A stretch of 64,000 bases of DNA from Acholeplasmataceae bacterium. Its GTDB lineage: Bacteria; Bacillota_I; Bacilli_A; Acholeplasmatales; UBA5453. Under the pieces are notes generated by a model that had not been told where the DNA came from, made no database searches, and saw nothing but the letters and a program-made list of their open reading frames with translations. Position numbers and translations under genes: made by a program. The stretch spans positions 1 to 64,000 of the forward strand of contig DUQU01000019.1 of assembly GCA_012837645.1 (NCBI GenBank). Direction: 5' to 3'. Positions 1-64,000 of the stretch are shown one piece after another. Positions within the stretch are counted from its first letter, which is position 1. The number at the start of each line of letters is the position of its first letter.

Positions 1-62
1 AAGCGGGTTTTGTTATACAAAACAGCAATTTTAGTGTATAATAATTTTTAGAGGTAAAATAA

Positions 63-1040
63 ATGGAAGAACGTTTATATGCCTTTTTAGGCACCGATCT
101 TTTTTTAATTGAAAACAAAGTTGACGAACTAATTAAAAACTTAAAAGTAGAACCTTTTAATATTTTAACTTATGATTTGAGTGAAACTGATGTCTATGAG
201 TTTATTGAGGAAATAATGACTGTCAGTTTGCTTGCGGATAAAAAGGTAGTTAAGGTGAGAAATCCCTGGTTTTTTTATGAAGAAAGGGCTGATGATTTAT
301 CTGCTTTAAAGCAATATTTTGTTAATCCTAAAAGCGATACGACAGTAATTTTCATGCTTACAAAACCTTTTAATGAAGAGTTAGAACTTTCTCAAGAGGC
401 GAAAAAATATCTTTTTATTGAAACTGTTACTGAAATGAAAAGAGATGATCTGTTGCCGTATTTAAAAACTCATTTTGGTAATAAAGGCTATAAAATTGAA
501 GAGGAAGCTCTTCATGAATTATTGGCGAGAGTTAATTTTGAGTTTCATCTTTTAGCTCGAGAGATTGAGAAACTGGAGTTATATGCCTATAATAATAAAA
601 AAATCACTTTACAAGATGTGAAATTGTTGGTGCCACGTAATTTAGAAGATAACATTTTCGAGTTAACGAACGCCATTATTGCCCATAATAAAAAAAGAAT
701 GTTAGAAGTTTATTATGATTTGTTAGTTAAAAATGTAGATCCTGTTACTATTGTTGGTAGAATTAGCAATCAATTTAAAGAAATGATTACTACTAAAAGC
801 TTGCTTAAAAAAGGTTACCGACAGCATGAAATTAAAAAATATTTTGATGTTTCTGATGGCCGCGCTTATTACTTAGTTTTAAATGCTAATAAGCTAAAAG
901 AGGTCGTTTTGATTAATTATTATCAGTCTTTAGCTAACTTAGATTACCGTATAAAAAGCGGTGAAATTGATAAGAAATTAGCTTTAGAGATTTGGTTATT
1001 GAAAGTGTTAGGAGGAGAATATGACACTAAAAAAGTATGA
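63..1040 (+). CDS. holA: DNA polymerase III delta subunit
   Basis: 325-aa ORF with HolA-like sequence (DLSETDVYEFIEEIMTVSLLADKKVVKV; LAREIEKLELYA); next to rpsT as in Bacillus (yqeN-rpsT). Confidence 0.88.
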   Translation: MEERLYAFLGTDLFLIENKVDELIKNLKVEPFNILTYDLSETDVYEFIEEIMTVSLLADKKVVKVRNPWFFYEERADDLSALKQYFVNPKSDTTVIFMLTKPFNEELELSQEAKKYLFIETVTEMKRDDLLPYLKTHFGNKGYKIEEEALHELLARVNFEFHLLAREIEKLELYAYNNKKITLQDVKLLVPRNLEDNIFELTNAIIAHNKKRMLEVYYDLLVKNVDPVTIVGRISNQFKEMITTKSLLKKGYRQHEIKKYFDVSDGRAYYLVLNANKLKEVVLINYYQSLANLDYRIKSGEIDKKLALEIWLLKVLGGEYDTKKV

Positions 1041-1680
1041 TTATTTATTAGTTTTTGATTTCGAGACAACTGGTTTGTCCCCCTACTTGAATCGAATTAT
1101 CGAAGTTGGGGCGCTACTTTTAAAAAATGTTGGTAGTGAGTTTGTTTTAGAAGAACAACTCTCAGTTTTAGTTAGGCAAGACCAACCATTGGATGCTAAA
1201 ATAACTGAGATTACTGGGATTACTGATCAGATGTTAATAAAAGATGGTATTAGTGAATTTGAAGCTTATCAAGCTTTCCGAAATTTAATGAGAGATAGAA
1301 CGCTTTTGATCGCTTATAATATTTCTTTTGATTATGGTTTTTTAACTAATTTAATTAGAAGAATGACTAATAATAATGATTATTTTGTCAAACATGATTT
1401 ATTAGATGTAATGGCCGTTTATAAAGACCGACATCCTTATCCACACCGGCTCGAAAATGCTAGTAAGACTTATGGCGTTTTTAGAGCGGATGCTCACCGT
1501 GCATTAGAAGATGTTAAGATGACTTATGATGTTTTAGCAAAGATGCAAGAGGAACGCGATTGTTTAATTGAGTATGTTAATGTAATTGGCTATAATCCTA
1601 AATATGGCCCCAGTAAGTTTAAAGCACCGCATGTTACTTATAAGCCTCAAGATGGCCGGAGATTAAAGCTGGTAAGCTAA
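1021..1680 (+). CDS. DnaQ/PolC-epsilon-like 3'-5' exonuclease
   Basis: DEDD exonuclease motifs: FDFETTGLSP, AYNISFDYGFL, HRALEDVKMTYDVL. Confidence 0.85.
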   Translation: MTLKKYDYLLVFDFETTGLSPYLNRIIEVGALLLKNVGSEFVLEEQLSVLVRQDQPLDAKITEITGITDQMLIKDGISEFEAYQAFRNLMRDRTLLIAYNISFDYGFLTNLIRRMTNNNDYFVKHDLLDVMAVYKDRHPYPHRLENASKTYGVFRADAHRALEDVKMTYDVLAKMQEERDCLIEYVNVIGYNPKYGPSKFKAPHVTYKPQDGRRLKLVS

Positions 1681-1709
1681 AAAAAAACACTTCCAAAAGG
1701 GAAATGTAA
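1680..1709 (-). terminator. Rho-independent terminator downstream of rpsT
   Basis: Minus strand reads ACATTTCC-CTTTT-GGAAGTGT followed by a long T run; 8-bp stem with one wobble. Confidence 0.7.
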
Positions 1710-1973
1710 TTAATTTAATGAATTGACTAGTTTAGTTAATTTAGATTTATGGTTACTAACATAGTTTTTATGATAAATACCTTTTGCAAGTCCTTTATCT
1801 AACTTCTTGTTAGCATAGTTTAAGCTAGAAAGCGCCTTATCTTTATCGTTATCTTCAACCGCTTTGAAAACAGCTTTGATGGCAGTTTTAGTGGAAGATT
1901 TAAAACCTTTATTAAGAATCCGTCTTTTTTCATTTGTTTTATTTCTTTTGATTTGTTGTTTAATATTAGCCAT
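1710..1973 (-). CDS. rpsT: 30S ribosomal protein S20
   Basis: MANIKQQIKRNKTNEKRRILNKGFKSSTKTAIK... typical S20; 87 aa. Confidence 0.95.
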   Translation of the reverse strand: MANIKQQIKRNKTNEKRRILNKGFKSSTKTAIKAVFKAVEDNDKDKALSSLNYANKKLDKGLAKGIYHKNYVSNHKSKLTKLVNSLN

Positions 1974-2076
1974 TCTTTACCTCCTTCGCTAACGCCACTA
2001 ACGATTATATCATTACAGTAATATTATTGCAACAAATAACAATAATCTATTTTAGATAAAACGAGGTATAATAAAA

Positions 2077-2670
2077 ATGATAACTTTACCAAATAAAATC
2101 ACAATTACAAGAATTATCTTAGTCCCCATTATGGTGATGGTAGTCTTAATTCCCGGTTTTCAAAAAATCGAGACTATTTTAGCTTTATCATTAGGAGAAT
2201 TAATGTTCGCTTTGCTTTTTCTATTAGGATCATTCAGTGACTTCCTTGATGGCTATTTAGCGCGAAAGAGAAACGAAATAACTACCTTAGGTATTTTTTT
2301 AGATCCAATCGCCGATAAGTTAATTACTATTACAGCGATTCTTTACATTGTCGCGATGAGAACTAATTATAATTGGTGGTGGAGTTTAGTTGTAGTGATT
2401 TTATTTAGAGAGTTCGGTGTTATGGCGTTAAGGACGCTTGCGGCGAAGGATAACAAGGTTATCGCGGCTAATATTTTTGGTAAAATTAAAACCGTTTTAA
2501 CGATGATAAGCATTATTCTATTTTTATTTAATGGGTTTGGACTCTTTTATTTAATGGGCGCTCAAGCTCAATATCTATTGGATAGTGTCTTTTATTTGGC
2601 GGTATTAACGACCTTAATTAGTGGCTTAATTTATTTTTGGCAAAATAAAGAAGTATTGATAAAAGAATAA
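2077..2670 (+). CDS. pgsA: CDP-diacylglycerol-glycerol-3-phosphate 3-phosphatidyltransferase
   Basis: CDP-alcohol phosphotransferase motif (DFLDGYLARKRNEITTLGIFLDPIADK); immediately before recA. Confidence 0.93.
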   Translation: MITLPNKITITRIILVPIMVMVVLIPGFQKIETILALSLGELMFALLFLLGSFSDFLDGYLARKRNEITTLGIFLDPIADKLITITAILYIVAMRTNYNWWWSLVVVILFREFGVMALRTLAAKDNKVIAANIFGKIKTVLTMISIILFLFNGFGLFYLMGAQAQYLLDSVFYLAVLTTLISGLIYFWQNKEVLIKE

Positions 2671-2720
2671 TTAAAGTAAAATTTGAAAATTGAATGTATA
2701 TATAAGTTGGAGGATTAAAA

Positions 2721-3704
2721 ATGGAAAAGAAAAATGAAGCACTAAATAGTGCTATGAAACAAATTGAAAAACAATTTGGTAAAGGTTCAATTATGATGTT
2801 AGGAGAAGAAGCGGATAAAAATATTGAAGCTAGTTCATCTGGCTCTTTAGCTCTTGATATTGCTTTAGGTATTGGCGGTTATCCAAAAGGGAGAATTATT
2901 GAAATTTATGGACCTGAGGCTGGCGGTAAAACCACATTTGCACTTCATGCAATCGCAGAAATGCAAAAATCAGGAAATTACGCCGCTTTTATCGATGCTG
3001 AGCATGCTTTAGACCCTCAATATGCGAAAAGATTAGGCGTGGACATTGAAAACTTAATTTTATCGCAACCAGATACTGGCGAACAAGCATTAGAAATCGC
3101 AGAAGCTTTAATACGTAGTGGTGCAATTGGGATGGTGGTAATCGATTCAGTAGCTGCCTTAGTACCGGAAGCGGAAATAAGTGGCGAGATGGGCGATTCG
3201 CATATTGGTTTACAAGCGCGCCTAATGAGTCAAGCAATGCGTAAATTATCGGGAATAATTAGTAAAACAAAAACGATTTGTGTTTTCATCAATCAAATTA
3301 GAGAAAAAGTAGGTATTTTATTTGGTAACCCTGAAACAACCTCAGGAGGAAGAGCATTAAAGTTTTATTCCTCAGTACGATTAGAAATTAGAAGAGGGGA
3401 ACAATTAAAAATTGGAAGCGAGCTTTTAGGTAATAAAGTTAATGTAAAAGTTGTTAAGAATAAAGTGGCACCGCCATTTAAAACAGCAAGTATTGATTTA
3501 ATTTACGGTCAAGGATTATCTAAGACCGGAGAAATAGTTGATCTCGCAGCTGATTTAGATATTGTTAAAAAAAGTGGTGCTTGGTATTCATATAAAGATG
3601 AAAGGATTGGCCAAGGAAGAGAAAACGCGAAAAAATATTTAGATGAAAATAGTGCATTAAAAGACGAAATAGAAAAACAAGTTAGAGAATATTATCAATT
3701 ATAA
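2721..3704 (+). CDS. recA: Recombinase RecA
   Basis: [17 protein letters not shown] Walker [15 protein letters not shown], full-length RecA. Confidence 0.98.
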
Positions 3705-3713
3705 TAAAAAAAA

Positions 3714-3743
3714 CTTCTTCACAAAGGTGGAGAAGATTTTTTT
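3714..3743 (+). terminator. Rho-independent terminator after recA
   Basis: CTTCTTCAC-AAAG-GTGGAGAAG stem (9 bp, one wobble) followed by ATTTTTTT. Confidence 0.8.
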
Positions 3744-3754
3744 AATAGAGTGAA

Positions 3755-4342
3755 TTAATTATATTGTTTTGGAGTTATTTTAATAATGATGGGCTCAGGT
3801 TTTAAAAGACTACTATCCTCAAATTCAAAAGTTATCTTTAAATAGAGAGTGGGTTCTTTTACCCTCACTAGAGGCAAAATCTTTTTCTTAGGATTGTAGG
3901 CAAAAGGGATTTCAAATTTATTTTTTTCGCTCTCATTTTTGATTGATTTAGAGATTGATTCACTGTCATATTTGTCATTTTTAGCCGATAACTGAACTTC
4001 AATATTAATGTCTTTTATTTTGGAAGTATATAAACTTTTAAAATCAAGGTAAAAAATGTAATTGGTTGCTTTAAAATTATCGTCATTATCTAATACTTCT
4101 TTACGTTCATCTAAATAGACATCGATTTCAAATTTATCTTGTTTATTTAAAGGGACGGCCTTTAATGACTTGTCTGAAAATAAAATGTCTTTACTATTAG
4201 CAAAGTGAGCTACATAAATAGTAGGAATGACTATTAGTGGTAAAACAATTAAAAACATCACTAACGTAATTGTTAAAATTCGATATTTTTTATAAAAGGG
4301 TATTTTAGTTTTTTGCTTTTTCATTATATCACCTTTAATCAT
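3755..4342 (-). CDS. Hypothetical membrane-anchored protein
   Basis: 195-aa ORF; N-terminal TM helix (ILTITLVMFLIVLPLIVIPTIYVAHFA) and extracytoplasmic-looking remainder; no family recognised. Confidence 0.65.
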   Translation of the reverse strand: MIKGDIMKKQKTKIPFYKKYRILTITLVMFLIVLPLIVIPTIYVAHFANSKDILFSDKSLKAVPLNKQDKFEIDVYLDERKEVLDNDDNFKATNYIFYLDFKSLYTSKIKDINIEVQLSAKNDKYDSESISKSIKNESEKNKFEIPFAYNPKKKILPLVRVKEPTLYLKITFEFEDSSLLKPEPIIIKITPKQYN

Positions 4343-4503
4343 TATACAATATCTAAAATGGAAATAAAAGCGCCATTATTTTGTTTTGGTTGCTGTTGCG
4401 ATAATAGTTGCTTGAAATAGTCATCAAAGATCGCATTAATGGTGATTAAAGTAATTAAGATATTATTTGATAAGGCTTTAAAAAGGATTTTAATTTTAAA
4501 CAC
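4342..4503 (-). CDS. Possible small membrane protein (GTG start), translationally coupled to the downstream ORF
   Basis: Hand translation VFKIKILFKALSNNILITLITINAIFDDYFKQLLSQQQPKQNNGAFISILDIV*; its TAA overlaps the ATG of the 3755-4342 ORF (TAATG). Not in the ORF track because it has no ATG. Confidence 0.3.
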   Translation of the reverse strand: MFKIKILFKALSNNILITLITINAIFDDYFKQLLSQQQPKQNNGAFISILDIV

Positions 4504-4677
4504 TTTAATAATTAAAATTTTTATTAAGCGGGTTAAACTAAATTGTAGTTATTATAAAGGGTCTTGTAGTAAAGCTTTTATAATAGTAAGATAAAAATTG
4601 TTGTTAGCTAATAATAAAACTAATAAATACTATTTGTTAATAGCAAAAACTTAAAGCGAAAAAAGTAGTGATAAAAA

Positions 4678-4706
4678 TTGACTAAAAACAATAAAATGGT
4701 TATAAT
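4678..4706 (+). promoter_or_regulatory. Sigma-A type promoter for rny
   Basis: TTGACT - 17 bp - TATAAT, about 87 bp upstream of the rny ATG. Confidence 0.8.
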
Positions 4707-4792
4707 AACAATAGTTTAAAGTTTTTTTTAAACTAAGAAGATAAATATATTTTGTAGTTCAAATATAAAAATAAATATGTGGAGGAATAAAT

Positions 4793-6361
4793 ATGAGTAA
4801 TTTAGAGATTATTTTACTTATCTCCACTTTGTTGTTGCTAGTTGTTGGACCAATTGGCGGATATTTTTTACGTGTTATTCATCATGAAAAATCGATAAGA
4901 TTATCCAAAGAAGAAGCAGAAAAGATTGTTGAAGAAGGCAAAAAAGAAGCAGATACTTATAAAAAAGAATCGCTTTTAGAAGCTAGACAAGAAATTTTTA
5001 ATCTAAAAAAAGAGTTTGACAAAGATGTTAAAGAACGCAAGCAAATGGTTGTTGATTTGGAAAACAAACTTTCTCGTCGTGAGGAAATGTTGAATAATCG
5101 TTCTGCAAATTTAGACAAAAGAGAAGAACATCTTGCCTCTAAAGAAATTAGAATAGATGAAAAAAGAATTGAAGTCGATGAACTAAAAAACAAAGTGGAT
5201 GATTTACTAAAAGAACAAGAAGAAAAGTTAATTCAAATTTCAGGAATTACGGTTGATGAAGCCAAAGGGACGATTATGACCCGAGTTGAAAATGAAATGG
5301 CTAATGAAATCAACTTGTATATTAAAGAACAAGAAGAATTGGCGAAAATTGAAGCTGATCATAAAGCGAAACAATTGTTGTCGTTGGCGATAAATAAATA
5401 TGCTAGTGAAACAACAACTGAAAGAACAGTCAGCGTGGTTGATTTACCAACTGAGGAGATGAAAGGCCGAGTAATCGGAAGAGAAGGAAGAAACATTCGA
5501 GCTTTTGAGGCCTTAACAGGTGTCGATTTGATTATCGATGATACTCCAGAAGCGGTCGTTTTATCAGGTTTTGATCCTATTAGAAGAGAAATTGCTAAAA
5601 GAACCTTATCTTTATTAGTTGAAGATGGCCGTATTCATCCGGGTAGAATTGAAGAAGTAGTTGCTAGAGTCCAAGCTGAGGTGGAAACCTTTATTAGAGA
5701 AACTGGCGAAAATGCTGTTTTCGAAACTGGCGTTGGAAAAATGCATCCTGATTTAATTAAATTATTAGGTAAATTGCAATTTCGCACTAGTTACGGACAA
5801 AATGTTTTAAAGCATAGTATTGAAGTTGCCTTTTTCGCAGGAAAGCTAGCAGCGGAGATTGGTGAAAACGAAGTAATCGCTAAAAGAGCAGGGTTGCTAC
5901 ATGATATCGGTAAAGCTGTTGATCATGAGATTGAAGGATCTCATGTTGAGATTGGAGTTGACTTAGTCTCCCGTTATAAAGAACCGAAAGAAGTTGTTGA
6001 TGCAATAGCTTCCCATCATGGTGATAAGGAGCCGGAAACGATTATTGCAGTTTTAGTAGCTGCGGCTGATGCTTTATCAGCAGCACGGCCAGGTGCACGA
6101 AGCGAATCGATTGAAAATTATTTAAAACGATTAGCTGAGTTGGAAAATATTTCAAACAAAATTGAAGGTGTAGAGCGTTCCTATGCTATTCAAGCTGGAA
6201 GAGAAATAAGGGTAATAGTTGAGCCTACTAAAATAGATGACGCGCAAACATTTAAGATTGCCCGTAAAATTAAAGAAGATATTGAAGCGAATTTACAATA
6301 TCCAGGGACGATTAAAGTCACAGTTGTAAGAGAAACAAGAGCGACTGATATCGCGAAATAA
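4793..6361 (+). CDS. rny: Ribonuclease Y
   Basis: N-terminal TM, long coiled coil, KH ([15 protein letters not shown]) and HD domain ([21 protein letters not shown]). Confidence 0.97.
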
Positions 6362-6385
6362 AGGGGAGTTTTCTCCCTTTTTGTT
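6360..6385 (+). terminator. Hairpin after rny
   Basis: AAAGGGGAG-TTTT-CTCCCTTTTTG. Confidence 0.6.
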
Positions 6386-6400
6386 AAGGAAGGTAATAAA

Positions 6401-7159
6401 ATGAAAGTATTGTTTATTGGTGATATTTATGGTAAAGCAGGAAGAGAGACCTTAAGTAAATATTTGCCGTATCTAAAACAAACTTATGGACCAAATATCG
6501 TTATTGTTAATGGTGAAAATAGTGCAAATAACGGAAGAGGAATTAAAGAAGATTATTATAAAGAGTTAATGAAACTTGGCGTTAGTGCTATTACCATGGG
6601 AAATCATGTTTGGGGTCAAAGAACGTTAGCTAATTTTATTGATGAAGCAAATATTGCAAGACCTGCGAACTATTTAAAGGCGCCAGGAAAAAGATTTTTA
6701 ACGATTAATTATAATGAGAAAAAGTTGTTAGTAATAAATTTATTAGGCAGAACATTTATGGACGCCAATTTAGAAAACCCTTTTGTAGTGGCTAAAAATA
6801 TTTTAACGACGGAAAAATATGATTATGCTTTTATCGATTTTCATGCTGAGGCGACTAGTGAAAAAATTGCTTTGGGACATTATTTAGATGGTTTAGCAAC
6901 TGCGATTGTGGGCACTCATACTCATGTCCAAACCGCTGATGAAAGAGTGTTACCAAAAGGTACTCTTTATATTACTGATGTCGGAATGACTGGGCCTTTA
7001 AATGGCATTATCGGTGTTGATAAGGAAATTGTTATTAATCGTTTTTTAAATGGTTTTACTAAACCTAATAAAGTAGAAGATGGGGATAAGCAACTCAATG
7101 CTGTTTTAATGGATTTTGATTTAAAGAAAATTACAAGGATTCATTTAGAATGTCAATAA
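6401..7159 (+). CDS. ymdB: YmdB-family metallophosphoesterase
   Basis: MKVLFIGDIYGKAGRETL, NGENSANNGRGI, GNHVWGQ, GTHTHVQTADER; follows rny as in Bacillus. Confidence 0.93.
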   Translation: MKVLFIGDIYGKAGRETLSKYLPYLKQTYGPNIVIVNGENSANNGRGIKEDYYKELMKLGVSAITMGNHVWGQRTLANFIDEANIARPANYLKAPGKRFLTINYNEKKLLVINLLGRTFMDANLENPFVVAKNILTTEKYDYAFIDFHAEATSEKIALGHYLDGLATAIVGTHTHVQTADERVLPKGTLYITDVGMTGPLNGIIGVDKEIVINRFLNGFTKPNKVEDGDKQLNAVLMDFDLKKITRIHLECQ

Positions 7160-7227
7160 TAATTAAGTTATCATATGTTTTGCCTTGGCCCTTAAAATAT
7201 TTTATAATGTTTGCGGTGGTGCAATAA

Positions 7228-8661
7228 ATGAAAGTTGATATTAGTAAATATTTTAAACCTAGTTATAAAAAAGCAAGAAAGCGAATTGCTGAAATTGATT
7301 ATTTAGATTTTTCTTTTGACAAGTCTTATCAAAATCTTGGTGTTGGTCTTAATTATAGAATTCAAACATATGGTTGTCAGGCTAATGAAGCTGATAGCGA
7401 GATTATTGCTGGTTTGTTTGAAAAGATGGGCTACCAAAAAGCAAAAGATGAAAAAGATGCCGATATTATTATCTTAAATACTTGTGCGGTACGAGAAAAC
7501 GCTGAAAATAGAATTTGGGGAGAATTGGGGAGACTGAAAAGTCTTAAAAAAACTAACCCTAACTTACTTTTAGGAATTGCTGGTTGTATGCCTCAAGAAG
7601 AGAAAGTTGTTAGTAGGCTTTTAAATAAATATCCTTATGTGGATCTTGTTTTTGGGACTCATAATCTTCATAAATTGCCAGAATATATTAAGCAAGCTAT
7701 TTTTACTAAAGAACGCGTTATTGAAGTTTATTCATATGAAGGGGATGTGATTGAAAATCTTCCTAAAGTGAGAGATCATCAATACAAAGCTTGGGTAACG
7801 ATTATGTATGGTTGCGATGAGTTTTGTACTTATTGTATTGTTCCTTATACAAGGGGGAAAGAACGTTCTAGGGCGAAAAAAGAGATTATTGAAGAAGTTG
7901 AAGAACTAGCACGAGCGGGTTATCAAGAAGTAACACTATTAGGCCAAAACGTAAATGCCTATGGAAAAGATTTCGAAAGTGGAGATTATACTTTTGGCGA
8001 TTTATTAAAAGATCTTAATGATACTGCTATTAAGAGAATCCGCTTTACGACTTCTCATCCCCGCGACATTGATGATAAAACTATTAACGCTTTTAAGTTG
8101 GAAAAAGTGATGCCACATCTCCATTTACCAGTTCAAAGTGGTTCCAATAAAGTTTTAAAGAAAATGAACCGCGGTTATACTAAAGAACGCTATTTAGAAG
8201 TGGTCAAAAAACTAAGAAAAGTAAGACCTGATATTTCCCTTACAACAGATATTATTGTTGGTTTTCCTTATGAAACTGAAGAGGATTTTAAGGCGACAAT
8301 TGAACTAGTTGAAACCGTCAACTTTGAAGGTGCATATACTTTTATATTTTCTAAAAAGGAAGGAACACCTGCATATAATTATCCTGATAATGTTACCGAA
8401 AACGAACAAAAAGATCGCTTAAAACGACTTAATACAGTAGTTAACAAAGGTTATTTGCGCGGTTCTAAAAAGTTTTTGAACAAAGAAATCAAAGTCCTGG
8501 TAGATGGTTTTTCTAAAAAGCACGATAACATATTGGCCGGTTATAGCGAACACAACAAATTAGTTAATTTCAAAGGTGAAGCATCTTTAATAGGCAAAAT
8601 AGTAAAGGTAAAAATAACAGAAGCTAAAACATGGTTTTTAATAGGTGAACTTTGTGAGTAA
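7228..8661 (+). CDS. miaB: tRNA-2-methylthio-N6-dimethylallyladenosine synthase
   Basis: TYGCQANEADSE, radical SAM CDEFCTYCIVPYTRGKERSR, TRAM C-terminus. Confidence 0.95.
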   Translation: MKVDISKYFKPSYKKARKRIAEIDYLDFSFDKSYQNLGVGLNYRIQTYGCQANEADSEIIAGLFEKMGYQKAKDEKDADIIILNTCAVRENAENRIWGELGRLKSLKKTNPNLLLGIAGCMPQEEKVVSRLLNKYPYVDLVFGTHNLHKLPEYIKQAIFTKERVIEVYSYEGDVIENLPKVRDHQYKAWVTIMYGCDEFCTYCIVPYTRGKERSRAKKEIIEEVEELARAGYQEVTLLGQNVNAYGKDFESGDYTFGDLLKDLNDTAIKRIRFTTSHPRDIDDKTINAFKLEKVMPHLHLPVQSGSNKVLKKMNRGYTKERYLEVVKKLRKVRPDISLTTDIIVGFPYETEEDFKATIELVETVNFEGAYTFIFSKKEGTPAYNYPDNVTENEQKDRLKRLNTVVNKGYLRGSKKFLNKEIKVLVDGFSKKHDNILAGYSEHNKLVNFKGEASLIGKIVKVKITEAKTWFLIGELCE

Positions 8662-8989
8662 AAAAGCATTAATTGAATTGATTAAAAAGGATAAGACAAT
8701 TCTTGAATATCAACGATTAGAAAAAATTATTCATAAAGATGAATACCTTTTAAAAGAAATTTTAGAATTGAAAGAGTTGCAACAAGAACTTGTTAACTTG
8801 CAATACTTAGATAAAGTTAAAATGCTATCGCAAGTTAAAAAAAAGTATCAAGAAAAATTAAATCTTTTAAACAAGAATCCTCTTTTACACAACTATTTAA
8901 CTCTTCAAAACGAATTAAATCAATTGCTAATTGAGATAAAAAGGATTATTGAAAGCGGACTGAAATTGCCTATATTAGAGCAGGAATAA
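8654..8989 (+). CDS. YlbF/YmcA-family protein (RicA-like), GTG start
   Basis: Small helical protein directly after miaB, matching ymcA position in Bacillus; ORF track start is 8645 but GTG at 8654 overlaps the miaB end. Confidence 0.65.
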   Translation: MSKKALIELIKKDKTILEYQRLEKIIHKDEYLLKEILELKELQQELVNLQYLDKVKMLSQVKKKYQEKLNLLNKNPLLHNYLTLQNELNQLLIEIKRIIESGLKLPILEQE

Positions 8990-9076
8990 TGTTTAATTAG
9001 GCTTTTTTCTTAAAATAGATTGAATTATCGAAAAAAATATAGTAAAATTGAACTATAAATGACAGGGAGGGGTATA

Positions 9077-10399
9077 ATGACCTATTTAAAAAAGGAAGAC
9101 ACGATTAAAATAAACAAGAAAAACTTTACACTAAGCGATATTCTTGAAAAATTGATTTTATTGCCAAGTGAGGAAATTAAAGAGTATTTCCAAACACTAA
9201 AATTATCGTTACCAAGGAAGTTAAGAATGATGACCGCTCGAACGGTTCTTGATCCTTATTTAGAAGATAAAGAACAAGTGCGAAAGTTATCTGATGAGAT
9301 GCGTTATCGAATTGGTTGGTATGATTATTTTTCTGATGCACAACTAATTAATTTATTACCGCAGTTTAATGACGGTAAACTAATAAAAGCTTACAAAGTT
9401 GAACTATGGCATAAACTTGTTAATTTAATGATTGAGAAAAAGGTTTCTGAACCTCAATTTAACAAGTTAGTAGATATGGCTGAGCAAATTACGAGCCCGA
9501 CAAGAGAAAACATTTTAGCATATAATGAAAATTTAGATGCTTTATTTTTTGATAAAAAAGATGAAATCGATGGTTTGAATCCAGATACCTTTAGAGGTGC
9601 TCTTTATAAGGCTTCGACTTTAGTTGAAATTAGGAAAATTGGTTTAAAATATGGCGTTTCCGTTCCACGAAGACTTAAAAAACATGAACTGGCTGAAATA
9701 GTTAAAGATGTTTTAAAAGAAAGAGGTCAGTATACTGATAGCGAAGGCGAAAAAATTGATAATATGTCAGTTATTATCTTACAAAGATACGCCATTAACA
9801 ACGAAATAAAAGCTTCGATAGAATTAAAAAAAGAAGAAGTTATCGAATATATCTTAAAAAATGCTCAAGAAACTAAAGCTAACTATTTTGTTCCTACTGA
9901 TGCTAATATTTATGAAAAATTAGTTCCGAGAATTTTATTTGAAGAGGAAGAATTTATAGAAGAAGTTCAAAAACCAGTGGAAGTTATTAAAGAAGAGCCG
10001 ACTCCAATAAAAGAAGAACCTGTTGTTGTCAAAGAAGAACCTATCATCGTTAAAGAAGTTGTTAAGGAAAAAGAATCCGTCGACATTTCTGAAGAGGAAT
10101 TACGTGGTTTACTAACTCACATCGATGAATTAAAAGATGAAATCGAAGCATTATCAATTGAGATCGAAGAATTAAAAGACACTGAGTTCCCTGTTATTGT
10201 TGAAAAAGATGGTGACTTAAAAGAAAAAGAAATCCCAGTTGCGCCTTTAAAATCTCAAAAGCCTGTTAATATTTATCCTTTCCATAGTTTTGTTAATTTA
10301 AAAACAAAGAGAAGAAGGAAAAAAAGAAAATTCAAAAAAAATATTTTAACGTATCCATTATATAATCCTAGAACAATTTATGATTTTTTTAATTTATAA
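9077..10399 (+). CDS. Hypothetical protein with SAP/HeH-like segment, KEEP-type repeats and a basic C-terminal tail
   Basis: ATG at 9077 after gggaggggtata; segment LVEIRKIGLKYGVSVPRRLKKHELAEIVKDVL; repeats VIKEEPTPIKEEPVVVKEEPIIVKE; tail KTKRRRKKRKFKKN. Confidence 0.6.
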   Translation: MTYLKKEDTIKINKKNFTLSDILEKLILLPSEEIKEYFQTLKLSLPRKLRMMTARTVLDPYLEDKEQVRKLSDEMRYRIGWYDYFSDAQLINLLPQFNDGKLIKAYKVELWHKLVNLMIEKKVSEPQFNKLVDMAEQITSPTRENILAYNENLDALFFDKKDEIDGLNPDTFRGALYKASTLVEIRKIGLKYGVSVPRRLKKHELAEIVKDVLKERGQYTDSEGEKIDNMSVIILQRYAINNEIKASIELKKEEVIEYILKNAQETKANYFVPTDANIYEKLVPRILFEEEEFIEEVQKPVEVIKEEPTPIKEEPVVVKEEPIIVKEVVKEKESVDISEEELRGLLTHIDELKDEIEALSIEIEELKDTEFPVIVEKDGDLKEKEIPVAPLKSQKPVNIYPFHSFVNLKTKRRRKKRKFKKNILTYPLYNPRTIYDFFNL

Positions 10400-10419
10400 A
10401 TTTTAATGAAGGCCTTTAA

Positions 10420-12897
10420 ATGAAGTACACCCCAATGATTCGACAATATTTAGACATTAAAAAGGACTACGCTGATTGCTTAGTCTTTTTTCGCTTGGGA
10501 GACTTCTACGAACTTTTTTTTGAAGATGCAAAAGTAGCTTCTAAGGAGTTGGAAATTGCTTTAACAGCTAGAGATGGAGGGGCAAAAGAACGGATCCCGA
10601 TGTGTGGTGTTCCTCACCATAGTGTCAATCCTTATTTGCAAAAGTTAATTAATAAAGGCTATAAAGTCGCTATTGCCGAACAAGTTAGTGAACCTGGCGA
10701 TGGACTAGTAGAAAGAAAAGTTGTTAAATTAATAACTCCAGGAATGGTGGTTGATGATTTACTGCTTGCGGAAAAGCAAAACAATTATTTAGCCTCGATT
10801 GGAGTAGAAAGACTTAATTATAGTTTTTGTTACGCCGATATTTCCACTGGTGAAATAGTGTTATGGGAGAAACTTTCGTTAGATGAATTAGAGGATGAAG
10901 TAACTAAAAAAGCGATTAAAGAATTAGTTTTAAGTAAAGAAGTTTATCATTTAGAAAAATATTTTCCAGATGTTTTAATATCAAAACATAATAATTATTT
11001 GAGCGCCCATAATTTAGCTGATAACTTAACTTCTCAAAGTAAAAAAACAGTCCTTCATCTTCTTAGTTATTTATCTCAAATTGAAGAGTCCTTGATTAAT
11101 GTTTTTAATGAATTAGAAATTGCTGATTCTAATAAGTATTTAAAGTTAGACAACAATAGTATTAAAGCATTGGAATTAACGGAAGGATATAGCCTTTTTA
11201 AAGTACTCGATAAAAATGAAACTAATATGGGTTCGAGATTATTAAAACAAATGATTGAAAATCCGCTTTCTGATGAAACTTTAATTAAAACTAGGCAAGA
11301 TTATATTGAAGCCTTAAAAGAAGGCCCACTTTACCTAGTAAGAGAAGCTTTAAATAACATTTATGATTTAAAAAGGATTACGGCAAGAATAGCCAATTTT
11401 AATGCTAATCCGAAAGATTTTATTCAACTTAAAAACTCATTATTACAAGTGCCAAAAGTTAAAGAGGCTCTATTAAGTTATCAAAAAACAAAATTAACTG
11501 AATTTGCTAAAAAGTTAGATTCTCATCAACAATTATTAGAATTGTTAACGAGCGCTTTAAAAGATGACGCCCCCATCACGATTAAAGAGGGAGGAATTTT
11601 TAAAGAGGGTTATCATGAAAAAAGAGATCAATTAGCAAATCTTAAAAATAAAGGCCAACAATGGGTTTTAGATTTCGAAGCGAAAGAAAGAGAAAAAACT
11701 AATATTAAAAACCTGAGAGTTGGTTTTAATAAAGTGTTCGGCTATTATATTGAAATTACCAAAGCGAATATTCCTTTAGTAAAAGAAGAATTTGGTTATT
11801 TAAGAAAACAAACTCTTGTCGGAAGCGAAAGATATATCAACAGTGAACTAAAAGCTCGTGAAGCAGAAATATTAAACGCCAAAGAGTCGTTATTAGAATT
11901 AGAATATCAACTCTTTTTAGAATTAAGAGAAAAAGTAAGTTTTTATCAGGAGTCATTACAAATCCTAGCAGATAAACTAAGTTTTATTGATGTGATGCAG
12001 TCTTTAGCGAGGGTCGCTTTAGAAAACAATTATGTTAAGCCAGAAATTAGAACGAATAGAGAAATTCATATTAGAGAAGGGCGTCACCCTATAATTGAAA
12101 TTTTCAACCCAGAGCCCTTTATTGCTAATGATGTTAGTATTATGCCTAATGGAATTTTAATTATTACTGGTCCTAATATGAGTGGTAAATCAACTTATAT
12201 GCGGATGGTTGCTTTAATTGTTATTATGGCTCAAATCGGCTCTTTTGTTCCGGCAACTGAAGCAAAGCTTGCGTTATTTGATGCTATTTTTACTAGAATT
12301 GGAGCTCAAGACGATATTACTAGTGGCAAATCTACTTTTATGGTGGAAATGGTAGAAACAAACTACGCTTTAAAAAACGCTACTAAAAATAGTTTGATGT
12401 TATTTGATGAAATTGGAAGAGGGACAGCTACCTATGATGGAATGGCCTTAGCCCAAGGTATCGTAGAATATGTTCATGAAAAAGTCAAAGCGGTAATGCT
12501 TTTTTCAACCCATTACCACGAACTAACTGCACTGGAGCAATTAAAAAGGGTAAAAAACATTCATGTTAAGGCTGTTTTAGAAAAAGGGAAGTTAATTTTC
12601 CTTCATCAAGTTAGTGAAGGTGCGACTGATAAATCTTATGGGATAAATGTAGCGGCACTAGCTAAGTTACCTAAACCATTAATTCATAGAAGTCAACTCA
12701 TTTTAGAAGGTTTTGAAGAAAATCAGAAACAGGAAATCGCTTTAACAATTTTCAACTTTGATGATGTCAAAGAAGGGGCGATTTTTGATCAAGTAAACGA
12801 ACATGTTATTCATCAATTAAAAGAAGTTAACATTAATGATTTAACGCCAATCGAAGCGTTGTTATTGATTAAAAAATTTCAAGAAGAAATTAAGTAG
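10420..12897 (+). CDS. mutS: DNA mismatch repair protein MutS
   Basis: N-terminal FFRLGDFYELFFEDA and ATPase TGPNMSGKSTYMR, DEIGRGTATYDGMA. Confidence 0.97.
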   Translation: MKYTPMIRQYLDIKKDYADCLVFFRLGDFYELFFEDAKVASKELEIALTARDGGAKERIPMCGVPHHSVNPYLQKLINKGYKVAIAEQVSEPGDGLVERKVVKLITPGMVVDDLLLAEKQNNYLASIGVERLNYSFCYADISTGEIVLWEKLSLDELEDEVTKKAIKELVLSKEVYHLEKYFPDVLISKHNNYLSAHNLADNLTSQSKKTVLHLLSYLSQIEESLINVFNELEIADSNKYLKLDNNSIKALELTEGYSLFKVLDKNETNMGSRLLKQMIENPLSDETLIKTRQDYIEALKEGPLYLVREALNNIYDLKRITARIANFNANPKDFIQLKNSLLQVPKVKEALLSYQKTKLTEFAKKLDSHQQLLELLTSALKDDAPITIKEGGIFKEGYHEKRDQLANLKNKGQQWVLDFEAKEREKTNIKNLRVGFNKVFGYYIEITKANIPLVKEEFGYLRKQTLVGSERYINSELKAREAEILNAKESLLELEYQLFLELREKVSFYQESLQILADKLSFIDVMQSLARVALENNYVKPEIRTNREIHIREGRHPIIEIFNPEPFIANDVSIMPNGILIITGPNMSGKSTYMRMVALIVIMAQIGSFVPATEAKLALFDAIFTRIGAQDDITSGKSTFMVEMVETNYALKNATKNSLMLFDEIGRGTATYDGMALAQGIVEYVHEKVKAVMLFSTHYHELTALEQLKRVKNIHVKAVLEKGKLIFLHQVSEGATDKSYGINVAALAKLPKPLIHRSQLILEGFEENQKQEIALTIFNFDDVKEGAIFDQVNEHVIHQLKEVNINDLTPIEALLLIKKFQEEIK

Positions 12898-12905
12898 GAA
12901 AGCAA

Positions 12906-14570
12906 ATGATTATTAAATTATCAGATAAAGTTGCCAATCGGATCGCGGCGGGAGAAGTTGTGACACGTCCCAATAGCGTTTTAAAAGAATTAATTGAAAA
13001 TGCTCTTGATGCTGAAGCAAGTGAAATTACAATTATTTTAAAAAACAGCGGCATGCAAGAAATTAAAGTAATTGATAACGGTAAAGGAATTAGTAAAACT
13101 GATTTACCCAAAGCCTTTTTACGCCATGCAACTTCAAAAATAAAAAGTGAATACGACTTAGATTATATTAAAACTTTAGGATTTAGAGGAGAAGCTATTC
13201 CGGCTATCGCTGCAGTCTCTAAAATGGCAATAAAGTCTAATCAAGGTAGTGGTGGTTATAAAATTGTATACCATGGTGGCGAGTATCAATTATTAGAGCC
13301 TGTCGCTCTTAATAAAGGTACCGAAGTGACTGTTAAAGATTTGTTTTATAATGTTCCTGCTCGTTTAAAACAAATTAGAAACTTAACGACTGAATTAGGA
13401 CACTTAACTAAAACTTGTGATAGTTTTATTAGTTCTAATCCTCAAGTTGCCTTTAAGATTTATCATAATGAAAGACTTTTAAAACAATCTTATGGAAACA
13501 ATGATTTTAAAATGATTTTCAACACTTTGTTTGGTTCAGCTTTAAGTGAAAATATTACTACTATTTCTAAAACAATCGATAATATTCATTTAAAAGCATA
13601 TTTAGGTGATCCTAAATTTACTAAAACTCGAAAGGATAATATTTTTTTAGTAGTAAATAAAAGACTGGTAAACAATTACCTTTTAACGAACGCTATTATC
13701 GATGGTTATGGGACGATGTTGATGACGAAAAGATATCCGGTCGCTATTTTTTTTGTTGATATTGATATTTCATTAGTTGATGTTAACATCCATCCTCAAA
13801 AAAGAGAAGTTAAAATAATTAATGAATATCGTTTAGCAAGTTTAATAAAAACAGAGGTAAAAAATGCCTTCCATAAAAAACATCTTCCCGTAGAAAGAGA
13901 AATCTTTACCCCAATAACAAGTGAGGATTATCTTTTAAATGAATTGGAATTAGAATATCCTCATGACGATGGCATTAAAGAAGAACTGACAATCTTTCCC
14001 GAGTTTGACTATATCGGTCAATTTCAAGGCACTTATTTATTATTCCAAAATGAAAAAGGATTATACTTAATCGATCAACACGCTGCTGAAGAACGAATTA
14101 GATATGAAAGATATTATCAAAGTTTAGGTAAAAAAACAGTGCTTAAAAACCTTTTAATCCCTCTCGTGTTATCTTTAACTAAAGAAGAGGAATTAATATT
14201 AAAAAACCATTTAAAGGAAATCCATCAGTTAGGTTTTGAATTAGAACTTGCAGGTCATCAAGGCTTTTTTTTAAAAAGTTTACCAATTTGGCTTGATGAT
14301 GGAGATGTTGATGATTTCATTCAATTGATAATTTTATCATTAGAAAAATATCAAACTTTAAATTTAAGCGATTTAAGGGATAACCTCGCCAAAAGCATCG
14401 CCTGTAAGGGTGCTATTAAGGCTAATCAAGCTTTAAGCAATGAAGAGGTAAACCAATTAATAAAAGACTTAAAAAAAGCTAAAAATCCTTATTACTGTCC
14501 TCATGGTCGACCAGTGATTGTTTTTTATAGTAGTTATCAAGTAGAAAAGTGGTTTAAAAGAATAGTATGA
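12906..14570 (+). CDS. mutL: DNA mismatch repair protein MutL
   Basis: GHKL motifs (ELIENALDAEA, DNGKGI, GFRGEAIPAIAAVS) and C-terminal DQHAAEERIRYE. Confidence 0.96.
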   Translation: MIIKLSDKVANRIAAGEVVTRPNSVLKELIENALDAEASEITIILKNSGMQEIKVIDNGKGISKTDLPKAFLRHATSKIKSEYDLDYIKTLGFRGEAIPAIAAVSKMAIKSNQGSGGYKIVYHGGEYQLLEPVALNKGTEVTVKDLFYNVPARLKQIRNLTTELGHLTKTCDSFISSNPQVAFKIYHNERLLKQSYGNNDFKMIFNTLFGSALSENITTISKTIDNIHLKAYLGDPKFTKTRKDNIFLVVNKRLVNNYLLTNAIIDGYGTMLMTKRYPVAIFFVDIDISLVDVNIHPQKREVKIINEYRLASLIKTEVKNAFHKKHLPVEREIFTPITSEDYLLNELELEYPHDDGIKEELTIFPEFDYIGQFQGTYLLFQNEKGLYLIDQHAAEERIRYERYYQSLGKKTVLKNLLIPLVLSLTKEEELILKNHLKEIHQLGFELELAGHQGFFLKSLPIWLDDGDVDDFIQLIILSLEKYQTLNLSDLRDNLAKSIACKGAIKANQALSNEEVNQLIKDLKKAKNPYYCPHGRPVIVFYSSYQVEKWFKRIV

Positions 14571-15430
14571 AAAAGGTTGTGGCGATTGTAGGGCCCACTG
14601 CAGTTGGTAAAACAAGTTTATCGATTAAGGTAGCGCAAACTTTTCAAGCGGAAATAATTAATGGTGATTCAACACAAGTTTATCAGGGACTTGATTTAGG
14701 GACCGCTAAAATAACAGTAAAAGAAAAAGCTGGAGTAATTCATCATTTAATCGATCATGTAGCGGCTTCTGAAGAATATGATGTCTCTCGATATCAAGAG
14801 GAAGCCAGAAAATTAATTGAGAAAATTGAACATCCTTTAATTGTGGGAGGAACGGGGTTTTATATTAAAGCCGTTTTAGATGATTATGATTTTAGAGGAC
14901 CAAAAAGAGATTTTAAAAAAGAAAACCTCTACCATGAATATAATAATCAAGAACTGCATCAAATTTTAATAAAAAAAGACCCACAGTCAGCCCAAAACAT
15001 TCACCCCAACAATAGAAGAAGAGTTTTAAGAGCGCTTTTTTTAGCTGAAGGAATAAAAAGAAGTGCGAGAAGAAAGAAAGATAAACCAAGATATCAATAC
15101 AAAATTATTTATTTAACGCTACCACGAGAAGAACTTTATCGAAGAATTGAAACTCGAGCTGATATCATGATGAAAAAAGGCTTTTTAGAAGAAGTAATCG
15201 CTTTAAGAAATAAAGGCATTAAGCCCAACATTTTGGGATATCGGGAAATGAATCAATATTTAGAGGGAACATTAACAAAAGAAGAAGCTTTAACGCTAAT
15301 GAAGAGAAATACAAGAAGATACGCGAAAAGACAAGAAACTTTTTTTAATAATCAAATGCAAACTATTAAAATTAATAATGATGAACAAGCTTTTGATAAA
15401 ATAATTAAAGAGCTAGCACTTTTTTGGTGA
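14567..15430 (+). CDS. miaA: tRNA dimethylallyltransferase
   Basis: IVGPTAVGKTSLSI, NGDSTQVYQGLDLGTAK, GGTGFYIKAVL. Confidence 0.95.
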   Translation: MKKVVAIVGPTAVGKTSLSIKVAQTFQAEIINGDSTQVYQGLDLGTAKITVKEKAGVIHHLIDHVAASEEYDVSRYQEEARKLIEKIEHPLIVGGTGFYIKAVLDDYDFRGPKRDFKKENLYHEYNNQELHQILIKKDPQSAQNIHPNNRRRVLRALFLAEGIKRSARRKKDKPRYQYKIIYLTLPREELYRRIETRADIMMKKGFLEEVIALRNKGIKPNILGYREMNQYLEGTLTKEEALTLMKRNTRRYAKRQETFFNNQMQTIKINNDEQAFDKIIKELALFW

Positions 15431-15434
15431 TAGA

Positions 15435-15944
15435 ATGCGAATTTATTTAATTGGAATGCCTTATGCAGGAAAAACAACTATTGCTCAAAAATTAGCTCAA
15501 AAACTCGCTTTTAAAGCGATAGACTTAGATGATTATATTGAAAAGAAACATAAAACATCTATCACTGATATTTTCTCTAAAGAAGGGGAAAAACAATTTA
15601 GAGAGTATGAAAAAAATGCTTTAAAAGAAATTATAACACATAATAATATAGTGATTTCAACTGGCGGAGGAATTGTTTTATCGCGAGAAAATAAATTTTT
15701 GATGGAAGGTTTAATTATTTATTTGGATGTAAGTTTAGAAAACTTAGAAAGAAGAAAGGCTAAAGAAGAGATAAGACCTTTATTAAAAACAAAAAGTCTT
15801 GAAGAACTATATCAAGAAAGAAGGAAATATTATTATTTTTTTCAAACTTTTATTGTCGATGGTAACCATTCAGTCGATGAAGTGGTTAAAAAAATAATTA
15901 AATTATTGAAAGATGAGGATTTATATGCGAGCGCTAATAATTAA
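15435..15944 (+). CDS. aroK: Shikimate kinase
   Basis: GMPYAGKTTIAQKLA, FREYEKNAL, STGGGIV. Confidence 0.88.
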   Translation: MRIYLIGMPYAGKTTIAQKLAQKLAFKAIDLDDYIEKKHKTSITDIFSKEGEKQFREYEKNALKEIITHNNIVISTGGGIVLSRENKFLMEGLIIYLDVSLENLERRKAKEEIRPLLKTKSLEELYQERRKYYYFFQTFIVDGNHSVDEVVKKIIKLLKDEDLYASANN

Positions 15945-16353
15945 TGGACCGAACTTAAATTTGTTGGGGTTAAGAGAAGCAGAGCATTATGGCAGTTTAA
16001 CATTAAAAGAGTTAAATCAAACTATTGTAGCGAAGTTTCCTACTGTTTCTTTTGATTTTTTTCAATCTAATAGTGAAGCACAAATTATCGACTTATTACA
16101 GCAAGCAAGTGATTATCATTTTTTATTAATAAATCCAGGAGGGTTAGCTCACTATAGTGTTAGTTTAAGAGACGCATTTAGTTATGTGAAAGTACCAAAA
16201 GGCGTCTGTCATTTATCAAATATTTATAAGAGAGAAACTTTTCGAAGAGTGGATTTATTAAGTGATCTCGCTGATGTTTATGTCGTGGGGTTAAAAGAAG
16301 ATAGTTACTATCAAGCTCTAGAAAAATTATTATCAAAAGTGCTTAAAAAATGA
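15925..16353 (+). CDS. aroQ: 3-dehydroquinate dehydratase, type II
   Basis: INGPNLNLLGLREAEHYG, NPGGLAHYSVSLRDA; ATG at 15925 preferred over 15913. Confidence 0.92.
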   Translation: MRALIINGPNLNLLGLREAEHYGSLTLKELNQTIVAKFPTVSFDFFQSNSEAQIIDLLQQASDYHFLLINPGGLAHYSVSLRDAFSYVKVPKGVCHLSNIYKRETFRRVDLLSDLADVYVVGLKEDSYYQALEKLLSKVLKK

Positions 16354-16359
16354 TATAAT
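16354..16359 (+). promoter_or_regulatory. -10 element (TATAAT) upstream of efp
   Basis: TGATATAATAG; the -35 is weak. Confidence 0.45.
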
Positions 16360-16388
16360 AGTTTAAAGCAAAGTAAAGGGGTAAGAAG

Positions 16389-16955
16389 ATGATTAGTACT
16401 GCAGATTTTAAAACTGGTTTGACTATTTTATATGACAACAACATTTATCAAATAATTGAGTTTTTACATGTAAAACCTGGTAAAGGTCAAGCTTATGTAA
16501 ATTCTAAACTTAAAAACTTAAGGACTGGGGCTACGATTGATTATACTTTTAGAGCTGGTGAAAAAATGAAACAAGCTAATATCGAACGAGTCAAGATGCA
16601 GTATTTGTATCGAACCGATAATACTTTTGTTTTTATGAATCAAGATACTTATGATCAAGTAGAAATTAATTTAAATCAAATTAGTGAAGAAGCAAAATAT
16701 TTATATGAAACTTTAGAAGTGGAAATTATTTATTTCGAGCGTAGTGAAATTTTAGGGCTTGTTTTACCAGATAAAATTTCTCTAACCGTTACAGAAACGG
16801 TGCCTGGTGTAAAAGGAGATACTAAAACAAATGCACTTAAAGATGCGGTGTTAGAAACTGGCTTGTTAGTAAAAGTGCCGCTTTTTATTAATCAAGGTGA
16901 AAAAATAATTATTTCTACCCAAGATGGTTCATATGTAGCGAGAGATAATAGGTGA
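16389..16955 (+). CDS. efp: Elongation factor P
   Basis: GLTILYDNNIYQIIEFLHVKPGKGQAYVNSKLKNLRTG; full-length EF-P. Confidence 0.96.
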   Translation: MISTADFKTGLTILYDNNIYQIIEFLHVKPGKGQAYVNSKLKNLRTGATIDYTFRAGEKMKQANIERVKMQYLYRTDNTFVFMNQDTYDQVEINLNQISEEAKYLYETLEVEIIYFERSEILGLVLPDKISLTVTETVPGVKGDTKTNALKDAVLETGLLVKVPLFINQGEKIIISTQDGSYVARDNR

Positions 16956-16975
16956 TAATTCACCTTTTTTATTGA
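16948..16975 (+). terminator. Hairpin overlapping the efp stop codon
   Basis: AGGTGA-TAAT-TCACCT followed by TTTTTATT. Confidence 0.65.
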
Positions 16976-16982
16976 TGATAAA

Positions 16983-17720
16983 ATGAGATTAGAAAAATAT
17001 TTGAGTGAGGCAGGGATTGCTTCGAGGAGAAAAAGTAAAGAACTGATTTTAAAAGGTTTAGTTAAAGTCAATGGAGCGGTGATATTAGCTCCTGGGCATC
17101 ATCTTGACAAGGATGATATTGTGGTCTATCAAGGCAAAAAAGTTACGAAAGCTAATTACCTCTATTTTTTGATGAATAAGCCTCGTGGGGTTATTTCCTC
17201 ATTAAATGATGAAAAAGGTCGGAAGACAATTATAGATCTTATGTATGAAGAAGATCGAAAAGAGTATGTTTTTCCAGTAGGAAGATTAGATTATGATACT
17301 TCTGGCCTCATTCTTTTGACTAATGATGGCGAATTAACATATATATTAACGAGACCAGAGTATAATGTTCCTAAAACTTATTTGGCGAGTTTAGATGGTT
17401 TAATAAAAAAAGAAGAATTAAAAGTTTTAGCTCAAGGAATAGCATTAAAAGGATATCAAAGTAGGCCTAGTTATGCTAAAATTAAAGAAAAAGATTTCAA
17501 AAAGAAAACATCATTAGTTGAAATTACTTTAAGAGAAGGTAAAAATCATCAAGTTAAAGAGATCTTTTTAGAACTAGGATATCGAGTTACTTCATTAGTG
17601 CGAATCAAGTTTGCTGATTTAACATTAAAAGGAGTTTCTAAAGGCAGTTATCGGCCTTTGACAATTCATGAAGTTAAAACTTTATATCGGTATAAATATC
17701 ATAAAATAAAACAACAATAA
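16983..17720 (+). CDS. RsuA/RluB-family rRNA pseudouridine synthase
   Basis: S4 domain, MNKPRGVISS, PVGRLDYDTSGLILLTNDGEL. Confidence 0.93.
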   Translation: MRLEKYLSEAGIASRRKSKELILKGLVKVNGAVILAPGHHLDKDDIVVYQGKKVTKANYLYFLMNKPRGVISSLNDEKGRKTIIDLMYEEDRKEYVFPVGRLDYDTSGLILLTNDGELTYILTRPEYNVPKTYLASLDGLIKKEELKVLAQGIALKGYQSRPSYAKIKEKDFKKKTSLVEITLREGKNHQVKEIFLELGYRVTSLVRIKFADLTLKGVSKGSYRPLTIHEVKTLYRYKYHKIKQQ

Positions 17721-17743
17721 TAGATATCTATGATTAAAAATGT

Positions 17744-17749
17744 TATAAT
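17744..17749 (+). promoter_or_regulatory. -10 element (TATAAT) upstream of cmk
   Basis: ATGTTATAATG about 20 bp before the start. Confidence 0.45.
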
Positions 17750-17769
17750 GAAGGCGCGCGGAGGAATCT

Positions 17770-18441
17770 ATGAAAGAGTTTCATATTGCGATTGATGGCC
17801 CAGCAGGGAGTGGAAAATCAACAATTAGTAAACAAATTGCTCACGATTTAGGATTTATCCACATCGATACTGGTGCGATGTATAGAGCGATAACTTATAT
17901 GGCCTTGCTAGAAGGTATTGATTTAAATGATGAAGAAAGTTATCATTTCATTGAAAGATTAACCATCACTTATCAAGATGACAAAATATTTGTTGATAAG
18001 ATCGATGTTGGTGAATTTATAAGGGACGATTTAGTTACCAAAAATGTTTCAAAAGTAGCTTCTTTTCCCTACGTAAGACAATATTTAGTGAAGGTGCAAA
18101 GAGAAGCCGCCCAAGGTAAAAAAGTAATTATGGACGGGAGAGATATCGGAACAGTTGTCTTACCCAAAGCTGATTTAAAAATATTTTTAACAGCTAATAT
18201 TAAAGAAAGATCGAAACGAAGAATGTTAGAACTTCAAGAAAAAGGTTTTGATGTTGACTTGTTTTCAGTCGTCAAAGATATCGAAGAAAGGGATAAAAAA
18301 GATAGTTTAAGAAAAGTTTCACCACTTATTATCCCTAAAGATGCTATAATTGTGGATACAACCCACTATTCAATTTTTGAAACAGTGGAAAGAATAAAAA
18401 AAGAAATAGAGGAGAGAGGGGCTTACTATGGCCGAGAATAA
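17770..18441 (+). CDS. cmk: Cytidylate kinase
   Basis: IAIDGPAGSGKSTISKQIA, GAMYRAIT, MDGRDIGTVVLP. Confidence 0.96.
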   Translation: MKEFHIAIDGPAGSGKSTISKQIAHDLGFIHIDTGAMYRAITYMALLEGIDLNDEESYHFIERLTITYQDDKIFVDKIDVGEFIRDDLVTKNVSKVASFPYVRQYLVKVQREAAQGKKVIMDGRDIGTVVLPKADLKIFLTANIKERSKRRMLELQEKGFDVDLFSVVKDIEERDKKDSLRKVSPLIIPKDAIIVDTTHYSIFETVERIKKEIEERGAYYGRE

Positions 18442-20092
18442 TCACATTTTAGAAACAGAGAGCTTTACGCTAGTAAAAAGAGGACAAAAAGTTCAAGGGA
18501 GAGTTTTTAAAGTTGAAAAAGACGTTATTTATGTCACTTTAGAAAACAAACAAGAAGCACGGATGTATTTAAATCATTTTGGGGAAAAACTCAATTCCTT
18601 TAAAGATGTTATTAAAGAAGGAGATGTTATCGAAGCGATTGTTTCGAAAATAGAAGAAAATCCCGATGCTAGTTTTATTTTGTTGGACAGAAAAGGAATT
18701 ATTAGACAAGAAAACTTCCAAAAAGTAAAAGAGATTTATCAAAATGAAGAAGTGATTTCCGTCAAAGTAACTAAAGTTGATGAACGTGGTCTCCATGTTC
18801 GTGTTTTAGGTTTTAGTGCTTTTTTACCTTATGGTCTTTTAGATAATGAGTATATTAGAAATAAAAACGAATTAAAAGGCAAAACGTTAGAAGTTAATGT
18901 TATTGAAGCCAAAGAAGGTAGAAGACCAAGAATTATCGTTTCTAGAAAGAAAATCTTTGAACAAAAAAGAATTCGAGAACGAGAAGAAAAACAGCGCCAA
19001 CGAGAAGAAGAGTTTGACGCGATTAAAACCGGTGATATTATTACTGGTGTTGTAGAAAGAATAGAAAGACACATGGCGATTATTAGATTTGAGCATGTTG
19101 TTGGTAGGTTAAGAATCTCTCAAATTAGTTATAGTCGTATTGATGATATAAAAGATGTTTTAAAACTTAAAGAAGAAGTTACTGTCAAAGTTATTAAAAA
19201 AGACAAGTCTTTGGATTTATCAATTAAAGCTTTACTACCAACACCTTTTGAATCTTATGTTAAAGATCATAAAAAAGGTGATACGGTTGTCGGTGAAGTA
19301 GTTCAAAAACTTCCTTTTGGAATTATTATTGAACTAGCTGAAAATGTGAGAGGATTACTTCATGTTAGCGAATATAGTTGGAATCCTAATGATAATTTCG
19401 CTTCCTTTGTTAAAATAAGTGATAAAGTAGAAACTAAAATTACTTTAATCGATACTAAAAAAGAAAAAATTAGTTTATCAAGACGATTATTATTAGATAA
19501 TCCTTGGAAAAATGTTAATTTTAAACGCGGAGAAGTTGTTGATTGTAAAGTTTTAGAAATATTAGAAAATGGTTTAACTGTCGAAGCTAAAGGTGTCAAT
19601 GGTTTTATTCCTCTTAATGAATTAAAAGAAGAAAGAATCACGAGTCCAAGAGATTATTTTGGAGTCGGCGACAAAGTTACCGCGACCGTAATAGAAGTTA
19701 ATAAAAAGAGTTGGCATTTAGTATTGTCAATTAAAAAATATTTAATCGAAAGTAATAAAGAAGAATATCAACAATTTTTAACTGATAAAGCAGAAAAAAC
19801 GACTTTAGGTGACCTCTTTGATGATTTTTTAAATGATGATGACTTAGAAGAAGATTTTGATGAAGGTTTAGAAGAAGATCTTGATGAAAGTTTAGAAGAG
19901 GATTTTGAAGAAGATCTTGATGAAAGTTTAGAAGAGGATTTTGAAGAAGATCTTGATGAAAGTTTAGAAGACGATTTAGAAGAATTGGAAGAAGACTTCG
20001 ACGAAGAGTTAGAAGAAGATTTCGATGAAGAGTTGGAAGAAGACCTTGATGAAGAGGTTGAAGAAGAATCTCAAGAAGAGTTAAAAGAATAA
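18428..20092 (+). CDS. S1-domain protein (30S ribosomal protein S1-like) with acidic repetitive tail
   Basis: At least four S1/OB repeats (GKTLEVNVIEAKEG; GDIITGVVERIERHMAIIRF; GDTVVGEVVQKLPFGIIIEL; GEVVDCKVLEILENGLTVEAKGVNGFIP); cmk-S1-der synteny; C-terminal ~90 aa almost entirely D/E/L. Confidence 0.88.
   Translation: MAENNHILETESFTLVKRGQKVQGRVFKVEKDVIYVTLENKQEARMYLNHFGEKLNSFKDVIKEGDVIEAIVSKIEENPDASFILLDRKGIIRQENFQKVKEIYQNEEVISVKVTKVDERGLHVRVLGFSAFLPYGLLDNEYIRNKNELKGKTLEVNVIEAKEGRRPRIIVSRKKIFEQKRIREREEKQRQREEEFDAIKTGDIITGVVERIERHMAIIRFEHVVGRLRISQISYSRIDDIKDVLKLKEEVTVKVIKKDKSLDLSIKALLPTPFESYVKDHKKGDTVVGEVVQKLPFGIIIELAENVRGLLHVSEYSWNPNDNFASFVKISDKVETKITLIDTKKEKISLSRRLLLDNPWKNVNFKRGEVVDCKVLEILENGLTVEAKGVNGFIPLNELKEERITSPRDYFGVGDKVTATVIEVNKKSWHLVLSIKKYLIESNKEEYQQFLTDKAEKTTLGDLFDDFLNDDDLEEDFDEGLEEDLDESLEEDFEEDLDESLEEDFEEDLDESLEDDLEELEEDFDEELEEDFDEELEEDLDEEVEEESQEELKE
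19871..19978 (+). repeat. 36-bp tandem repeat, 3 copies (third diverged at its end), encoding EEDLDESLEEDF
   Basis: gaagaagatcttgatgaaagtttagaagaggatttt at 19871 and 19907; near-identical third copy at 19943. Confidence 0.9.
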
Positions 20093-20123
20093 GAAAATAA
20101 TTTGTCTTATAAAGGGTGATTAG

Positions 20124-21431
20124 ATGCCTTTTACAGTAGCGATAGTTGGGAAACCAAATGTAGGTAAATCAAGTTTGTTTAACCGACTTATTGGAGAAAG
20201 AAAAGCTATTACTGATGATAAGCCTGGCGTAACCCGGGATCGGATCTATGGTATTGCTAGCTGGCTTACAAAAAAATTTGCAATTATTGACACTGGGGGG
20301 ATCGAAATTGGCGATGCTCCCTTTTTAGAACAAATCCACCAACAAGCACTACTCGCGATTGAAGAAAGTGACCTAGTGCTTTTTGTCTTGGATGGTAGAA
20401 TTGGGATTGATGAAGCAGATGAATTAATAAGAAAAACATTATATCAAACTAATAAACCAGTACTTTTAGTAGTAAATAAAATCGATAGTATGGAGATGAT
20501 GGCGGAAAGTTATCAATTTTATAGTTTAGGTTTAGGCGACCCTATCCCTATTTCTACTCATCATGGTATTGGGATTGGTAACTTACTTGATAAAATTGTT
20601 TTTGAGATGAAAGACTTTAAAGAGCCTGCAAGAGAAGATTCGGTTAAACTAGCGGTAATTGGCTATCCCAATGTTGGAAAATCAACCTTAGTAAATACCA
20701 TCTTAGGAGAAGAGCGGGTAATTACCTCAAACATCCCAGGCACTACTAGAGATGCTGTCGATACTACTTTTATAAGAAATAATAAAAAGTATACAATTAT
20801 TGATACTGCTGGAATAAAAAGAAGAGGAAGAATCTATGAGTCTACCGATAAATATGCTCTTTTAAGAGCTTTAAAAGCGATCGATAGTGCTGATGTAGTG
20901 CTACTAGTTTTAGATGGTTCAAGGGCGATAATTAATCAAGATAAACACGTTGCTGGTTTAATTTTAGAATATTTAAAGGCTTGTGTAATCGTCGTTAATA
21001 AATGGGATTTAGTTTTAAAAGATACTAAAACGATGAAAGAAAAAGAAGAAGAAGTGCTAGAAGAATTTAAGTTTTTATCTTTTAGTGATGTTTGTTTTGT
21101 TTCTAGTTTGAAAAATGAAAGAATAGAAACTATTTTTAAAAGCATCGATGTCGCCTTTGAAAACTATCAAAGAAAACTTAAAACAAGTGTCTTAAATGAA
21201 TTTCTTTTAGAAGCAACCACAATCACTCCGCCAAAATTGTTTAATAAAGGAACAGCGCGCTTTAGTTATATTACACAAACGACTATTAAACCACCAACGT
21301 TTGTGATTTGGGTTAATAATTTAAATTATTTACATTTTAGTTATCAAAGATATTTAGAAAATGAGATTAGAAAAGCTTTCTTATTTAAAGGAACGCCATT
21401 AAATATTATTTATAAAAAGAAGGTGGATTAA
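20124..21431 (+). CDS. der: GTPase Der (EngA)
   Basis: Two G domains: VGKPNVGKSSLFNRL and IGYPNVGKSTLVNTI; KH-like C-terminus. Confidence 0.97.
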   Translation: MPFTVAIVGKPNVGKSSLFNRLIGERKAITDDKPGVTRDRIYGIASWLTKKFAIIDTGGIEIGDAPFLEQIHQQALLAIEESDLVLFVLDGRIGIDEADELIRKTLYQTNKPVLLVVNKIDSMEMMAESYQFYSLGLGDPIPISTHHGIGIGNLLDKIVFEMKDFKEPAREDSVKLAVIGYPNVGKSTLVNTILGEERVITSNIPGTTRDAVDTTFIRNNKKYTIIDTAGIKRRGRIYESTDKYALLRALKAIDSADVVLLVLDGSRAIINQDKHVAGLILEYLKACVIVVNKWDLVLKDTKTMKEKEEEVLEEFKFLSFSDVCFVSSLKNERIETIFKSIDVAFENYQRKLKTSVLNEFLLEATTITPPKLFNKGTARFSYITQTTIKPPTFVIWVNNLNYLHFSYQRYLENEIRKAFLFKGTPLNIIYKKKVD

Positions 21432-22432
21432 TGAAAATAACTATTATTGGGGCAGGGGCTTGGGGGACAACCTTAGCTAACTTACTGACAGACAACAATC
21501 ATCAGGTTTTAATTTATGATGTTAAAAGAACTAATGTGGATAAAATAAATGATGAGAAACTTCATCCCTTTTTCGATGTTAAAATTAACGAAACTATAAC
21601 CGCTACTAATGAGCTTATCAAGGCTTTATTGTTTTCTAATACTCTATTATTAGCTCTACCAACAAAAGTAATGCGGATAGTTTTAAGAGATATTAATAAG
21701 TTGCTAACCCAAAAAACTAATTTTATTGTGGTTTCTAAAGGATTAGAAATTACGAGTGGAAAAAGAATGAGTACTTTAGTTGAAGAGGAAATAAGTGATG
21801 CTTATTTAGGAAATTATGCTTACTTAACGGGGCCGTCTCACGCTGAAGAAGTAATCTTGAAAAAATTAACCTTATTAACAGTGGCTTCGACAAACGATAG
21901 TTTTGCTAAAACAATTCAAAAAGTGTTTTCTAATGACTCTTATCTTCGCGTTTATACGACTAATGACGTTATTGGTGCTGAAGTAGGAGGAGCGACTAAA
22001 AATGCGATTGCAGTGGTGAGTGGAATGATAACAGGCTATCAATTGGGAGAAAATGCTCGCGCCGCTTTAATTACGCGAGGTATTTTAGAGATTGCCCGAG
22101 TAGTAGAGTTTTTTGGCGGTAAGAAAGAAACAGCTTTTGGGTTAACAGGAGTAGGAGATTTAATAGTCACCGCTTCTTCAACACATTCTAGAAATTATCG
22201 GGCAGGAGTTAAGTTAGGCGAAGGATTGACAATAGAAGCAGTCTATGAAGCAGAAAAACAAACAATTGAAGGTTTAAGAGCGATTGAAGCTTTAAATCAA
22301 CTTGCAAAAAAAGAAAAATTATCTTTACCCATTATTACAACCGCTTACAAAGTAATTTTTGAAAAAATACCCTTTAAAAAGGCTATATACGGCTTACTTG
22401 CGCGAAAATTAAAAGAAGAAGAAATATTATAA
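21431..22432 (+). CDS. gpsA: Glycerol-3-phosphate dehydrogenase [NAD(P)+]
   Basis: IIGAGAWGTTLANLL, TGPSHAEEV, GLTGVGDLIVTASSTHSRNYRAG. Confidence 0.96.
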   Translation: MKITIIGAGAWGTTLANLLTDNNHQVLIYDVKRTNVDKINDEKLHPFFDVKINETITATNELIKALLFSNTLLLALPTKVMRIVLRDINKLLTQKTNFIVVSKGLEITSGKRMSTLVEEEISDAYLGNYAYLTGPSHAEEVILKKLTLLTVASTNDSFAKTIQKVFSNDSYLRVYTTNDVIGAEVGGATKNAIAVVSGMITGYQLGENARAALITRGILEIARVVEFFGGKKETAFGLTGVGDLIVTASSTHSRNYRAGVKLGEGLTIEAVYEAEKQTIEGLRAIEALNQLAKKEKLSLPIITTAYKVIFEKIPFKKAIYGLLARKLKEEEIL

Positions 22433-22500
22433 AACAATCTCTAAATAGGCTCTTAACCGCATAGTTATCACTTAAACGAGAAAAAAAACAGCTAAAAAAG

Positions 22501-22529
22501 TTGCTAGTCTAAATAAAAAGTGATATAAT
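22501..22529 (+). promoter_or_regulatory. Sigma-A type promoter for hup
   Basis: TTGCTA - 17 bp - TATAAT upstream of an AAAGGAGG RBS. Confidence 0.7.
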
Positions 22530-22559
22530 GGCGATATAAAGATATAAAGGAGGTTCATT

Positions 22560-22832
22560 ATGAACAAAACAGAATTAATTGCAATTGTTGCAGACAAAGC
22601 TGCTGTAACAAAAAAAGATGCAGAAACAGTATTAGCTGCAATCGTTGAAACTATTACAGAAACATTAGCTACTAATGAAAAAGTAGTAATTACTGGATTT
22701 GGAACTTTTGAAGTAAGACAAAGGGTAGCGAGAAGTGGAAGAGATCCAAGAACTGGAAAAGTTATTCAAATTCCAGCACAAAAAACACCAGCATTTAGAG
22801 CGGGTAAAAATTTGAAAGAATCAGTAAGATAA
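22560..22832 (+). CDS. hup: HU family DNA-binding protein
   Basis: MNKTELIAIVADKA...GFGTFEVRQRVARSGRDPRTGKVIQIPAQKTPAFRAGKNLK. Confidence 0.97.
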   Translation: MNKTELIAIVADKAAVTKKDAETVLAAIVETITETLATNEKVVITGFGTFEVRQRVARSGRDPRTGKVIQIPAQKTPAFRAGKNLKESVR

Positions 22833-22837
22833 CAAAT

Positions 22838-22860
22838 TAAGACCTTCGGGTCTTTTTTTA
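22838..22860 (+). terminator. Rho-independent terminator with UUCG tetraloop after hup
   Basis: AAGACC-TTCG-GGTCTT-TTTTTA. Confidence 0.9.
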
Positions 22861-23069
22861 TTAGAATTCTTATAAATGCAGAAAAGATGATTAAAGACCC
22901 GTTTTTAAGTGGTTTTAAAATTAATATTAAATTAAAAAGCAAGGCTCAAAGAGAAGCCTTTCTAATTTTTAAAAATGGATGGTGGCGGAACTAAAATGTT
23001 TTTTTTTTTTAAAAGCATTTTAAAATAAAACCATTTATGTTAAAATTTAAAAAATAAGGGAAGGCTAAA

Positions 23070-24557
23070 ATGCTGAAATCACTCCAGGAAAAAATTATTG
23101 AATCTTTAAAAGCAGTCTTACCAATGACAATTATCGTAACGATAATTACTTTTAGTATTGGGATTGAAATAGAACTTATTTTAGGATTTCTTTTGGGTGC
23201 TCTTTTTTTAATTATCGGCCTCGCTATTTTCTCAATTGGCGCTGAAGAATCGATGATGGCGTTAGCTTCTGATATTGGTGCTTCATTAATAAAAACAAAA
23301 AAATTAATGTTAATTGTCGGTGTAGTATTTATAGTAGGACTTTTAATTACAATTTCAGAGCCGGCTTTGTGGGTTTTAGGCGATCAATTTAAAGATGTTG
23401 TTAATCCATTAACATTTATTTTTGTAATTTCAATTGGGGTTGGTTTGTTTGTTGTTTTAGCGATTTTAAGAATTATCTTCCAGTTTTCTTTAAAGGCTTT
23501 AATAATAATTAGTTATGGGTTAGTATTTATGGTGGGAATTATTGTTTCTTTTATTAATCCTTCTTTTATTCCGATCGCTTTTGATTCTGGTGGTGCAACG
23601 ACAGGCCCGATGGCAGTTCCATTTATTATGTCGCTTGCTTATGGTTTTTCGTTAGCGAGAGTAGATAAAGCCATTGAAGAAGACTCTTTTGGACTAGTTG
23701 GTATTGCGAGTATTGGACCGATTATTGCAGTTTTACTGTTAGGATTTTTTTTCCAACCATCGGTACCATCAATCGATCTTACTTCTACTTTTCTTGATTA
23801 TTTTATTTTAAATTTATTGCAAATGTTAATTGCCATTTTACCTTTTCTAGTCTTCTTTTTTATTTTTCAAATCTTTGTTTTTAAATACACTAAAGGCAGA
23901 GTAATCAAAATAATTGTTGCTTTTTTATATGTTTATATTGGCTTAGTGATATTTTTAACAGGAGCTAATGCGGGACTCGTTAATATGGCCCATGCTTTAG
24001 GAACGTTTTTTGCAGGTTCTAAACAGGCTTGGTTAATAATCCCTTTAGGAGTCTTATTTGGATTTGTTTCCATCGCTGCTGAACCCTCGGTTATTGTTTT
24101 AAATAAGTTAGTTGAAGAAGTGTCAGGTGGGACAATTTCTAAAAAAATGATGTACATTAGCTTATCAACAGGAGTTTCCATCGCTCTAGGTTTAGCGAGT
24201 ATAAGAGTGTTAACAGGCATCAGTATTTGGTGGATTATAGGTCCAGTTTATTTAATTATTTTGGCGATGTTATTTGTGACCCCAAAGATATTTTATGCGA
24301 TTGCAATTGATTCTGGTGGTGCGGTTTCAGGAGCTTTAACATCAGCGTTTTTAATGCCATTTATTTTTGGTGCAGGTGAAGTATTAGGTGCCAATATTTT
24401 AACGGATGCTTTTGGGGTGGTTGCTTTTGTAGCGATGAGCCCACTGATTACGATTCAGATACTAGGGTTAGTTTTTAAGTTTCGTCAAAAGAGAGTTGCG
24501 AAACCGCAAGAAGAACGAGATGATAGCATTATCGAAATGGACAAAGGGGGAAAATAA
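23070..24557 (+). CDS. DUF1538 family integral membrane protein, internally duplicated
   Basis: Multi-TM protein with two copies of a DSGGA motif: AFDSGGATTGPMAVPFIMSL and AIDSGGAVSGALTSAFLMPF, plus two EPA/EPS segments (ISEPALWVLG, AAEPSVIVLN). Confidence 0.82.
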   Translation: MLKSLQEKIIESLKAVLPMTIIVTIITFSIGIEIELILGFLLGALFLIIGLAIFSIGAEESMMALASDIGASLIKTKKLMLIVGVVFIVGLLITISEPALWVLGDQFKDVVNPLTFIFVISIGVGLFVVLAILRIIFQFSLKALIIISYGLVFMVGIIVSFINPSFIPIAFDSGGATTGPMAVPFIMSLAYGFSLARVDKAIEEDSFGLVGIASIGPIIAVLLLGFFFQPSVPSIDLTSTFLDYFILNLLQMLIAILPFLVFFFIFQIFVFKYTKGRVIKIIVAFLYVYIGLVIFLTGANAGLVNMAHALGTFFAGSKQAWLIIPLGVLFGFVSIAAEPSVIVLNKLVEEVSGGTISKKMMYISLSTGVSIALGLASIRVLTGISIWWIIGPVYLIILAMLFVTPKIFYAIAIDSGGAVSGALTSAFLMPFIFGAGEVLGANILTDAFGVVAFVAMSPLITIQILGLVFKFRQKRVAKPQEERDDSIIEMDKGGK

Positions 24558-24558
24558 A

Positions 24559-24903
24559 ATGCAACTATTGCTTTTAATTACCAATCATGGTAAGGCAGAT
24601 ATTATTTTAAAAGAGTTAAATAATGATTTTGACTACATTACAAGTGGAATAACTTTTATCGGCAAAGGGACCGCACCAACTGAAATATTAGAATTTTTAT
24701 CTTTAGCAACCACTGAAAAGGATGTTTCCATGGTATTAGTTAAAGAAAGTGATTTATCTTTAATACTAAAATTGATTGAAGAAAAATTCAATTTTACTAC
24801 AAAAGGTAAAGGAGTTGCCTTTGGAATTAAATTAAGTAGTATATCGGCTAAAAATTTAGAAGTTTTGAGGAAAGAATTGCTGGGAGGTAAAAGCGATGAG
24901 TAA
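24559..24903 (+). CDS. PII-like signalling protein 1
   Basis: ~114 aa from ATG 24559; PII-like layout (LITNHGKADIILKELN...GITFIGKGTAPTEILEFL...TTKGKGVAFGIKLSSI); adjacent to DUF1538. Confidence 0.7.
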   Translation: MQLLLLITNHGKADIILKELNNDFDYITSGITFIGKGTAPTEILEFLSLATTEKDVSMVLVKESDLSLILKLIEEKFNFTTKGKGVAFGIKLSSISAKNLEVLRKELLGGKSDE

Positions 24904-25216
24904 AGAATTTGAACAATCATTAATCATCTTTATTTGCAATCATGGATTTGCATATGATGCAATGCAAGAAGCCAGAAAATCAGGAGCTAGTGGTGGGACA
25001 ATCTTACATGGTAAATCTTCTGTTACAACCGAAAAATCAGTCTTTTTTGGAATTAGATTGCATTCAGAAAAGGATTTATTATTAATTGTTTGTAGAACAT
25101 ATAAAAAAGAACGAATCATGCAAGCGCTAGTTAAAAATCACGGTGTTACAACCGCCGCTAGAGGGCTTTGTTTCTCTTTAAAAATTAGCGAAAGCATTGG
25201 CTTTACTTTTAATTAA
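24896..25216 (+). CDS. PII-like signalling protein 2
   Basis: FICNHGFAYDAMQEARKSGASGGTILHGKSS...TTAARGLCFSLKI; overlaps the preceding gene by 8 bp. Confidence 0.75.
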   Translation: MSKEFEQSLIIFICNHGFAYDAMQEARKSGASGGTILHGKSSVTTEKSVFFGIRLHSEKDLLLIVCRTYKKERIMQALVKNHGVTTAARGLCFSLKISESIGFTFN

Positions 25217-25380
25217 ATTGTAATAATTTCATCTTTAACATTATCTTTAAAATTTTCTTAGTGATAGTTTTGTCTTTAAGGTGCTTTAAACTGACTTTTT
25301 TAAAGTTAGTGTCTTAAAAAAAGAAAAATTCAGTCCTTTATCTTTTCTTATTTTAAGGTATAATTATCTTGAGGTGTGAA

Positions 25381-26316
25381 ATGGACGCTTTTTTAAAAGC
25401 CCGAGACAATGACTTGGACTTTTTTTATAAAAACCCTTTATATTTAGATATTCAAGATGAATTAGGTCATTCTTTACTTCATTATGCAATTTTAGGTAAT
25501 GCTCGTGAGGTTTTTTACTATTTGTTAAACAATAATATTAATACTAATATTGTTAATAAGAGAGGCGAAACGCCGCTCTTTGAAGCATTGCGGAAAAATA
25601 AAAAAGAAATGGTGATTAGTCTTTTAAATAAATATGCATCGGTAAATGTTTTTAATAATGAAAAGGAGTCACCACTTTTTATAGCGCTTTTTAAAGGAGA
25701 GCTGACTTTAGTGAAATTATTAATCGAAAACGGCGCCGATTACCTACATCTTAATAATAAAGGTGAATCAGCCTTGTTTGCTGCTTTAAAAGGTGGTTCT
25801 ATCGAATGTTTTAATTATTTGCTTACTTTACCTAAAATGCTTAAAAAACTTGATAAAAATGACAATACTTTGCTTCATTTAGCGAGTTCCTTTAGCAATG
25901 AACTGTTTTTAAAATATTTACTGGAAAAAGGTGAAAATCCCCATTTAGTTAATAAACATTTAGAACCTGCCATTTTTGTCGCGGCGCGTTTAAAATTAAT
26001 AAATAATGTCAAATTACTAACAAAATATGGGGCTTATATCGATGTTGTTAATAAATACGGCAATACTATTAGCGATCTTGCGCTCGAAAATGAAGACGTT
26101 GAACTTTTAGATTTTTTAACTTCTCATCGCCAGACGAGCGTTTATCGTAAAAACATTGAATCCAATCCATTAAGAGCTGCTGTTTTATTAAAAGCGGATG
26201 AAAAAATTGCTGGTTTATTATTAAAACATCCTCAAAAAAAGGATCAGTATCAACTGACCCCATTAGATTATGCTTTAAAATTAAAAAACAAACATTTAAT
26301 AAAACTATTAAAGTAG
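25381..26316 (+). CDS. Ankyrin-repeat protein
   Basis: Successive ankyrin-type repeats (DELGHSLLHYAILGNAREVFYYLLNNNINTNIVNKRGETPLFEALRKN...). ATG 25381 follows GAGGTG. Confidence 0.85.
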   Translation: MDAFLKARDNDLDFFYKNPLYLDIQDELGHSLLHYAILGNAREVFYYLLNNNINTNIVNKRGETPLFEALRKNKKEMVISLLNKYASVNVFNNEKESPLFIALFKGELTLVKLLIENGADYLHLNNKGESALFAALKGGSIECFNYLLTLPKMLKKLDKNDNTLLHLASSFSNELFLKYLLEKGENPHLVNKHLEPAIFVAARLKLINNVKLLTKYGAYIDVVNKYGNTISDLALENEDVELLDFLTSHRQTSVYRKNIESNPLRAAVLLKADEKIAGLLLKHPQKKDQYQLTPLDYALKLKNKHLIKLLK

Positions 26317-27429
26317 AAATAAAACTGCTAAAACACTAATTAAGTTAGTTAAAGCATGAACGAAAATAACAGGATAAATATTTTTATTGTTTTTTAAATA
26401 AACAAACCCTAAGGCAAAACCAGGAATGGCGTAAATGATTAAATTAACTAATAAATAAATTCCGCTTTCACCAGAAACATGAATAAGTCCGAAAACTAAA
26501 GAACTAACGATAAGAGCGACAATATCATTTTTAAAAAGCGAAAAGAAAGCTTTTCTAAAGACGAGTTCTTCGATAATGGGTGCTAAGATAACAGTAGGAA
26601 CAATCATCAAATAGGCACTACTAGAATTTAATATTTTATTAATATAAAATTGATTTAAGCTAATTATTTCTTTTGTGTTAGAAAAGTTCCTAACGACAGT
26701 TGATAAAAAGTTACTTAAAATATTACCAATCATTAAAAATAAATAACCAACAACAACCATACTAATAACAGTGAGAACTTTATGCTTTTTTAAAAGTCTA
26801 AAGTCACTAGCAAAGAAGGTTCTCGCTAAAACGAGTAAAAAGAGACTAGTGAGAAGATAGATAAGAAAGTTAATTAAAGCAGAAACACTTAGTTTTAAAC
26901 TGCGACTATTTTCAACTTGAAGGTCAAAATCATTAGCAGTTAAGTTAAAAGTAGTTAAAAAGTTGTTATTGTTGAGATTATTAATTTTTAAATAGCTTAC
27001 TTCAGCTTTAAAAAAATCGCTAATTTCATCTTCCTCAAGAGCAGTGGTATCGAGAAAAGCTTTTTTAATAGTATCCTCTAAATCAATACTATAAATAATG
27101 ACATCTTCCTGATATTTTAAATAGTTAACATTATTGTTATTGTTGCTTTCTAAAAATTCGCTTTCAAAGGCGAAAGAGATTCCGCTGTTATAAGTTAAAT
27201 AATCAATAATAGTTTCTGTCGCTGTGAAACTTTCAAAATTGTTTTTATTTAAGGAAAAAAGAAAACTTGCTAAAAGAGTACCTAAAAAGAAGATGGCGAA
27301 ATAAACTCCGATAATAATGAGGGAGGTACGCTTATTTTCCAGTGGTTTTTCAGTTTTTTTATTACTTTCATCTTCTTCGAATAAATCGTCAAAGGAAATA
27401 ATTTCTTCTCTTTCATTCATCTTGTTCAC
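26308..27429 (-). CDS. CPBP-family intramembrane metalloprotease
   Basis: Motifs EELVFRKAFF, FGLIHV and FVHALTN; multi-TM; convergent with the ankyrin gene (9-bp overlap). Confidence 0.87.
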   Translation of the reverse strand: MNKMNEREEIISFDDLFEEDESNKKTEKPLENKRTSLIIIGVYFAIFFLGTLLASFLFSLNKNNFESFTATETIIDYLTYNSGISFAFESEFLESNNNNNVNYLKYQEDVIIYSIDLEDTIKKAFLDTTALEEDEISDFFKAEVSYLKINNLNNNNFLTTFNLTANDFDLQVENSRSLKLSVSALINFLIYLLTSLFLLVLARTFFASDFRLLKKHKVLTVISMVVVGYLFLMIGNILSNFLSTVVRNFSNTKEIISLNQFYINKILNSSSAYLMIVPTVILAPIIEELVFRKAFFSLFKNDIVALIVSSLVFGLIHVSGESGIYLLVNLIIYAIPGFALGFVYLKNNKNIYPVIFVHALTNLISVLAVLFLL

Positions 27430-27501
27430 AAAGACTATTATACATCATTTGATTGAGTTTAAAAAGTAATTATGCTATTATTTTCATGAAAGAAGGGAAT
27501 T

Positions 27502-28155
27502 ATGAAAAAGACATTTTTAGTAATAGGTTTAGATGCTTTCGGTAGTGCCCTAGCATTAGAATTAGCTAATTTTGGTTACCACGTTACTGTTTTAGATCTT
27601 AACGAGGAAAAGGTTAACAAAATTGCTAATAGTGTCGAAAAAGCAATTGTTGGTGATTCAACTAATGATTTAGTGTTAAAAGAAATCGGAGCGGAACTTT
27701 TTAATCATGTTATTGTTAGTATTCCGGGTAATGTCAAAAACTCAATTTTAACGACGATGATTTTGAAAGATCTTAATGCCGCTGAAATAACAGTGAAAGT
27801 GGATGATTTATATCACGCTAAAGTTTCAGAAAAAGTCGGCGCTACTAACGTTATTGATTCGGAATCCTTGGCGGGAAGAAGACTAGCACATAAAATAATG
27901 AGCGATAATATTTTAGATTATTATCATCTTTCTGATGATTATGGTATTTATGAGTTTATTGTTGAAAATACTTTTAAAGAAGTCGCTTTAAGTGAATTTG
28001 ATCCTCGTAATAAATACGGAGTTAATATTTTATTAATTATTAGAGATGAAAAGGCGATATTAGCGAAAAAGGATTCACTCATTAAACCCTTAGATAAACT
28101 AATTGTCATTGCTAATTCTCATAAGGTTACTAAATTCGTTCATCTTTTAAAATAG
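27502..28155 (+). CDS. TrkA/KtrA-type RCK potassium channel regulatory subunit
   Basis: RCK_N (VIGLDAFGSALALELANFGYHVTVLDLNEEKVNKIA...GDSTNDLVLKEIG) and RCK_C domain. Confidence 0.88.
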   Translation: MKKTFLVIGLDAFGSALALELANFGYHVTVLDLNEEKVNKIANSVEKAIVGDSTNDLVLKEIGAELFNHVIVSIPGNVKNSILTTMILKDLNAAEITVKVDDLYHAKVSEKVGATNVIDSESLAGRRLAHKIMSDNILDYYHLSDDYGIYEFIVENTFKEVALSEFDPRNKYGVNILLIIRDEKAILAKKDSLIKPLDKLIVIANSHKVTKFVHLLK

Positions 28156-28176
28156 AGAAAGAAAGTTAAATGTGAA

Positions 28177-28788
28177 ATGATAAAAATCTTAATTGCTTCC
28201 TTAAATGAAAATAAGATTGAAGAAATAAAAGCAACTTTTAAAAACACTAAAATTGAGTTTCTTTCTTTAAGAGATTTAAAAGATGGAGAAGATCTGCAAG
28301 AAACGGGCTCGTCTTTTCAAGAAAACGCTTATTTAAAAGCGAAACACTTCGGCGATAAACACCACTTAATAACGCTTGCTGATGATTCTGGGTTAATGGT
28401 TAAAGCGCTTAATAATAGACCAGGAATTAACTCAAAAAGATATGCTGGTGATGATACTTTAAATAATCGTAAACTCTTAAAAGAATTAGCAGGAAAAAGT
28501 AGAAAAGCAGTGATGCAAACTGTCATCGCTCTTTATGATCCTAATACTAAGAAGGCTAGTTATTTTGTTGGTAAACTAAAAGTAGTTATAAGCGAAAAGC
28601 CAAAGGGAGAATATGGCTTTGGTTATGATCCGCTTTTATATTTGAAAAAGTACCAAAAAACTTTAGCAGAGTTAGAGCCAAGTTTAAAAAGAAAACTTTC
28701 CCATCGGGGGAAAGCTTTAAAGAAATTAGCAAGGAAGTTAAACAAGAAAAGAGGTAAAAATGGAAAAAAAGATTATTTTAGCGGCTAA
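28177..28788 (+). CDS. RdgB/HAM1 non-canonical purine NTP pyrophosphatase
   Basis: ASLNENKIEEIK, ADDSGLMVKALNNRPGINSKRYAG, GYDPLL. Confidence 0.92.
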   Translation: MIKILIASLNENKIEEIKATFKNTKIEFLSLRDLKDGEDLQETGSSFQENAYLKAKHFGDKHHLITLADDSGLMVKALNNRPGINSKRYAGDDTLNNRKLLKELAGKSRKAVMQTVIALYDPNTKKASYFVGKLKVVISEKPKGEYGFGYDPLLYLKKYQKTLAELEPSLKRKLSHRGKALKKLARKLNKKRGKNGKKDYFSG

Positions 28789-29611
28789 AAATTATTTAGA
28801 AAATCCCGTTATTGATTATCGTTTAATGGGTGGCATGAGTAATTATGTTGTTGTCGTTAAAGATGGAAATAAAAGATACACAACACGAGTGACAGGTGAA
28901 GACGCTCATCTTTTTGTAAGTAGAGAAGAAGAATTGTATCACTTAAAAAGAGCGGAAAAATTAAAGATCACTCCTAAAACGATTTATTTTGATTTGAAAA
29001 GTGGTGTTAAAATCACCAACTATGTTAAAGGAGAAATACTCTCTGATATGGATCCTAATAATTATTTGGAAGAGGTAAGTGCTGTTTTAAAAACCATTCA
29101 TCAAAGCCCTTTATCTAAATATGATTATAATTATTTTGAACGTCTCGAAAAGTATCAAAGTATTAATGAAAATTTAAGCCAAAATTATTATCAAACTAAA
29201 CAATTGTTAAAAGCTAAATACCAACAATATTATCAAAAAATACCACTAGTATTTACTCATGGTGATGCCCAACCATCAAACTTTATTAAAGGCGAGAAAA
29301 TGTATATAGTAGATTTTGAGTTTAGCGGTAATAATGATCCTTATTTTGATATTGCATGTTATGGTAATATCGATTTTAACCATGGTCTTAATTTGTTAAA
29401 GGTTTATTTAGGGAGAACGCCTTTAAATAGCGATTTACATCGACTTTACTATCAACGCGCTAGTCAAGCTTTACAATGGCATTTAGTAGCGCTATATAAA
29501 GATAAAATAGGATTAAGCGAGAAATTAAATATCCCTTTTAAAGCGGTCGCGGATAATTATTTAAAAGAGGCGATGACATTATTAAAAGAGTTGATAAAAT
29601 TTGAACAATAA
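28760..29611 (+). CDS. Choline kinase/aminoglycoside phosphotransferase-like kinase (LicA-like)
   Basis: VFTHGDAQPSNFI catalytic loop and YIVDFEFSGNNDPYFDIACYG. Confidence 0.85.
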   Translation: MEKKIILAAKNYLENPVIDYRLMGGMSNYVVVVKDGNKRYTTRVTGEDAHLFVSREEELYHLKRAEKLKITPKTIYFDLKSGVKITNYVKGEILSDMDPNNYLEEVSAVLKTIHQSPLSKYDYNYFERLEKYQSINENLSQNYYQTKQLLKAKYQQYYQKIPLVFTHGDAQPSNFIKGEKMYIVDFEFSGNNDPYFDIACYGNIDFNHGLNLLKVYLGRTPLNSDLHRLYYQRASQALQWHLVALYKDKIGLSEKLNIPFKAVADNYLKEAMTLLKELIKFEQ

Positions 29612-32468
29612 GCAAGAAAAACTAAATAAATTATTTTCTAACTTGGCTACTTCTATTCAAGAAGATTTTTACTATTTGAATTTAGAGATTGGACAACTGC
29701 TTTTTAATGATGGTCAATTAAAAGAAGCCTCCGAGTATTTAATTCTTAGTTTGCCTTATTTTAAACATCATGATAAAAATCAACTTTATTTAGAAACTTT
29801 AGAAAATATTATTACGGCACTTCTTGTTTTAGAAAATGAAACAGCACTTAAATATATTTACCTTTATAAAGAAGCCTTGCCAATCTTGGAAGAAGGCCAA
29901 TATCTTTTAAAAATAATTGCCTATCATAAAACATTTAAGCAACCTTATCTTCATTTAATCGATGATTTGAAATACTACCGGATTGATAAAAAGATTTTAA
30001 CGGAATTACTTTTAGAAAGAATTGCTCTCACGAAAGATGAAAATGTTTTAAGAGATGATATCGCTTATTTAAAAACTATCGCTACTAATGAAGACTTAGA
30101 AAAACTCTTTCAGTTAGAATTAAGACTTTTATATGAAGCAGAAGAGATAGAAGCATTAAAGGAAAAGTTAGATGATTCAATTATTAGCATTTATTATCAA
30201 CTTTTAATAAATATTAAAGAAAACAATTTTAAACTAGTTCAAAAACTAGAAACTGAATATGAAAAAAACTTCTCTTTATTGTCGTTAAAAGAGCAAAAAG
30301 TGCTTTTTCAAAACTTAACTAATTATTACTCAAAAAGCGATTTAAAGAGTCGAGATTTTTATCAAAAAAAATTAAAAGAAGTTGAAAAAGAGTTAAAAAA
30401 GCCTCTTAAAAAAGTCAAACCTCAATTGGTAATTCCTAAAATAACAACTCAAGCGGAGCCTTTAAAAATTAAAAAAGAAATTAAAGTTAAAACTGCTGAA
30501 GCTTTTTATTACTTTGAAGAAGTATTCAATAAACTTAAAGAACTGCCTTACGCGACTTCTTTAGAAGATAATTTAAGAGAAACATTAACGATAATCAATA
30601 ATTATTTTAATTTTAGTGATCTTTTAATTGTGCTCGATAAAAGTTATTATCATTTTAAAAAAGGACGGTTATATTTAAAAGATTTTAATGAGGAAAAACT
30701 TTTAAAATCTCCACTTGGTATAGCTTTAAACAATCAAGAAGATCATGTTTTTTTAACAGCTGAAACTAAATACAATTATAACATTATTACTGATAATCTT
30801 TTTCTTGATGGTGCTGTTAAACAAGTTTTTGTTTATTATTTAGGGAAAAGGCAAGCAATAATGTTTTATCAAGAAGAGTTATATCCACTTTATGAGGAGG
30901 ATTTAAAGTTAAAACTTCTTAGTGCTTGGCTAGGTTTTTATTTAAAAACAGTAAATAGTTTTACAAAAAAGGAGCGTTTGACTGAAATTTATCAATCTTT
31001 CTTTAAAAATGATTTTTTAACGCTCTTTTATTTAGAGAATGATTACCTTTATGGCAATGATAATTTTAAGAAACTATTTTTAACAAAATCACAATTATCT
31101 TTAGATAGTTTTTTATTAAAATGGCCTTTTCATGAACGCAATCAATTAAACGAGGCTTTAACGGCCGTTTATCAAACTAAAGCCCCCCTCACTCTGACTT
31201 TAAAGTATTTAGAAAAAAGTTATTTAATAACGCTCTTTTATGAAACGGTTATTTACGGTTCCTTAACTGACGTTACTGAACTTGTTAAAGAGTTAGAAAG
31301 GGCGATTATTAAGGCCAATTATGGAACTAATGATGATTTTCAAACGCTTGTTAAGTTTAAAGAAGATTTCTCAAAATTAAAGGGTGAAAAACGCACCTTT
31401 TTATTAGTTTCTTTAAAAGAAGAGCAGCAATTAGCTAAAATTTACGGTAAAGAAGAAATTTTAAGACGTTTAAGAGCTAAAATGGTTGTTTTTAAAGAGG
31501 AGGCTATTTATCAATATGATGGTAGTAGTTTTCTAGTTAGTTTACCTTTTAATGATATTAGAACTGTTAATAATTATTTGAGAGAGTTGGCTTTAAAAGA
31601 TTATTTTTTGATGGGAGTTTTAAGGTACCCTGTTGAAACTAAAGAAAGTGCTGTTGATAAAATTTTAACTTATTTATCTTTAGCGCATCACTATGCTAAA
31701 TTAAATCGTCTTCCTTACTTTTATTTTAAGTATGACCTTTATCAAAAAGATAAATATGAAAGTGAATTATTGGCTCAAATTTTAACACTTATTGAACAAC
31801 AACAGTTGCAGTTGCAATTTAAACAAATTATCAATTTAAAAACTAATAAGGTTTATGCTTATTTAGTCGATCTTTTTACGGAAAGCCTCTCAATTAAAAG
31901 TGATTATTATCGTTATTTAGCGAAAGCTCATAATCAGTTAGCTTTCTTAGAAAGATACTTATTAAAAGAGAGCTTTAAAGCTCTAGCGGAAATTTATCAA
32001 AAAACCGGCAAATATTTAAAACTGGCATTAGTAATTAGTGAAGACACTATTAAAGAACGAGGTTTTAACGCCTATTTAATTGGTCTTTTTAAAACTTATC
32101 AAATTCCTTATCATCTCATCGATATTATCGTAGTTAATGCTCATAAAAAAAGTTATTTAAAATTAACAGAATTATCCGAGTTGGGAGTTTTAATTGGTAC
32201 TAATGAGTTACAGCAATTGAGTTTAAGCACTACTAAAATATTTTATTATCATGAGAAAATAAACCGCTTCGCTAAAAAAGAGTTATCTTTTATTAGTTAT
32301 TTAAAAGGCTTTGCAGTAGAAAACGATCTTAAATTAATTTTTACTAATATCGAAGATGATGTTTTAATTGAACAATTAAGAGAACTAGACATTAGTTATT
32401 TAGAAGCGGGTGAAAGTTATCAAAAATGGAGCTTAGCAGAATTGTTAGCTTTTATTGAAAAACTATAA
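29601..32468 (+). CDS. TPR-GAF-like protein with degenerate GGDEF and EAL domains (TTG start)
   Basis: N-terminal TPR-like helices; GGDEF-like layout with IYQYDGSSFLVSLP in place of GGDEF; EAL-like layout LQFKQIINLKTNKVYAYLVDLF ... LKLIFTNIEDDVLIEQLRELDISYLEAGESYQKW. Confidence 0.6.
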   Translation: MNNKQEKLNKLFSNLATSIQEDFYYLNLEIGQLLFNDGQLKEASEYLILSLPYFKHHDKNQLYLETLENIITALLVLENETALKYIYLYKEALPILEEGQYLLKIIAYHKTFKQPYLHLIDDLKYYRIDKKILTELLLERIALTKDENVLRDDIAYLKTIATNEDLEKLFQLELRLLYEAEEIEALKEKLDDSIISIYYQLLINIKENNFKLVQKLETEYEKNFSLLSLKEQKVLFQNLTNYYSKSDLKSRDFYQKKLKEVEKELKKPLKKVKPQLVIPKITTQAEPLKIKKEIKVKTAEAFYYFEEVFNKLKELPYATSLEDNLRETLTIINNYFNFSDLLIVLDKSYYHFKKGRLYLKDFNEEKLLKSPLGIALNNQEDHVFLTAETKYNYNIITDNLFLDGAVKQVFVYYLGKRQAIMFYQEELYPLYEEDLKLKLLSAWLGFYLKTVNSFTKKERLTEIYQSFFKNDFLTLFYLENDYLYGNDNFKKLFLTKSQLSLDSFLLKWPFHERNQLNEALTAVYQTKAPLTLTLKYLEKSYLITLFYETVIYGSLTDVTELVKELERAIIKANYGTNDDFQTLVKFKEDFSKLKGEKRTFLLVSLKEEQQLAKIYGKEEILRRLRAKMVVFKEEAIYQYDGSSFLVSLPFNDIRTVNNYLRELALKDYFLMGVLRYPVETKESAVDKILTYLSLAHHYAKLNRLPYFYFKYDLYQKDKYESELLAQILTLIEQQQLQLQFKQIINLKTNKVYAYLVDLFTESLSIKSDYYRYLAKAHNQLAFLERYLLKESFKALAEIYQKTGKYLKLALVISEDTIKERGFNAYLIGLFKTYQIPYHLIDIIVVNAHKKSYLKLTELSELGVLIGTNELQQLSLSTTKIFYYHEKINRFAKKELSFISYLKGFAVENDLKLIFTNIEDDVLIEQLRELDISYLEAGESYQKWSLAELLAFIEKL

Positions 32469-33980
32469 GAGATGACTAACTCCTACTAGTAAAGAGCGAA
32501 AAATACGGTAAAAAATATTTTTGTTGTCTAAGTCTTTCAGACTCATCTGAGTTGATTTAGCAATCGTTTCATCTAAAAACTTTTTAATTTCTTGTAGGGT
32601 TTTACTTTGATAAAACCAAACGGTATTTTCAAAGTGTAAATAAAAGCTTCTAAAATCAAAATTAACAGTACCAATAGCGGCGCTAGCACCATCGATATAA
32701 ACAATTTTTGAATGAATAAATCCCGGTGTATATTGATAGATATAAACGTTTTTAATGTCAACCAATTCTCTTAAATAGTATTTAGTGACGACATAAACAA
32801 ACTTTTTATCGGGTATTTTAGGAATGATAATAGTTACTTTAACACCGCTTAAAGCTTGGATTTTAATAGTATTAATTATTTCCGAGTCGACAATAAAATA
32901 AGGGGTAGTAATAAAGATTTCATCTTTAGCTGCGTAAAGCATTTGGGTAAAGAGATTTTTAGTAGTATAGTTTTTTAAAAAAGGAGAATCGTGATAAGGG
33001 ATGACGTAACCATCATAAGCAAAGTTATTAGTAGGTAAATGGTCAGTTAAAGTTAGTTTATCGGGATTATATAAATTCCAGGCTTCGATAAAAGAAGCAG
33101 TCATCGCAATCACTGCGTCCCCTTCTAAAAAGATGGCAGCGTCGTGCCAATGACCAAACTTTTTTTTAATATTGACATATTCATCAGCGATATTAATACC
33201 GCCAGTGAAAGCTTTTTCGTTGTCGATAATAATCATTTTACGGTGGTCGCGATAATTAAGTGAAACTTGAAAACGCAATTTTAAAGGATTAAAAATAGTT
33301 GTTTTAATGCCTAACTGATTCATTCGTTGTTTGAAATTGCTTTTAACTTTAGAAGAGGTCCCAAAATCATCATATAACAGTCTTACATCGACGCCAGCGT
33401 TTATTTTATTAACTAAGATAGGTAAGATATGATTCCAAACTTGACCTTTTTCATCTAAAATAAAATAATGTAAAAAGATGCTCTTTTGAGCTTTTTTCAA
33501 CTCTTCGATAACTTTCGTTAATTTCGCTTCTCCTGAAGGTAAAAAGGTGAGATTTGTATTAGCAAAATAAGGCCAACCTTCGCCTTCTAAATAGGTAATT
33601 TGTTTTTGATAGCGAGCTGGTAATTGCGGTAATTCTTTAAAATAAGGCAGTAAAGATTCTTTTCTGATATTGTCTAGCTGGATAACTGTTTTTCTAATTT
33701 TCCTTCTTTGACTAAAAGGTTTAAAAGTGAGATAAAAGAGTCCGCCAAAAATGGGCGCTACTAACATCGGGACGACCCAACTCATTTTATAAACGGGTAA
33801 GTCATCGCTCTTTAAAACGATAATGACCATTATAAAGCTTAAACCATAATTAACAACTAATAAGTAATTATATTTTTCAGCCAAAAAAAGCACAATCAAG
33901 ACAAAAAATATTATTTGCAGTAACGTAATAAAAGCGATAATTGTAACTTTATTTGTTAAAAATCTTAATAGTCTTTTCAT
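32463..33980 (-). CDS. cls: Cardiolipin synthase
   Basis: Two HKD motifs (HRKMIIIDNEKAFTGGINIADEY; HSKIVYIDGASAAIGTVNFDFRS) and N-terminal TMs. Confidence 0.93.
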   Translation of the reverse strand: MKRLLRFLTNKVTIIAFITLLQIIFFVLIVLFLAEKYNYLLVVNYGLSFIMVIIVLKSDDLPVYKMSWVVPMLVAPIFGGLFYLTFKPFSQRRKIRKTVIQLDNIRKESLLPYFKELPQLPARYQKQITYLEGEGWPYFANTNLTFLPSGEAKLTKVIEELKKAQKSIFLHYFILDEKGQVWNHILPILVNKINAGVDVRLLYDDFGTSSKVKSNFKQRMNQLGIKTTIFNPLKLRFQVSLNYRDHRKMIIIDNEKAFTGGINIADEYVNIKKKFGHWHDAAIFLEGDAVIAMTASFIEAWNLYNPDKLTLTDHLPTNNFAYDGYVIPYHDSPFLKNYTTKNLFTQMLYAAKDEIFITTPYFIVDSEIINTIKIQALSGVKVTIIIPKIPDKKFVYVVTKYYLRELVDIKNVYIYQYTPGFIHSKIVYIDGASAAIGTVNFDFRSFYLHFENTVWFYQSKTLQEIKKFLDETIAKSTQMSLKDLDNKNIFYRIFRSLLVGVSHLL

Positions 33981-34218
33981 TTTATCCCCGTTTTAATTAT
34001 ACCGCAACTCTAAAGAAAAGGCATCTCTAATCACTAAAAGAAAGGAAACGGAGGCTAGTCTTAATGAAAATATCATCTTCAAAAAAACGCTAAAAGTATT
34101 ATAATTACGAAAAAAATTAGGGTTCCTGCGCAGTTTTTACTAATTAATTTACTTGTATTTAGAACCTATTCGCGTTAAAATAAGGTGGAATGCTCATCAA
34201 TAAAGGGAGGTTTTTAAG

Positions 34219-34689
34219 ATGGTTGTTTTAGCAGCAATAGAAGTGGAATTGCTTTATTTATGGGGAGCAATTTTTTTAGCAGCTCTCATTATTGAATTAA
34301 AAACTTTTAATTTAACCTCTGTTTGGTTTTGTGTTAGTGCTCTAATAACGCTTATTGCTGGGATTTTCGGTGCTAATATTTATTGGCAAATTGTTATTTT
34401 TATCGTCACCTCAACAGTTTTGTTAATCGTCACTAAGCCTTTAGTTCGTAAGGTTGCTAAAAAAGGGCATGAAAAAACTAATGTCGATCGTTTTATTGGC
34501 AAAAAAGCACTCGTTACTAAAAAGATAACGGCTGATCATTATGGTGAGGTTAGTATTGAAAATAGTATTTGGAGAGCTGCAAGTTTTGATGAGAGTAGTT
34601 TTAAAGTTGGAGACAAAGTAGTAGTAAAAGAGATTAGTGGAGTAAAATTAGTTGTTAGTAAATTTAAAGAAATTGAGGAGGATAACTAA
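34219..34689 (+). CDS. NfeD family protein
   Basis: Hydrophobic N-terminus and OB-fold C-terminus (FIGKKALVTKKITADHYGEVSIENSIWRA...VVVKEISGVKLVV); next to SPFH. Confidence 0.88.
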   Translation: MVVLAAIEVELLYLWGAIFLAALIIELKTFNLTSVWFCVSALITLIAGIFGANIYWQIVIFIVTSTVLLIVTKPLVRKVAKKGHEKTNVDRFIGKKALVTKKITADHYGEVSIENSIWRAASFDESSFKVGDKVVVKEISGVKLVVSKFKEIEEDN

Positions 34690-34691
34690 AA

Positions 34692-35615
34692 ATGAATTTA
34701 ATATTAAGTACTATTAGTCCAGGATTAATTGTTTTAATAGTAGTGATTGTAGTGCTGCTTTTAATTGCAGCTTCAGGATTTAGAGTAGTTCCCCAGGCGC
34801 AAGCCTATGTAATTGAAAGATTGGGTGCTTATTATAAGACTTGGAACACCGGTCTTCATTATTTGGTGCCATTTTTTCACCGGATTTCTAAAAAAGTCAA
34901 TTTAAAGGAACAAGTTTTTGACTTTGATCCGCAACCAGTTATTACTAAAGATAACGTTACGATGCAAATTGATACAGTCGTTTTTTTCACAATTGCCGAT
35001 CCTAAATTATATACTTATGGGGTTGATAAACCGATTTTCGCAATTGATAAATTAACCGCAACAACTTTGCGTAATATTATTGGGGATATGGATTTAGATG
35101 AAACTTTAACAAGTCGAGATGTTATTAATTCGCGAATTAGAACGATTATCGATGACGCTACCGATCCTTGGGGTATTAAAGTTAATCGTGTGGAACTTAA
35201 AAACATTTTACCGCCAAGCGATATTCGTGATGCAATGGAAAAACAGATGAGAGCGGAGCGGGAAAGAAGAGAAGCGATTTTGCGTGCTGAAGGTGAAAAA
35301 AGAGCTAAAATTCTTCAAGCAGAAGGCTATAAAGAATCAGCGATTTTAGAGGCAGAAGGATTTAAAGAAGCGGCAATCTTAAAAGCTAATGGTGAAGCAG
35401 AAGCGATTGTAAAAATCCAAGAAGCAACTGCGAAAGGAATTGAGTTAATTCGCAAGTCCAATGCTGATGAAGCGGTCTTGACATTAAAGGCTTACGAAGC
35501 ATTAGCGGAAATGAGCAAAGGACAAGCAACTAAAATTATTGTCCCTTCTAATTTAAGTGCCGTTGCTGGTTTGGCAACTTCACTGGCTGAAATTGTTAAA
35601 GAACCGAAAAAATAA
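34692..35615 (+). CDS. SPFH/Band-7 domain protein (QmcA/stomatin-like)
   Basis: RVVPQAQAYVIERLGAYYKTWNTGLHYLVPF...; KQMRAERERREAILRAEGEKRAKILQAEG. Confidence 0.94.
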   Translation: MNLILSTISPGLIVLIVVIVVLLLIAASGFRVVPQAQAYVIERLGAYYKTWNTGLHYLVPFFHRISKKVNLKEQVFDFDPQPVITKDNVTMQIDTVVFFTIADPKLYTYGVDKPIFAIDKLTATTLRNIIGDMDLDETLTSRDVINSRIRTIIDDATDPWGIKVNRVELKNILPPSDIRDAMEKQMRAERERREAILRAEGEKRAKILQAEGYKESAILEAEGFKEAAILKANGEAEAIVKIQEATAKGIELIRKSNADEAVLTLKAYEALAEMSKGQATKIIVPSNLSAVAGLATSLAEIVKEPKK

Positions 35616-35641
35616 AGTTTTAAAAAGAAATAATTTAAAAG

Positions 35642-35680
35642 ATAATTTGCTTTTTAATGAAGCAGATTATTTTTTTATCT
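35642..35680 (+). terminator. Hairpin after SPFH gene
   Basis: GATAATTTGCTT-TTTAATG-AAGCAGATTAT followed by TTTTTTT. Confidence 0.6.
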
Positions 35681-35766
35681 TTTAATTTTCTTAATTAGAT
35701 GATTATTTAAATAAAAAGGCATATTGATTGGTTAAGAATTGAGAAACTCATATAATAGCACGTAAG

Positions 35767-36447
35767 GTGATTAAAATGGAAGTAGAAATTTGGTTTGATT
35801 TTGTTTGTCCTTTTTCATATGTAGGGAAAAAACATTTTGAAGAAGCGCTAGCTAATTTTAAAGAAAAAGAAAAAGTTAAAGTAGTTTTTAAAAGCTTTTG
35901 TGTGACACCATATATTAAAGAAACATTAATAGAAGATGTTCATATGATGCTAGCAAAACATAAAGAAATTAGCTATCATGAAGCAAAAGCACTTCATAAG
36001 ATGCTGACAGAAAAATACTATCAGTTTGATTTTAATTTTGACAACGTCGTCGTTACAAGCTCTCGTAAAGCTCATCAAATTATGCACATGATTACAGACG
36101 AAGAACTTAAAAGTATTTTTATTGACCATGTCTTTAAAGCTTACTTTGTCGATAATTTAGATATTTCTAGTCTGGAAGTTTTAAAAGAACTAGGGAGTTA
36201 TGTGGGACTTAAAAAAGAAGATGTTGAAGCCGTTTATAATACCGAAATGTTTTTAGGGGAAATCTTTGATAATACCGATGAATTAGAAGAACTTAATTTA
36301 AAAGGAATCCCTGCCTTTGTAATTGATAAAAGATTTTATTTGCCTGGAGCTCATCCAGTTAGTGCTTATAGTGAAATGTTAGCTTCTTTTTACCAAAAAG
36401 CTCAAAAAAAAACTAACAATGAAGTTTCGTTTACAAAAGGTGCTTAA
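35767..36447 (+). CDS. DsbA-family (FrnE-like) oxidoreductase
   Basis: MEVEIWFDFVCPFSYVGKKHFEEAL ... LKGIPAFVIDKRFYLPGAHP. Confidence 0.88.
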   Translation: MIKMEVEIWFDFVCPFSYVGKKHFEEALANFKEKEKVKVVFKSFCVTPYIKETLIEDVHMMLAKHKEISYHEAKALHKMLTEKYYQFDFNFDNVVVTSSRKAHQIMHMITDEELKSIFIDHVFKAYFVDNLDISSLEVLKELGSYVGLKKEDVEAVYNTEMFLGEIFDNTDELEELNLKGIPAFVIDKRFYLPGAHPVSAYSEMLASFYQKAQKKTNNEVSFTKGA

Positions 36448-36556
36448 TTATTAAGGATCTTTTTTTCTTTAAGGCTCTTATTAGGATTTATGATTGATAT
36501 GGTATAATTGAGATGTAAAAGGAAGTACAAATTTTTAGTGTAAGAGGTGAAAAGGA

Positions 36557-37996
36557 TTGAGAAATTTAACAATGTTAATCGATTTTTATGAATTAACAAT
36601 GGCTAACAGCTATTTTTTACAAGGTAAAAATGAGTTGGCTTCTTTTGATCTTTTTTTTAGAAAAATACCAGATAATGGCGGTTACGCTATTATGGCTGGT
36701 TTAGAACAAGTCATTCAATATATTGATGAATTGGAATTTAGTAACGAAGATATTGAGTTTTTAAGAACTAAAAAGATTTTTGCTGAAGAGTTTTTGACTT
36801 ATTTAAAAAGTTTTAAATTTAGTGGTTCTTTATATGCAGTTAAAGAAGGAACACCAATTTTTCCTAATGAGCCGGTTTTGACTGTGATAGCTCCTATTAT
36901 TGAATGCCAAATTATGGAGACGATGTTGCTGCTGACTATTAATCATCAAAGTTTAATCGCCACTAAGACGGCGCGAATAGTATCGGCTGCTCAAGGTCGA
37001 AATGTGATTGAGTTTGGCTCACGAAGAGCTCAAGGTTATGACGCTGCCAATTATGGAGCGAGAGCGGCTTATATTGCAGGTGTAATCGGGAGCGCTAATA
37101 CTTTTACAGAAAGAAGATTTAACATTCCTGCTTTAGGAACGATGGCTCATAGTTATGTGCAATCTTTCCCCAGTGAGTATGAGGCTTTTTTGGCCTATGC
37201 AAAAACCTATCCTAATGACGCTCTTTTTCTAGTAGATACTTATTCTACTTTAAAATCAGGAATTCCCAACGCAATTAAGGTTGCCAAAGAATACTTAATC
37301 CCAAGAGGGCATCGTCTTAAAGGAGTTCGTATTGATTCTGGTGACTTGGCTTATTTATCAAAAGAAATTAGAAAAATGTTTGATGAAGCTGGTTTAGAAG
37401 ATGCTCAAATTACAGCCTCTAATGCCTTAGATGAATATTTGATTCAAGAGTTGTTACGTCAAGATGCTAAAATTGATTCTTTCGGGGTCGGAGAACGTCT
37501 CATTACTTCAAAGAGCGATTCTGTTTTTGGTGGTGTTTATAAGTTGTCGGCCTTAATGGAAAAGGGCAAATGGGTGCCAAAAATGAAATTAAGCGATAAT
37601 GTTGAAAAAACGACTTTGCCGGGAATAAAAGGGCTCTATCGTTTTTATGATGAAAATAATAAAGCAATCGCTGACGTTATTACTTTATCCGATGAAGTCA
37701 TCGATGCCAGCAAACCATATCATCTTTTTGATCCTATCCATCCTTGGAAGAGTAAGACGATTACTAATTACCGCGTTGTTTCTTTGCTGACACCGATTTT
37801 TATTAATGGTAATCTCGTCTATAATAAACCGAGTTTAACAGAAATAAGAAGTTACCATAAAGAAGAAATGAAAACTTTATGGGATGAAGTTAAACGTTTT
37901 GAATTTGCTCATAAGTATTATGTTGATTTATCAAAGCCATTATGGGAATTAAGAAAAAAACTGATTAATCACTATCTTGAAAAGATTGAATTATAA
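36557..37996 (+). CDS. pncB: Nicotinate phosphoribosyltransferase
   Basis: TTG start; DFYELTMANSYFLQGK, EFGSRRAQGYDAANYGARAAYIAG, GVRIDSGDLAYLSKE, FGVGERLITSK. Confidence 0.95.
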   Translation: MRNLTMLIDFYELTMANSYFLQGKNELASFDLFFRKIPDNGGYAIMAGLEQVIQYIDELEFSNEDIEFLRTKKIFAEEFLTYLKSFKFSGSLYAVKEGTPIFPNEPVLTVIAPIIECQIMETMLLLTINHQSLIATKTARIVSAAQGRNVIEFGSRRAQGYDAANYGARAAYIAGVIGSANTFTERRFNIPALGTMAHSYVQSFPSEYEAFLAYAKTYPNDALFLVDTYSTLKSGIPNAIKVAKEYLIPRGHRLKGVRIDSGDLAYLSKEIRKMFDEAGLEDAQITASNALDEYLIQELLRQDAKIDSFGVGERLITSKSDSVFGGVYKLSALMEKGKWVPKMKLSDNVEKTTLPGIKGLYRFYDENNKAIADVITLSDEVIDASKPYHLFDPIHPWKSKTITNYRVVSLLTPIFINGNLVYNKPSLTEIRSYHKEEMKTLWDEVKRFEFAHKYYVDLSKPLWELRKKLINHYLEKIEL

Positions 37997-38019
37997 AATT
38001 TTAAAAGAGCAATAAACAT

Positions 38020-38068
38020 TAATGCGTTATCAAACCTAAATTAAAAAGGGTTTTGGTAACGTTTTTTT
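38020..38068 (+). terminator. Imperfect long hairpin after pncB
   Basis: GCGTTATCAAACC ... GGGTTTTGGTAACG followed by TTTTTTT. Confidence 0.55.
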
Positions 38069-38126
38069 ATCGCTTAAAAAAGATAGTAAATTGCTGCTTT
38101 TTTAGTCATTTTATTTATGTTATAAT

Positions 38127-38146
38127 ATATGAGTAATAATTCATAT
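38127..38146. promoter_or_regulatory. Candidate ArsR/SmtB-type operator overlapping the promoter
   Basis: Inverted repeat ATATGA-GTAATAAT-TCATAT directly after a TATAAT (38121-38126), upstream of the ArsR gene. Confidence 0.65.
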
Positions 38147-38160
38147 GTGGAGGTGCTCAT

Positions 38161-38472
38161 ATGTTGTTGGAATTTAAAATAAAAGAAAAATTAACAAGTA
38201 TATTTAAAGGGTTGGCAGACTCAACAAGGTTAGATATTTTAACATTGTTAAGCCAAAAGGAACGTTCTGTTTCTGAAATAGTGGCGCTCTTGACAATTAG
38301 TCAAAGTGCGGTTAGCCACCAACTAAAAACTTTAAAAGAAGCTGCGTTAGTAAAAGGAATTAGAAAAGGTAAATATGTTATTTATAGTTTAAACGATGAT
38401 CATGTCTATCAAATCTTTACTCAAGCAGTGGAACATGCTAAAGAAATGATTAATGAGGAAAAAAATGTCTAA
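38161..38472 (+). CDS. ArsR/SmtB-family metal-responsive repressor
   Basis: GLADSTRLDILTLLSQKERSVSEIVALLTISQSAVSHQLKTLKEAALVKGIRKGKYVIYSL. Confidence 0.92.
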   Translation: MLLEFKIKEKLTSIFKGLADSTRLDILTLLSQKERSVSEIVALLTISQSAVSHQLKTLKEAALVKGIRKGKYVIYSLNDDHVYQIFTQAVEHAKEMINEEKNV

Positions 38473-40390
38473 TAACAATGAAAAAGTAAAACAAGACCAT
38501 CATCACCATCAAATTTTTTTAATACTTTATCTTGTGGGAGTGGCACTCTTTTTGGCGAGTCTTTTTATTGAGCCATTAAAAGTTGTTAAATTTGCTTTTC
38601 CAAGTAATTATTTATTAATACCATTATATGTTTTAATGGTTTTATTAATGGGAGTTGAAATTGTTTTTGAAGCAACAATGAAACTTTTAAAAGCGTTAAT
38701 AAAAGAAAAAAAGTTTCTTCCTGATATTCACCTTTTGATGAGCCTTGGTGTTTTGGGTGCTTTTATTATTGGCAAATATATTGAAGGAGTCTTGCTCTTT
38801 TTAATTTTTGGAGGAGCTCATTTTTTAGAAGATTTAGTTAGTAAAAGAAGTAGTGCTAACATCGAAAAACTACTAAATTTAACTCCTCCCAAAGCTCGTT
38901 TAATTAGTGCTGATGGAACTATTGAGATTGTCAGTAGTGAAAGTCTTTTAATCGATGATGAAATTAAGGTGCTTCCTGGTGATGTTATTGCCCGTGATGG
39001 CGTTATTATTAGTGGTATTAGTGAAATTGATGAGGCGATTATTACTGGTGAAGACCTACCTAAACTTAAAACTGTCGATGAAGAAGTTTATGCAGGGACG
39101 ATTAATTATAGTGGTACTTTAATTGTTAAAATAAATAAAACTGAACAAGAAACGATTTTAGCTAAGATAGTAAAAATGGTAAAAGAAACTAAAACCAGTT
39201 ACACTAAAACAGCCCTCATAATTAAAAAAATAGAACCAATTTTCGTGAGCGTTGTTTTAATAATAGCACCACTTTTTTATTTAGCAGGCTTATTTTTATT
39301 TAAATGGGGTTATCATGATAGTTTTATTAGAACGATAGTGCTTTTAATTGGTGCCTCTCCTTGTGCACTAGCGGTTACCGATATTCCAGCAACCCTATCG
39401 GCGCTATCTTTTCTTGCAAAGAAAGGGATTATTTTTAAAAGTGGCGATATTTTAGCTAATGTTAGTGAAATAGATGTTATTGCTTTTGATAAAACGGGTA
39501 CTCTCACTGTAGGAAAACCAGAGTTAAATGAACTGCTTTTCTCAAGTGAAGTTAAAGAAGAAGAAAAAGCTTTTTATGAACAAATAATTTATTCTTTAGA
39601 GTATCAAGCAAATCATCCTCTAGCAAGAGCGGTGATGAATTATTTTAAAGATCAAACTAACCTTGATTTAACAGTTATTAATGAAATAGGAATTGGTGTT
39701 AAAGCCAATTATGACAATCACCTTTATAGTCTTTTAAAAGCTGACGGTAATTTAGCGAAAGAGTTAAAAGAACGAGAAGCTGTTTTTTTAAAGTTAGGGA
39801 AGACGGTTGTTTATTTTAAAAAAGACAATAAAACGCTCGCTTTATTAGCTTTTAGTGATGAAATAAACGAGGGTGCTAATGATGTTATTTCCTATTTTAA
39901 TAACGCCGATATTAAAACGGTTTTAATTACTGGCGATAATAAGAAGACGGCTTTAGAAGTTCAAAATAAATTAAAGATTGCGGCTTGTTATAGTGATGTT
40001 TTACCGGAAGAAAAAGCTGCTATTATTAAAACTCTTCAAAAAAATAATCAAAGCGTTTTAATGGTTGGGGACGGGATTAACGATGCAGTCGCTTTAAAAA
40101 GTGCTGACATTGGAATTTCAATGGGTGATGGAACTGATATCGCGATTGAAGTTTCTGATGGGGTGCTAGTAAAAAACGATTTAAGCAAATTATCACTTAT
40201 CCACCGTGTTAGTAAGCGTTTAAAAAGAGTGGTTTTAGAAAATATTATCTTTGCTTTAGGAGTAGTAGTGCTCTTGTTTATTTTGAATATTTTTGGTTTA
40301 ATGAAGATGTCTTATGCAGTTGTTATTCATGAGGGGAGTACTTTATTAGTAATTTTAAGTGGCTTAAGATTGTTAGTTGAGAACTATTAA
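38465..40390 (+). CDS. P1B-type heavy-metal ATPase, SPC subgroup (P1B-4-like)
   Basis: DKTGTLTVGKPEL, GDGINDAVALKSADIGISMG; SPCALAVTDIPA in place of CPC; C-terminal HEGSTLLVILSGLRLL; N-terminal DHHHHQ. ATG at 38465. Confidence 0.88.
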   Translation: MSNNNEKVKQDHHHHQIFLILYLVGVALFLASLFIEPLKVVKFAFPSNYLLIPLYVLMVLLMGVEIVFEATMKLLKALIKEKKFLPDIHLLMSLGVLGAFIIGKYIEGVLLFLIFGGAHFLEDLVSKRSSANIEKLLNLTPPKARLISADGTIEIVSSESLLIDDEIKVLPGDVIARDGVIISGISEIDEAIITGEDLPKLKTVDEEVYAGTINYSGTLIVKINKTEQETILAKIVKMVKETKTSYTKTALIIKKIEPIFVSVVLIIAPLFYLAGLFLFKWGYHDSFIRTIVLLIGASPCALAVTDIPATLSALSFLAKKGIIFKSGDILANVSEIDVIAFDKTGTLTVGKPELNELLFSSEVKEEEKAFYEQIIYSLEYQANHPLARAVMNYFKDQTNLDLTVINEIGIGVKANYDNHLYSLLKADGNLAKELKEREAVFLKLGKTVVYFKKDNKTLALLAFSDEINEGANDVISYFNNADIKTVLITGDNKKTALEVQNKLKIAACYSDVLPEEKAAIIKTLQKNNQSVLMVGDGINDAVALKSADIGISMGDGTDIAIEVSDGVLVKNDLSKLSLIHRVSKRLKRVVLENIIFALGVVVLLFILNIFGLMKMSYAVVIHEGSTLLVILSGLRLLVENY

Positions 40391-40404
40391 GGAGGGATAA
40401 GAAA

Positions 40405-41298
40405 ATGATTAAAGAAAAATTAGCATCTGTCTTTGATTTTGTGGGAGTTATCGATGTTACTCGTTATCCCAATTATCAAAAGGAAGCTTTGTTAGCTGGT
40501 TTTAAAAGCATTTTCGTAGTAGGACTTGCTTATCCTAATCTTACTTATCCTCATCAATCTGATGCTTTTTTAGCTAGTATGTATACTTATGGACTTGATT
40601 ATCATGATGTTATTAGAAGGCTTGCTCAAGAGGTTTTAAAAGGTGAAGACTATCAAGTCTTAGTTGACAACCATCAACTTAATGAAAGAAAAGCATTGGA
40701 ATTGACAGGATTAGCTTATTGGGCTAAAAATGATTTAATGATTTCTAAACAGTTTGGCAGTTACTTTTTTATCGGTTTAGTGTTAACTCCAAAAAGATAT
40801 CCTGAAGTAATTGTTGAAAATGATGATTCTTGTGGGGATTGCCAGCTTTGTATAGAGGCTTGTCCGGTTAATGCTTTAAGAGGTGGCTTTAAAATAGCTC
40901 AATGCTTGAGCGCTTTAAATCAAAAAAAAGGGCCGCTCTCAGAACTTACAATAAAGAAAAATTATTTACTATTAGGTTGTGATATTTGTCAGCGTGTTTG
41001 TCCTAAAAATAGAGGTATTGTCAATGATTGGCATCACCATTTTAAAAAAAGGGAAACTACTTATGTTTTAATTGCCGATCTTTTTAATTTAAGTAATAAA
41101 CAGTTTAACTTAAAATATGGCAAGCATGCTTATTTATGGAAAGGTAAGACGCTCTTGTTAAGAAATGCCTTAACACTCTTGTTAAAAACTAAAAATACTA
41201 ACTATAATGAGCAAATTAAAAAAACTATTGCTGATCAAAAATACCCAAAGTGGTACAAAGAAGATGCTCTAAAGATTTTAAAGAGGTTAGAAAGCTGA
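40405..41298 (+). CDS. queG: Epoxyqueuosine reductase
   Basis: Two ferredoxin clusters (CGDCQLCIEACPVNAL; CDICQRVCPKN); QueG-like layout. Confidence 0.85.
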   Translation: MIKEKLASVFDFVGVIDVTRYPNYQKEALLAGFKSIFVVGLAYPNLTYPHQSDAFLASMYTYGLDYHDVIRRLAQEVLKGEDYQVLVDNHQLNERKALELTGLAYWAKNDLMISKQFGSYFFIGLVLTPKRYPEVIVENDDSCGDCQLCIEACPVNALRGGFKIAQCLSALNQKKGPLSELTIKKNYLLLGCDICQRVCPKNRGIVNDWHHHFKKRETTYVLIADLFNLSNKQFNLKYGKHAYLWKGKTLLLRNALTLLLKTKNTNYNEQIKKTIADQKYPKWYKEDALKILKRLES

Positions 41299-41819
41299 TG
41301 TTAAATATTGTTTTATATGAACCGCTTATCCCCCAAAATACTGGAAATATTATTAGAACTTGTGTGGGCATTGATGCTAAACTACATTTAATTAAGCCTT
41401 TAGGTTTTAGTTTGGATGATAAGTACTTAAAACGGAGTGGTTTGGATTATTTTAAAAAAGTTTCATTAACAGTTTATGAAAACTTTTCTCTATTTGAAAA
41501 AGTTAATAAAGGGCATTATTTTTATTTTTCCCGTTACGGCCAAAAAAGTTACCATGAAATCGACTTTAAGGCCTTTAAAGGGGCCGTCTATTTGATTTTT
41601 GGTAAAGAAACAACTGGTGTGGAAAGAACTTTGTTAGCCACTAATCTCGCTCATGTTTACCGAATCCCTCATAATGATAAAATTAGATCTCTTAATTTAA
41701 GTAATAGCGTCGCTATTGTAAGTTATGAATATTTGCGGCAGTTAGATTTTAATAATTTATCTAAAGTGGAGCCGGATACTTTAAAAGGAAAAGATTATTT
41801 AAGTAATTTCAAAAAATAA
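41298..41819 (+). CDS. trmL: tRNA (cytidine(34)-2'-O)-methyltransferase
   Basis: MLNIVLYEPLIPQNTGNIIRTC, FGKETTGV, RIPHNDKIRSLNLSNSVAIVSYE; SPOUT. ATG 41298. Confidence 0.93.
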   Translation: MLNIVLYEPLIPQNTGNIIRTCVGIDAKLHLIKPLGFSLDDKYLKRSGLDYFKKVSLTVYENFSLFEKVNKGHYFYFSRYGQKSYHEIDFKAFKGAVYLIFGKETTGVERTLLATNLAHVYRIPHNDKIRSLNLSNSVAIVSYEYLRQLDFNNLSKVEPDTLKGKDYLSNFKK

Positions 41820-41922
41820 AAAGTACCTTAATAGGGAAACTTGTTTTTCTGAAACAGGTATCATTTTAAGGCTTTTTAAGGTATACTAATGTTTGGTGAA
41901 ATAAAGATTGGAGATAGATATC

Positions 41923-43110
41923 ATGAAAATTATTAGTGTTAATAGTGGATCGAGTAGTTTAAAATTTCAGCTTTATCAAATGCCAGAAGAAACAGTTATT
42001 GCGAGTGGTCAAGTCGAAAAAATCGGTTTTAAAGATAGTGTTTGTACTTTAAAGCATAACGGCGAAATCAGAAAAGAGACTTTAGCAGTTAAAAATCATA
42101 CCCAAGCAGCAAAATTGATAATTGATGGTTTAATAAACGAGCAAGTTTTAACAAGTATGCAAGAAATAAATGGAGTGGGACATCGTATTGTTCAAGGTGG
42201 AGAAGTCTTCGATAGAAGTACTTTAGTCAATAAAAAGGTAATTGAACAAATTTTAATTTTAGGAGAAATGGCGCCACTTCATAATTACGCTCATGTAGAA
42301 GCGATTAATGGTTTTTTAAAAGTCCTTCCCGATATCCCTCACGTTGTTGTTTTTGATACTACTTTTCATCAAACGATGAAAGCTGATGCTTATATGTATT
42401 CAACACCTTACGAGTGGTATTTAAATTATGGAATTAGAAAATATGGTTTTCATGGTAGTAGTCATAAATATGTTAGTGAAAAAACTAATGAACTTTTAAA
42501 GTTAGAAAATAGTAAAGTAATCGTTTGTCATATCGGTAATGGTGCTAGTTTAAGCGCGGTTGTTAATGGTAAATGTGTTGATACAAGTATGGGCTTTACG
42601 CCTTTAGAAGGTATTCCAATGGGAACGAGAACGGGTTCTCTTGATCCAGCGATTTTGAGCTATATGGAAAAGAAGTTAAATGTTAGTAGTGATGAGATGT
42701 ATGAAATTTTAAATAAAAAGAGTGGCTACTTAGGAGTTAGTCAACTTTCAAGTGATGCTCGAGACTTAGAAGAAGCAGCTTTTCGAGGTCATAAGCAAGC
42801 GATATTAGCTTTTGAACTTCAAGCAAAAAGAATAGCTGATTATATCGGTTCTTATTATGTCTATATGGGAGGATTAGACGCGGTTAGTTTTACTGCTGGG
42901 ATTGGCGAAAATTCACCCTACCTGAGAAAGTTGGTGTTAGAGCGCTTAAAAGTGTTAGGTGTTTTAATCGATGAAGAAGCCAACAACAACAATCGTCTGC
43001 TTATTTCTAGTCCTGATTCTAAAGTTAAAATTTACGTAATTAAAACCAATGAAGAATTGGTAATTGCGAGAGATACGATGGCATTTATTAAAAACAATAA
43101 CATCGTTTAA
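41923..43110 (+). CDS. ackA: Acetate kinase
   Basis: MKIISVNSGSSSLKFQLYQM, GFHGSSHKYVSE, CHIGNGASLSA, FTAGIGENSPYLR. Confidence 0.97.
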   Translation: MKIISVNSGSSSLKFQLYQMPEETVIASGQVEKIGFKDSVCTLKHNGEIRKETLAVKNHTQAAKLIIDGLINEQVLTSMQEINGVGHRIVQGGEVFDRSTLVNKKVIEQILILGEMAPLHNYAHVEAINGFLKVLPDIPHVVVFDTTFHQTMKADAYMYSTPYEWYLNYGIRKYGFHGSSHKYVSEKTNELLKLENSKVIVCHIGNGASLSAVVNGKCVDTSMGFTPLEGIPMGTRTGSLDPAILSYMEKKLNVSSDEMYEILNKKSGYLGVSQLSSDARDLEEAAFRGHKQAILAFELQAKRIADYIGSYYVYMGGLDAVSFTAGIGENSPYLRKLVLERLKVLGVLIDEEANNNNRLLISSPDSKVKIYVIKTNEELVIARDTMAFIKNNNIV

Positions 43111-43130
43111 GCATTAAGAGAGTAGTTAAA

Positions 43131-43176
43131 GAAAACCCTTTGATTCTTTTTTTAAAAAGAAAAGAGGGTTTTTTAT
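43131..43176 (+). terminator. Rho-independent terminator after ackA
   Basis: AAAACCCT ... TTCTTTTTTTAAAAAGAA ... AGGGTTTTTT extended stem. Confidence 0.7.
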
Positions 43177-43318
43177 TTGTAATTTCGAAGACTAAAAGGT
43201 AATCAAAAGAGAATGTTTTTAAAAAAATATTAATTCTAATAAGTAAAAAAAATCTTATTTTTAGGCTCCTTATGTTAAAATATAAACAATCGATAAAAAA
43301 TTTCTTGGGAGGGAAGCT

Positions 43319-44497
43319 ATGTGGGTAAAAAGAAGACATAAGATTTTCCATAAACTAGCGAGAAGAATAGCTTATTGTATTTTTAGATTGAAGTATCGGT
43401 TCCGCTCTAAATTATATAAGTTACCTAAGGAACCACATTTAATTCTATTTAATCATGTTAGCAATCTCGATCCGGTTTTTGTAGGACTTTCTTTTACGAG
43501 GCCAACCTATTTTATCGCTAATGAAGATTTATTTAATATTCCTTATGTTTCTAAAATTTTAAATTATTTAGTGGCTCCAATCCCCAAACAAAAATCTGTT
43601 CGTGATTCTAGTGCGATTAGAACTTCACTGAAAATTATTAAAGAGGGCGGTAATATTGGTGTCGCTCCGGAAGGAAATAGAACATATAGTGGTAGTTTAG
43701 GGTTTATTGATATCGCTATTAGTAAGTTTGCAAAACTATTAAAAGTTCCGGTTGTGCTTTACTCAATTAAAGGGGTATTTGGTGTTAATCCGCGCTTTTC
43801 TATTGATATTAGAAAAGGAAAGATATTTGGTAAGGTAGAAAGGATTCTTACTGTTGAAGAAGTGAAGACTCTTAGTAATGAAGAATTATTAGAAGTTATT
43901 AAAACCACTCTCACTGTCGATGATAGTAAACTTGATTTACCTTATAAGGGTAAAAAACGGGCTGAGGAGTTGGAAAGTGTTTTTTATCTTTGTCCAGTGT
44001 GCCAACAATTTCATACTATCTACTCTAAAGGTAATTACTTTGGCTGCGGTAATTGTGGTTATCAAGTGGAATATACTGAAAAATTGCTTTTTGAAAGTGA
44101 TGATGATCGTTTTAAATTTAAAACTATTAAAGAATATTATCAATTTCAAATTGAATATCTTAAAAAATATCCTTATCAAGGTTTAACTTATAGTGATGAT
44201 AATATCGTTTTAGTAAAAGCTTTTATGCACCAAAAAAGAGAAAAACTTTTAAAAGGACGTCTGTCTTTAAATAAAGAGCGCTTATTAATAGACGGTGTTG
44301 ATGGTAAAAGAGAGTTTTTATTAGAGGAGATTGTTTCTTTAGCAATTGTTTATCATAACACTTTAATCGTCAACTTAAGGGATGAGAAGTATCATCTTCA
44401 GGGTGATAGTAAATTTAATGCTTTAAAGTACTTACATTTATATACATTAATTAAAAACGAAACAAAAGGAGAAGAAGATGAATTTTTGGGAATTTGA
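43319..44497 (+). CDS. PlsC-type acyltransferase with C-terminal zinc ribbon
   Basis: NHVSNLDPVF (HX4D), APEGNRTYSGS; then CPVCQQFHTIYSKGNYFGCGNCGYQVEY zinc ribbon. Confidence 0.85.
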   Translation: MWVKRRHKIFHKLARRIAYCIFRLKYRFRSKLYKLPKEPHLILFNHVSNLDPVFVGLSFTRPTYFIANEDLFNIPYVSKILNYLVAPIPKQKSVRDSSAIRTSLKIIKEGGNIGVAPEGNRTYSGSLGFIDIAISKFAKLLKVPVVLYSIKGVFGVNPRFSIDIRKGKIFGKVERILTVEEVKTLSNEELLEVIKTTLTVDDSKLDLPYKGKKRAEELESVFYLCPVCQQFHTIYSKGNYFGCGNCGYQVEYTEKLLFESDDDRFKFKTIKEYYQFQIEYLKKYPYQGLTYSDDNIVLVKAFMHQKREKLLKGRLSLNKERLLIDGVDGKREFLLEEIVSLAIVYHNTLIVNLRDEKYHLQGDSKFNALKYLHLYTLIKNETKGEEDEFLGI

Positions 44498-45884
44498 GTT
44501 AAATACTTTTGATGTTTGGGTCTTTTTAGGTATTTTAGTTATTGTTTTTTTATTAGCGAATGTTTTAAGAAGAAAGGTGGGTTTTATCCGCAGTTCTTTA
44601 TTACCAACAGCTTTAATTGGAGGACTAATAATGTTGATATTAAAGTCCTTTGGGCTTTTTGATCAACTTTTTGACGTTAAAAAGATGAATAAGTTTATGG
44701 AGTCTGTTACTTATCATACCTTAGCATTAGGTGTAATTGCCTTGATGTTAAAGTCAACGACTAAAGATAAAAATAAAGAAGCTCAAAAACAAATTTTTAA
44801 TGCAGGACTTATTACCGTTAATACTTATTTAATTCAAGCGATAGTAGGAACGGCATTAACTGTTTTATTAGCAGTAACCTTTTTAAAAGATTTGTTTCCC
44901 GCTGCTGGTTTATTACTGCCATTAGGTTTTGGACAAGGTAGTGGGCAAGCGAATAACTTTGGAAGCATGTTTCAAACCAAACATGGTTTTGTAGGTGGGA
45001 CAAGTTTTGGACTTTCAATCGCGACGATTGGTTTTTTAGTGGCGGGAATAGTAGGTGTTTTTCATATCAATTTAATGAGAAGGAAAGGTCGTATTAAAAT
45101 TGGTGAGGATGCTACTTTTACTTCTATCGAAGAAACGGTTTCTCCAAATGAAATTCCAGTTTCTGAAACTGTCGATAGACTTTCTATTCAGGTCGCTTTG
45201 ATTATGGTAGTTTATTTTATTACTTTTTTATTGATGTTTGGGGTTGAAAATTTAAAAATAGGTGCTTTTGGTGATGACACTTTAAAGCCGATGATTTGGG
45301 GTTTTAACTTCTTAATTGGCTCGTTATTTGCGGTATTATTGAAATTCGTTTTCAAAAGACTAAAAACAAGAGATTTAATGACGAGAGATTATCCTAATAA
45401 TTATTTACTTAATAGAATTAGTGGTTTCATGTTTGATTTAATGATTATTGCAGGAACAGCCGCGATTGAAATTGAAGTAATGAAGCATTTAGTACTACCG
45501 TTAGTTATTATTACTTTTGTGGGAACGATAGTGACTTACTTTTATGTTAGAACGCTCGCGTATAAAATGTTTCCTAGTTATCAAGAAGAAGCATTTGTTT
45601 CACTTTTTGGAATGTTAACTGGTACAAATTCAACGGGAATGATTTTACTAAGAGAAGTAGATCCGCACTTTGAAACTCCAGCAGCAAGCAATTTAATTTA
45701 TCAATCATTTTACGCAATCGCTTTAGGTTTTCCACTTTTCTTACTATTAGGCTTAGCTCCACGTGGCCTTAATGAAACTTTAATTACTTTAGCAATTGTA
45801 ATTGTGATGTTTATCGCCTTCAATATCCTCTTACTAAGAGCACAAATCTTTAAGAGTAAAACAAAAAAACCAACCACTAGTTGA
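44478..45884 (+). CDS. Sodium/glutamate symporter-like carrier (GltS family)
   Basis: Multi-TM; LLLPLGFGQGSGQANNFGSMFQTKHG and FGMLTGTNSTGMILLREVDP. Confidence 0.8.
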   Translation: MNFWEFELNTFDVWVFLGILVIVFLLANVLRRKVGFIRSSLLPTALIGGLIMLILKSFGLFDQLFDVKKMNKFMESVTYHTLALGVIALMLKSTTKDKNKEAQKQIFNAGLITVNTYLIQAIVGTALTVLLAVTFLKDLFPAAGLLLPLGFGQGSGQANNFGSMFQTKHGFVGGTSFGLSIATIGFLVAGIVGVFHINLMRRKGRIKIGEDATFTSIEETVSPNEIPVSETVDRLSIQVALIMVVYFITFLLMFGVENLKIGAFGDDTLKPMIWGFNFLIGSLFAVLLKFVFKRLKTRDLMTRDYPNNYLLNRISGFMFDLMIIAGTAAIEIEVMKHLVLPLVIITFVGTIVTYFYVRTLAYKMFPSYQEEAFVSLFGMLTGTNSTGMILLREVDPHFETPAASNLIYQSFYAIALGFPLFLLLGLAPRGLNETLITLAIVIVMFIAFNILLLRAQIFKSKTKKPTTS

Positions 45885-45905
45885 TTGGCTTTAAAGTTTT
45901 TTAAA
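45875..45905. terminator. Bidirectional hairpin between convergent gltS-like and ywaF-like genes
   Basis: CCAACCACTAGTTGATTGG flanked by A-run and T-run on opposite sides. Confidence 0.5.
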
Positions 45906-45910
45906 AAGTT

Positions 45911-46729
45911 TTAATATTCTAAATTTTTATTAATAATAATAAATTGATGGTGATAGGCTTTAATAATTACTCTTTTAATAAATAAAATTAAAAAAGCAAT
46001 GAGACTAAAACCTAAAAAGTAAATTAAAACAAATATTCTTCCTGAAACTAGCGGTTGAATATCTTTTAAAATAGGTAATTTATTTGCATAAAGAGGGTTA
46101 ATGAAAAACATATTAAAAGTACCTTCTTGAATAAAAGCATTATGCATAAAATTGAGCAAAACGGCAATAAAAATGGAAACAGCAAAAACAAAACTGCCTT
46201 TTATTAAAGAAGATAATTTATAATAATTAGTATTAAAAATAAGTCCAAAACCTAAAACAGCGATAAGACCATGATGAACCATCGTTTGAATATTGATGCC
46301 AATTGTTTCGACAAAGACGGTTTCCGGGAAGATCATTACCGCAAGACCAGAAAAAAGTGCGTAAGTCGATAAAAAAACAATTAAAGCCTCTTTAACCGCT
46401 TTTTGCTTGACAAAACTAGCGATTAAAGCGATATACATTGGCACTGAACAAAACTGATAAGGAAAAGCAAACCAAGAATAATACTCCCAATTGTTTTGAT
46501 GAGTAAAAATAACTTGTTTATAAATTTCAAAACCAATTAGGATGAGAGCGAAACTTCTTAAGAGGTGGTTTAACTTCTTTTCACTAATGTTTTTCATTTT
46601 AATAACCGCAACAATAATTAAAACAATCATAATTAAAAAAGATAAATAAAAAAACCAAGACTCACTTAGAGAACCATAGAGTTTTGGTTTTATCATTTTT
46701 TTATTTAAAAAGTCGAGAATTTTTAACAT
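45911..46729 (-). CDS. YwaF/TIGR02206-type multi-TM protein
   Basis: Seven or so TM segments; NNWEYYSWFAFPYQFCSVPMYIAL and MVHHGLI. Confidence 0.75.
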   Translation of the reverse strand: MLKILDFLNKKMIKPKLYGSLSESWFFYLSFLIMIVLIIVAVIKMKNISEKKLNHLLRSFALILIGFEIYKQVIFTHQNNWEYYSWFAFPYQFCSVPMYIALIASFVKQKAVKEALIVFLSTYALFSGLAVMIFPETVFVETIGINIQTMVHHGLIAVLGFGLIFNTNYYKLSSLIKGSFVFAVSIFIAVLLNFMHNAFIQEGTFNMFFINPLYANKLPILKDIQPLVSGRIFVLIYFLGFSLIAFLILFIKRVIIKAYHHQFIIINKNLEY

Positions 46730-46872
46730 CTAATCACCTGCTTACGAGAGATAATATAGCATGGAAATCCCAATAAATCAAGAGTTTACTAATTGTTTGT
46801 GAAAAAGTGAAATTGACTTACTTTTTTAAAAAAAGAGCGTATCATTAAAATAGAAAGGAATAGTGCTTAAAA

Positions 46873-48798
46873 GTGATTGAAATTAAAAAAGCCGATCTTA
46901 CAACTCTCTCATTTTTATTAAAATTAGAAAAAGAAGCATTTAAAACTGAGAGGCGTTTTAATGAAAGTCAAATAAAAAGAAGTCTTGCGGGTAAAAGACA
47001 AATAGTATATATAATAATTTTTAATAATGAAAAAGTAGGTAGCGTTACTATTTTTAACTATCAGCGAATGATAAGAATATATTCAATCGCTATTTTAAAA
47101 GCTTTCCAAAAGCACGGCTTTGGAAAAGAACTTATTAACTTCGTAATTAAAAAGGCCAAACAAGAACAAAAAGAATGCCTCACACTAGAAGTAGATTTAA
47201 AAGAACCTCGATTGATAAATTGGTATGAAAGCTTTGGCTTTAAAACAGTGAAAATAATGCCTAATTATTATTCAAGTGGTGAAGCAGCTTTAAAAATGGA
47301 ACTAAGACTTCAAGAGCGTTATAAAAAAGTTAAAAACATTATCGTTATTGACAATTATCAATCGTGGCTTACTAAATTAACTAATGTTGAAATAGTGTGG
47401 GCCGAGAATTTTATTAATTCCACTACTTATAAAAGCGAAGAATACCGGATTATTAACTTAGTTAGTAGTTATCATTATCAATCACTCGGTTACTATGTTT
47501 CATTATTAGCTTCCGCCCGCAATCAACGCGCTTTTCCTAATGTAGTGACGATTGAAGATGTTTTGGATGAAAGTATTATCGCTTCTTTAAGTGAAGATTT
47601 TAGCGAGTTAATGAATAAAACTTTTAAAGAGGTGGAAAGTGATGATTTTAAGTTAACTGTTTTATGGGGTAACGCTCTTTTAAAAAAATATCAAATGCTT
47701 GCAAAAGCATTATATAAGATTTTCGCAGCTCCCTTTTTAAATTTTTATTTTGTTAAAAATAAGAACTGGTCTTTAAAAAGGGTAAGTTTAAAAGAAGAAA
47801 ACATTATCGTTGATGATGATTTCATTATGAGTGCTAATGAGTTTTTAAAACAAAAACGCTTTAGCAACTCTAAGTTTAAAAACTACCAATATGATTTAGC
47901 GATTTTAATAGATGAAAATGATTTATCTCCGCCATCCGACCAAGTAGCACTAGCTAACTTTAAATACGCAGCAGAAAAGAGAGGGTTTTATTGCGAATTC
48001 ATTTCTAAAGAGGATTATCATCGCCTCAATCAGTTTGACGCTCTTTTTATTCGCGCCACTACAAATGTTAATGACTATACGTATCAATTTTCTAGATTAG
48101 CATATAGCGAAGGATTGGTAGTTATCGATGACCCTTGGTCAATTTTAAAATGTGCTAACAAACTATTTTTACATGAAAGTATTGAAAAACATCATCTTTT
48201 AACACCTCTAACTTTACTCGTAACTAAAAAGACTGATTTAAATACTCTTATCACGCGCTTAAGTTTTCCTTTTATTTTAAAACAGCCTGATAGTGCCGCT
48301 TCTAGAGGTGTTTTTAAAATTAATGATGAAAAGGAATTAAAACAGAAATTGGATGAACTATTTTTAACGAGCGAAATAATTCTCGCCCAGCAGTATTTAA
48401 AAACAGCCTTTGACTGGCGGGTAGGAGTTTTAAATAATAAGCCACTTTATGTTTGTAAATATTTTATGGCAAAAGACCATTGGCAAATTTATCATTGGGA
48501 AGAGAATTACAATAAGTTTGTAGTTGGTGAGGTGGAAACTTATTTAGTAGATGAAGTGCCTAAAAAGATTATCAAAGCTGCTTTACAAGCGGCAGCGATA
48601 ATTGGAGATGGATTTTATGGAGTAGATTTAAAAGAACGCGATGATAAAATTTATCTAATTGAAATCAATGATAATCCTAGCATCGACAGTGGCTGGGAAG
48701 ATAAACTCTTAAAAAATGAACTTTATAAAACTATTATCGATTATTTTTATGAAAAAATTATTATAACGAGAAATTTAAAAAAGCGTAAAACACATTAA
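46873..48798 (+). CDS. GNAT-RLAN-ATP-grasp (RimK-like) fusion
   Basis: N-terminal GNAT (IYSIAILKAFQKHGFGKELINFVIKKA), RLAN-like middle (RIINLVSSYHYQSLGYYVSLLASARNQRAFPNVVTIED), ATP-grasp C-terminus (FPFILKQPDSAASRGVFKI...DFYGVDLKE-like region...IYLIEINDNPSIDSG). GTG start. Confidence 0.85.
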   Translation: MIEIKKADLTTLSFLLKLEKEAFKTERRFNESQIKRSLAGKRQIVYIIIFNNEKVGSVTIFNYQRMIRIYSIAILKAFQKHGFGKELINFVIKKAKQEQKECLTLEVDLKEPRLINWYESFGFKTVKIMPNYYSSGEAALKMELRLQERYKKVKNIIVIDNYQSWLTKLTNVEIVWAENFINSTTYKSEEYRIINLVSSYHYQSLGYYVSLLASARNQRAFPNVVTIEDVLDESIIASLSEDFSELMNKTFKEVESDDFKLTVLWGNALLKKYQMLAKALYKIFAAPFLNFYFVKNKNWSLKRVSLKEENIIVDDDFIMSANEFLKQKRFSNSKFKNYQYDLAILIDENDLSPPSDQVALANFKYAAEKRGFYCEFISKEDYHRLNQFDALFIRATTNVNDYTYQFSRLAYSEGLVVIDDPWSILKCANKLFLHESIEKHHLLTPLTLLVTKKTDLNTLITRLSFPFILKQPDSAASRGVFKINDEKELKQKLDELFLTSEIILAQQYLKTAFDWRVGVLNNKPLYVCKYFMAKDHWQIYHWEENYNKFVVGEVETYLVDEVPKKIIKAALQAAAIIGDGFYGVDLKERDDKIYLIEINDNPSIDSGWEDKLLKNELYKTIIDYFYEKIIITRNLKKRKTH

Positions 48799-48830
48799 AA
48801 AAGTTTAAATATAAACTTTATTTTATTAAT
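48799..48830 (+). terminator. Hairpin after the ATP-grasp gene
   Basis: AAAGTTTA-AATA-TAAACTTT-ATTTTATT. Confidence 0.55.
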
Positions 48831-48937
48831 AAATCTTAATTTTAAAGTGACGGTTGTTAGTGATTAAAACACTTTTTAAAAGATTATATGCTATACTTAT
48901 TAACAGTAAAGAAACAATTTAAAGAGGGGATTTACTA

Positions 48938-50752
48938 ATGATTATTGTCTATGTAATTGACAGCTATGGGGAATTTTCAAACGGAACTACAATAACAGCG
49001 AAAAGATCAAAAGAACACTTAGAAAAATTAGGCTATACAGTAAGAGTGGTTTCCACCGCTGAAAGTACTGAAGAGGGATTTTATCAACTAAAAAAAAGAA
49101 GGATACCTCTGGTTTCTTATTTCGCGGAAAAGCAAAGTATGAATTTTGCTAAACCTGATAAAAAAGTTTTTAAAGAAGCTTTTAAAGGGGCTAGTTTAGT
49201 CCATGTCTTTTTACCCTATAAATCGGGTAGAGTTGCGATAAAAGTAGCAAGGCAAATGAAAATACCTGTTTCAGCCGCTTTTCATATGCAGCCCGAACAT
49301 ATTACATATGGAATGGGATTAGATCGTTTTGGCCGCCCTTTGGCTTGGTTTATTTACAAATGGTTGAAGTGGCGTTTTTATCGTAAAGTAGCCCATATTC
49401 ATTGTCCTAGTGAATTTATTCGTGATCAATTAATAAAACATAATTATAAAAATGTCTTTCATGTTATTTCTAATGGAGTAGAAGAAAGATTTTTCACCAC
49501 ACCTGATCGGAACGACAAAAAGGACTTGATCAAGATCTTAACAATCGGGAGATATTCAAAAGAAAAGAGACAAGATACTTTATTAAAAGCAATTAATAAA
49601 AGTAAATATAAAGATAATATTAAAGTGATACTGGCAGGTAAAGGCCCTCGAGAACGGCACTTAAAAAAATTAGCGAAAAAGTATCGCTTAAATTGTCAGT
49701 TTAGTTTCTTTAGCCAAGAAGAGTTAATTAAAAAGATTGAAAAAAGTGTTTTATATATTCATCCGGCTGAAGCAGAAATCGAAGGTATTTCAGCATTGGA
49801 AGCGATCGCTAGCGGCTTAGTCCCAATCGTTGCTAAATCAAAACAATCAGCAACGCAAAAATTTACTTTAACGGAAGAATCATTGTTTAAAGTACGAGAT
49901 TATCAAGAATTAGCCCAAAAAATTGATTATTTTATCGATTTTTATGAACGGAGGAAACATTTAGAAGCTAAATATCGAAACTATTTAAGAAATTATCAAA
50001 TTGAAAAATCAATAAGTCTTTTAGAAGAATTTTTTAAAGAAACAATTTATGATTATAAAAGAAGACAAGCAGCTCATTCCAAGCAAGGAAAAAGAATTAA
50101 AAAAAGTATCGTTAAAACAAGAAAAGGAAGAGCAGCCTCCTTCTTATTCTATTATTTCTTCGCGATGCCAGTTTTGATGTTTTATTTTATTTTAATTAGA
50201 GGACTTAGAATTAAAGGTAAAAAGAACTTGAAAAAAATAAAGAATGGTGCGATCTTTATTTCTAACCATGTACATAAACTTGACTCTGCAATGGGAGGTC
50301 TTGCTGCTTTTCCTAAAAAACCAATCTTTACCTCTTTACCTAGTAATTTTCAAATTCCAATTGTCGGTTCTCTGGTCCATATTTTAGGAGCTTCTCCAAT
50401 TCCAGCGACTCCTTTGGAAACCAAAATCTTTTTTACAGAATTAAAAGATAAATTAGTTAAAGGAAGATATGTTCATTTTTTCCCAGAAGGCGAACTGATA
50501 ACTAAATCAGAAGAAATAAGAGAGTTTAAGCGGGGTGCATTTATGCTTGCTGAAGAGGCTAAAGTGCCAATCGTTCCTTTAAGAATCAATTTTATCGAAA
50601 AAGAAAGGAGAATTCATTACCCCTTTTTTATGAAAGATAAAATTGAACTCTTAGTAGGGAAACCAATTTATCCTAATATCTTTTTGCCCAAAAGAGCAGC
50701 GATTGACGAACTTCAAACCCGAGCAATTGCAGCGATGCAACAATTACAGTAA
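48938..50752 (+). CDS. GT4 glycosyltransferase fused to PlsC acyltransferase
   Basis: N-terminal GT-B/GT4 (TIGRYSKEKRQDTLLKAI, HPAEAEIEGISALEAIASGLVPIV); C-terminal PlsC (ISNHVHKLDSAM at ~50264 and FFPEGEL at ~50480). Confidence 0.88.
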   Translation: MIIVYVIDSYGEFSNGTTITAKRSKEHLEKLGYTVRVVSTAESTEEGFYQLKKRRIPLVSYFAEKQSMNFAKPDKKVFKEAFKGASLVHVFLPYKSGRVAIKVARQMKIPVSAAFHMQPEHITYGMGLDRFGRPLAWFIYKWLKWRFYRKVAHIHCPSEFIRDQLIKHNYKNVFHVISNGVEERFFTTPDRNDKKDLIKILTIGRYSKEKRQDTLLKAINKSKYKDNIKVILAGKGPRERHLKKLAKKYRLNCQFSFFSQEELIKKIEKSVLYIHPAEAEIEGISALEAIASGLVPIVAKSKQSATQKFTLTEESLFKVRDYQELAQKIDYFIDFYERRKHLEAKYRNYLRNYQIEKSISLLEEFFKETIYDYKRRQAAHSKQGKRIKKSIVKTRKGRAASFLFYYFFAMPVLMFYFILIRGLRIKGKKNLKKIKNGAIFISNHVHKLDSAMGGLAAFPKKPIFTSLPSNFQIPIVGSLVHILGASPIPATPLETKIFFTELKDKLVKGRYVHFFPEGELITKSEEIREFKRGAFMLAEEAKVPIVPLRINFIEKERRIHYPFFMKDKIELLVGKPIYPNIFLPKRAAIDELQTRAIAAMQQLQ

Positions 50753-50754
50753 AA

Positions 50755-51528
50755 TCACTTCCTAAACTTATAACCAAGGGATTTTCCTCCTCCCCCTTTA
50801 GTGCTTGAAAAGGAACTAAATAAAGCGGGAAGCAGAAAAAAAGAACTATTACCGAGCAATAATATAACTAACACAATAACGGCAATATGCCAAGCCTTTA
50901 AAGAGAACTTTTTTGTTTCATAAGGTTTAAAATATTGAAATTCATCATTTAAGAAATCGGCAAGATTTAAATAATTTTCAAAAGTATCATCATCATCTAA
51001 TTGATAGAGTTTTTCTCTAATAGTAGCGATAAGATGATAAGTTAATGAAACTATTCCTTCTTGAAAATAGAGATCATCTTGATAAAAATAGTCATTTATT
51101 AAAGTGCTCACTAAAGAGGCTGGAAGACAGTTACGCATCTTAATGCCAATTTCGGTGATAATGGCTGTTAAAAACAACTCCTCATCAACCTCTTCAAAAA
51201 AAATAAAAAGCATCGGTCCTAAATCGTTTTTCCCCACCCCAAAACTATTAAAAATAGCAGTCGTATCTAAATCGTTTTCCGATCCTAAATAAGTATAGGT
51301 GACTAATTGAGGCCCCCGTAAGCTTTGATCGGAATACGATAAAGACTCTTGATATAAAGTATCACTATTATAATTTAAGTAATACTTTGTTGATGATAAA
51401 AAAACATCAGCGTGGTCATTAACATAAAATGATTTACTAGGTTTAGTTAAAGGGGAGCTTTTTTGACAAGCCAATAAAAGAAAACTACTCTTAATTATTA
51501 AAATTAGCAGTAGCAGTTTCTTTTTCAT
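50755..51528 (-). CDS. TPM-domain lipoprotein
   Basis: Signal peptide with lipobox (FLLLACQK), TPM-like domain (FYVNDHADVFL...GVGKNDLGPMLFIFFEE), TM and C-terminal GGGGKSLGYKF. Confidence 0.75.
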   Translation of the reverse strand: MKKKLLLLILIIKSSFLLLACQKSSPLTKPSKSFYVNDHADVFLSSTKYYLNYNSDTLYQESLSYSDQSLRGPQLVTYTYLGSENDLDTTAIFNSFGVGKNDLGPMLFIFFEEVDEELFLTAIITEIGIKMRNCLPASLVSTLINDYFYQDDLYFQEGIVSLTYHLIATIREKLYQLDDDDTFENYLNLADFLNDEFQYFKPYETKKFSLKAWHIAVIVLVILLLGNSSFFLLPALFSSFSSTKGGGGKSLGYKFRK

Positions 51529-52022
51529 TCGCTTTTAAAAGCTTCATCAATGCTAGGGGCTGGTTGGATGAAAACTCTATTATTTTCAGGAAATTTATTT
51601 AAAAATAGCTTTTGCGGGAACAAGACAATAAAAAGATTATAATCATAACGAGACTTATTGTAGTTATCAATAGCATATGTGAGGGCGTTCGTAGTGGCGT
51701 TAAACTCATCAATTAGTTTAGAAGTTAAACCGATTGAAGTCCAATTGTTAGGATATCTTCTAAATAAGAAAGCAAACCTAAAAAAGTAGTTTCAATAGTT
51801 TGAAAGTTTTCAAATGACTCCTGCTCATCATGATTTTTAAAAGCTTCACTAAAAGCCTCTCTAGCACTAGTGATTAAACCAATTTGGTTTAGTATTTGCT
51901 CATCAGCAGTGTTTACATAACTGAGGAGATTTTCTTGTTTCTTCAAAATCAATAGCGCGCAATCTTCTTTGGGCGCCATTATAAGTTGTTAACCAAGAAA
52001 TTAAAGTAGTGACTAATAACAT
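51525..52022 (-). pseudogene. LemA-family gene with apparent frameshifts
   Basis: Minus-strand pieces in different frames: MLLVTTLISWLTTYN; then CALLILKKQENLLSYVNTADEQILNQIGLITSAREAFSEA...LSYLED (ORF 51725-51979); then YPNNWTSIGLTSKLIDEFNATTNALTYAIDNYNKSRYDYNLFIVLFPQKLFLNKFPENNRVFIQPAPSIDEAFKSE*. The last piece's TGA overlaps the TPM ATG (ATGA). Confidence 0.75.
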
Positions 52023-53103
52023 TACAACTAAAGAAATTTATTCTTTGGAACAAACTCTCGTTCTCGAAGGAAGCGTAACGATAAAAGAAATTCAAAAACT
52101 ATGTGATGTACACGCCGCTATTTTTGAAGGTTCCATTAGCGATATCCATGGTTTAAGTGATTATACTAAAAGTGAAGGGCACCCAATTGAAATCTTTTTA
52201 AATGAAAATAGAAGAATTGAAAGGTTAATGAAAGAAGAAATAAAACCTTATCTCTTTAATGCTAGTAAGCAGGCTCATTTGATGTTAAGAATAGGATTGG
52301 ACCGCTTAGCGGAAATAGATAAACATTATAAAAGAAAAGAAAACTTGTTTTTTCCAGGCTTAGAAAGAAAAGGGATTACCACCCCTCCTCAAGTGATGTG
52401 GGGTGTAGATGATGAAATTAGAGCTGATTTAAAAGCGGTAATTAAATTAGTTAATAGTAGAGATTATGAAGTAAATAGTGCGAGTGAAAAAATAGTTGCT
52501 GTAATCGAGCGTGTTGAGGATATGATTTTTAAGGAAGATAACATTTTATTACCACTACTAATTGAAAACCTTTCTCATTTTGATTGGATTTTGGTAGATA
52601 GTGCTCAAGATGAAATTGGTTATTTTCTTGAAACTCCAAAAGTGCGCTGGACTAAAAAAGAAGAACAGTTAGAAAAGCCGGCTATTAAAGCGGGAGAAAT
52701 TCCTTTCGATGCTGGCGTCTTATCTTTTTTAGAAGCTAATCAAATTTTAAACACTATTCCCTTTGATATGACATTTGTTGATAAAGATGGCTATGTTAAA
52801 TATTTTACTCAAGGACCAGAAAGATTATTTGAAAGGCCAAAAACGGTTTTAAAAAGACACGTTACAATGTGCCATCCTCCTGAGTCAGTAGCAACCGTAA
52901 AAAAGATCGTTTCAAGCTTTGAGTCGGGTGAAAAAGATAAAGAAGAGTTTTGGATTCAATTAAGAGATAAATTTATTCTAATTAGTTATTTCGCGATTAG
53001 AGATCCAGAAAATAATTACTTGGGAACTTTAGAAGTGACTCAAAATATTAAACCACTAAGGGAATTAGAAGGGGAAAAAAGAATTTTAAGGGACAAAGAC
53101 TAA
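52009..53103 (+). CDS. DUF438 / hemerythrin-like / PAS domain protein (probably N-terminally truncated)
   Basis: TTKEIYSLEQTLVLEGSVTIKEIQKLCDVHAAIFEGSI (DUF438), His/Glu-rich hemerythrin-like middle, PAS-like C-terminus (MTFVDKDGYVKYFTQGPERLFERP). Confidence 0.8.
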   Translation: MTNNITTKEIYSLEQTLVLEGSVTIKEIQKLCDVHAAIFEGSISDIHGLSDYTKSEGHPIEIFLNENRRIERLMKEEIKPYLFNASKQAHLMLRIGLDRLAEIDKHYKRKENLFFPGLERKGITTPPQVMWGVDDEIRADLKAVIKLVNSRDYEVNSASEKIVAVIERVEDMIFKEDNILLPLLIENLSHFDWILVDSAQDEIGYFLETPKVRWTKKEEQLEKPAIKAGEIPFDAGVLSFLEANQILNTIPFDMTFVDKDGYVKYFTQGPERLFERPKTVLKRHVTMCHPPESVATVKKIVSSFESGEKDKEEFWIQLRDKFILISYFAIRDPENNYLGTLEVTQNIKPLRELEGEKRILRDKD

Positions 53104-53191
53104 TTAGTTTTTGTTCTTTTATTTTTAGAGGCGCTGTTGTATAAAAATCTTTTAAAGTGTATAATGTTTATAAGCAAAAAAGGAGAAAAAA

Positions 53192-55007
53192 TATGTTTTC
53201 AGCAACTTTTACAAAGCTTACAACAACAGAAATTCATTTAGCAATTAAGATTCCACCCTTAACTAAAATAGAGATAGTCCATGTTAGTTTATTTAAAGAA
53301 AAGAAAAAAATATCTGAACTTACTAATTTAGAACAGTTGGTTTTTAAGAATCTCAGTGCTAACACTAAATATAAGGTTAAAATCACTTATTTAATAGCTG
53401 AAGGTTTAGAAGAACTTTCACTAGAGGCAATTACGAGAGCGGAGCCGATAGAAATTAAAGACTTCCATTTTTTAGTTGAAGATTACTATTTAGATTATCA
53501 AGAAAATTGTCAAGTTTTCTTGACCGTTAATAACCCTAGCGAAGTTAATATTAAGTCGGTCGCTATTAATGAAGTTGATTGTCAAGTATTGTCAAAAAAG
53601 AATAATAAAATAAAGTTGCAACTACCGTTAGCATCTTTCGCAGGTAAAACAACTTTTAAAGTAACTAAAGTAATTTATCAATCGTATAAACAAACGCTCT
53701 TTCAAGACATAAAAGAAAGCCCAGAACAAGAAAAACATGTTTTAGCCGAACTAATAGTTTGTTCTTTAAAAGAGATTAAAAGAGCACATTACCTTTTAAG
53801 AAGTGCTGATGTTAAGTTTGTTCTTAGTCTCGATAATAAGTCTTTGTATCCTATTAAAGCTGTCTCTTTACGGATCAATAATATTATTCATACCTTTAGT
53901 GGGCCAGACCTAGAAGTTATTAGTCCAGAAGAGATTATTATTAATTATCAATCTTCCAAGGTTTGGGCTAGCTTTTTAACTGCTTCTGTTTTTGACATTA
54001 GTTACCAAGATTTTAATAATAAGTTAATTACTAAAAACATTTCCTATGTTTATACGAGTTTCTATCGTGTTAAATCTTTAGAAACAAGAAGTATTACCAC
54101 TATTGAAGAGTTACAGGAATTAGAAAATGGTTATATTTATAGTTTAAGTAATGATATTTGTGGAAAAGGTTTTAACTGGAAGCCTTATGAGTTTGTTGGC
54201 GTTATTTTAGGAAATGGCTTTACTATTAAAAATGTTGATATTGTTGTTGATGAAGAAAAAACTAAAGCCGATATCGGTTTGTTTTCTGAATTTAAAGGGG
54301 TAATGGAAAAGATTTCTTTTAAAGATTTCAATTTCTATATTGATAATGAACAAAGTTTGTTTATTGGAGGAATTGTAGGAAGAAGTTATCGGCCTTTAAT
54401 TTTTAAAAATATAGAAGCAATTAATTTTAATTTTAAAGTTAAAAATGCTAATGAAGTTAATTTAGGAACTCTTGTTGGTTATCAAGATAAATATGGTAGT
54501 TTTGAAAATATTGTTATTAAGGATGTTGTTGTTGAAATTGAAAATGTTAACAATGCTAAATTAGGTGGGATAATCGGCTTTAGTGATGGTTATAATGTTT
54601 TAAAGGAGATGTTCGTTTATAAATTCATCGGTAACATCGACGCTGGAGGAGAAGTTTATTTAGGGGCCTTAATCGGTTATGGTTATAAAAACGATATTCA
54701 CCGTTCTTTAGTTGTTAATTCGTATTTAAGTGGTAATACAACGACAGGAATGTTTTCCTATAGTGATGGTTTTGTTGGAGCGAGCCATCAAACAGTTTTC
54801 CACAATCTTTATTTTGGCGATGATGTAACAATTTTAACTAATAAGTATCATTTTCAAGTTTTAGAAAAAGAACTCGTCCACTTTGATAAATTGGATCAGC
54901 AGGATTTTTATTTAAAACAATTAATATTTAAACAAGAAGATTGGAATGTATCTAAACTTAATTATGTTGAAGGGGTACTACCAAAATTAATAGCTTTTAT
55001 TAAATAA
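53192..55007 (+). CDS. Fn3-like/GLUG-motif repeat protein without recognisable signal peptide
   Basis: ATG 53192 after AAAAGGAG; GLUG-like repeats (IGGIVGRSYRPLIFKNIEAIN; LGTLVGYQDKYGSFENIVIKD; LGGIIGFSDGYNVLKEMFVYK; LGALIGYGYKNDIHRSLVVNS). Confidence 0.7.
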
Positions 55008-55042
55008 GAAGGAGAAGACTTGATAAAAGTCATAACAAAATT

Positions 55043-56164
55043 ATGTATGTGATTAAAGAAGTAAAAACAAGAAGAGACTCAAGAAGATTTACCGAATTTC
55101 CCAATAAGCTTTATGTTGATAATCCTTATTATGTGCCAGCTTTATCGATGGACGAAGAAGCTGTTTTTAATCCTAAAAAAAATCCCGCTCATAAATATTG
55201 TCATGTAGTGAGATATTTAGCATTAAATGAAACTGGTAAAGTGGTAGGAAGAATTGGGGGAATTATCAACACCGAATTAAATAAGGTTAAGAAAGAAAAG
55301 ACTGCTCGCCTAACGAGAATCGATATGATTGATGATATTAAAGTCACAGAACTCTTAATAAACACTATCATTGATTGGGCTAAATCTTATGAAATGACAA
55401 CGCTAATTGGACCGATGGGTTTTACTGATTTGGACCGGATGGGAATGTTAGTGGAAGGCTTCGACGTTTTAAATATGGCAATTACTATTTATAATGCTCC
55501 TTATTATCATGAACATTTAGAAAAATTAGGCTTTAAAAAAGACGCTGATTGGATCGAAATGAAAATTGATTGGCCGCAAACAATTCCTGAAAAGATTGTT
55601 AGAGTGAGTAGGATGGTAGAAAGTCGTTATGGTTATCGTCTAGTTAAATTAAAAAATAAAAAAGAAATTCCAGAATATGCTAAAAAGGCATTTGAAACTT
55701 ATAACAAAGCATATATGAATTTATATGGTTTTCATCCTTTAAACGATGAAATGATGGAATATTACACTAAACAAGTGATGTTAATTGTCCAACTAGATTA
55801 TATTTGGTTTGTATTAGATGAAAAAGATCAATTAATCGCTTTTGGAATTATGATGCCCTCGTTAGCTCTAGCACTGAAAAAAAGCAAAGGTAAGCTCTTT
55901 CCCTTTGGTTTGTTTAGAATATTAAAGGCGCTTAAAAAACATGATATCATCGATTTTTACTTTGTCGCTGTTGATCCAAAACATCAATCAAAAGGAGCGT
56001 TAGCACTCTTGATGGAAGATGGCTACTATCAAGGTGAAAAAAGAAATATAAAATACGCTTTAACAGGTCCTGAATTAGTAGAAAACGTTAAAATTCAGCA
56101 ACAATGGCAAGATTATAATCCGGAAACTATTAGAAGAAGAAGGAGTTATCGATTAGAGTTTTAA
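55043..56164 (+). CDS. GNAT-like N-acetyltransferase family protein
   Basis: YVIKEVKTRRDSRRFTEFPNKLYVDNPYYVPAL...FYFVAVDPKHQSKGALALLM. Confidence 0.65.
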   Translation: MYVIKEVKTRRDSRRFTEFPNKLYVDNPYYVPALSMDEEAVFNPKKNPAHKYCHVVRYLALNETGKVVGRIGGIINTELNKVKKEKTARLTRIDMIDDIKVTELLINTIIDWAKSYEMTTLIGPMGFTDLDRMGMLVEGFDVLNMAITIYNAPYYHEHLEKLGFKKDADWIEMKIDWPQTIPEKIVRVSRMVESRYGYRLVKLKNKKEIPEYAKKAFETYNKAYMNLYGFHPLNDEMMEYYTKQVMLIVQLDYIWFVLDEKDQLIAFGIMMPSLALALKKSKGKLFPFGLFRILKALKKHDIIDFYFVAVDPKHQSKGALALLMEDGYYQGEKRNIKYALTGPELVENVKIQQQWQDYNPETIRRRRSYRLEF

Positions 56165-56257
56165 AAAGGGAAGTTTTTAAAAATCAAATGGTATTTCAAT
56201 CTTTATTTCACCTTTATGATTGTATAATTAAGATGGAACTAAAAAGAAGGTGGAAAG

Positions 56258-57269
56258 ATGAAAAATGTTTTAGTTACTGGTGCTACAGGACATGTAGGTA
56301 ATGTAGTTATTAAAGAATAAAGGCTATCAAGTTTATGGCCTTGTTTTACCGTTCGAAAGAATCGATTATATTAAAAATGATTGCAAAATTATTTATGGCA
56401 ATATTTTAGATTTAAAGGCTCTCAATTATCTTTTTAAAGGAATGGATTATATTATTCATACGGCGGGAATTATCGATATTGGCAGTGGCAATAAAAAAAG
56501 CTTATACCAAGTCAATGTGGAAGGGACTTTAAACGTTTTAAAGGCTAGTTTGTTGAACAATGTTAAAAGGGTAGTTTATACTTCTAGTGTTCACGCTTTG
56601 CCGGAATTAAAAAAAGGCGAGGTTATGAAAGAAATAACTGCTTTCGACCCCAAATTAGTAAGAGGCAATTATGCTAAATCTAAAGCTCTCGCAACTAAAA
56701 AAGCCTTAGCTTTTGCGGAAGAAAATGATTTGGATTTAGTAGTAACTTTATTAGCTGGCGTCATTGGAAGTTATGATTATAAAGGTTCATATATGGGCGA
56801 GGTTACGAGAAGTTTTCTCAATGATAAACTGCCTGTTTATCTTAAGGGCGGATATAATTATGTCGATGTTAAAGATGTTGCGAAAGGCATAGTATTAGCT
56901 TTAGAAAAAGGTAAAAAAGCGGAAAGTTATTTGCTTTCTGGGCATTATGTAACCGTAAAGGAATATTTAGATTTAGTGGCTCAATATAGTTATAAAAAAC
57001 CGCTTAAAAGAGCGATTAACTATCATTTCATTTTGATTATGGGTAAGTTTGCTGAACTGTATTATTTGATTGCGAAACGAAAAATGTTATTAAGTACATA
57101 TTCAGTCAAAGTTTTAAGAAGTAATGCTAATTTTGATAATAGTAAAGCGAAACAAGAATTGGGATGGGAAATTAGGCCATTAAAGGATACTGTTAAAGAT
57201 TTAATTGCGTTTACTTATCAAGAATATCAAATAAAACCACTAAAACCAAAAGTCTTAAAACAAGTTTAA
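56258..57269 (+). pseudogene. NAD-dependent epimerase/dehydratase (extended SDR) with a frameshift near 56315
   Basis: MKNVLVTGATGHVGNVVIKE* (56258-56320), then another frame continues NKGYQVYGLVLPFERIDYIKNDCKIIYGNILDLKALNYLFKGMDYIIHTAG... to 57269. Confidence 0.85.
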
Positions 57270-57325
57270 ACTACGATATTGATTAAAAACCACAAATAAG
57301 GTATCCTTATTAGTGGAGGGACTTT

Positions 57326-58048
57326 ATGAAAAAGAAAAATTTATTGTTAGTTTTAATATTTGTTTTGTTGACGGTTGCGTCGATTGTTTATGATTTTGTT
57401 TTAGGACTTGATTTAAAATATTTTGACTTTACTCAAGCAAAAGGCATCGTTGTTAGTTTAGCAATTATTATCGCAATTATATTTGCTTTAATTGAAAAAA
57501 ACTACTTGGCTGCCATTGTGATTTCTTTGGTAAAGATTGTTGTCGGTTTCGCAGATAAGTTTTTAATTCGAGTCGCAGGAATTGTGGCAGCCGGGAAAAT
57601 TAATTTTAGCGATGCTAATATCCAAATTGGGTTTCTGAATACTCTATTAATTATTTTTGCAACATTTTTAATTTATAAACTATTGAAAGAAAAACAATTT
57701 CAATTTGAAGCGCCAAGCTTTAAAACGATTATTTGGCCTTTTATCGTCTTGCTTTTTTATGCAATCTTTAAAAACTCTGCAGATGGTTTTAAAATTGCTC
57801 TAGTAGAACTATTAGCGCTAATTTTGGTTGCTCATGTTAGCGAGAGTTTATTAAGGATAAGTGCTTTTCTTTTTGTCCCATTTGATCTGCTTAGCAACTT
57901 AGTTTCTTCTCCTGGAACAATTACTACTAGTTTAATTATTGAATGGTCTATTGGTGGCGTGATTTTAATTGCGGCAATTATTCGTCTGGTAATCAACTTA
58001 AGACATTGGTTACATCAAGAACCACCTCTAAAGAAAATAGCGGAATGA
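57326..58048 (+). CDS. Hypothetical multi-TM membrane protein
   Basis: 240 aa, several hydrophobic segments; no family recognised. Confidence 0.7.
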   Translation: MKKKNLLLVLIFVLLTVASIVYDFVLGLDLKYFDFTQAKGIVVSLAIIIAIIFALIEKNYLAAIVISLVKIVVGFADKFLIRVAGIVAAGKINFSDANIQIGFLNTLLIIFATFLIYKLLKEKQFQFEAPSFKTIIWPFIVLLFYAIFKNSADGFKIALVELLALILVAHVSESLLRISAFLFVPFDLLSNLVSSPGTITTSLIIEWSIGGVILIAAIIRLVINLRHWLHQEPPLKKIAE

Positions 58049-59208
58049 CATTAAAGAAAGAAGCCCTTGATAAGCATTATCAATGGAAGGGCAAAATTGA
58101 AACTAAACTAAAAGCACCCTTAAATACAAACGAAGATTTAATGATTGCCTATACACCAGGAGTTGCCGAGGCTTGTTTGGCGATAAATGCCGACAAAGAA
58201 AAATCTTTTTCTTTAACTGGTAGAGCTAATTTAGTAGCGGTTATTACTGATGGTTCTGCAGTTTTAGGTTTAGGTAATATTGGACCTGAAGCGAGCATGC
58301 CTGTAATGGAAGGAAAATGTGCATTATTTAAAAGATTTGCTGATCTTGATTGCGTTCCCCTCTCTTTAAATACTCAAGATGTTAATGAAATTATAAAAAC
58401 AATCGAATATTTAGCTCCCAATTTTGGGGGGATAAATTTAGAGGACATTAAAGCTCCAAATTGTTTCATTATTGAAGAAGCTTTAAAAGAAAGGCTCGAT
58501 ATTCCGGTTTTTCATGATGATCAACATGGGACGGCGATTGTTGTTGGAGCGGCAGTAATTAATGCTTTAAAAATAGTTAAAAAATCTTTAAAAGAAATCA
58601 AAATAGTTATCAATGGCGCTGGTGCTGCAGGAATAGCGATAGCGAAATTTCTCTTATTAATGGGAAATAACAATATTATTATGGTCGATAAAAAAGGTAT
58701 TTTAACAAGAACTGAAAAACAAGATAATCCCCTTAAAGATCAAATCGCCCAATTAACTAACCATCAAAAGCTGAACGGTGATTTAGCTAAAGCACTTCGT
58801 AATGCCGATCTTTTTATTGGAGTTAGCGCTGGTAATCTTGTTAATGAAGAGATGGTTAAGTTAATGAATAAAGATCCAATAGTGTTTGCCTTAGCAAATC
58901 CCATTCCAGAGATAACTCCAACTTTAGCAAAAAAGGCTGGAGCTAAAGTGGTTGGGAGCGGTAGTAATCTTTATGAAAACCAAATTAATAATGCTTTAGC
59001 TTTTCCAGGATTGTTTAAAGGAGCATTGTTAGCGAACGCAACTAAAATCACCGCAAACATGATGGTTGAAGCGGCATATGCGATTGCATCTTATCCAAAA
59101 GAGATTAAAGCAAACAAAATTATGCCTTCAATTTTAGATGAAGGCCTTCATCAAGCGGTTAGTAAAAAAGTTTTCGAACAAGCAATTAAAGATAAAGTAA
59201 CGAGATAA
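58045..59208 (+). CDS. NAD(P)-dependent malic enzyme
   Basis: AYTPGVAEACLAI, GSAVLGLGNIGPEASMPVMEGKCALFKRFA, INLEDIKAPNCFIIEE, FHDDQHGTAIVV. ATG 58045 overlaps the previous stop (ATGA). Confidence 0.94.
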   Translation: MTLKKEALDKHYQWKGKIETKLKAPLNTNEDLMIAYTPGVAEACLAINADKEKSFSLTGRANLVAVITDGSAVLGLGNIGPEASMPVMEGKCALFKRFADLDCVPLSLNTQDVNEIIKTIEYLAPNFGGINLEDIKAPNCFIIEEALKERLDIPVFHDDQHGTAIVVGAAVINALKIVKKSLKEIKIVINGAGAAGIAIAKFLLLMGNNNIIMVDKKGILTRTEKQDNPLKDQIAQLTNHQKLNGDLAKALRNADLFIGVSAGNLVNEEMVKLMNKDPIVFALANPIPEITPTLAKKAGAKVVGSGSNLYENQINNALAFPGLFKGALLANATKITANMMVEAAYAIASYPKEIKANKIMPSILDEGLHQAVSKKVFEQAIKDKVTR

Positions 59209-59218
59209 AAATTATAAA

Positions 59219-59272
59219 AAAAAACCAATTTTAAGATTTGATGAATTTATTTCCTAAAAATTGGTTTTTTTT
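59219..59272. terminator. Bidirectional terminator between malic enzyme and tetR-like genes
   Basis: AAAACCAATTTT ... AAAAATTGGTTTTTTTT inverted repeat between convergent genes. Confidence 0.75.
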
Positions 59273-59286
59273 ATGGTTTTATCGCT

Positions 59287-59904
59287 TTAACAAAAGACAA
59301 TGTTTTTTAATTCTTGTAAATATGATTTGCGGTATTTATCGAGAAAGGTAGTAGTGGTTTGATTTTTGTTGTTAAAGAAGGGATACCAGCCGCTAAAACT
59401 TAAAAAGAAAGGAACTACAAAAGCAGAAAATAAAATTATATATTTAGAAAAAAGCACATCGTTACTAGCGTCAGGAAGTACTAACGCTAATTGCTTAGTA
59501 ATGGTATTAATAAAGTCTTTGTCAGTGATAAAAAGTTCTACCAAGATATTTGCTGCTTTACTTTGATTTGCTAACTGTAAAAAGGAATAATTAATAATAC
59601 CAGCATTTTTTTCTGCAAAAGTAAATATTATTTCAAACATATACATAATTGTTTCTTCAAAATTGTAGTCGACAATATTAAAATTGTCAATTGACGCTAG
59701 AATCTCATTTCTTAAATCACTAATAACTTCTTTAATAACGATTTCAATTAAGTTATCTTTAGAGCCAAAATGATAGTTGATTGCGGCGACATTAACGTAA
59801 GCCTTATCGGCGATTTCTTTGATGGTTGCGTTGCCTTTCTCCATTAATAAAATCTTAGTGGTTTTAACGATAACGTCTTTAATATCCTTACCTTGTTTTT
59901 CCAT
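59287..59904 (-). CDS. TetR-family regulator
   Basis: N-terminal HTH (GNATIKEIADKAYVNVAAINYHFGSKDNLIEIVIKEV). Confidence 0.92.
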   Translation of the reverse strand: MEKQGKDIKDVIVKTTKILLMEKGNATIKEIADKAYVNVAAINYHFGSKDNLIEIVIKEVISDLRNEILASIDNFNIVDYNFEETIMYMFEIIFTFAEKNAGIINYSFLQLANQSKAANILVELFITDKDFINTITKQLALVLPDASNDVLFSKYIILFSAFVVPFFLSFSGWYPFFNNKNQTTTTFLDKYRKSYLQELKNIVFC

Positions 59905-59915
59905 TTTCTCACCTC

Positions 59916-59939
59916 AAATGACATTTTAAATGATGATTT
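59916..59939. promoter_or_regulatory. Candidate TetR operator, tetR-proximal (tandem AAATG-CATTT palindromes)
   Basis: AAATGACATTT (perfect palindrome) followed by AAATGATGATTT. Confidence 0.5.
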
Positions 59940-60022
59940 AAATAGATTTTCAATCACCGTTTATAGTGTTATTTTATCATAATTGTTGTATATTGTAAAC
60001 AAGCGTTTAAAATTAAGGTTTT

Positions 60023-60034
60023 AAATGAGCATTT
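60023..60034. promoter_or_regulatory. Candidate TetR operator, MMPL-proximal
   Basis: AAATGAGCATTT, same half-sites as the tetR-proximal site, 12 bp before the MMPL ATG. Confidence 0.5.
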
Positions 60035-60046
60035 GCGAGGTGTGTA

Positions 60047-62161
60047 ATGAAGTTTTTAGCTAATAAAATAACGAGAATCATAATTGTTGCAGTTTTTACA
60101 GCTTTAATGTTTTTTTCTATTTTTCTGATTAATGCTGTAGAAATCAACTACGATATGACAAAATATTTGCCAGCTAATTCTAATACTAAATCATCATTAG
60201 AAGCGATGCAAGATGAATTTGGCAATAATTCTATGATTCAAATGATGGTAAAAGATGTTTCAATTATTGAAGCTAACATGTTGGTAGAAGAAATTAATAA
60301 AATAGAGACTGTTAAGTCTGTTGTTTGGTTGGGAATTGTCGATGATATTAGTAAGCCAATTGAACAAATGGATCAAGCAATGATTAAAGAGTTTTACCAT
60401 GATGATAGTTTTCTTTTTACAATTGAGTTTGATTTTGATGATTATGGGGTTAAAAAGAACGACAAGGATAATTATTTAAGTGATATTAATTTGTTAAGAG
60501 AGATAGCGGAAAACAGTGGCATTAAAGCGCATTTAAGAGGTCAAGGAGTAACCAACCTTTCTTCGCGTGATAAAGTCGATAATGAAATGTTTTGGATTTT
60601 TATTGTCGCGGTACCAATTGCAGTTTTAATTTTATTTTTAGCTTCTCGTTCTTGGTTTGAGCCGGTAATCGTTTTAATAAATTTAGGAGTAGCAATTTTA
60701 ATAAATATGGGAACTAATTTCCTGCAAGGTAGTGTTTCTTACATTACGATTGCGATTACGAGTGTTTTACAAATGGCGATGAGTTTAGATTTCTCCTTGT
60801 TTTTAGTACATCGCTACTATGAAGAAAGAGAAACAAAAGATAAAATCCCCGCTGTTATCCAAAGCAGTAAAGATGCCCTTAAGAGTGTGACAGCGTCAGC
60901 TCTAACAACTATTTTTGGGTTTCTAGCACTAACTATTATGCAATATAGGATTGGCTTTGATATTGGGATTGCTCTAGCAAAGGCGATATTAATTAGTTAT
61001 TTGGTAACGATGTTTTTGTTGCCAGTGTTAATTATAATTTTGGATAAACCACTAATTAAATTGAAAAGGAAAAAGCGTCAAGGTAACCATAAGGGGATAA
61101 CGAGATTTCTTGCTAAATATAAAATTATCATTAGTGTGGTTTTAGTAGTCTTTGGTGGTTATATGTTTTATAAACAAACTCAAACTAATTATCTTTATGG
61201 TGAACTAGCATTAGAAGATGTTAAAGATGCTAATTATCAAGATGAACTGGCAATAAGGGAAGTCTTTGGGCCTTTTCAACCGGTAGTGGTTTTATATAAT
61301 AACGATGATAAACAAGAGGCTATTCATTTAGCGAATATGTTATTTGAAATACCAGAAGTAAGACAAATTCAAAGTTTGATTACTAGTATTGATCCCACTT
61401 TACCAGAAGATATTTTACCACCTGAAGCGAAAGCACAATTTGAAGGTGAAAACTATTCTAGGATGATCATTTATTTAGATATTACTACTGAAAACGAGAG
61501 AATGTTTGAATTAAGTGAAATAATAACAGAATTAGTGTTAGAAAGCCTTTCTAGTGATAGTTATCTCTTGGGGATGCCAGTATCAATTGAAGAAATAAAA
61601 ACTTCTGTTAATGCTGATGGGATTTTTGTGCAATTATTATCGGCAATAATTATCGGGTTGGTAATTGGAATTATTTTTAAGTCACCGATTATTCCCTTAG
61701 TATTAGTAGTATTAATTGAAATTTCCATTTGGACGAATATTGCCTTCTCAGTCTTTACTGGCGGAACCTTAGTTTATATTGGTTATTTAGTAGTATCAAG
61801 TTTACAATTGGGAGCGACGATCGATTATGCGGTCCTGCTCACTAGTAGATATCAAGAATTTAGAGAGACTTTAAGTCCCAAAGAAGCGATTATCGAAGCT
61901 TCTTCGAAATCAACACCGACAATTATCGTTTCCGCTTTAGTGTTATCGTCAGCTGGTTTTGTGGTTTGGCTAATATCCAAGTTAGGAATAGTTAAAGAAA
62001 TTGGTATGTTAATTGGTAGAGGTGCCCTAATCTCAGGGGCTTTAGTGTTGTTTATTTTGCCCGCACTTTTACTAACGTTTGATAAATTGATTCAAAAAAG
62101 TATTATAAGAAGGAGAAAAAAGATAAAAAATGAAAACAATCAAGAAAATAATATTAATTAG
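60047..62161 (+). CDS. MMPL/RND-family transporter
   Basis: Two duplicated 6-TM blocks with large loops; MSLDFSLFLVHRYYEERE and ATIDYAVLLTSRYQEFRE. Confidence 0.9.
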   Translation: MKFLANKITRIIIVAVFTALMFFSIFLINAVEINYDMTKYLPANSNTKSSLEAMQDEFGNNSMIQMMVKDVSIIEANMLVEEINKIETVKSVVWLGIVDDISKPIEQMDQAMIKEFYHDDSFLFTIEFDFDDYGVKKNDKDNYLSDINLLREIAENSGIKAHLRGQGVTNLSSRDKVDNEMFWIFIVAVPIAVLILFLASRSWFEPVIVLINLGVAILINMGTNFLQGSVSYITIAITSVLQMAMSLDFSLFLVHRYYEERETKDKIPAVIQSSKDALKSVTASALTTIFGFLALTIMQYRIGFDIGIALAKAILISYLVTMFLLPVLIIILDKPLIKLKRKKRQGNHKGITRFLAKYKIIISVVLVVFGGYMFYKQTQTNYLYGELALEDVKDANYQDELAIREVFGPFQPVVVLYNNDDKQEAIHLANMLFEIPEVRQIQSLITSIDPTLPEDILPPEAKAQFEGENYSRMIIYLDITTENERMFELSEIITELVLESLSSDSYLLGMPVSIEEIKTSVNADGIFVQLLSAIIIGLVIGIIFKSPIIPLVLVVLIEISIWTNIAFSVFTGGTLVYIGYLVVSSLQLGATIDYAVLLTSRYQEFRETLSPKEAIIEASSKSTPTIIVSALVLSSAGFVVWLISKLGIVKEIGMLIGRGALISGALVLFILPALLLTFDKLIQKSIIRRRKKIKNENNQENNIN

Positions 62162-64000
62162 TTTAGTTGCTTTAAGCTTAGGCTTATTTGCTTGCGACAA
62201 CAACGATATTAATAATCCTAACAATGACAATCCCCCAAGTGGCGATGTTATCCTTCCTGACCTTGAAACATCTAAAAAAGCTGTTAAAGAGGAAATCATT
62301 TACGTTGACATTAAGCAAAACGGAATGATTGAAAACATTAAGGCCTCCAATAAAATATCAAATACGGAGGTTTCCTATTATGAAGATTATGGCTATTTTC
62401 TTCCCAAAGGGAATTTAAACATTAGTTCACCATTGGGAGAAATATTGTTTCCTGAAGAAGAGCATAAAGCCTTAATTCCATCATTAGAGGAACAGGATAA
62501 TTTTTATTACATCTTAGCGTTAGAAAAGGAAAAATATCAAGCCCAGTTACCTTTTGATATAAAGATAATGTATAAGCTTGAAAATAATATTGTTGGTTAT
62601 CAAGAAATTAAGGGGGCGACAGGAAATGTCGATATTAAAATTACATTTACCCCTAATTTAAATGCCGATAGATATTTTAAAGAATATTTTGGTGCTCAAA
62701 TTCAAATTCCCCTCTCGACAGAGCATGCTGAACTAATAGAGGCTAAAAATGCCTTAACGAAAATATTAGCAGGGAAAACATTAACACTAGCTTATATGGC
62801 TATGCCAGGGCAAGAATTAGAAATTGATTTAAAAATAAAAGCGAAAAACTTTAAGTTTGATGGCATTCAAGCAACTTATCAACAATTTGATATTAACGAC
62901 TTAATGAATAGCTTTATTAATTTAGAAGACTTTGATTTAAGCCAGTTTAATAAATTAGAAGATGGAGTTAGTATGATAGTGTCTGAGTTTACAGCAATTA
63001 AAGAAGGTGATGAGGGGCTAGATCAATTGTTTAATGGGTTAGAGGAACTTTTAAGTGGTAATCTGGATGAGTTTATCGATAAAGATAACTTTAGCCAGCT
63101 AGGAGAGTTAATAAACGCCCTTAATGATAGCAACTTTAAAATGGGTTATAAGTCGCCTGCAACAGCAATATCGTATTTAAATGCAAACAGGGATCAGTTA
63201 AAAGCTAAATATAACAATTTAGCTCATGATATTGAAACTAACGTTGATGAGCTTACTAAATCATATGAAAATATTATGGATAGTATCGACCAAATTGAAG
63301 AAGCAGTAGTTCTTTTCCTTGGTTATAATTATCAAGAAAAATATCAAGAGTTTGACGAAATAATTAATAAATTAAGTACTATTAAAGAAAAAATAGCACT
63401 TTTAAATGAAAATGAAATTGACTTAAAATATTTAATTAATAAGAAAGATGAAGTGCTACCAATATTTTCTGATATTGGTACATTAAATATGGAAATTAAG
63501 ACTCATTTCCAATCGTTAATTGTTAATTTTTCTCCATTTGCGTTCCATTTATCCGAGTTAAGTCCTTTATTTGACTTAATCATCGGTTTTGGTAACTTTA
63601 TAGAGAAAATTTCTGGTTTAAAAACTAACTTAGAAACTCTAGTAAGTGAAATTAAAAAAGATAAAAATGATAATGTTTTTATCTCAACAATTATAATCGA
63701 TCCATTTTTGGAAGGGATTGAAAATGGTAGCAATGGTAACCCGAGTTTACTTAGTGCTTTAGAGGAAGTAATTAGCCAGACTAGTGACTTTGATTTAAGT
63801 GAATTGGACCAATTGGCGACCTTATTTGAAAAAGATATGAAGACTAATTTGCGTAAAGTTGATATGATAGCGATTGGCTTTATTGAGATGAATAAAGCAT
63901 TGACATTACCTCAAGAAGGAGAGGAGATTAGTTTTTACGATGGTTTGACTTTATTTACAATGATCGAAGAAGTAGTTGAATTTATTCCTGATTTTAAAGC
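62130..64000 (+). CDS. Large lipoprotein, truncated by window end
   Basis: Hand translation MKTIKKIILISLVALSLGLFACDNNDINNPNNDNPPSG...; lipobox LFAC; frame open to 64000; overlaps the MMPL 3' end by 32 bp. Confidence 0.8.
   Translation, partial: MKTIKKIILISLVALSLGLFACDNNDINNPNNDNPPSGDVILPDLETSKKAVKEEIIYVDIKQNGMIENIKASNKISNTEVSYYEDYGYFLPKGNLNISSPLGEILFPEEEHKALIPSLEEQDNFYYILALEKEKYQAQLPFDIKIMYKLENNIVGYQEIKGATGNVDIKITFTPNLNADRYFKEYFGAQIQIPLSTEHAELIEAKNALTKILAGKTLTLAYMAMPGQELEIDLKIKAKNFKFDGIQATYQQFDINDLMNSFINLEDFDLSQFNKLEDGVSMIVSEFTAIKEGDEGLDQLFNGLEELLSGNLDEFIDKDNFSQLGELINALNDSNFKMGYKSPATAISYLNANRDQLKAKYNNLAHDIETNVDELTKSYENIMDSIDQIEEAVVLFLGYNYQEKYQEFDEIINKLSTIKEKIALLNENEIDLKYLINKKDEVLPIFSDIGTLNMEIKTHFQSLIVNFSPFAFHLSELSPLFDLIIGFGNFIEKISGLKTNLETLVSEIKKDKNDNVFISTIIIDPFLEGIENGSNGNPSLLSALEEVISQTSDFDLSELDQLATLFEKDMKTNLRKVDMIAIGFIEMNKALTLPQEGEEISFYDGLTLFTMIEEVVEFIPDFK

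Follow-up and report, generated by a model that had tools for sequence, protein, structure and literature searches.

A catalytically dead TPR-GAF-PAS-GGDEF-EAL protein conserved across the order Acholeplasmatales, with a probable role independent of c-di-GMP

The window, the whole 64,000-nucleotide stretch of Acholeplasmataceae DNA that was analysed, contains on its forward strand an open reading frame (29601-32468, start codon TTG) for a 955-residue TPR-GAF-PAS-GGDEF-EAL protein in which the catalytic residues of both the GGDEF and the EAL domain are replaced. We propose that this protein, single-copy and order-wide, probably neither makes, breaks nor needs c-di-GMP and most likely acts as a cytosolic scaffold whose output, by analogy, may concern RNA. 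Degenerate GGDEF-EAL regulators are a known kind, of which the order-wide protein is a variant; GGDEF-EAL proteins that have lost their activity are usually interpreted as receptors for c-di-GMP. Our literature search found no paper on the dead GGDEF-EAL protein of the order. A 2008 note reported 14 GGDEF/EAL proteins in Acholeplasma laidlawii (PMC2408644).

Domain architecture and replaced catalytic residues

An AlphaFold2 model built with 41 orthologues (mean pLDDT 84; pTM 0.41, leaving the packing of the domains uncertain) displays helical repeats followed by a disordered linker and by GAF-like, PAS-like, GGDEF and EAL folds. The TPR-like helical repeats span residues 4-265 (29610-30395). 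Pfam TPR matches are weak and occur in single family members; a PDB search with the family profile hits consensus TPR chains at E=1.4e-14. A GAF-like domain with a long signalling helix follows at residues 298-468 (30492-31004) and includes the family-invariant columns K353..R356-L-Y..K360. Residues 474-557 (31020-31271) have the strand and helix order of a PAS domain. Support for the GAF and PAS assignments comes from a collinear protein found outside the order, in which Pfam detects GAF_2 (E=1.9e-10) and PAS_3. The degenerate GGDEF domain occupies residues 559-710 (31275-31730) and the degenerate EAL TIM barrel residues 711-955 (31731-32465), both on the evidence of Pfam (GGDEF in orthologues), the model, Foldseek and residue mapping. 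The best Foldseek match of the model is PA0861, a PAS-GGDEF-EAL protein (5xge, E=3.1e-18), which also speaks for the PAS-like unit; the EAL part aligns with the MorA PDE at a TM score of 0.83, and the structural matches further include LapD and FimX. No membrane segment was found in the window protein, the top 19-residue hydropathy being 1.15 (membrane control 3.05).

Searches with the window copy gave a Pfam EAL match at residues 727-933 that falls short of the gathering score (E=6.5e-6), no Pfam GGDEF match, no NCBIfam match and, as a single sequence against the PDB, a chance match only. The orthologues have Pfam matches to EAL (to 1.8e-12) and GGDEF (to 4.1e-12) above curated cut-offs. In the PDB the family profile hits DosP GGDEF-EAL (2e-12) and FimX EAL (1.2e-7). 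By profile and fold the protein thus belongs to the GGDEF domain, EAL domain and TPR repeat families. An earlier note, made from the sequence, had described a GGDEF-EAL protein that was probably catalytically dead and joined to TPR and GAF-like regions. The profiles, the structure and the mapped residues all bear this out, and structure prediction, a check proposed there, yielded both the GGDEF and the EAL fold. Its domain layout was right for the TPR, GAF-like, GGDEF and EAL parts and missed the PAS-like unit between the GAF-like and GGDEF domains. The peptides quoted in it lie essentially where it placed them (KGEKR..RRL at 31380-31472, IYQYDGSSFLVSLP at 31506-31547, QLQLQF..VDLF at 31803-31877 and LKLIF..YQKW at 32328-32429), and the motif replacements claimed in it are real and family-wide.

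Residues were mapped by alignment with intact enzymes from the same genome, with family columns taken over 87 members (the window copy and 86 orthologues). The GGDEF site of the window copy reads DGSSF (640-644), the commonest family reading being D-F-N-Q-L; it does not have the GG[DE]EF loop of an active diguanylate cyclase. The EAL site reads LVD (755-757) and the EGVE position TNIE (915-918). Each motif expected of an active EAL phosphodiesterase, namely ExLxR, NxS, ExTE, DDFG, KxD, EGVE and QG, is replaced in the window copy, and the same GGDEF and EAL columns are replaced in nearly all family members. This holds for the ExLxR arginine, NxS asparagine, DDFG, KxD lysine, EGVE glutamate and QG glutamine. 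Those EAL positions that make contact with c-di-GMP show no conservation within the family. The first EAL glutamate is retained in 49 of the 87 members but is replaced in the window copy; relatives that keep it could still bind metal or nucleotide.

Distribution, origin and retention without c-di-GMP enzymes

A profile search of the family across 161 genomes of the order Acholeplasmatales gave matches in 131, mostly one copy of ~1000 residues, a count that includes a few weak matches to ordinary GGDEF-EAL proteins in incomplete genomes. Full-length copies (~1000 residues) are present in all five families of the order, and the named carriers include A. laidlawii, A. oculi, A. granularum, A. equifetale, Haploplasma modicum and Peloplasma aerotolerans. 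The listed genomes without the family all belong to one genus, g15, with genome sizes of 0.3-0.9 Mb, probably phytoplasmas. It is noted that two small g15 genomes, G065 (C6:183465-183845) and G075 (C26:18068-18481), carry an ORF of ~850 residues that matches GGDEF weakly (E about 2e-6) and apart from it no GGDEF or EAL. Across 395 genomes sampled from the whole class, matches over the full length are confined to the order, and elsewhere the GAF/PAS-GGDEF-EAL part alone is matched. Searching the genome contigs with the window protein alone gave no relative, while the family alignment gave 47.

The collinear relative outside the order, from another family of the class (G216, L193:5331-7544), is a GAF-PAS-GGDEF-EAL protein that aligns with the family from GAF to EAL (E=4.4e-70 against the family profile in a one-sequence search). 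Unlike the family, it has no TPR part and retains the EAL-region motifs ESLL, NLS, DDFG and EGVE together with a near-canonical SGDEF. It is probably close to the ancestral form. Since such a relative with intact EAL motifs exists, the protein of the order probably arose from an active ancestor by acquiring TPRs and losing catalysis.

The genome of the window itself contains active-looking GGDEF and EAL proteins; a genome search, proposed in the earlier note, gave 7 GGDEF matches and 4 strong EAL matches, and found no PilZ. Therefore c-di-GMP signalling probably exists in this genome. In contrast, 19 genomes that retain the protein (G011, G025, G026, G031, G032, G094-G098, G132-G139 and G160) have no other substantial EAL match, and their GGDEF matches are confined to this protein and a second dead-GGDEF protein. 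In some of them the EAL match is to the dead GGDEF-EAL protein, and in others there is no EAL match at all. The exceptions are a weak unexplained GGDEF match (E=0.0035) in G031 and a weak EAL fragment in G160. Completeness is at least 90% for 10 of the 19, reaching 98% in G025 and 99% in G026; some genomes are incomplete, and a very divergent cyclase could be missed. GGDEF matches of ~520 residues in these genomes were considered as GdpP or as active cyclases and rejected, as they have no DHH domain and carry loops such as SGLVF and TGSTF.

On the tree of the dead GGDEF-EAL protein, built by a quick method and containing long branches, the cyclase-free state requires six changes, each of them dictated by branches with good support. 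Two close cyclase-free pairs (dS <1) have dN/dS values of 0.073 and 0.095, and in five of six cyclase-bearing pairs the values are 0.02-0.09. The G025/G026 pair gives 0.22 at dS >1, a sign that cyclase-free copies may be evolving a little faster than others. Highly divergent pairs within genus g22 give 0.4-0.6; their dS has probably reached saturation. Where it can be measured, the protein is under purifying selection in cyclase-free genomes. Since 19 genomes retain it after repeated loss of cyclases, the simplest reading is that its conserved function needs no c-di-GMP.

These results bear on whether the protein is a c-di-GMP receptor of the LapD/FimX type, in which the dead EAL barrel would bind c-di-GMP and the TPR region would signal to a target. 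Like LapD and FimX, which appear among its structural matches, it has the dead domain pair; a genome with GGDEF and EAL enzymes and without a detected PilZ needs some receptor; and more than half of the members (49/87) keep the EAL glutamate. Unlike LapD and FimX, however, the family has no conserved ligand-binding residues, from the ExLxR arginine to the QG glutamine, and it persists in the 19 genomes without a recognisable cyclase. We thus consider a receptor unlikely. Of the earlier note's phrase "receptor or scaffold", the second half is likely and the first is disfavoured.

Operon context, a HEPN-like neighbour and a second dead-GGDEF protein

The gene for the dead GGDEF-EAL protein ends a forward-strand run in the window. 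It is preceded by a gene for an rdgB-like XTP/dITP pyrophosphatase, named from its sequence (28177-28788), and by a choline/thiamine-kinase-like gene of APH fold (28760-29611), which overlaps it by 11 bases. Within three genes upstream at 69 loci, rdgB was found at 65, making it the commonest conserved operon neighbour, a YfcE-like phosphoesterase gene at 48 and the choline/thiamine-kinase-like gene at 40. In most relatives the YfcE-like gene separates rdgB and the kinase gene; it is missing from this interval of the window (28177-29611). Farther upstream, a gene for an ankyrin-repeat protein (25369-26316) precedes a CPBP-like protease gene in the window, as it does in many relatives in the order, and is a conserved neighbour rather than a local oddity. 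No Rfam match was found across the window.

Directly downstream, 42 of 76 loci have a gene for a protein of ~355 residues. In the window this place is taken by a convergent cardiolipin synthase-like gene (32463-33980, reverse strand, overlapping the dead GGDEF-EAL ORF by 6 bases); the majority of relatives in its own family and in family f2 have the gene for the ~355-residue protein there. The ~355-residue protein (L138:6017-7057 and orthologues) is modelled confidently (pLDDT 92); where its helix 84-98 ends, R93-N-D-[IV]-V-G-H99 is invariant in 33 sequences. This motif, RND[IV]VGHP, agrees with the Rx4-6H pattern of HEPN RNases, but the protein has no match in Pfam, NCBIfam, PADLOC, the PDB or known folds, including any HEPN profile or fold, and we therefore name it HEPN-like only. 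It appears to be a new order-wide family reminiscent of HEPN proteins. The gene is present in 108 of the 161 genomes and absent from g15, which also lacks the dead GGDEF-EAL protein. A strict requirement of the latter for this neighbour was rejected, as the dead GGDEF-EAL protein is present without it in g4, in g18 and in the genome of the window. In family f3 the HEPN-like gene stands apart and is followed in 6 of 9 loci by a gene for a TypA/BipA-like GTPase, so named from its N-terminal sequence, on which an identity as LepA was rejected. In one closed genome (locus L092, G002:C1:1076000-1095000) the dead GGDEF-EAL and HEPN-like frames are both interrupted while the neighbouring genes are intact, reflecting either joint decay or an assembly error.

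The second conserved dead-GGDEF protein has ~522 residues, a membrane-PAS-PAS-GGDEF layout and an SGLVF-like loop; in the genome of the window it is encoded in the region of G000:C55:52358-52777 (L006:1462-3027; L196:5820-7385). At 9 of 10 loci examined its gene follows cdaA (Pfam DAC, E=2.8e-37 in one representative), with a gap of ~170-240 bp where measured, and it too is retained in cyclase-free genomes. In other Firmicutes cdaR takes that place after cdaA, and GdpP is a c-di-AMP phosphodiesterase with a degenerate GGDEF domain. By analogy with GdpP, the second protein may have a regulatory role towards the c-di-AMP cyclase. The TPR-bearing protein could act in the physiology of c-di-AMP, instead of that of c-di-GMP, by pairing with this protein encoded beside the diadenylate cyclase, and most of the same cyclase-free genomes do keep both. 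However, the two are encoded in different operons, and several g22 genomes keep the TPR-bearing protein with no detectable second protein; we regard such pairing as distinctly improbable.

Possible mode of action

A further possibility is that the dead GGDEF or EAL domain modulates active GGDEF/EAL enzymes by heterodimerisation. The window genome has active-looking enzymes, and in E. coli degenerate GGDEF domains have been documented to make heteromeric contacts (PMC5635695). Modulation cannot, however, be the conserved function in lineages without active enzymes, and we give it little credence. That the protein is a decaying relic, as the loss of all catalytic residues and the interrupted frame in the closed genome G002 might indicate, can practically be dismissed, being contradicted by its intact state in nearly every genome of the order, its low dN/dS and its fixed operon position.

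We therefore return to a scaffold that works without c-di-GMP. The nearest solved architectures by fold and profile, PA0861 and DosP, are c-di-GMP enzymes, whereas the EAL active site is replaced here. A parallel in mode of action is CsrD, which targets a regulatory RNA for decay and binds EIIA-Glc. CsrD (YhdA) of E. coli is a degenerate GGDEF-EAL protein that apparently neither makes, degrades nor responds to c-di-GMP and directs RNA decay (PMC5876332). The window protein shares with CsrD the degenerate domain pair and, as we infer, independence from c-di-GMP. In contrast to the membrane-bound CsrD, it has no membrane segment, carries TPR, GAF and PAS units in front and comes from a different bacterial group. 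The sequence relation seen between them is that of the shared domains, and we compare the two by mode of action without classifying the protein as CsrD.

We propose that the GAF and PAS units would sense a ligand, redox or metabolic cue, that the dead GGDEF-EAL pair would relay the conformational change, and that the TPR and EAL surfaces would hold partner proteins. The output might be RNA turnover or translation, by analogy with CsrD. This last step is the weakest, and taken by itself we consider it doubtful. An RNA-related output is preferred because of the HEPN-like neighbour in most relatives, the TypA/BipA link and the CsrD precedent, all of which are suggestive. Against it, the link to RNA depends on a motif in a neighbouring protein without any match to known families or folds, and the genome of the window does not have that neighbour. 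A bolder version, which we think rather unlikely, is that the whole order relies on the dead GGDEF-EAL protein as a core regulator, independent of c-di-GMP, that acts on RNA turnover or translation by way of HEPN-like ribonucleases of a new family whose gene lies beside its own.

To our knowledge, few regulators are known in small-genome, wall-less bacteria, and the present analysis points to two uncharacterised conserved partners in them. The lineages with no recognisable c-di-GMP enzymes offer a natural setting for testing an alternative role of the dead domain pair. A core gene of a whole order that outlives c-di-GMP in at least six lineages separates the ancestry of its domains from their function.
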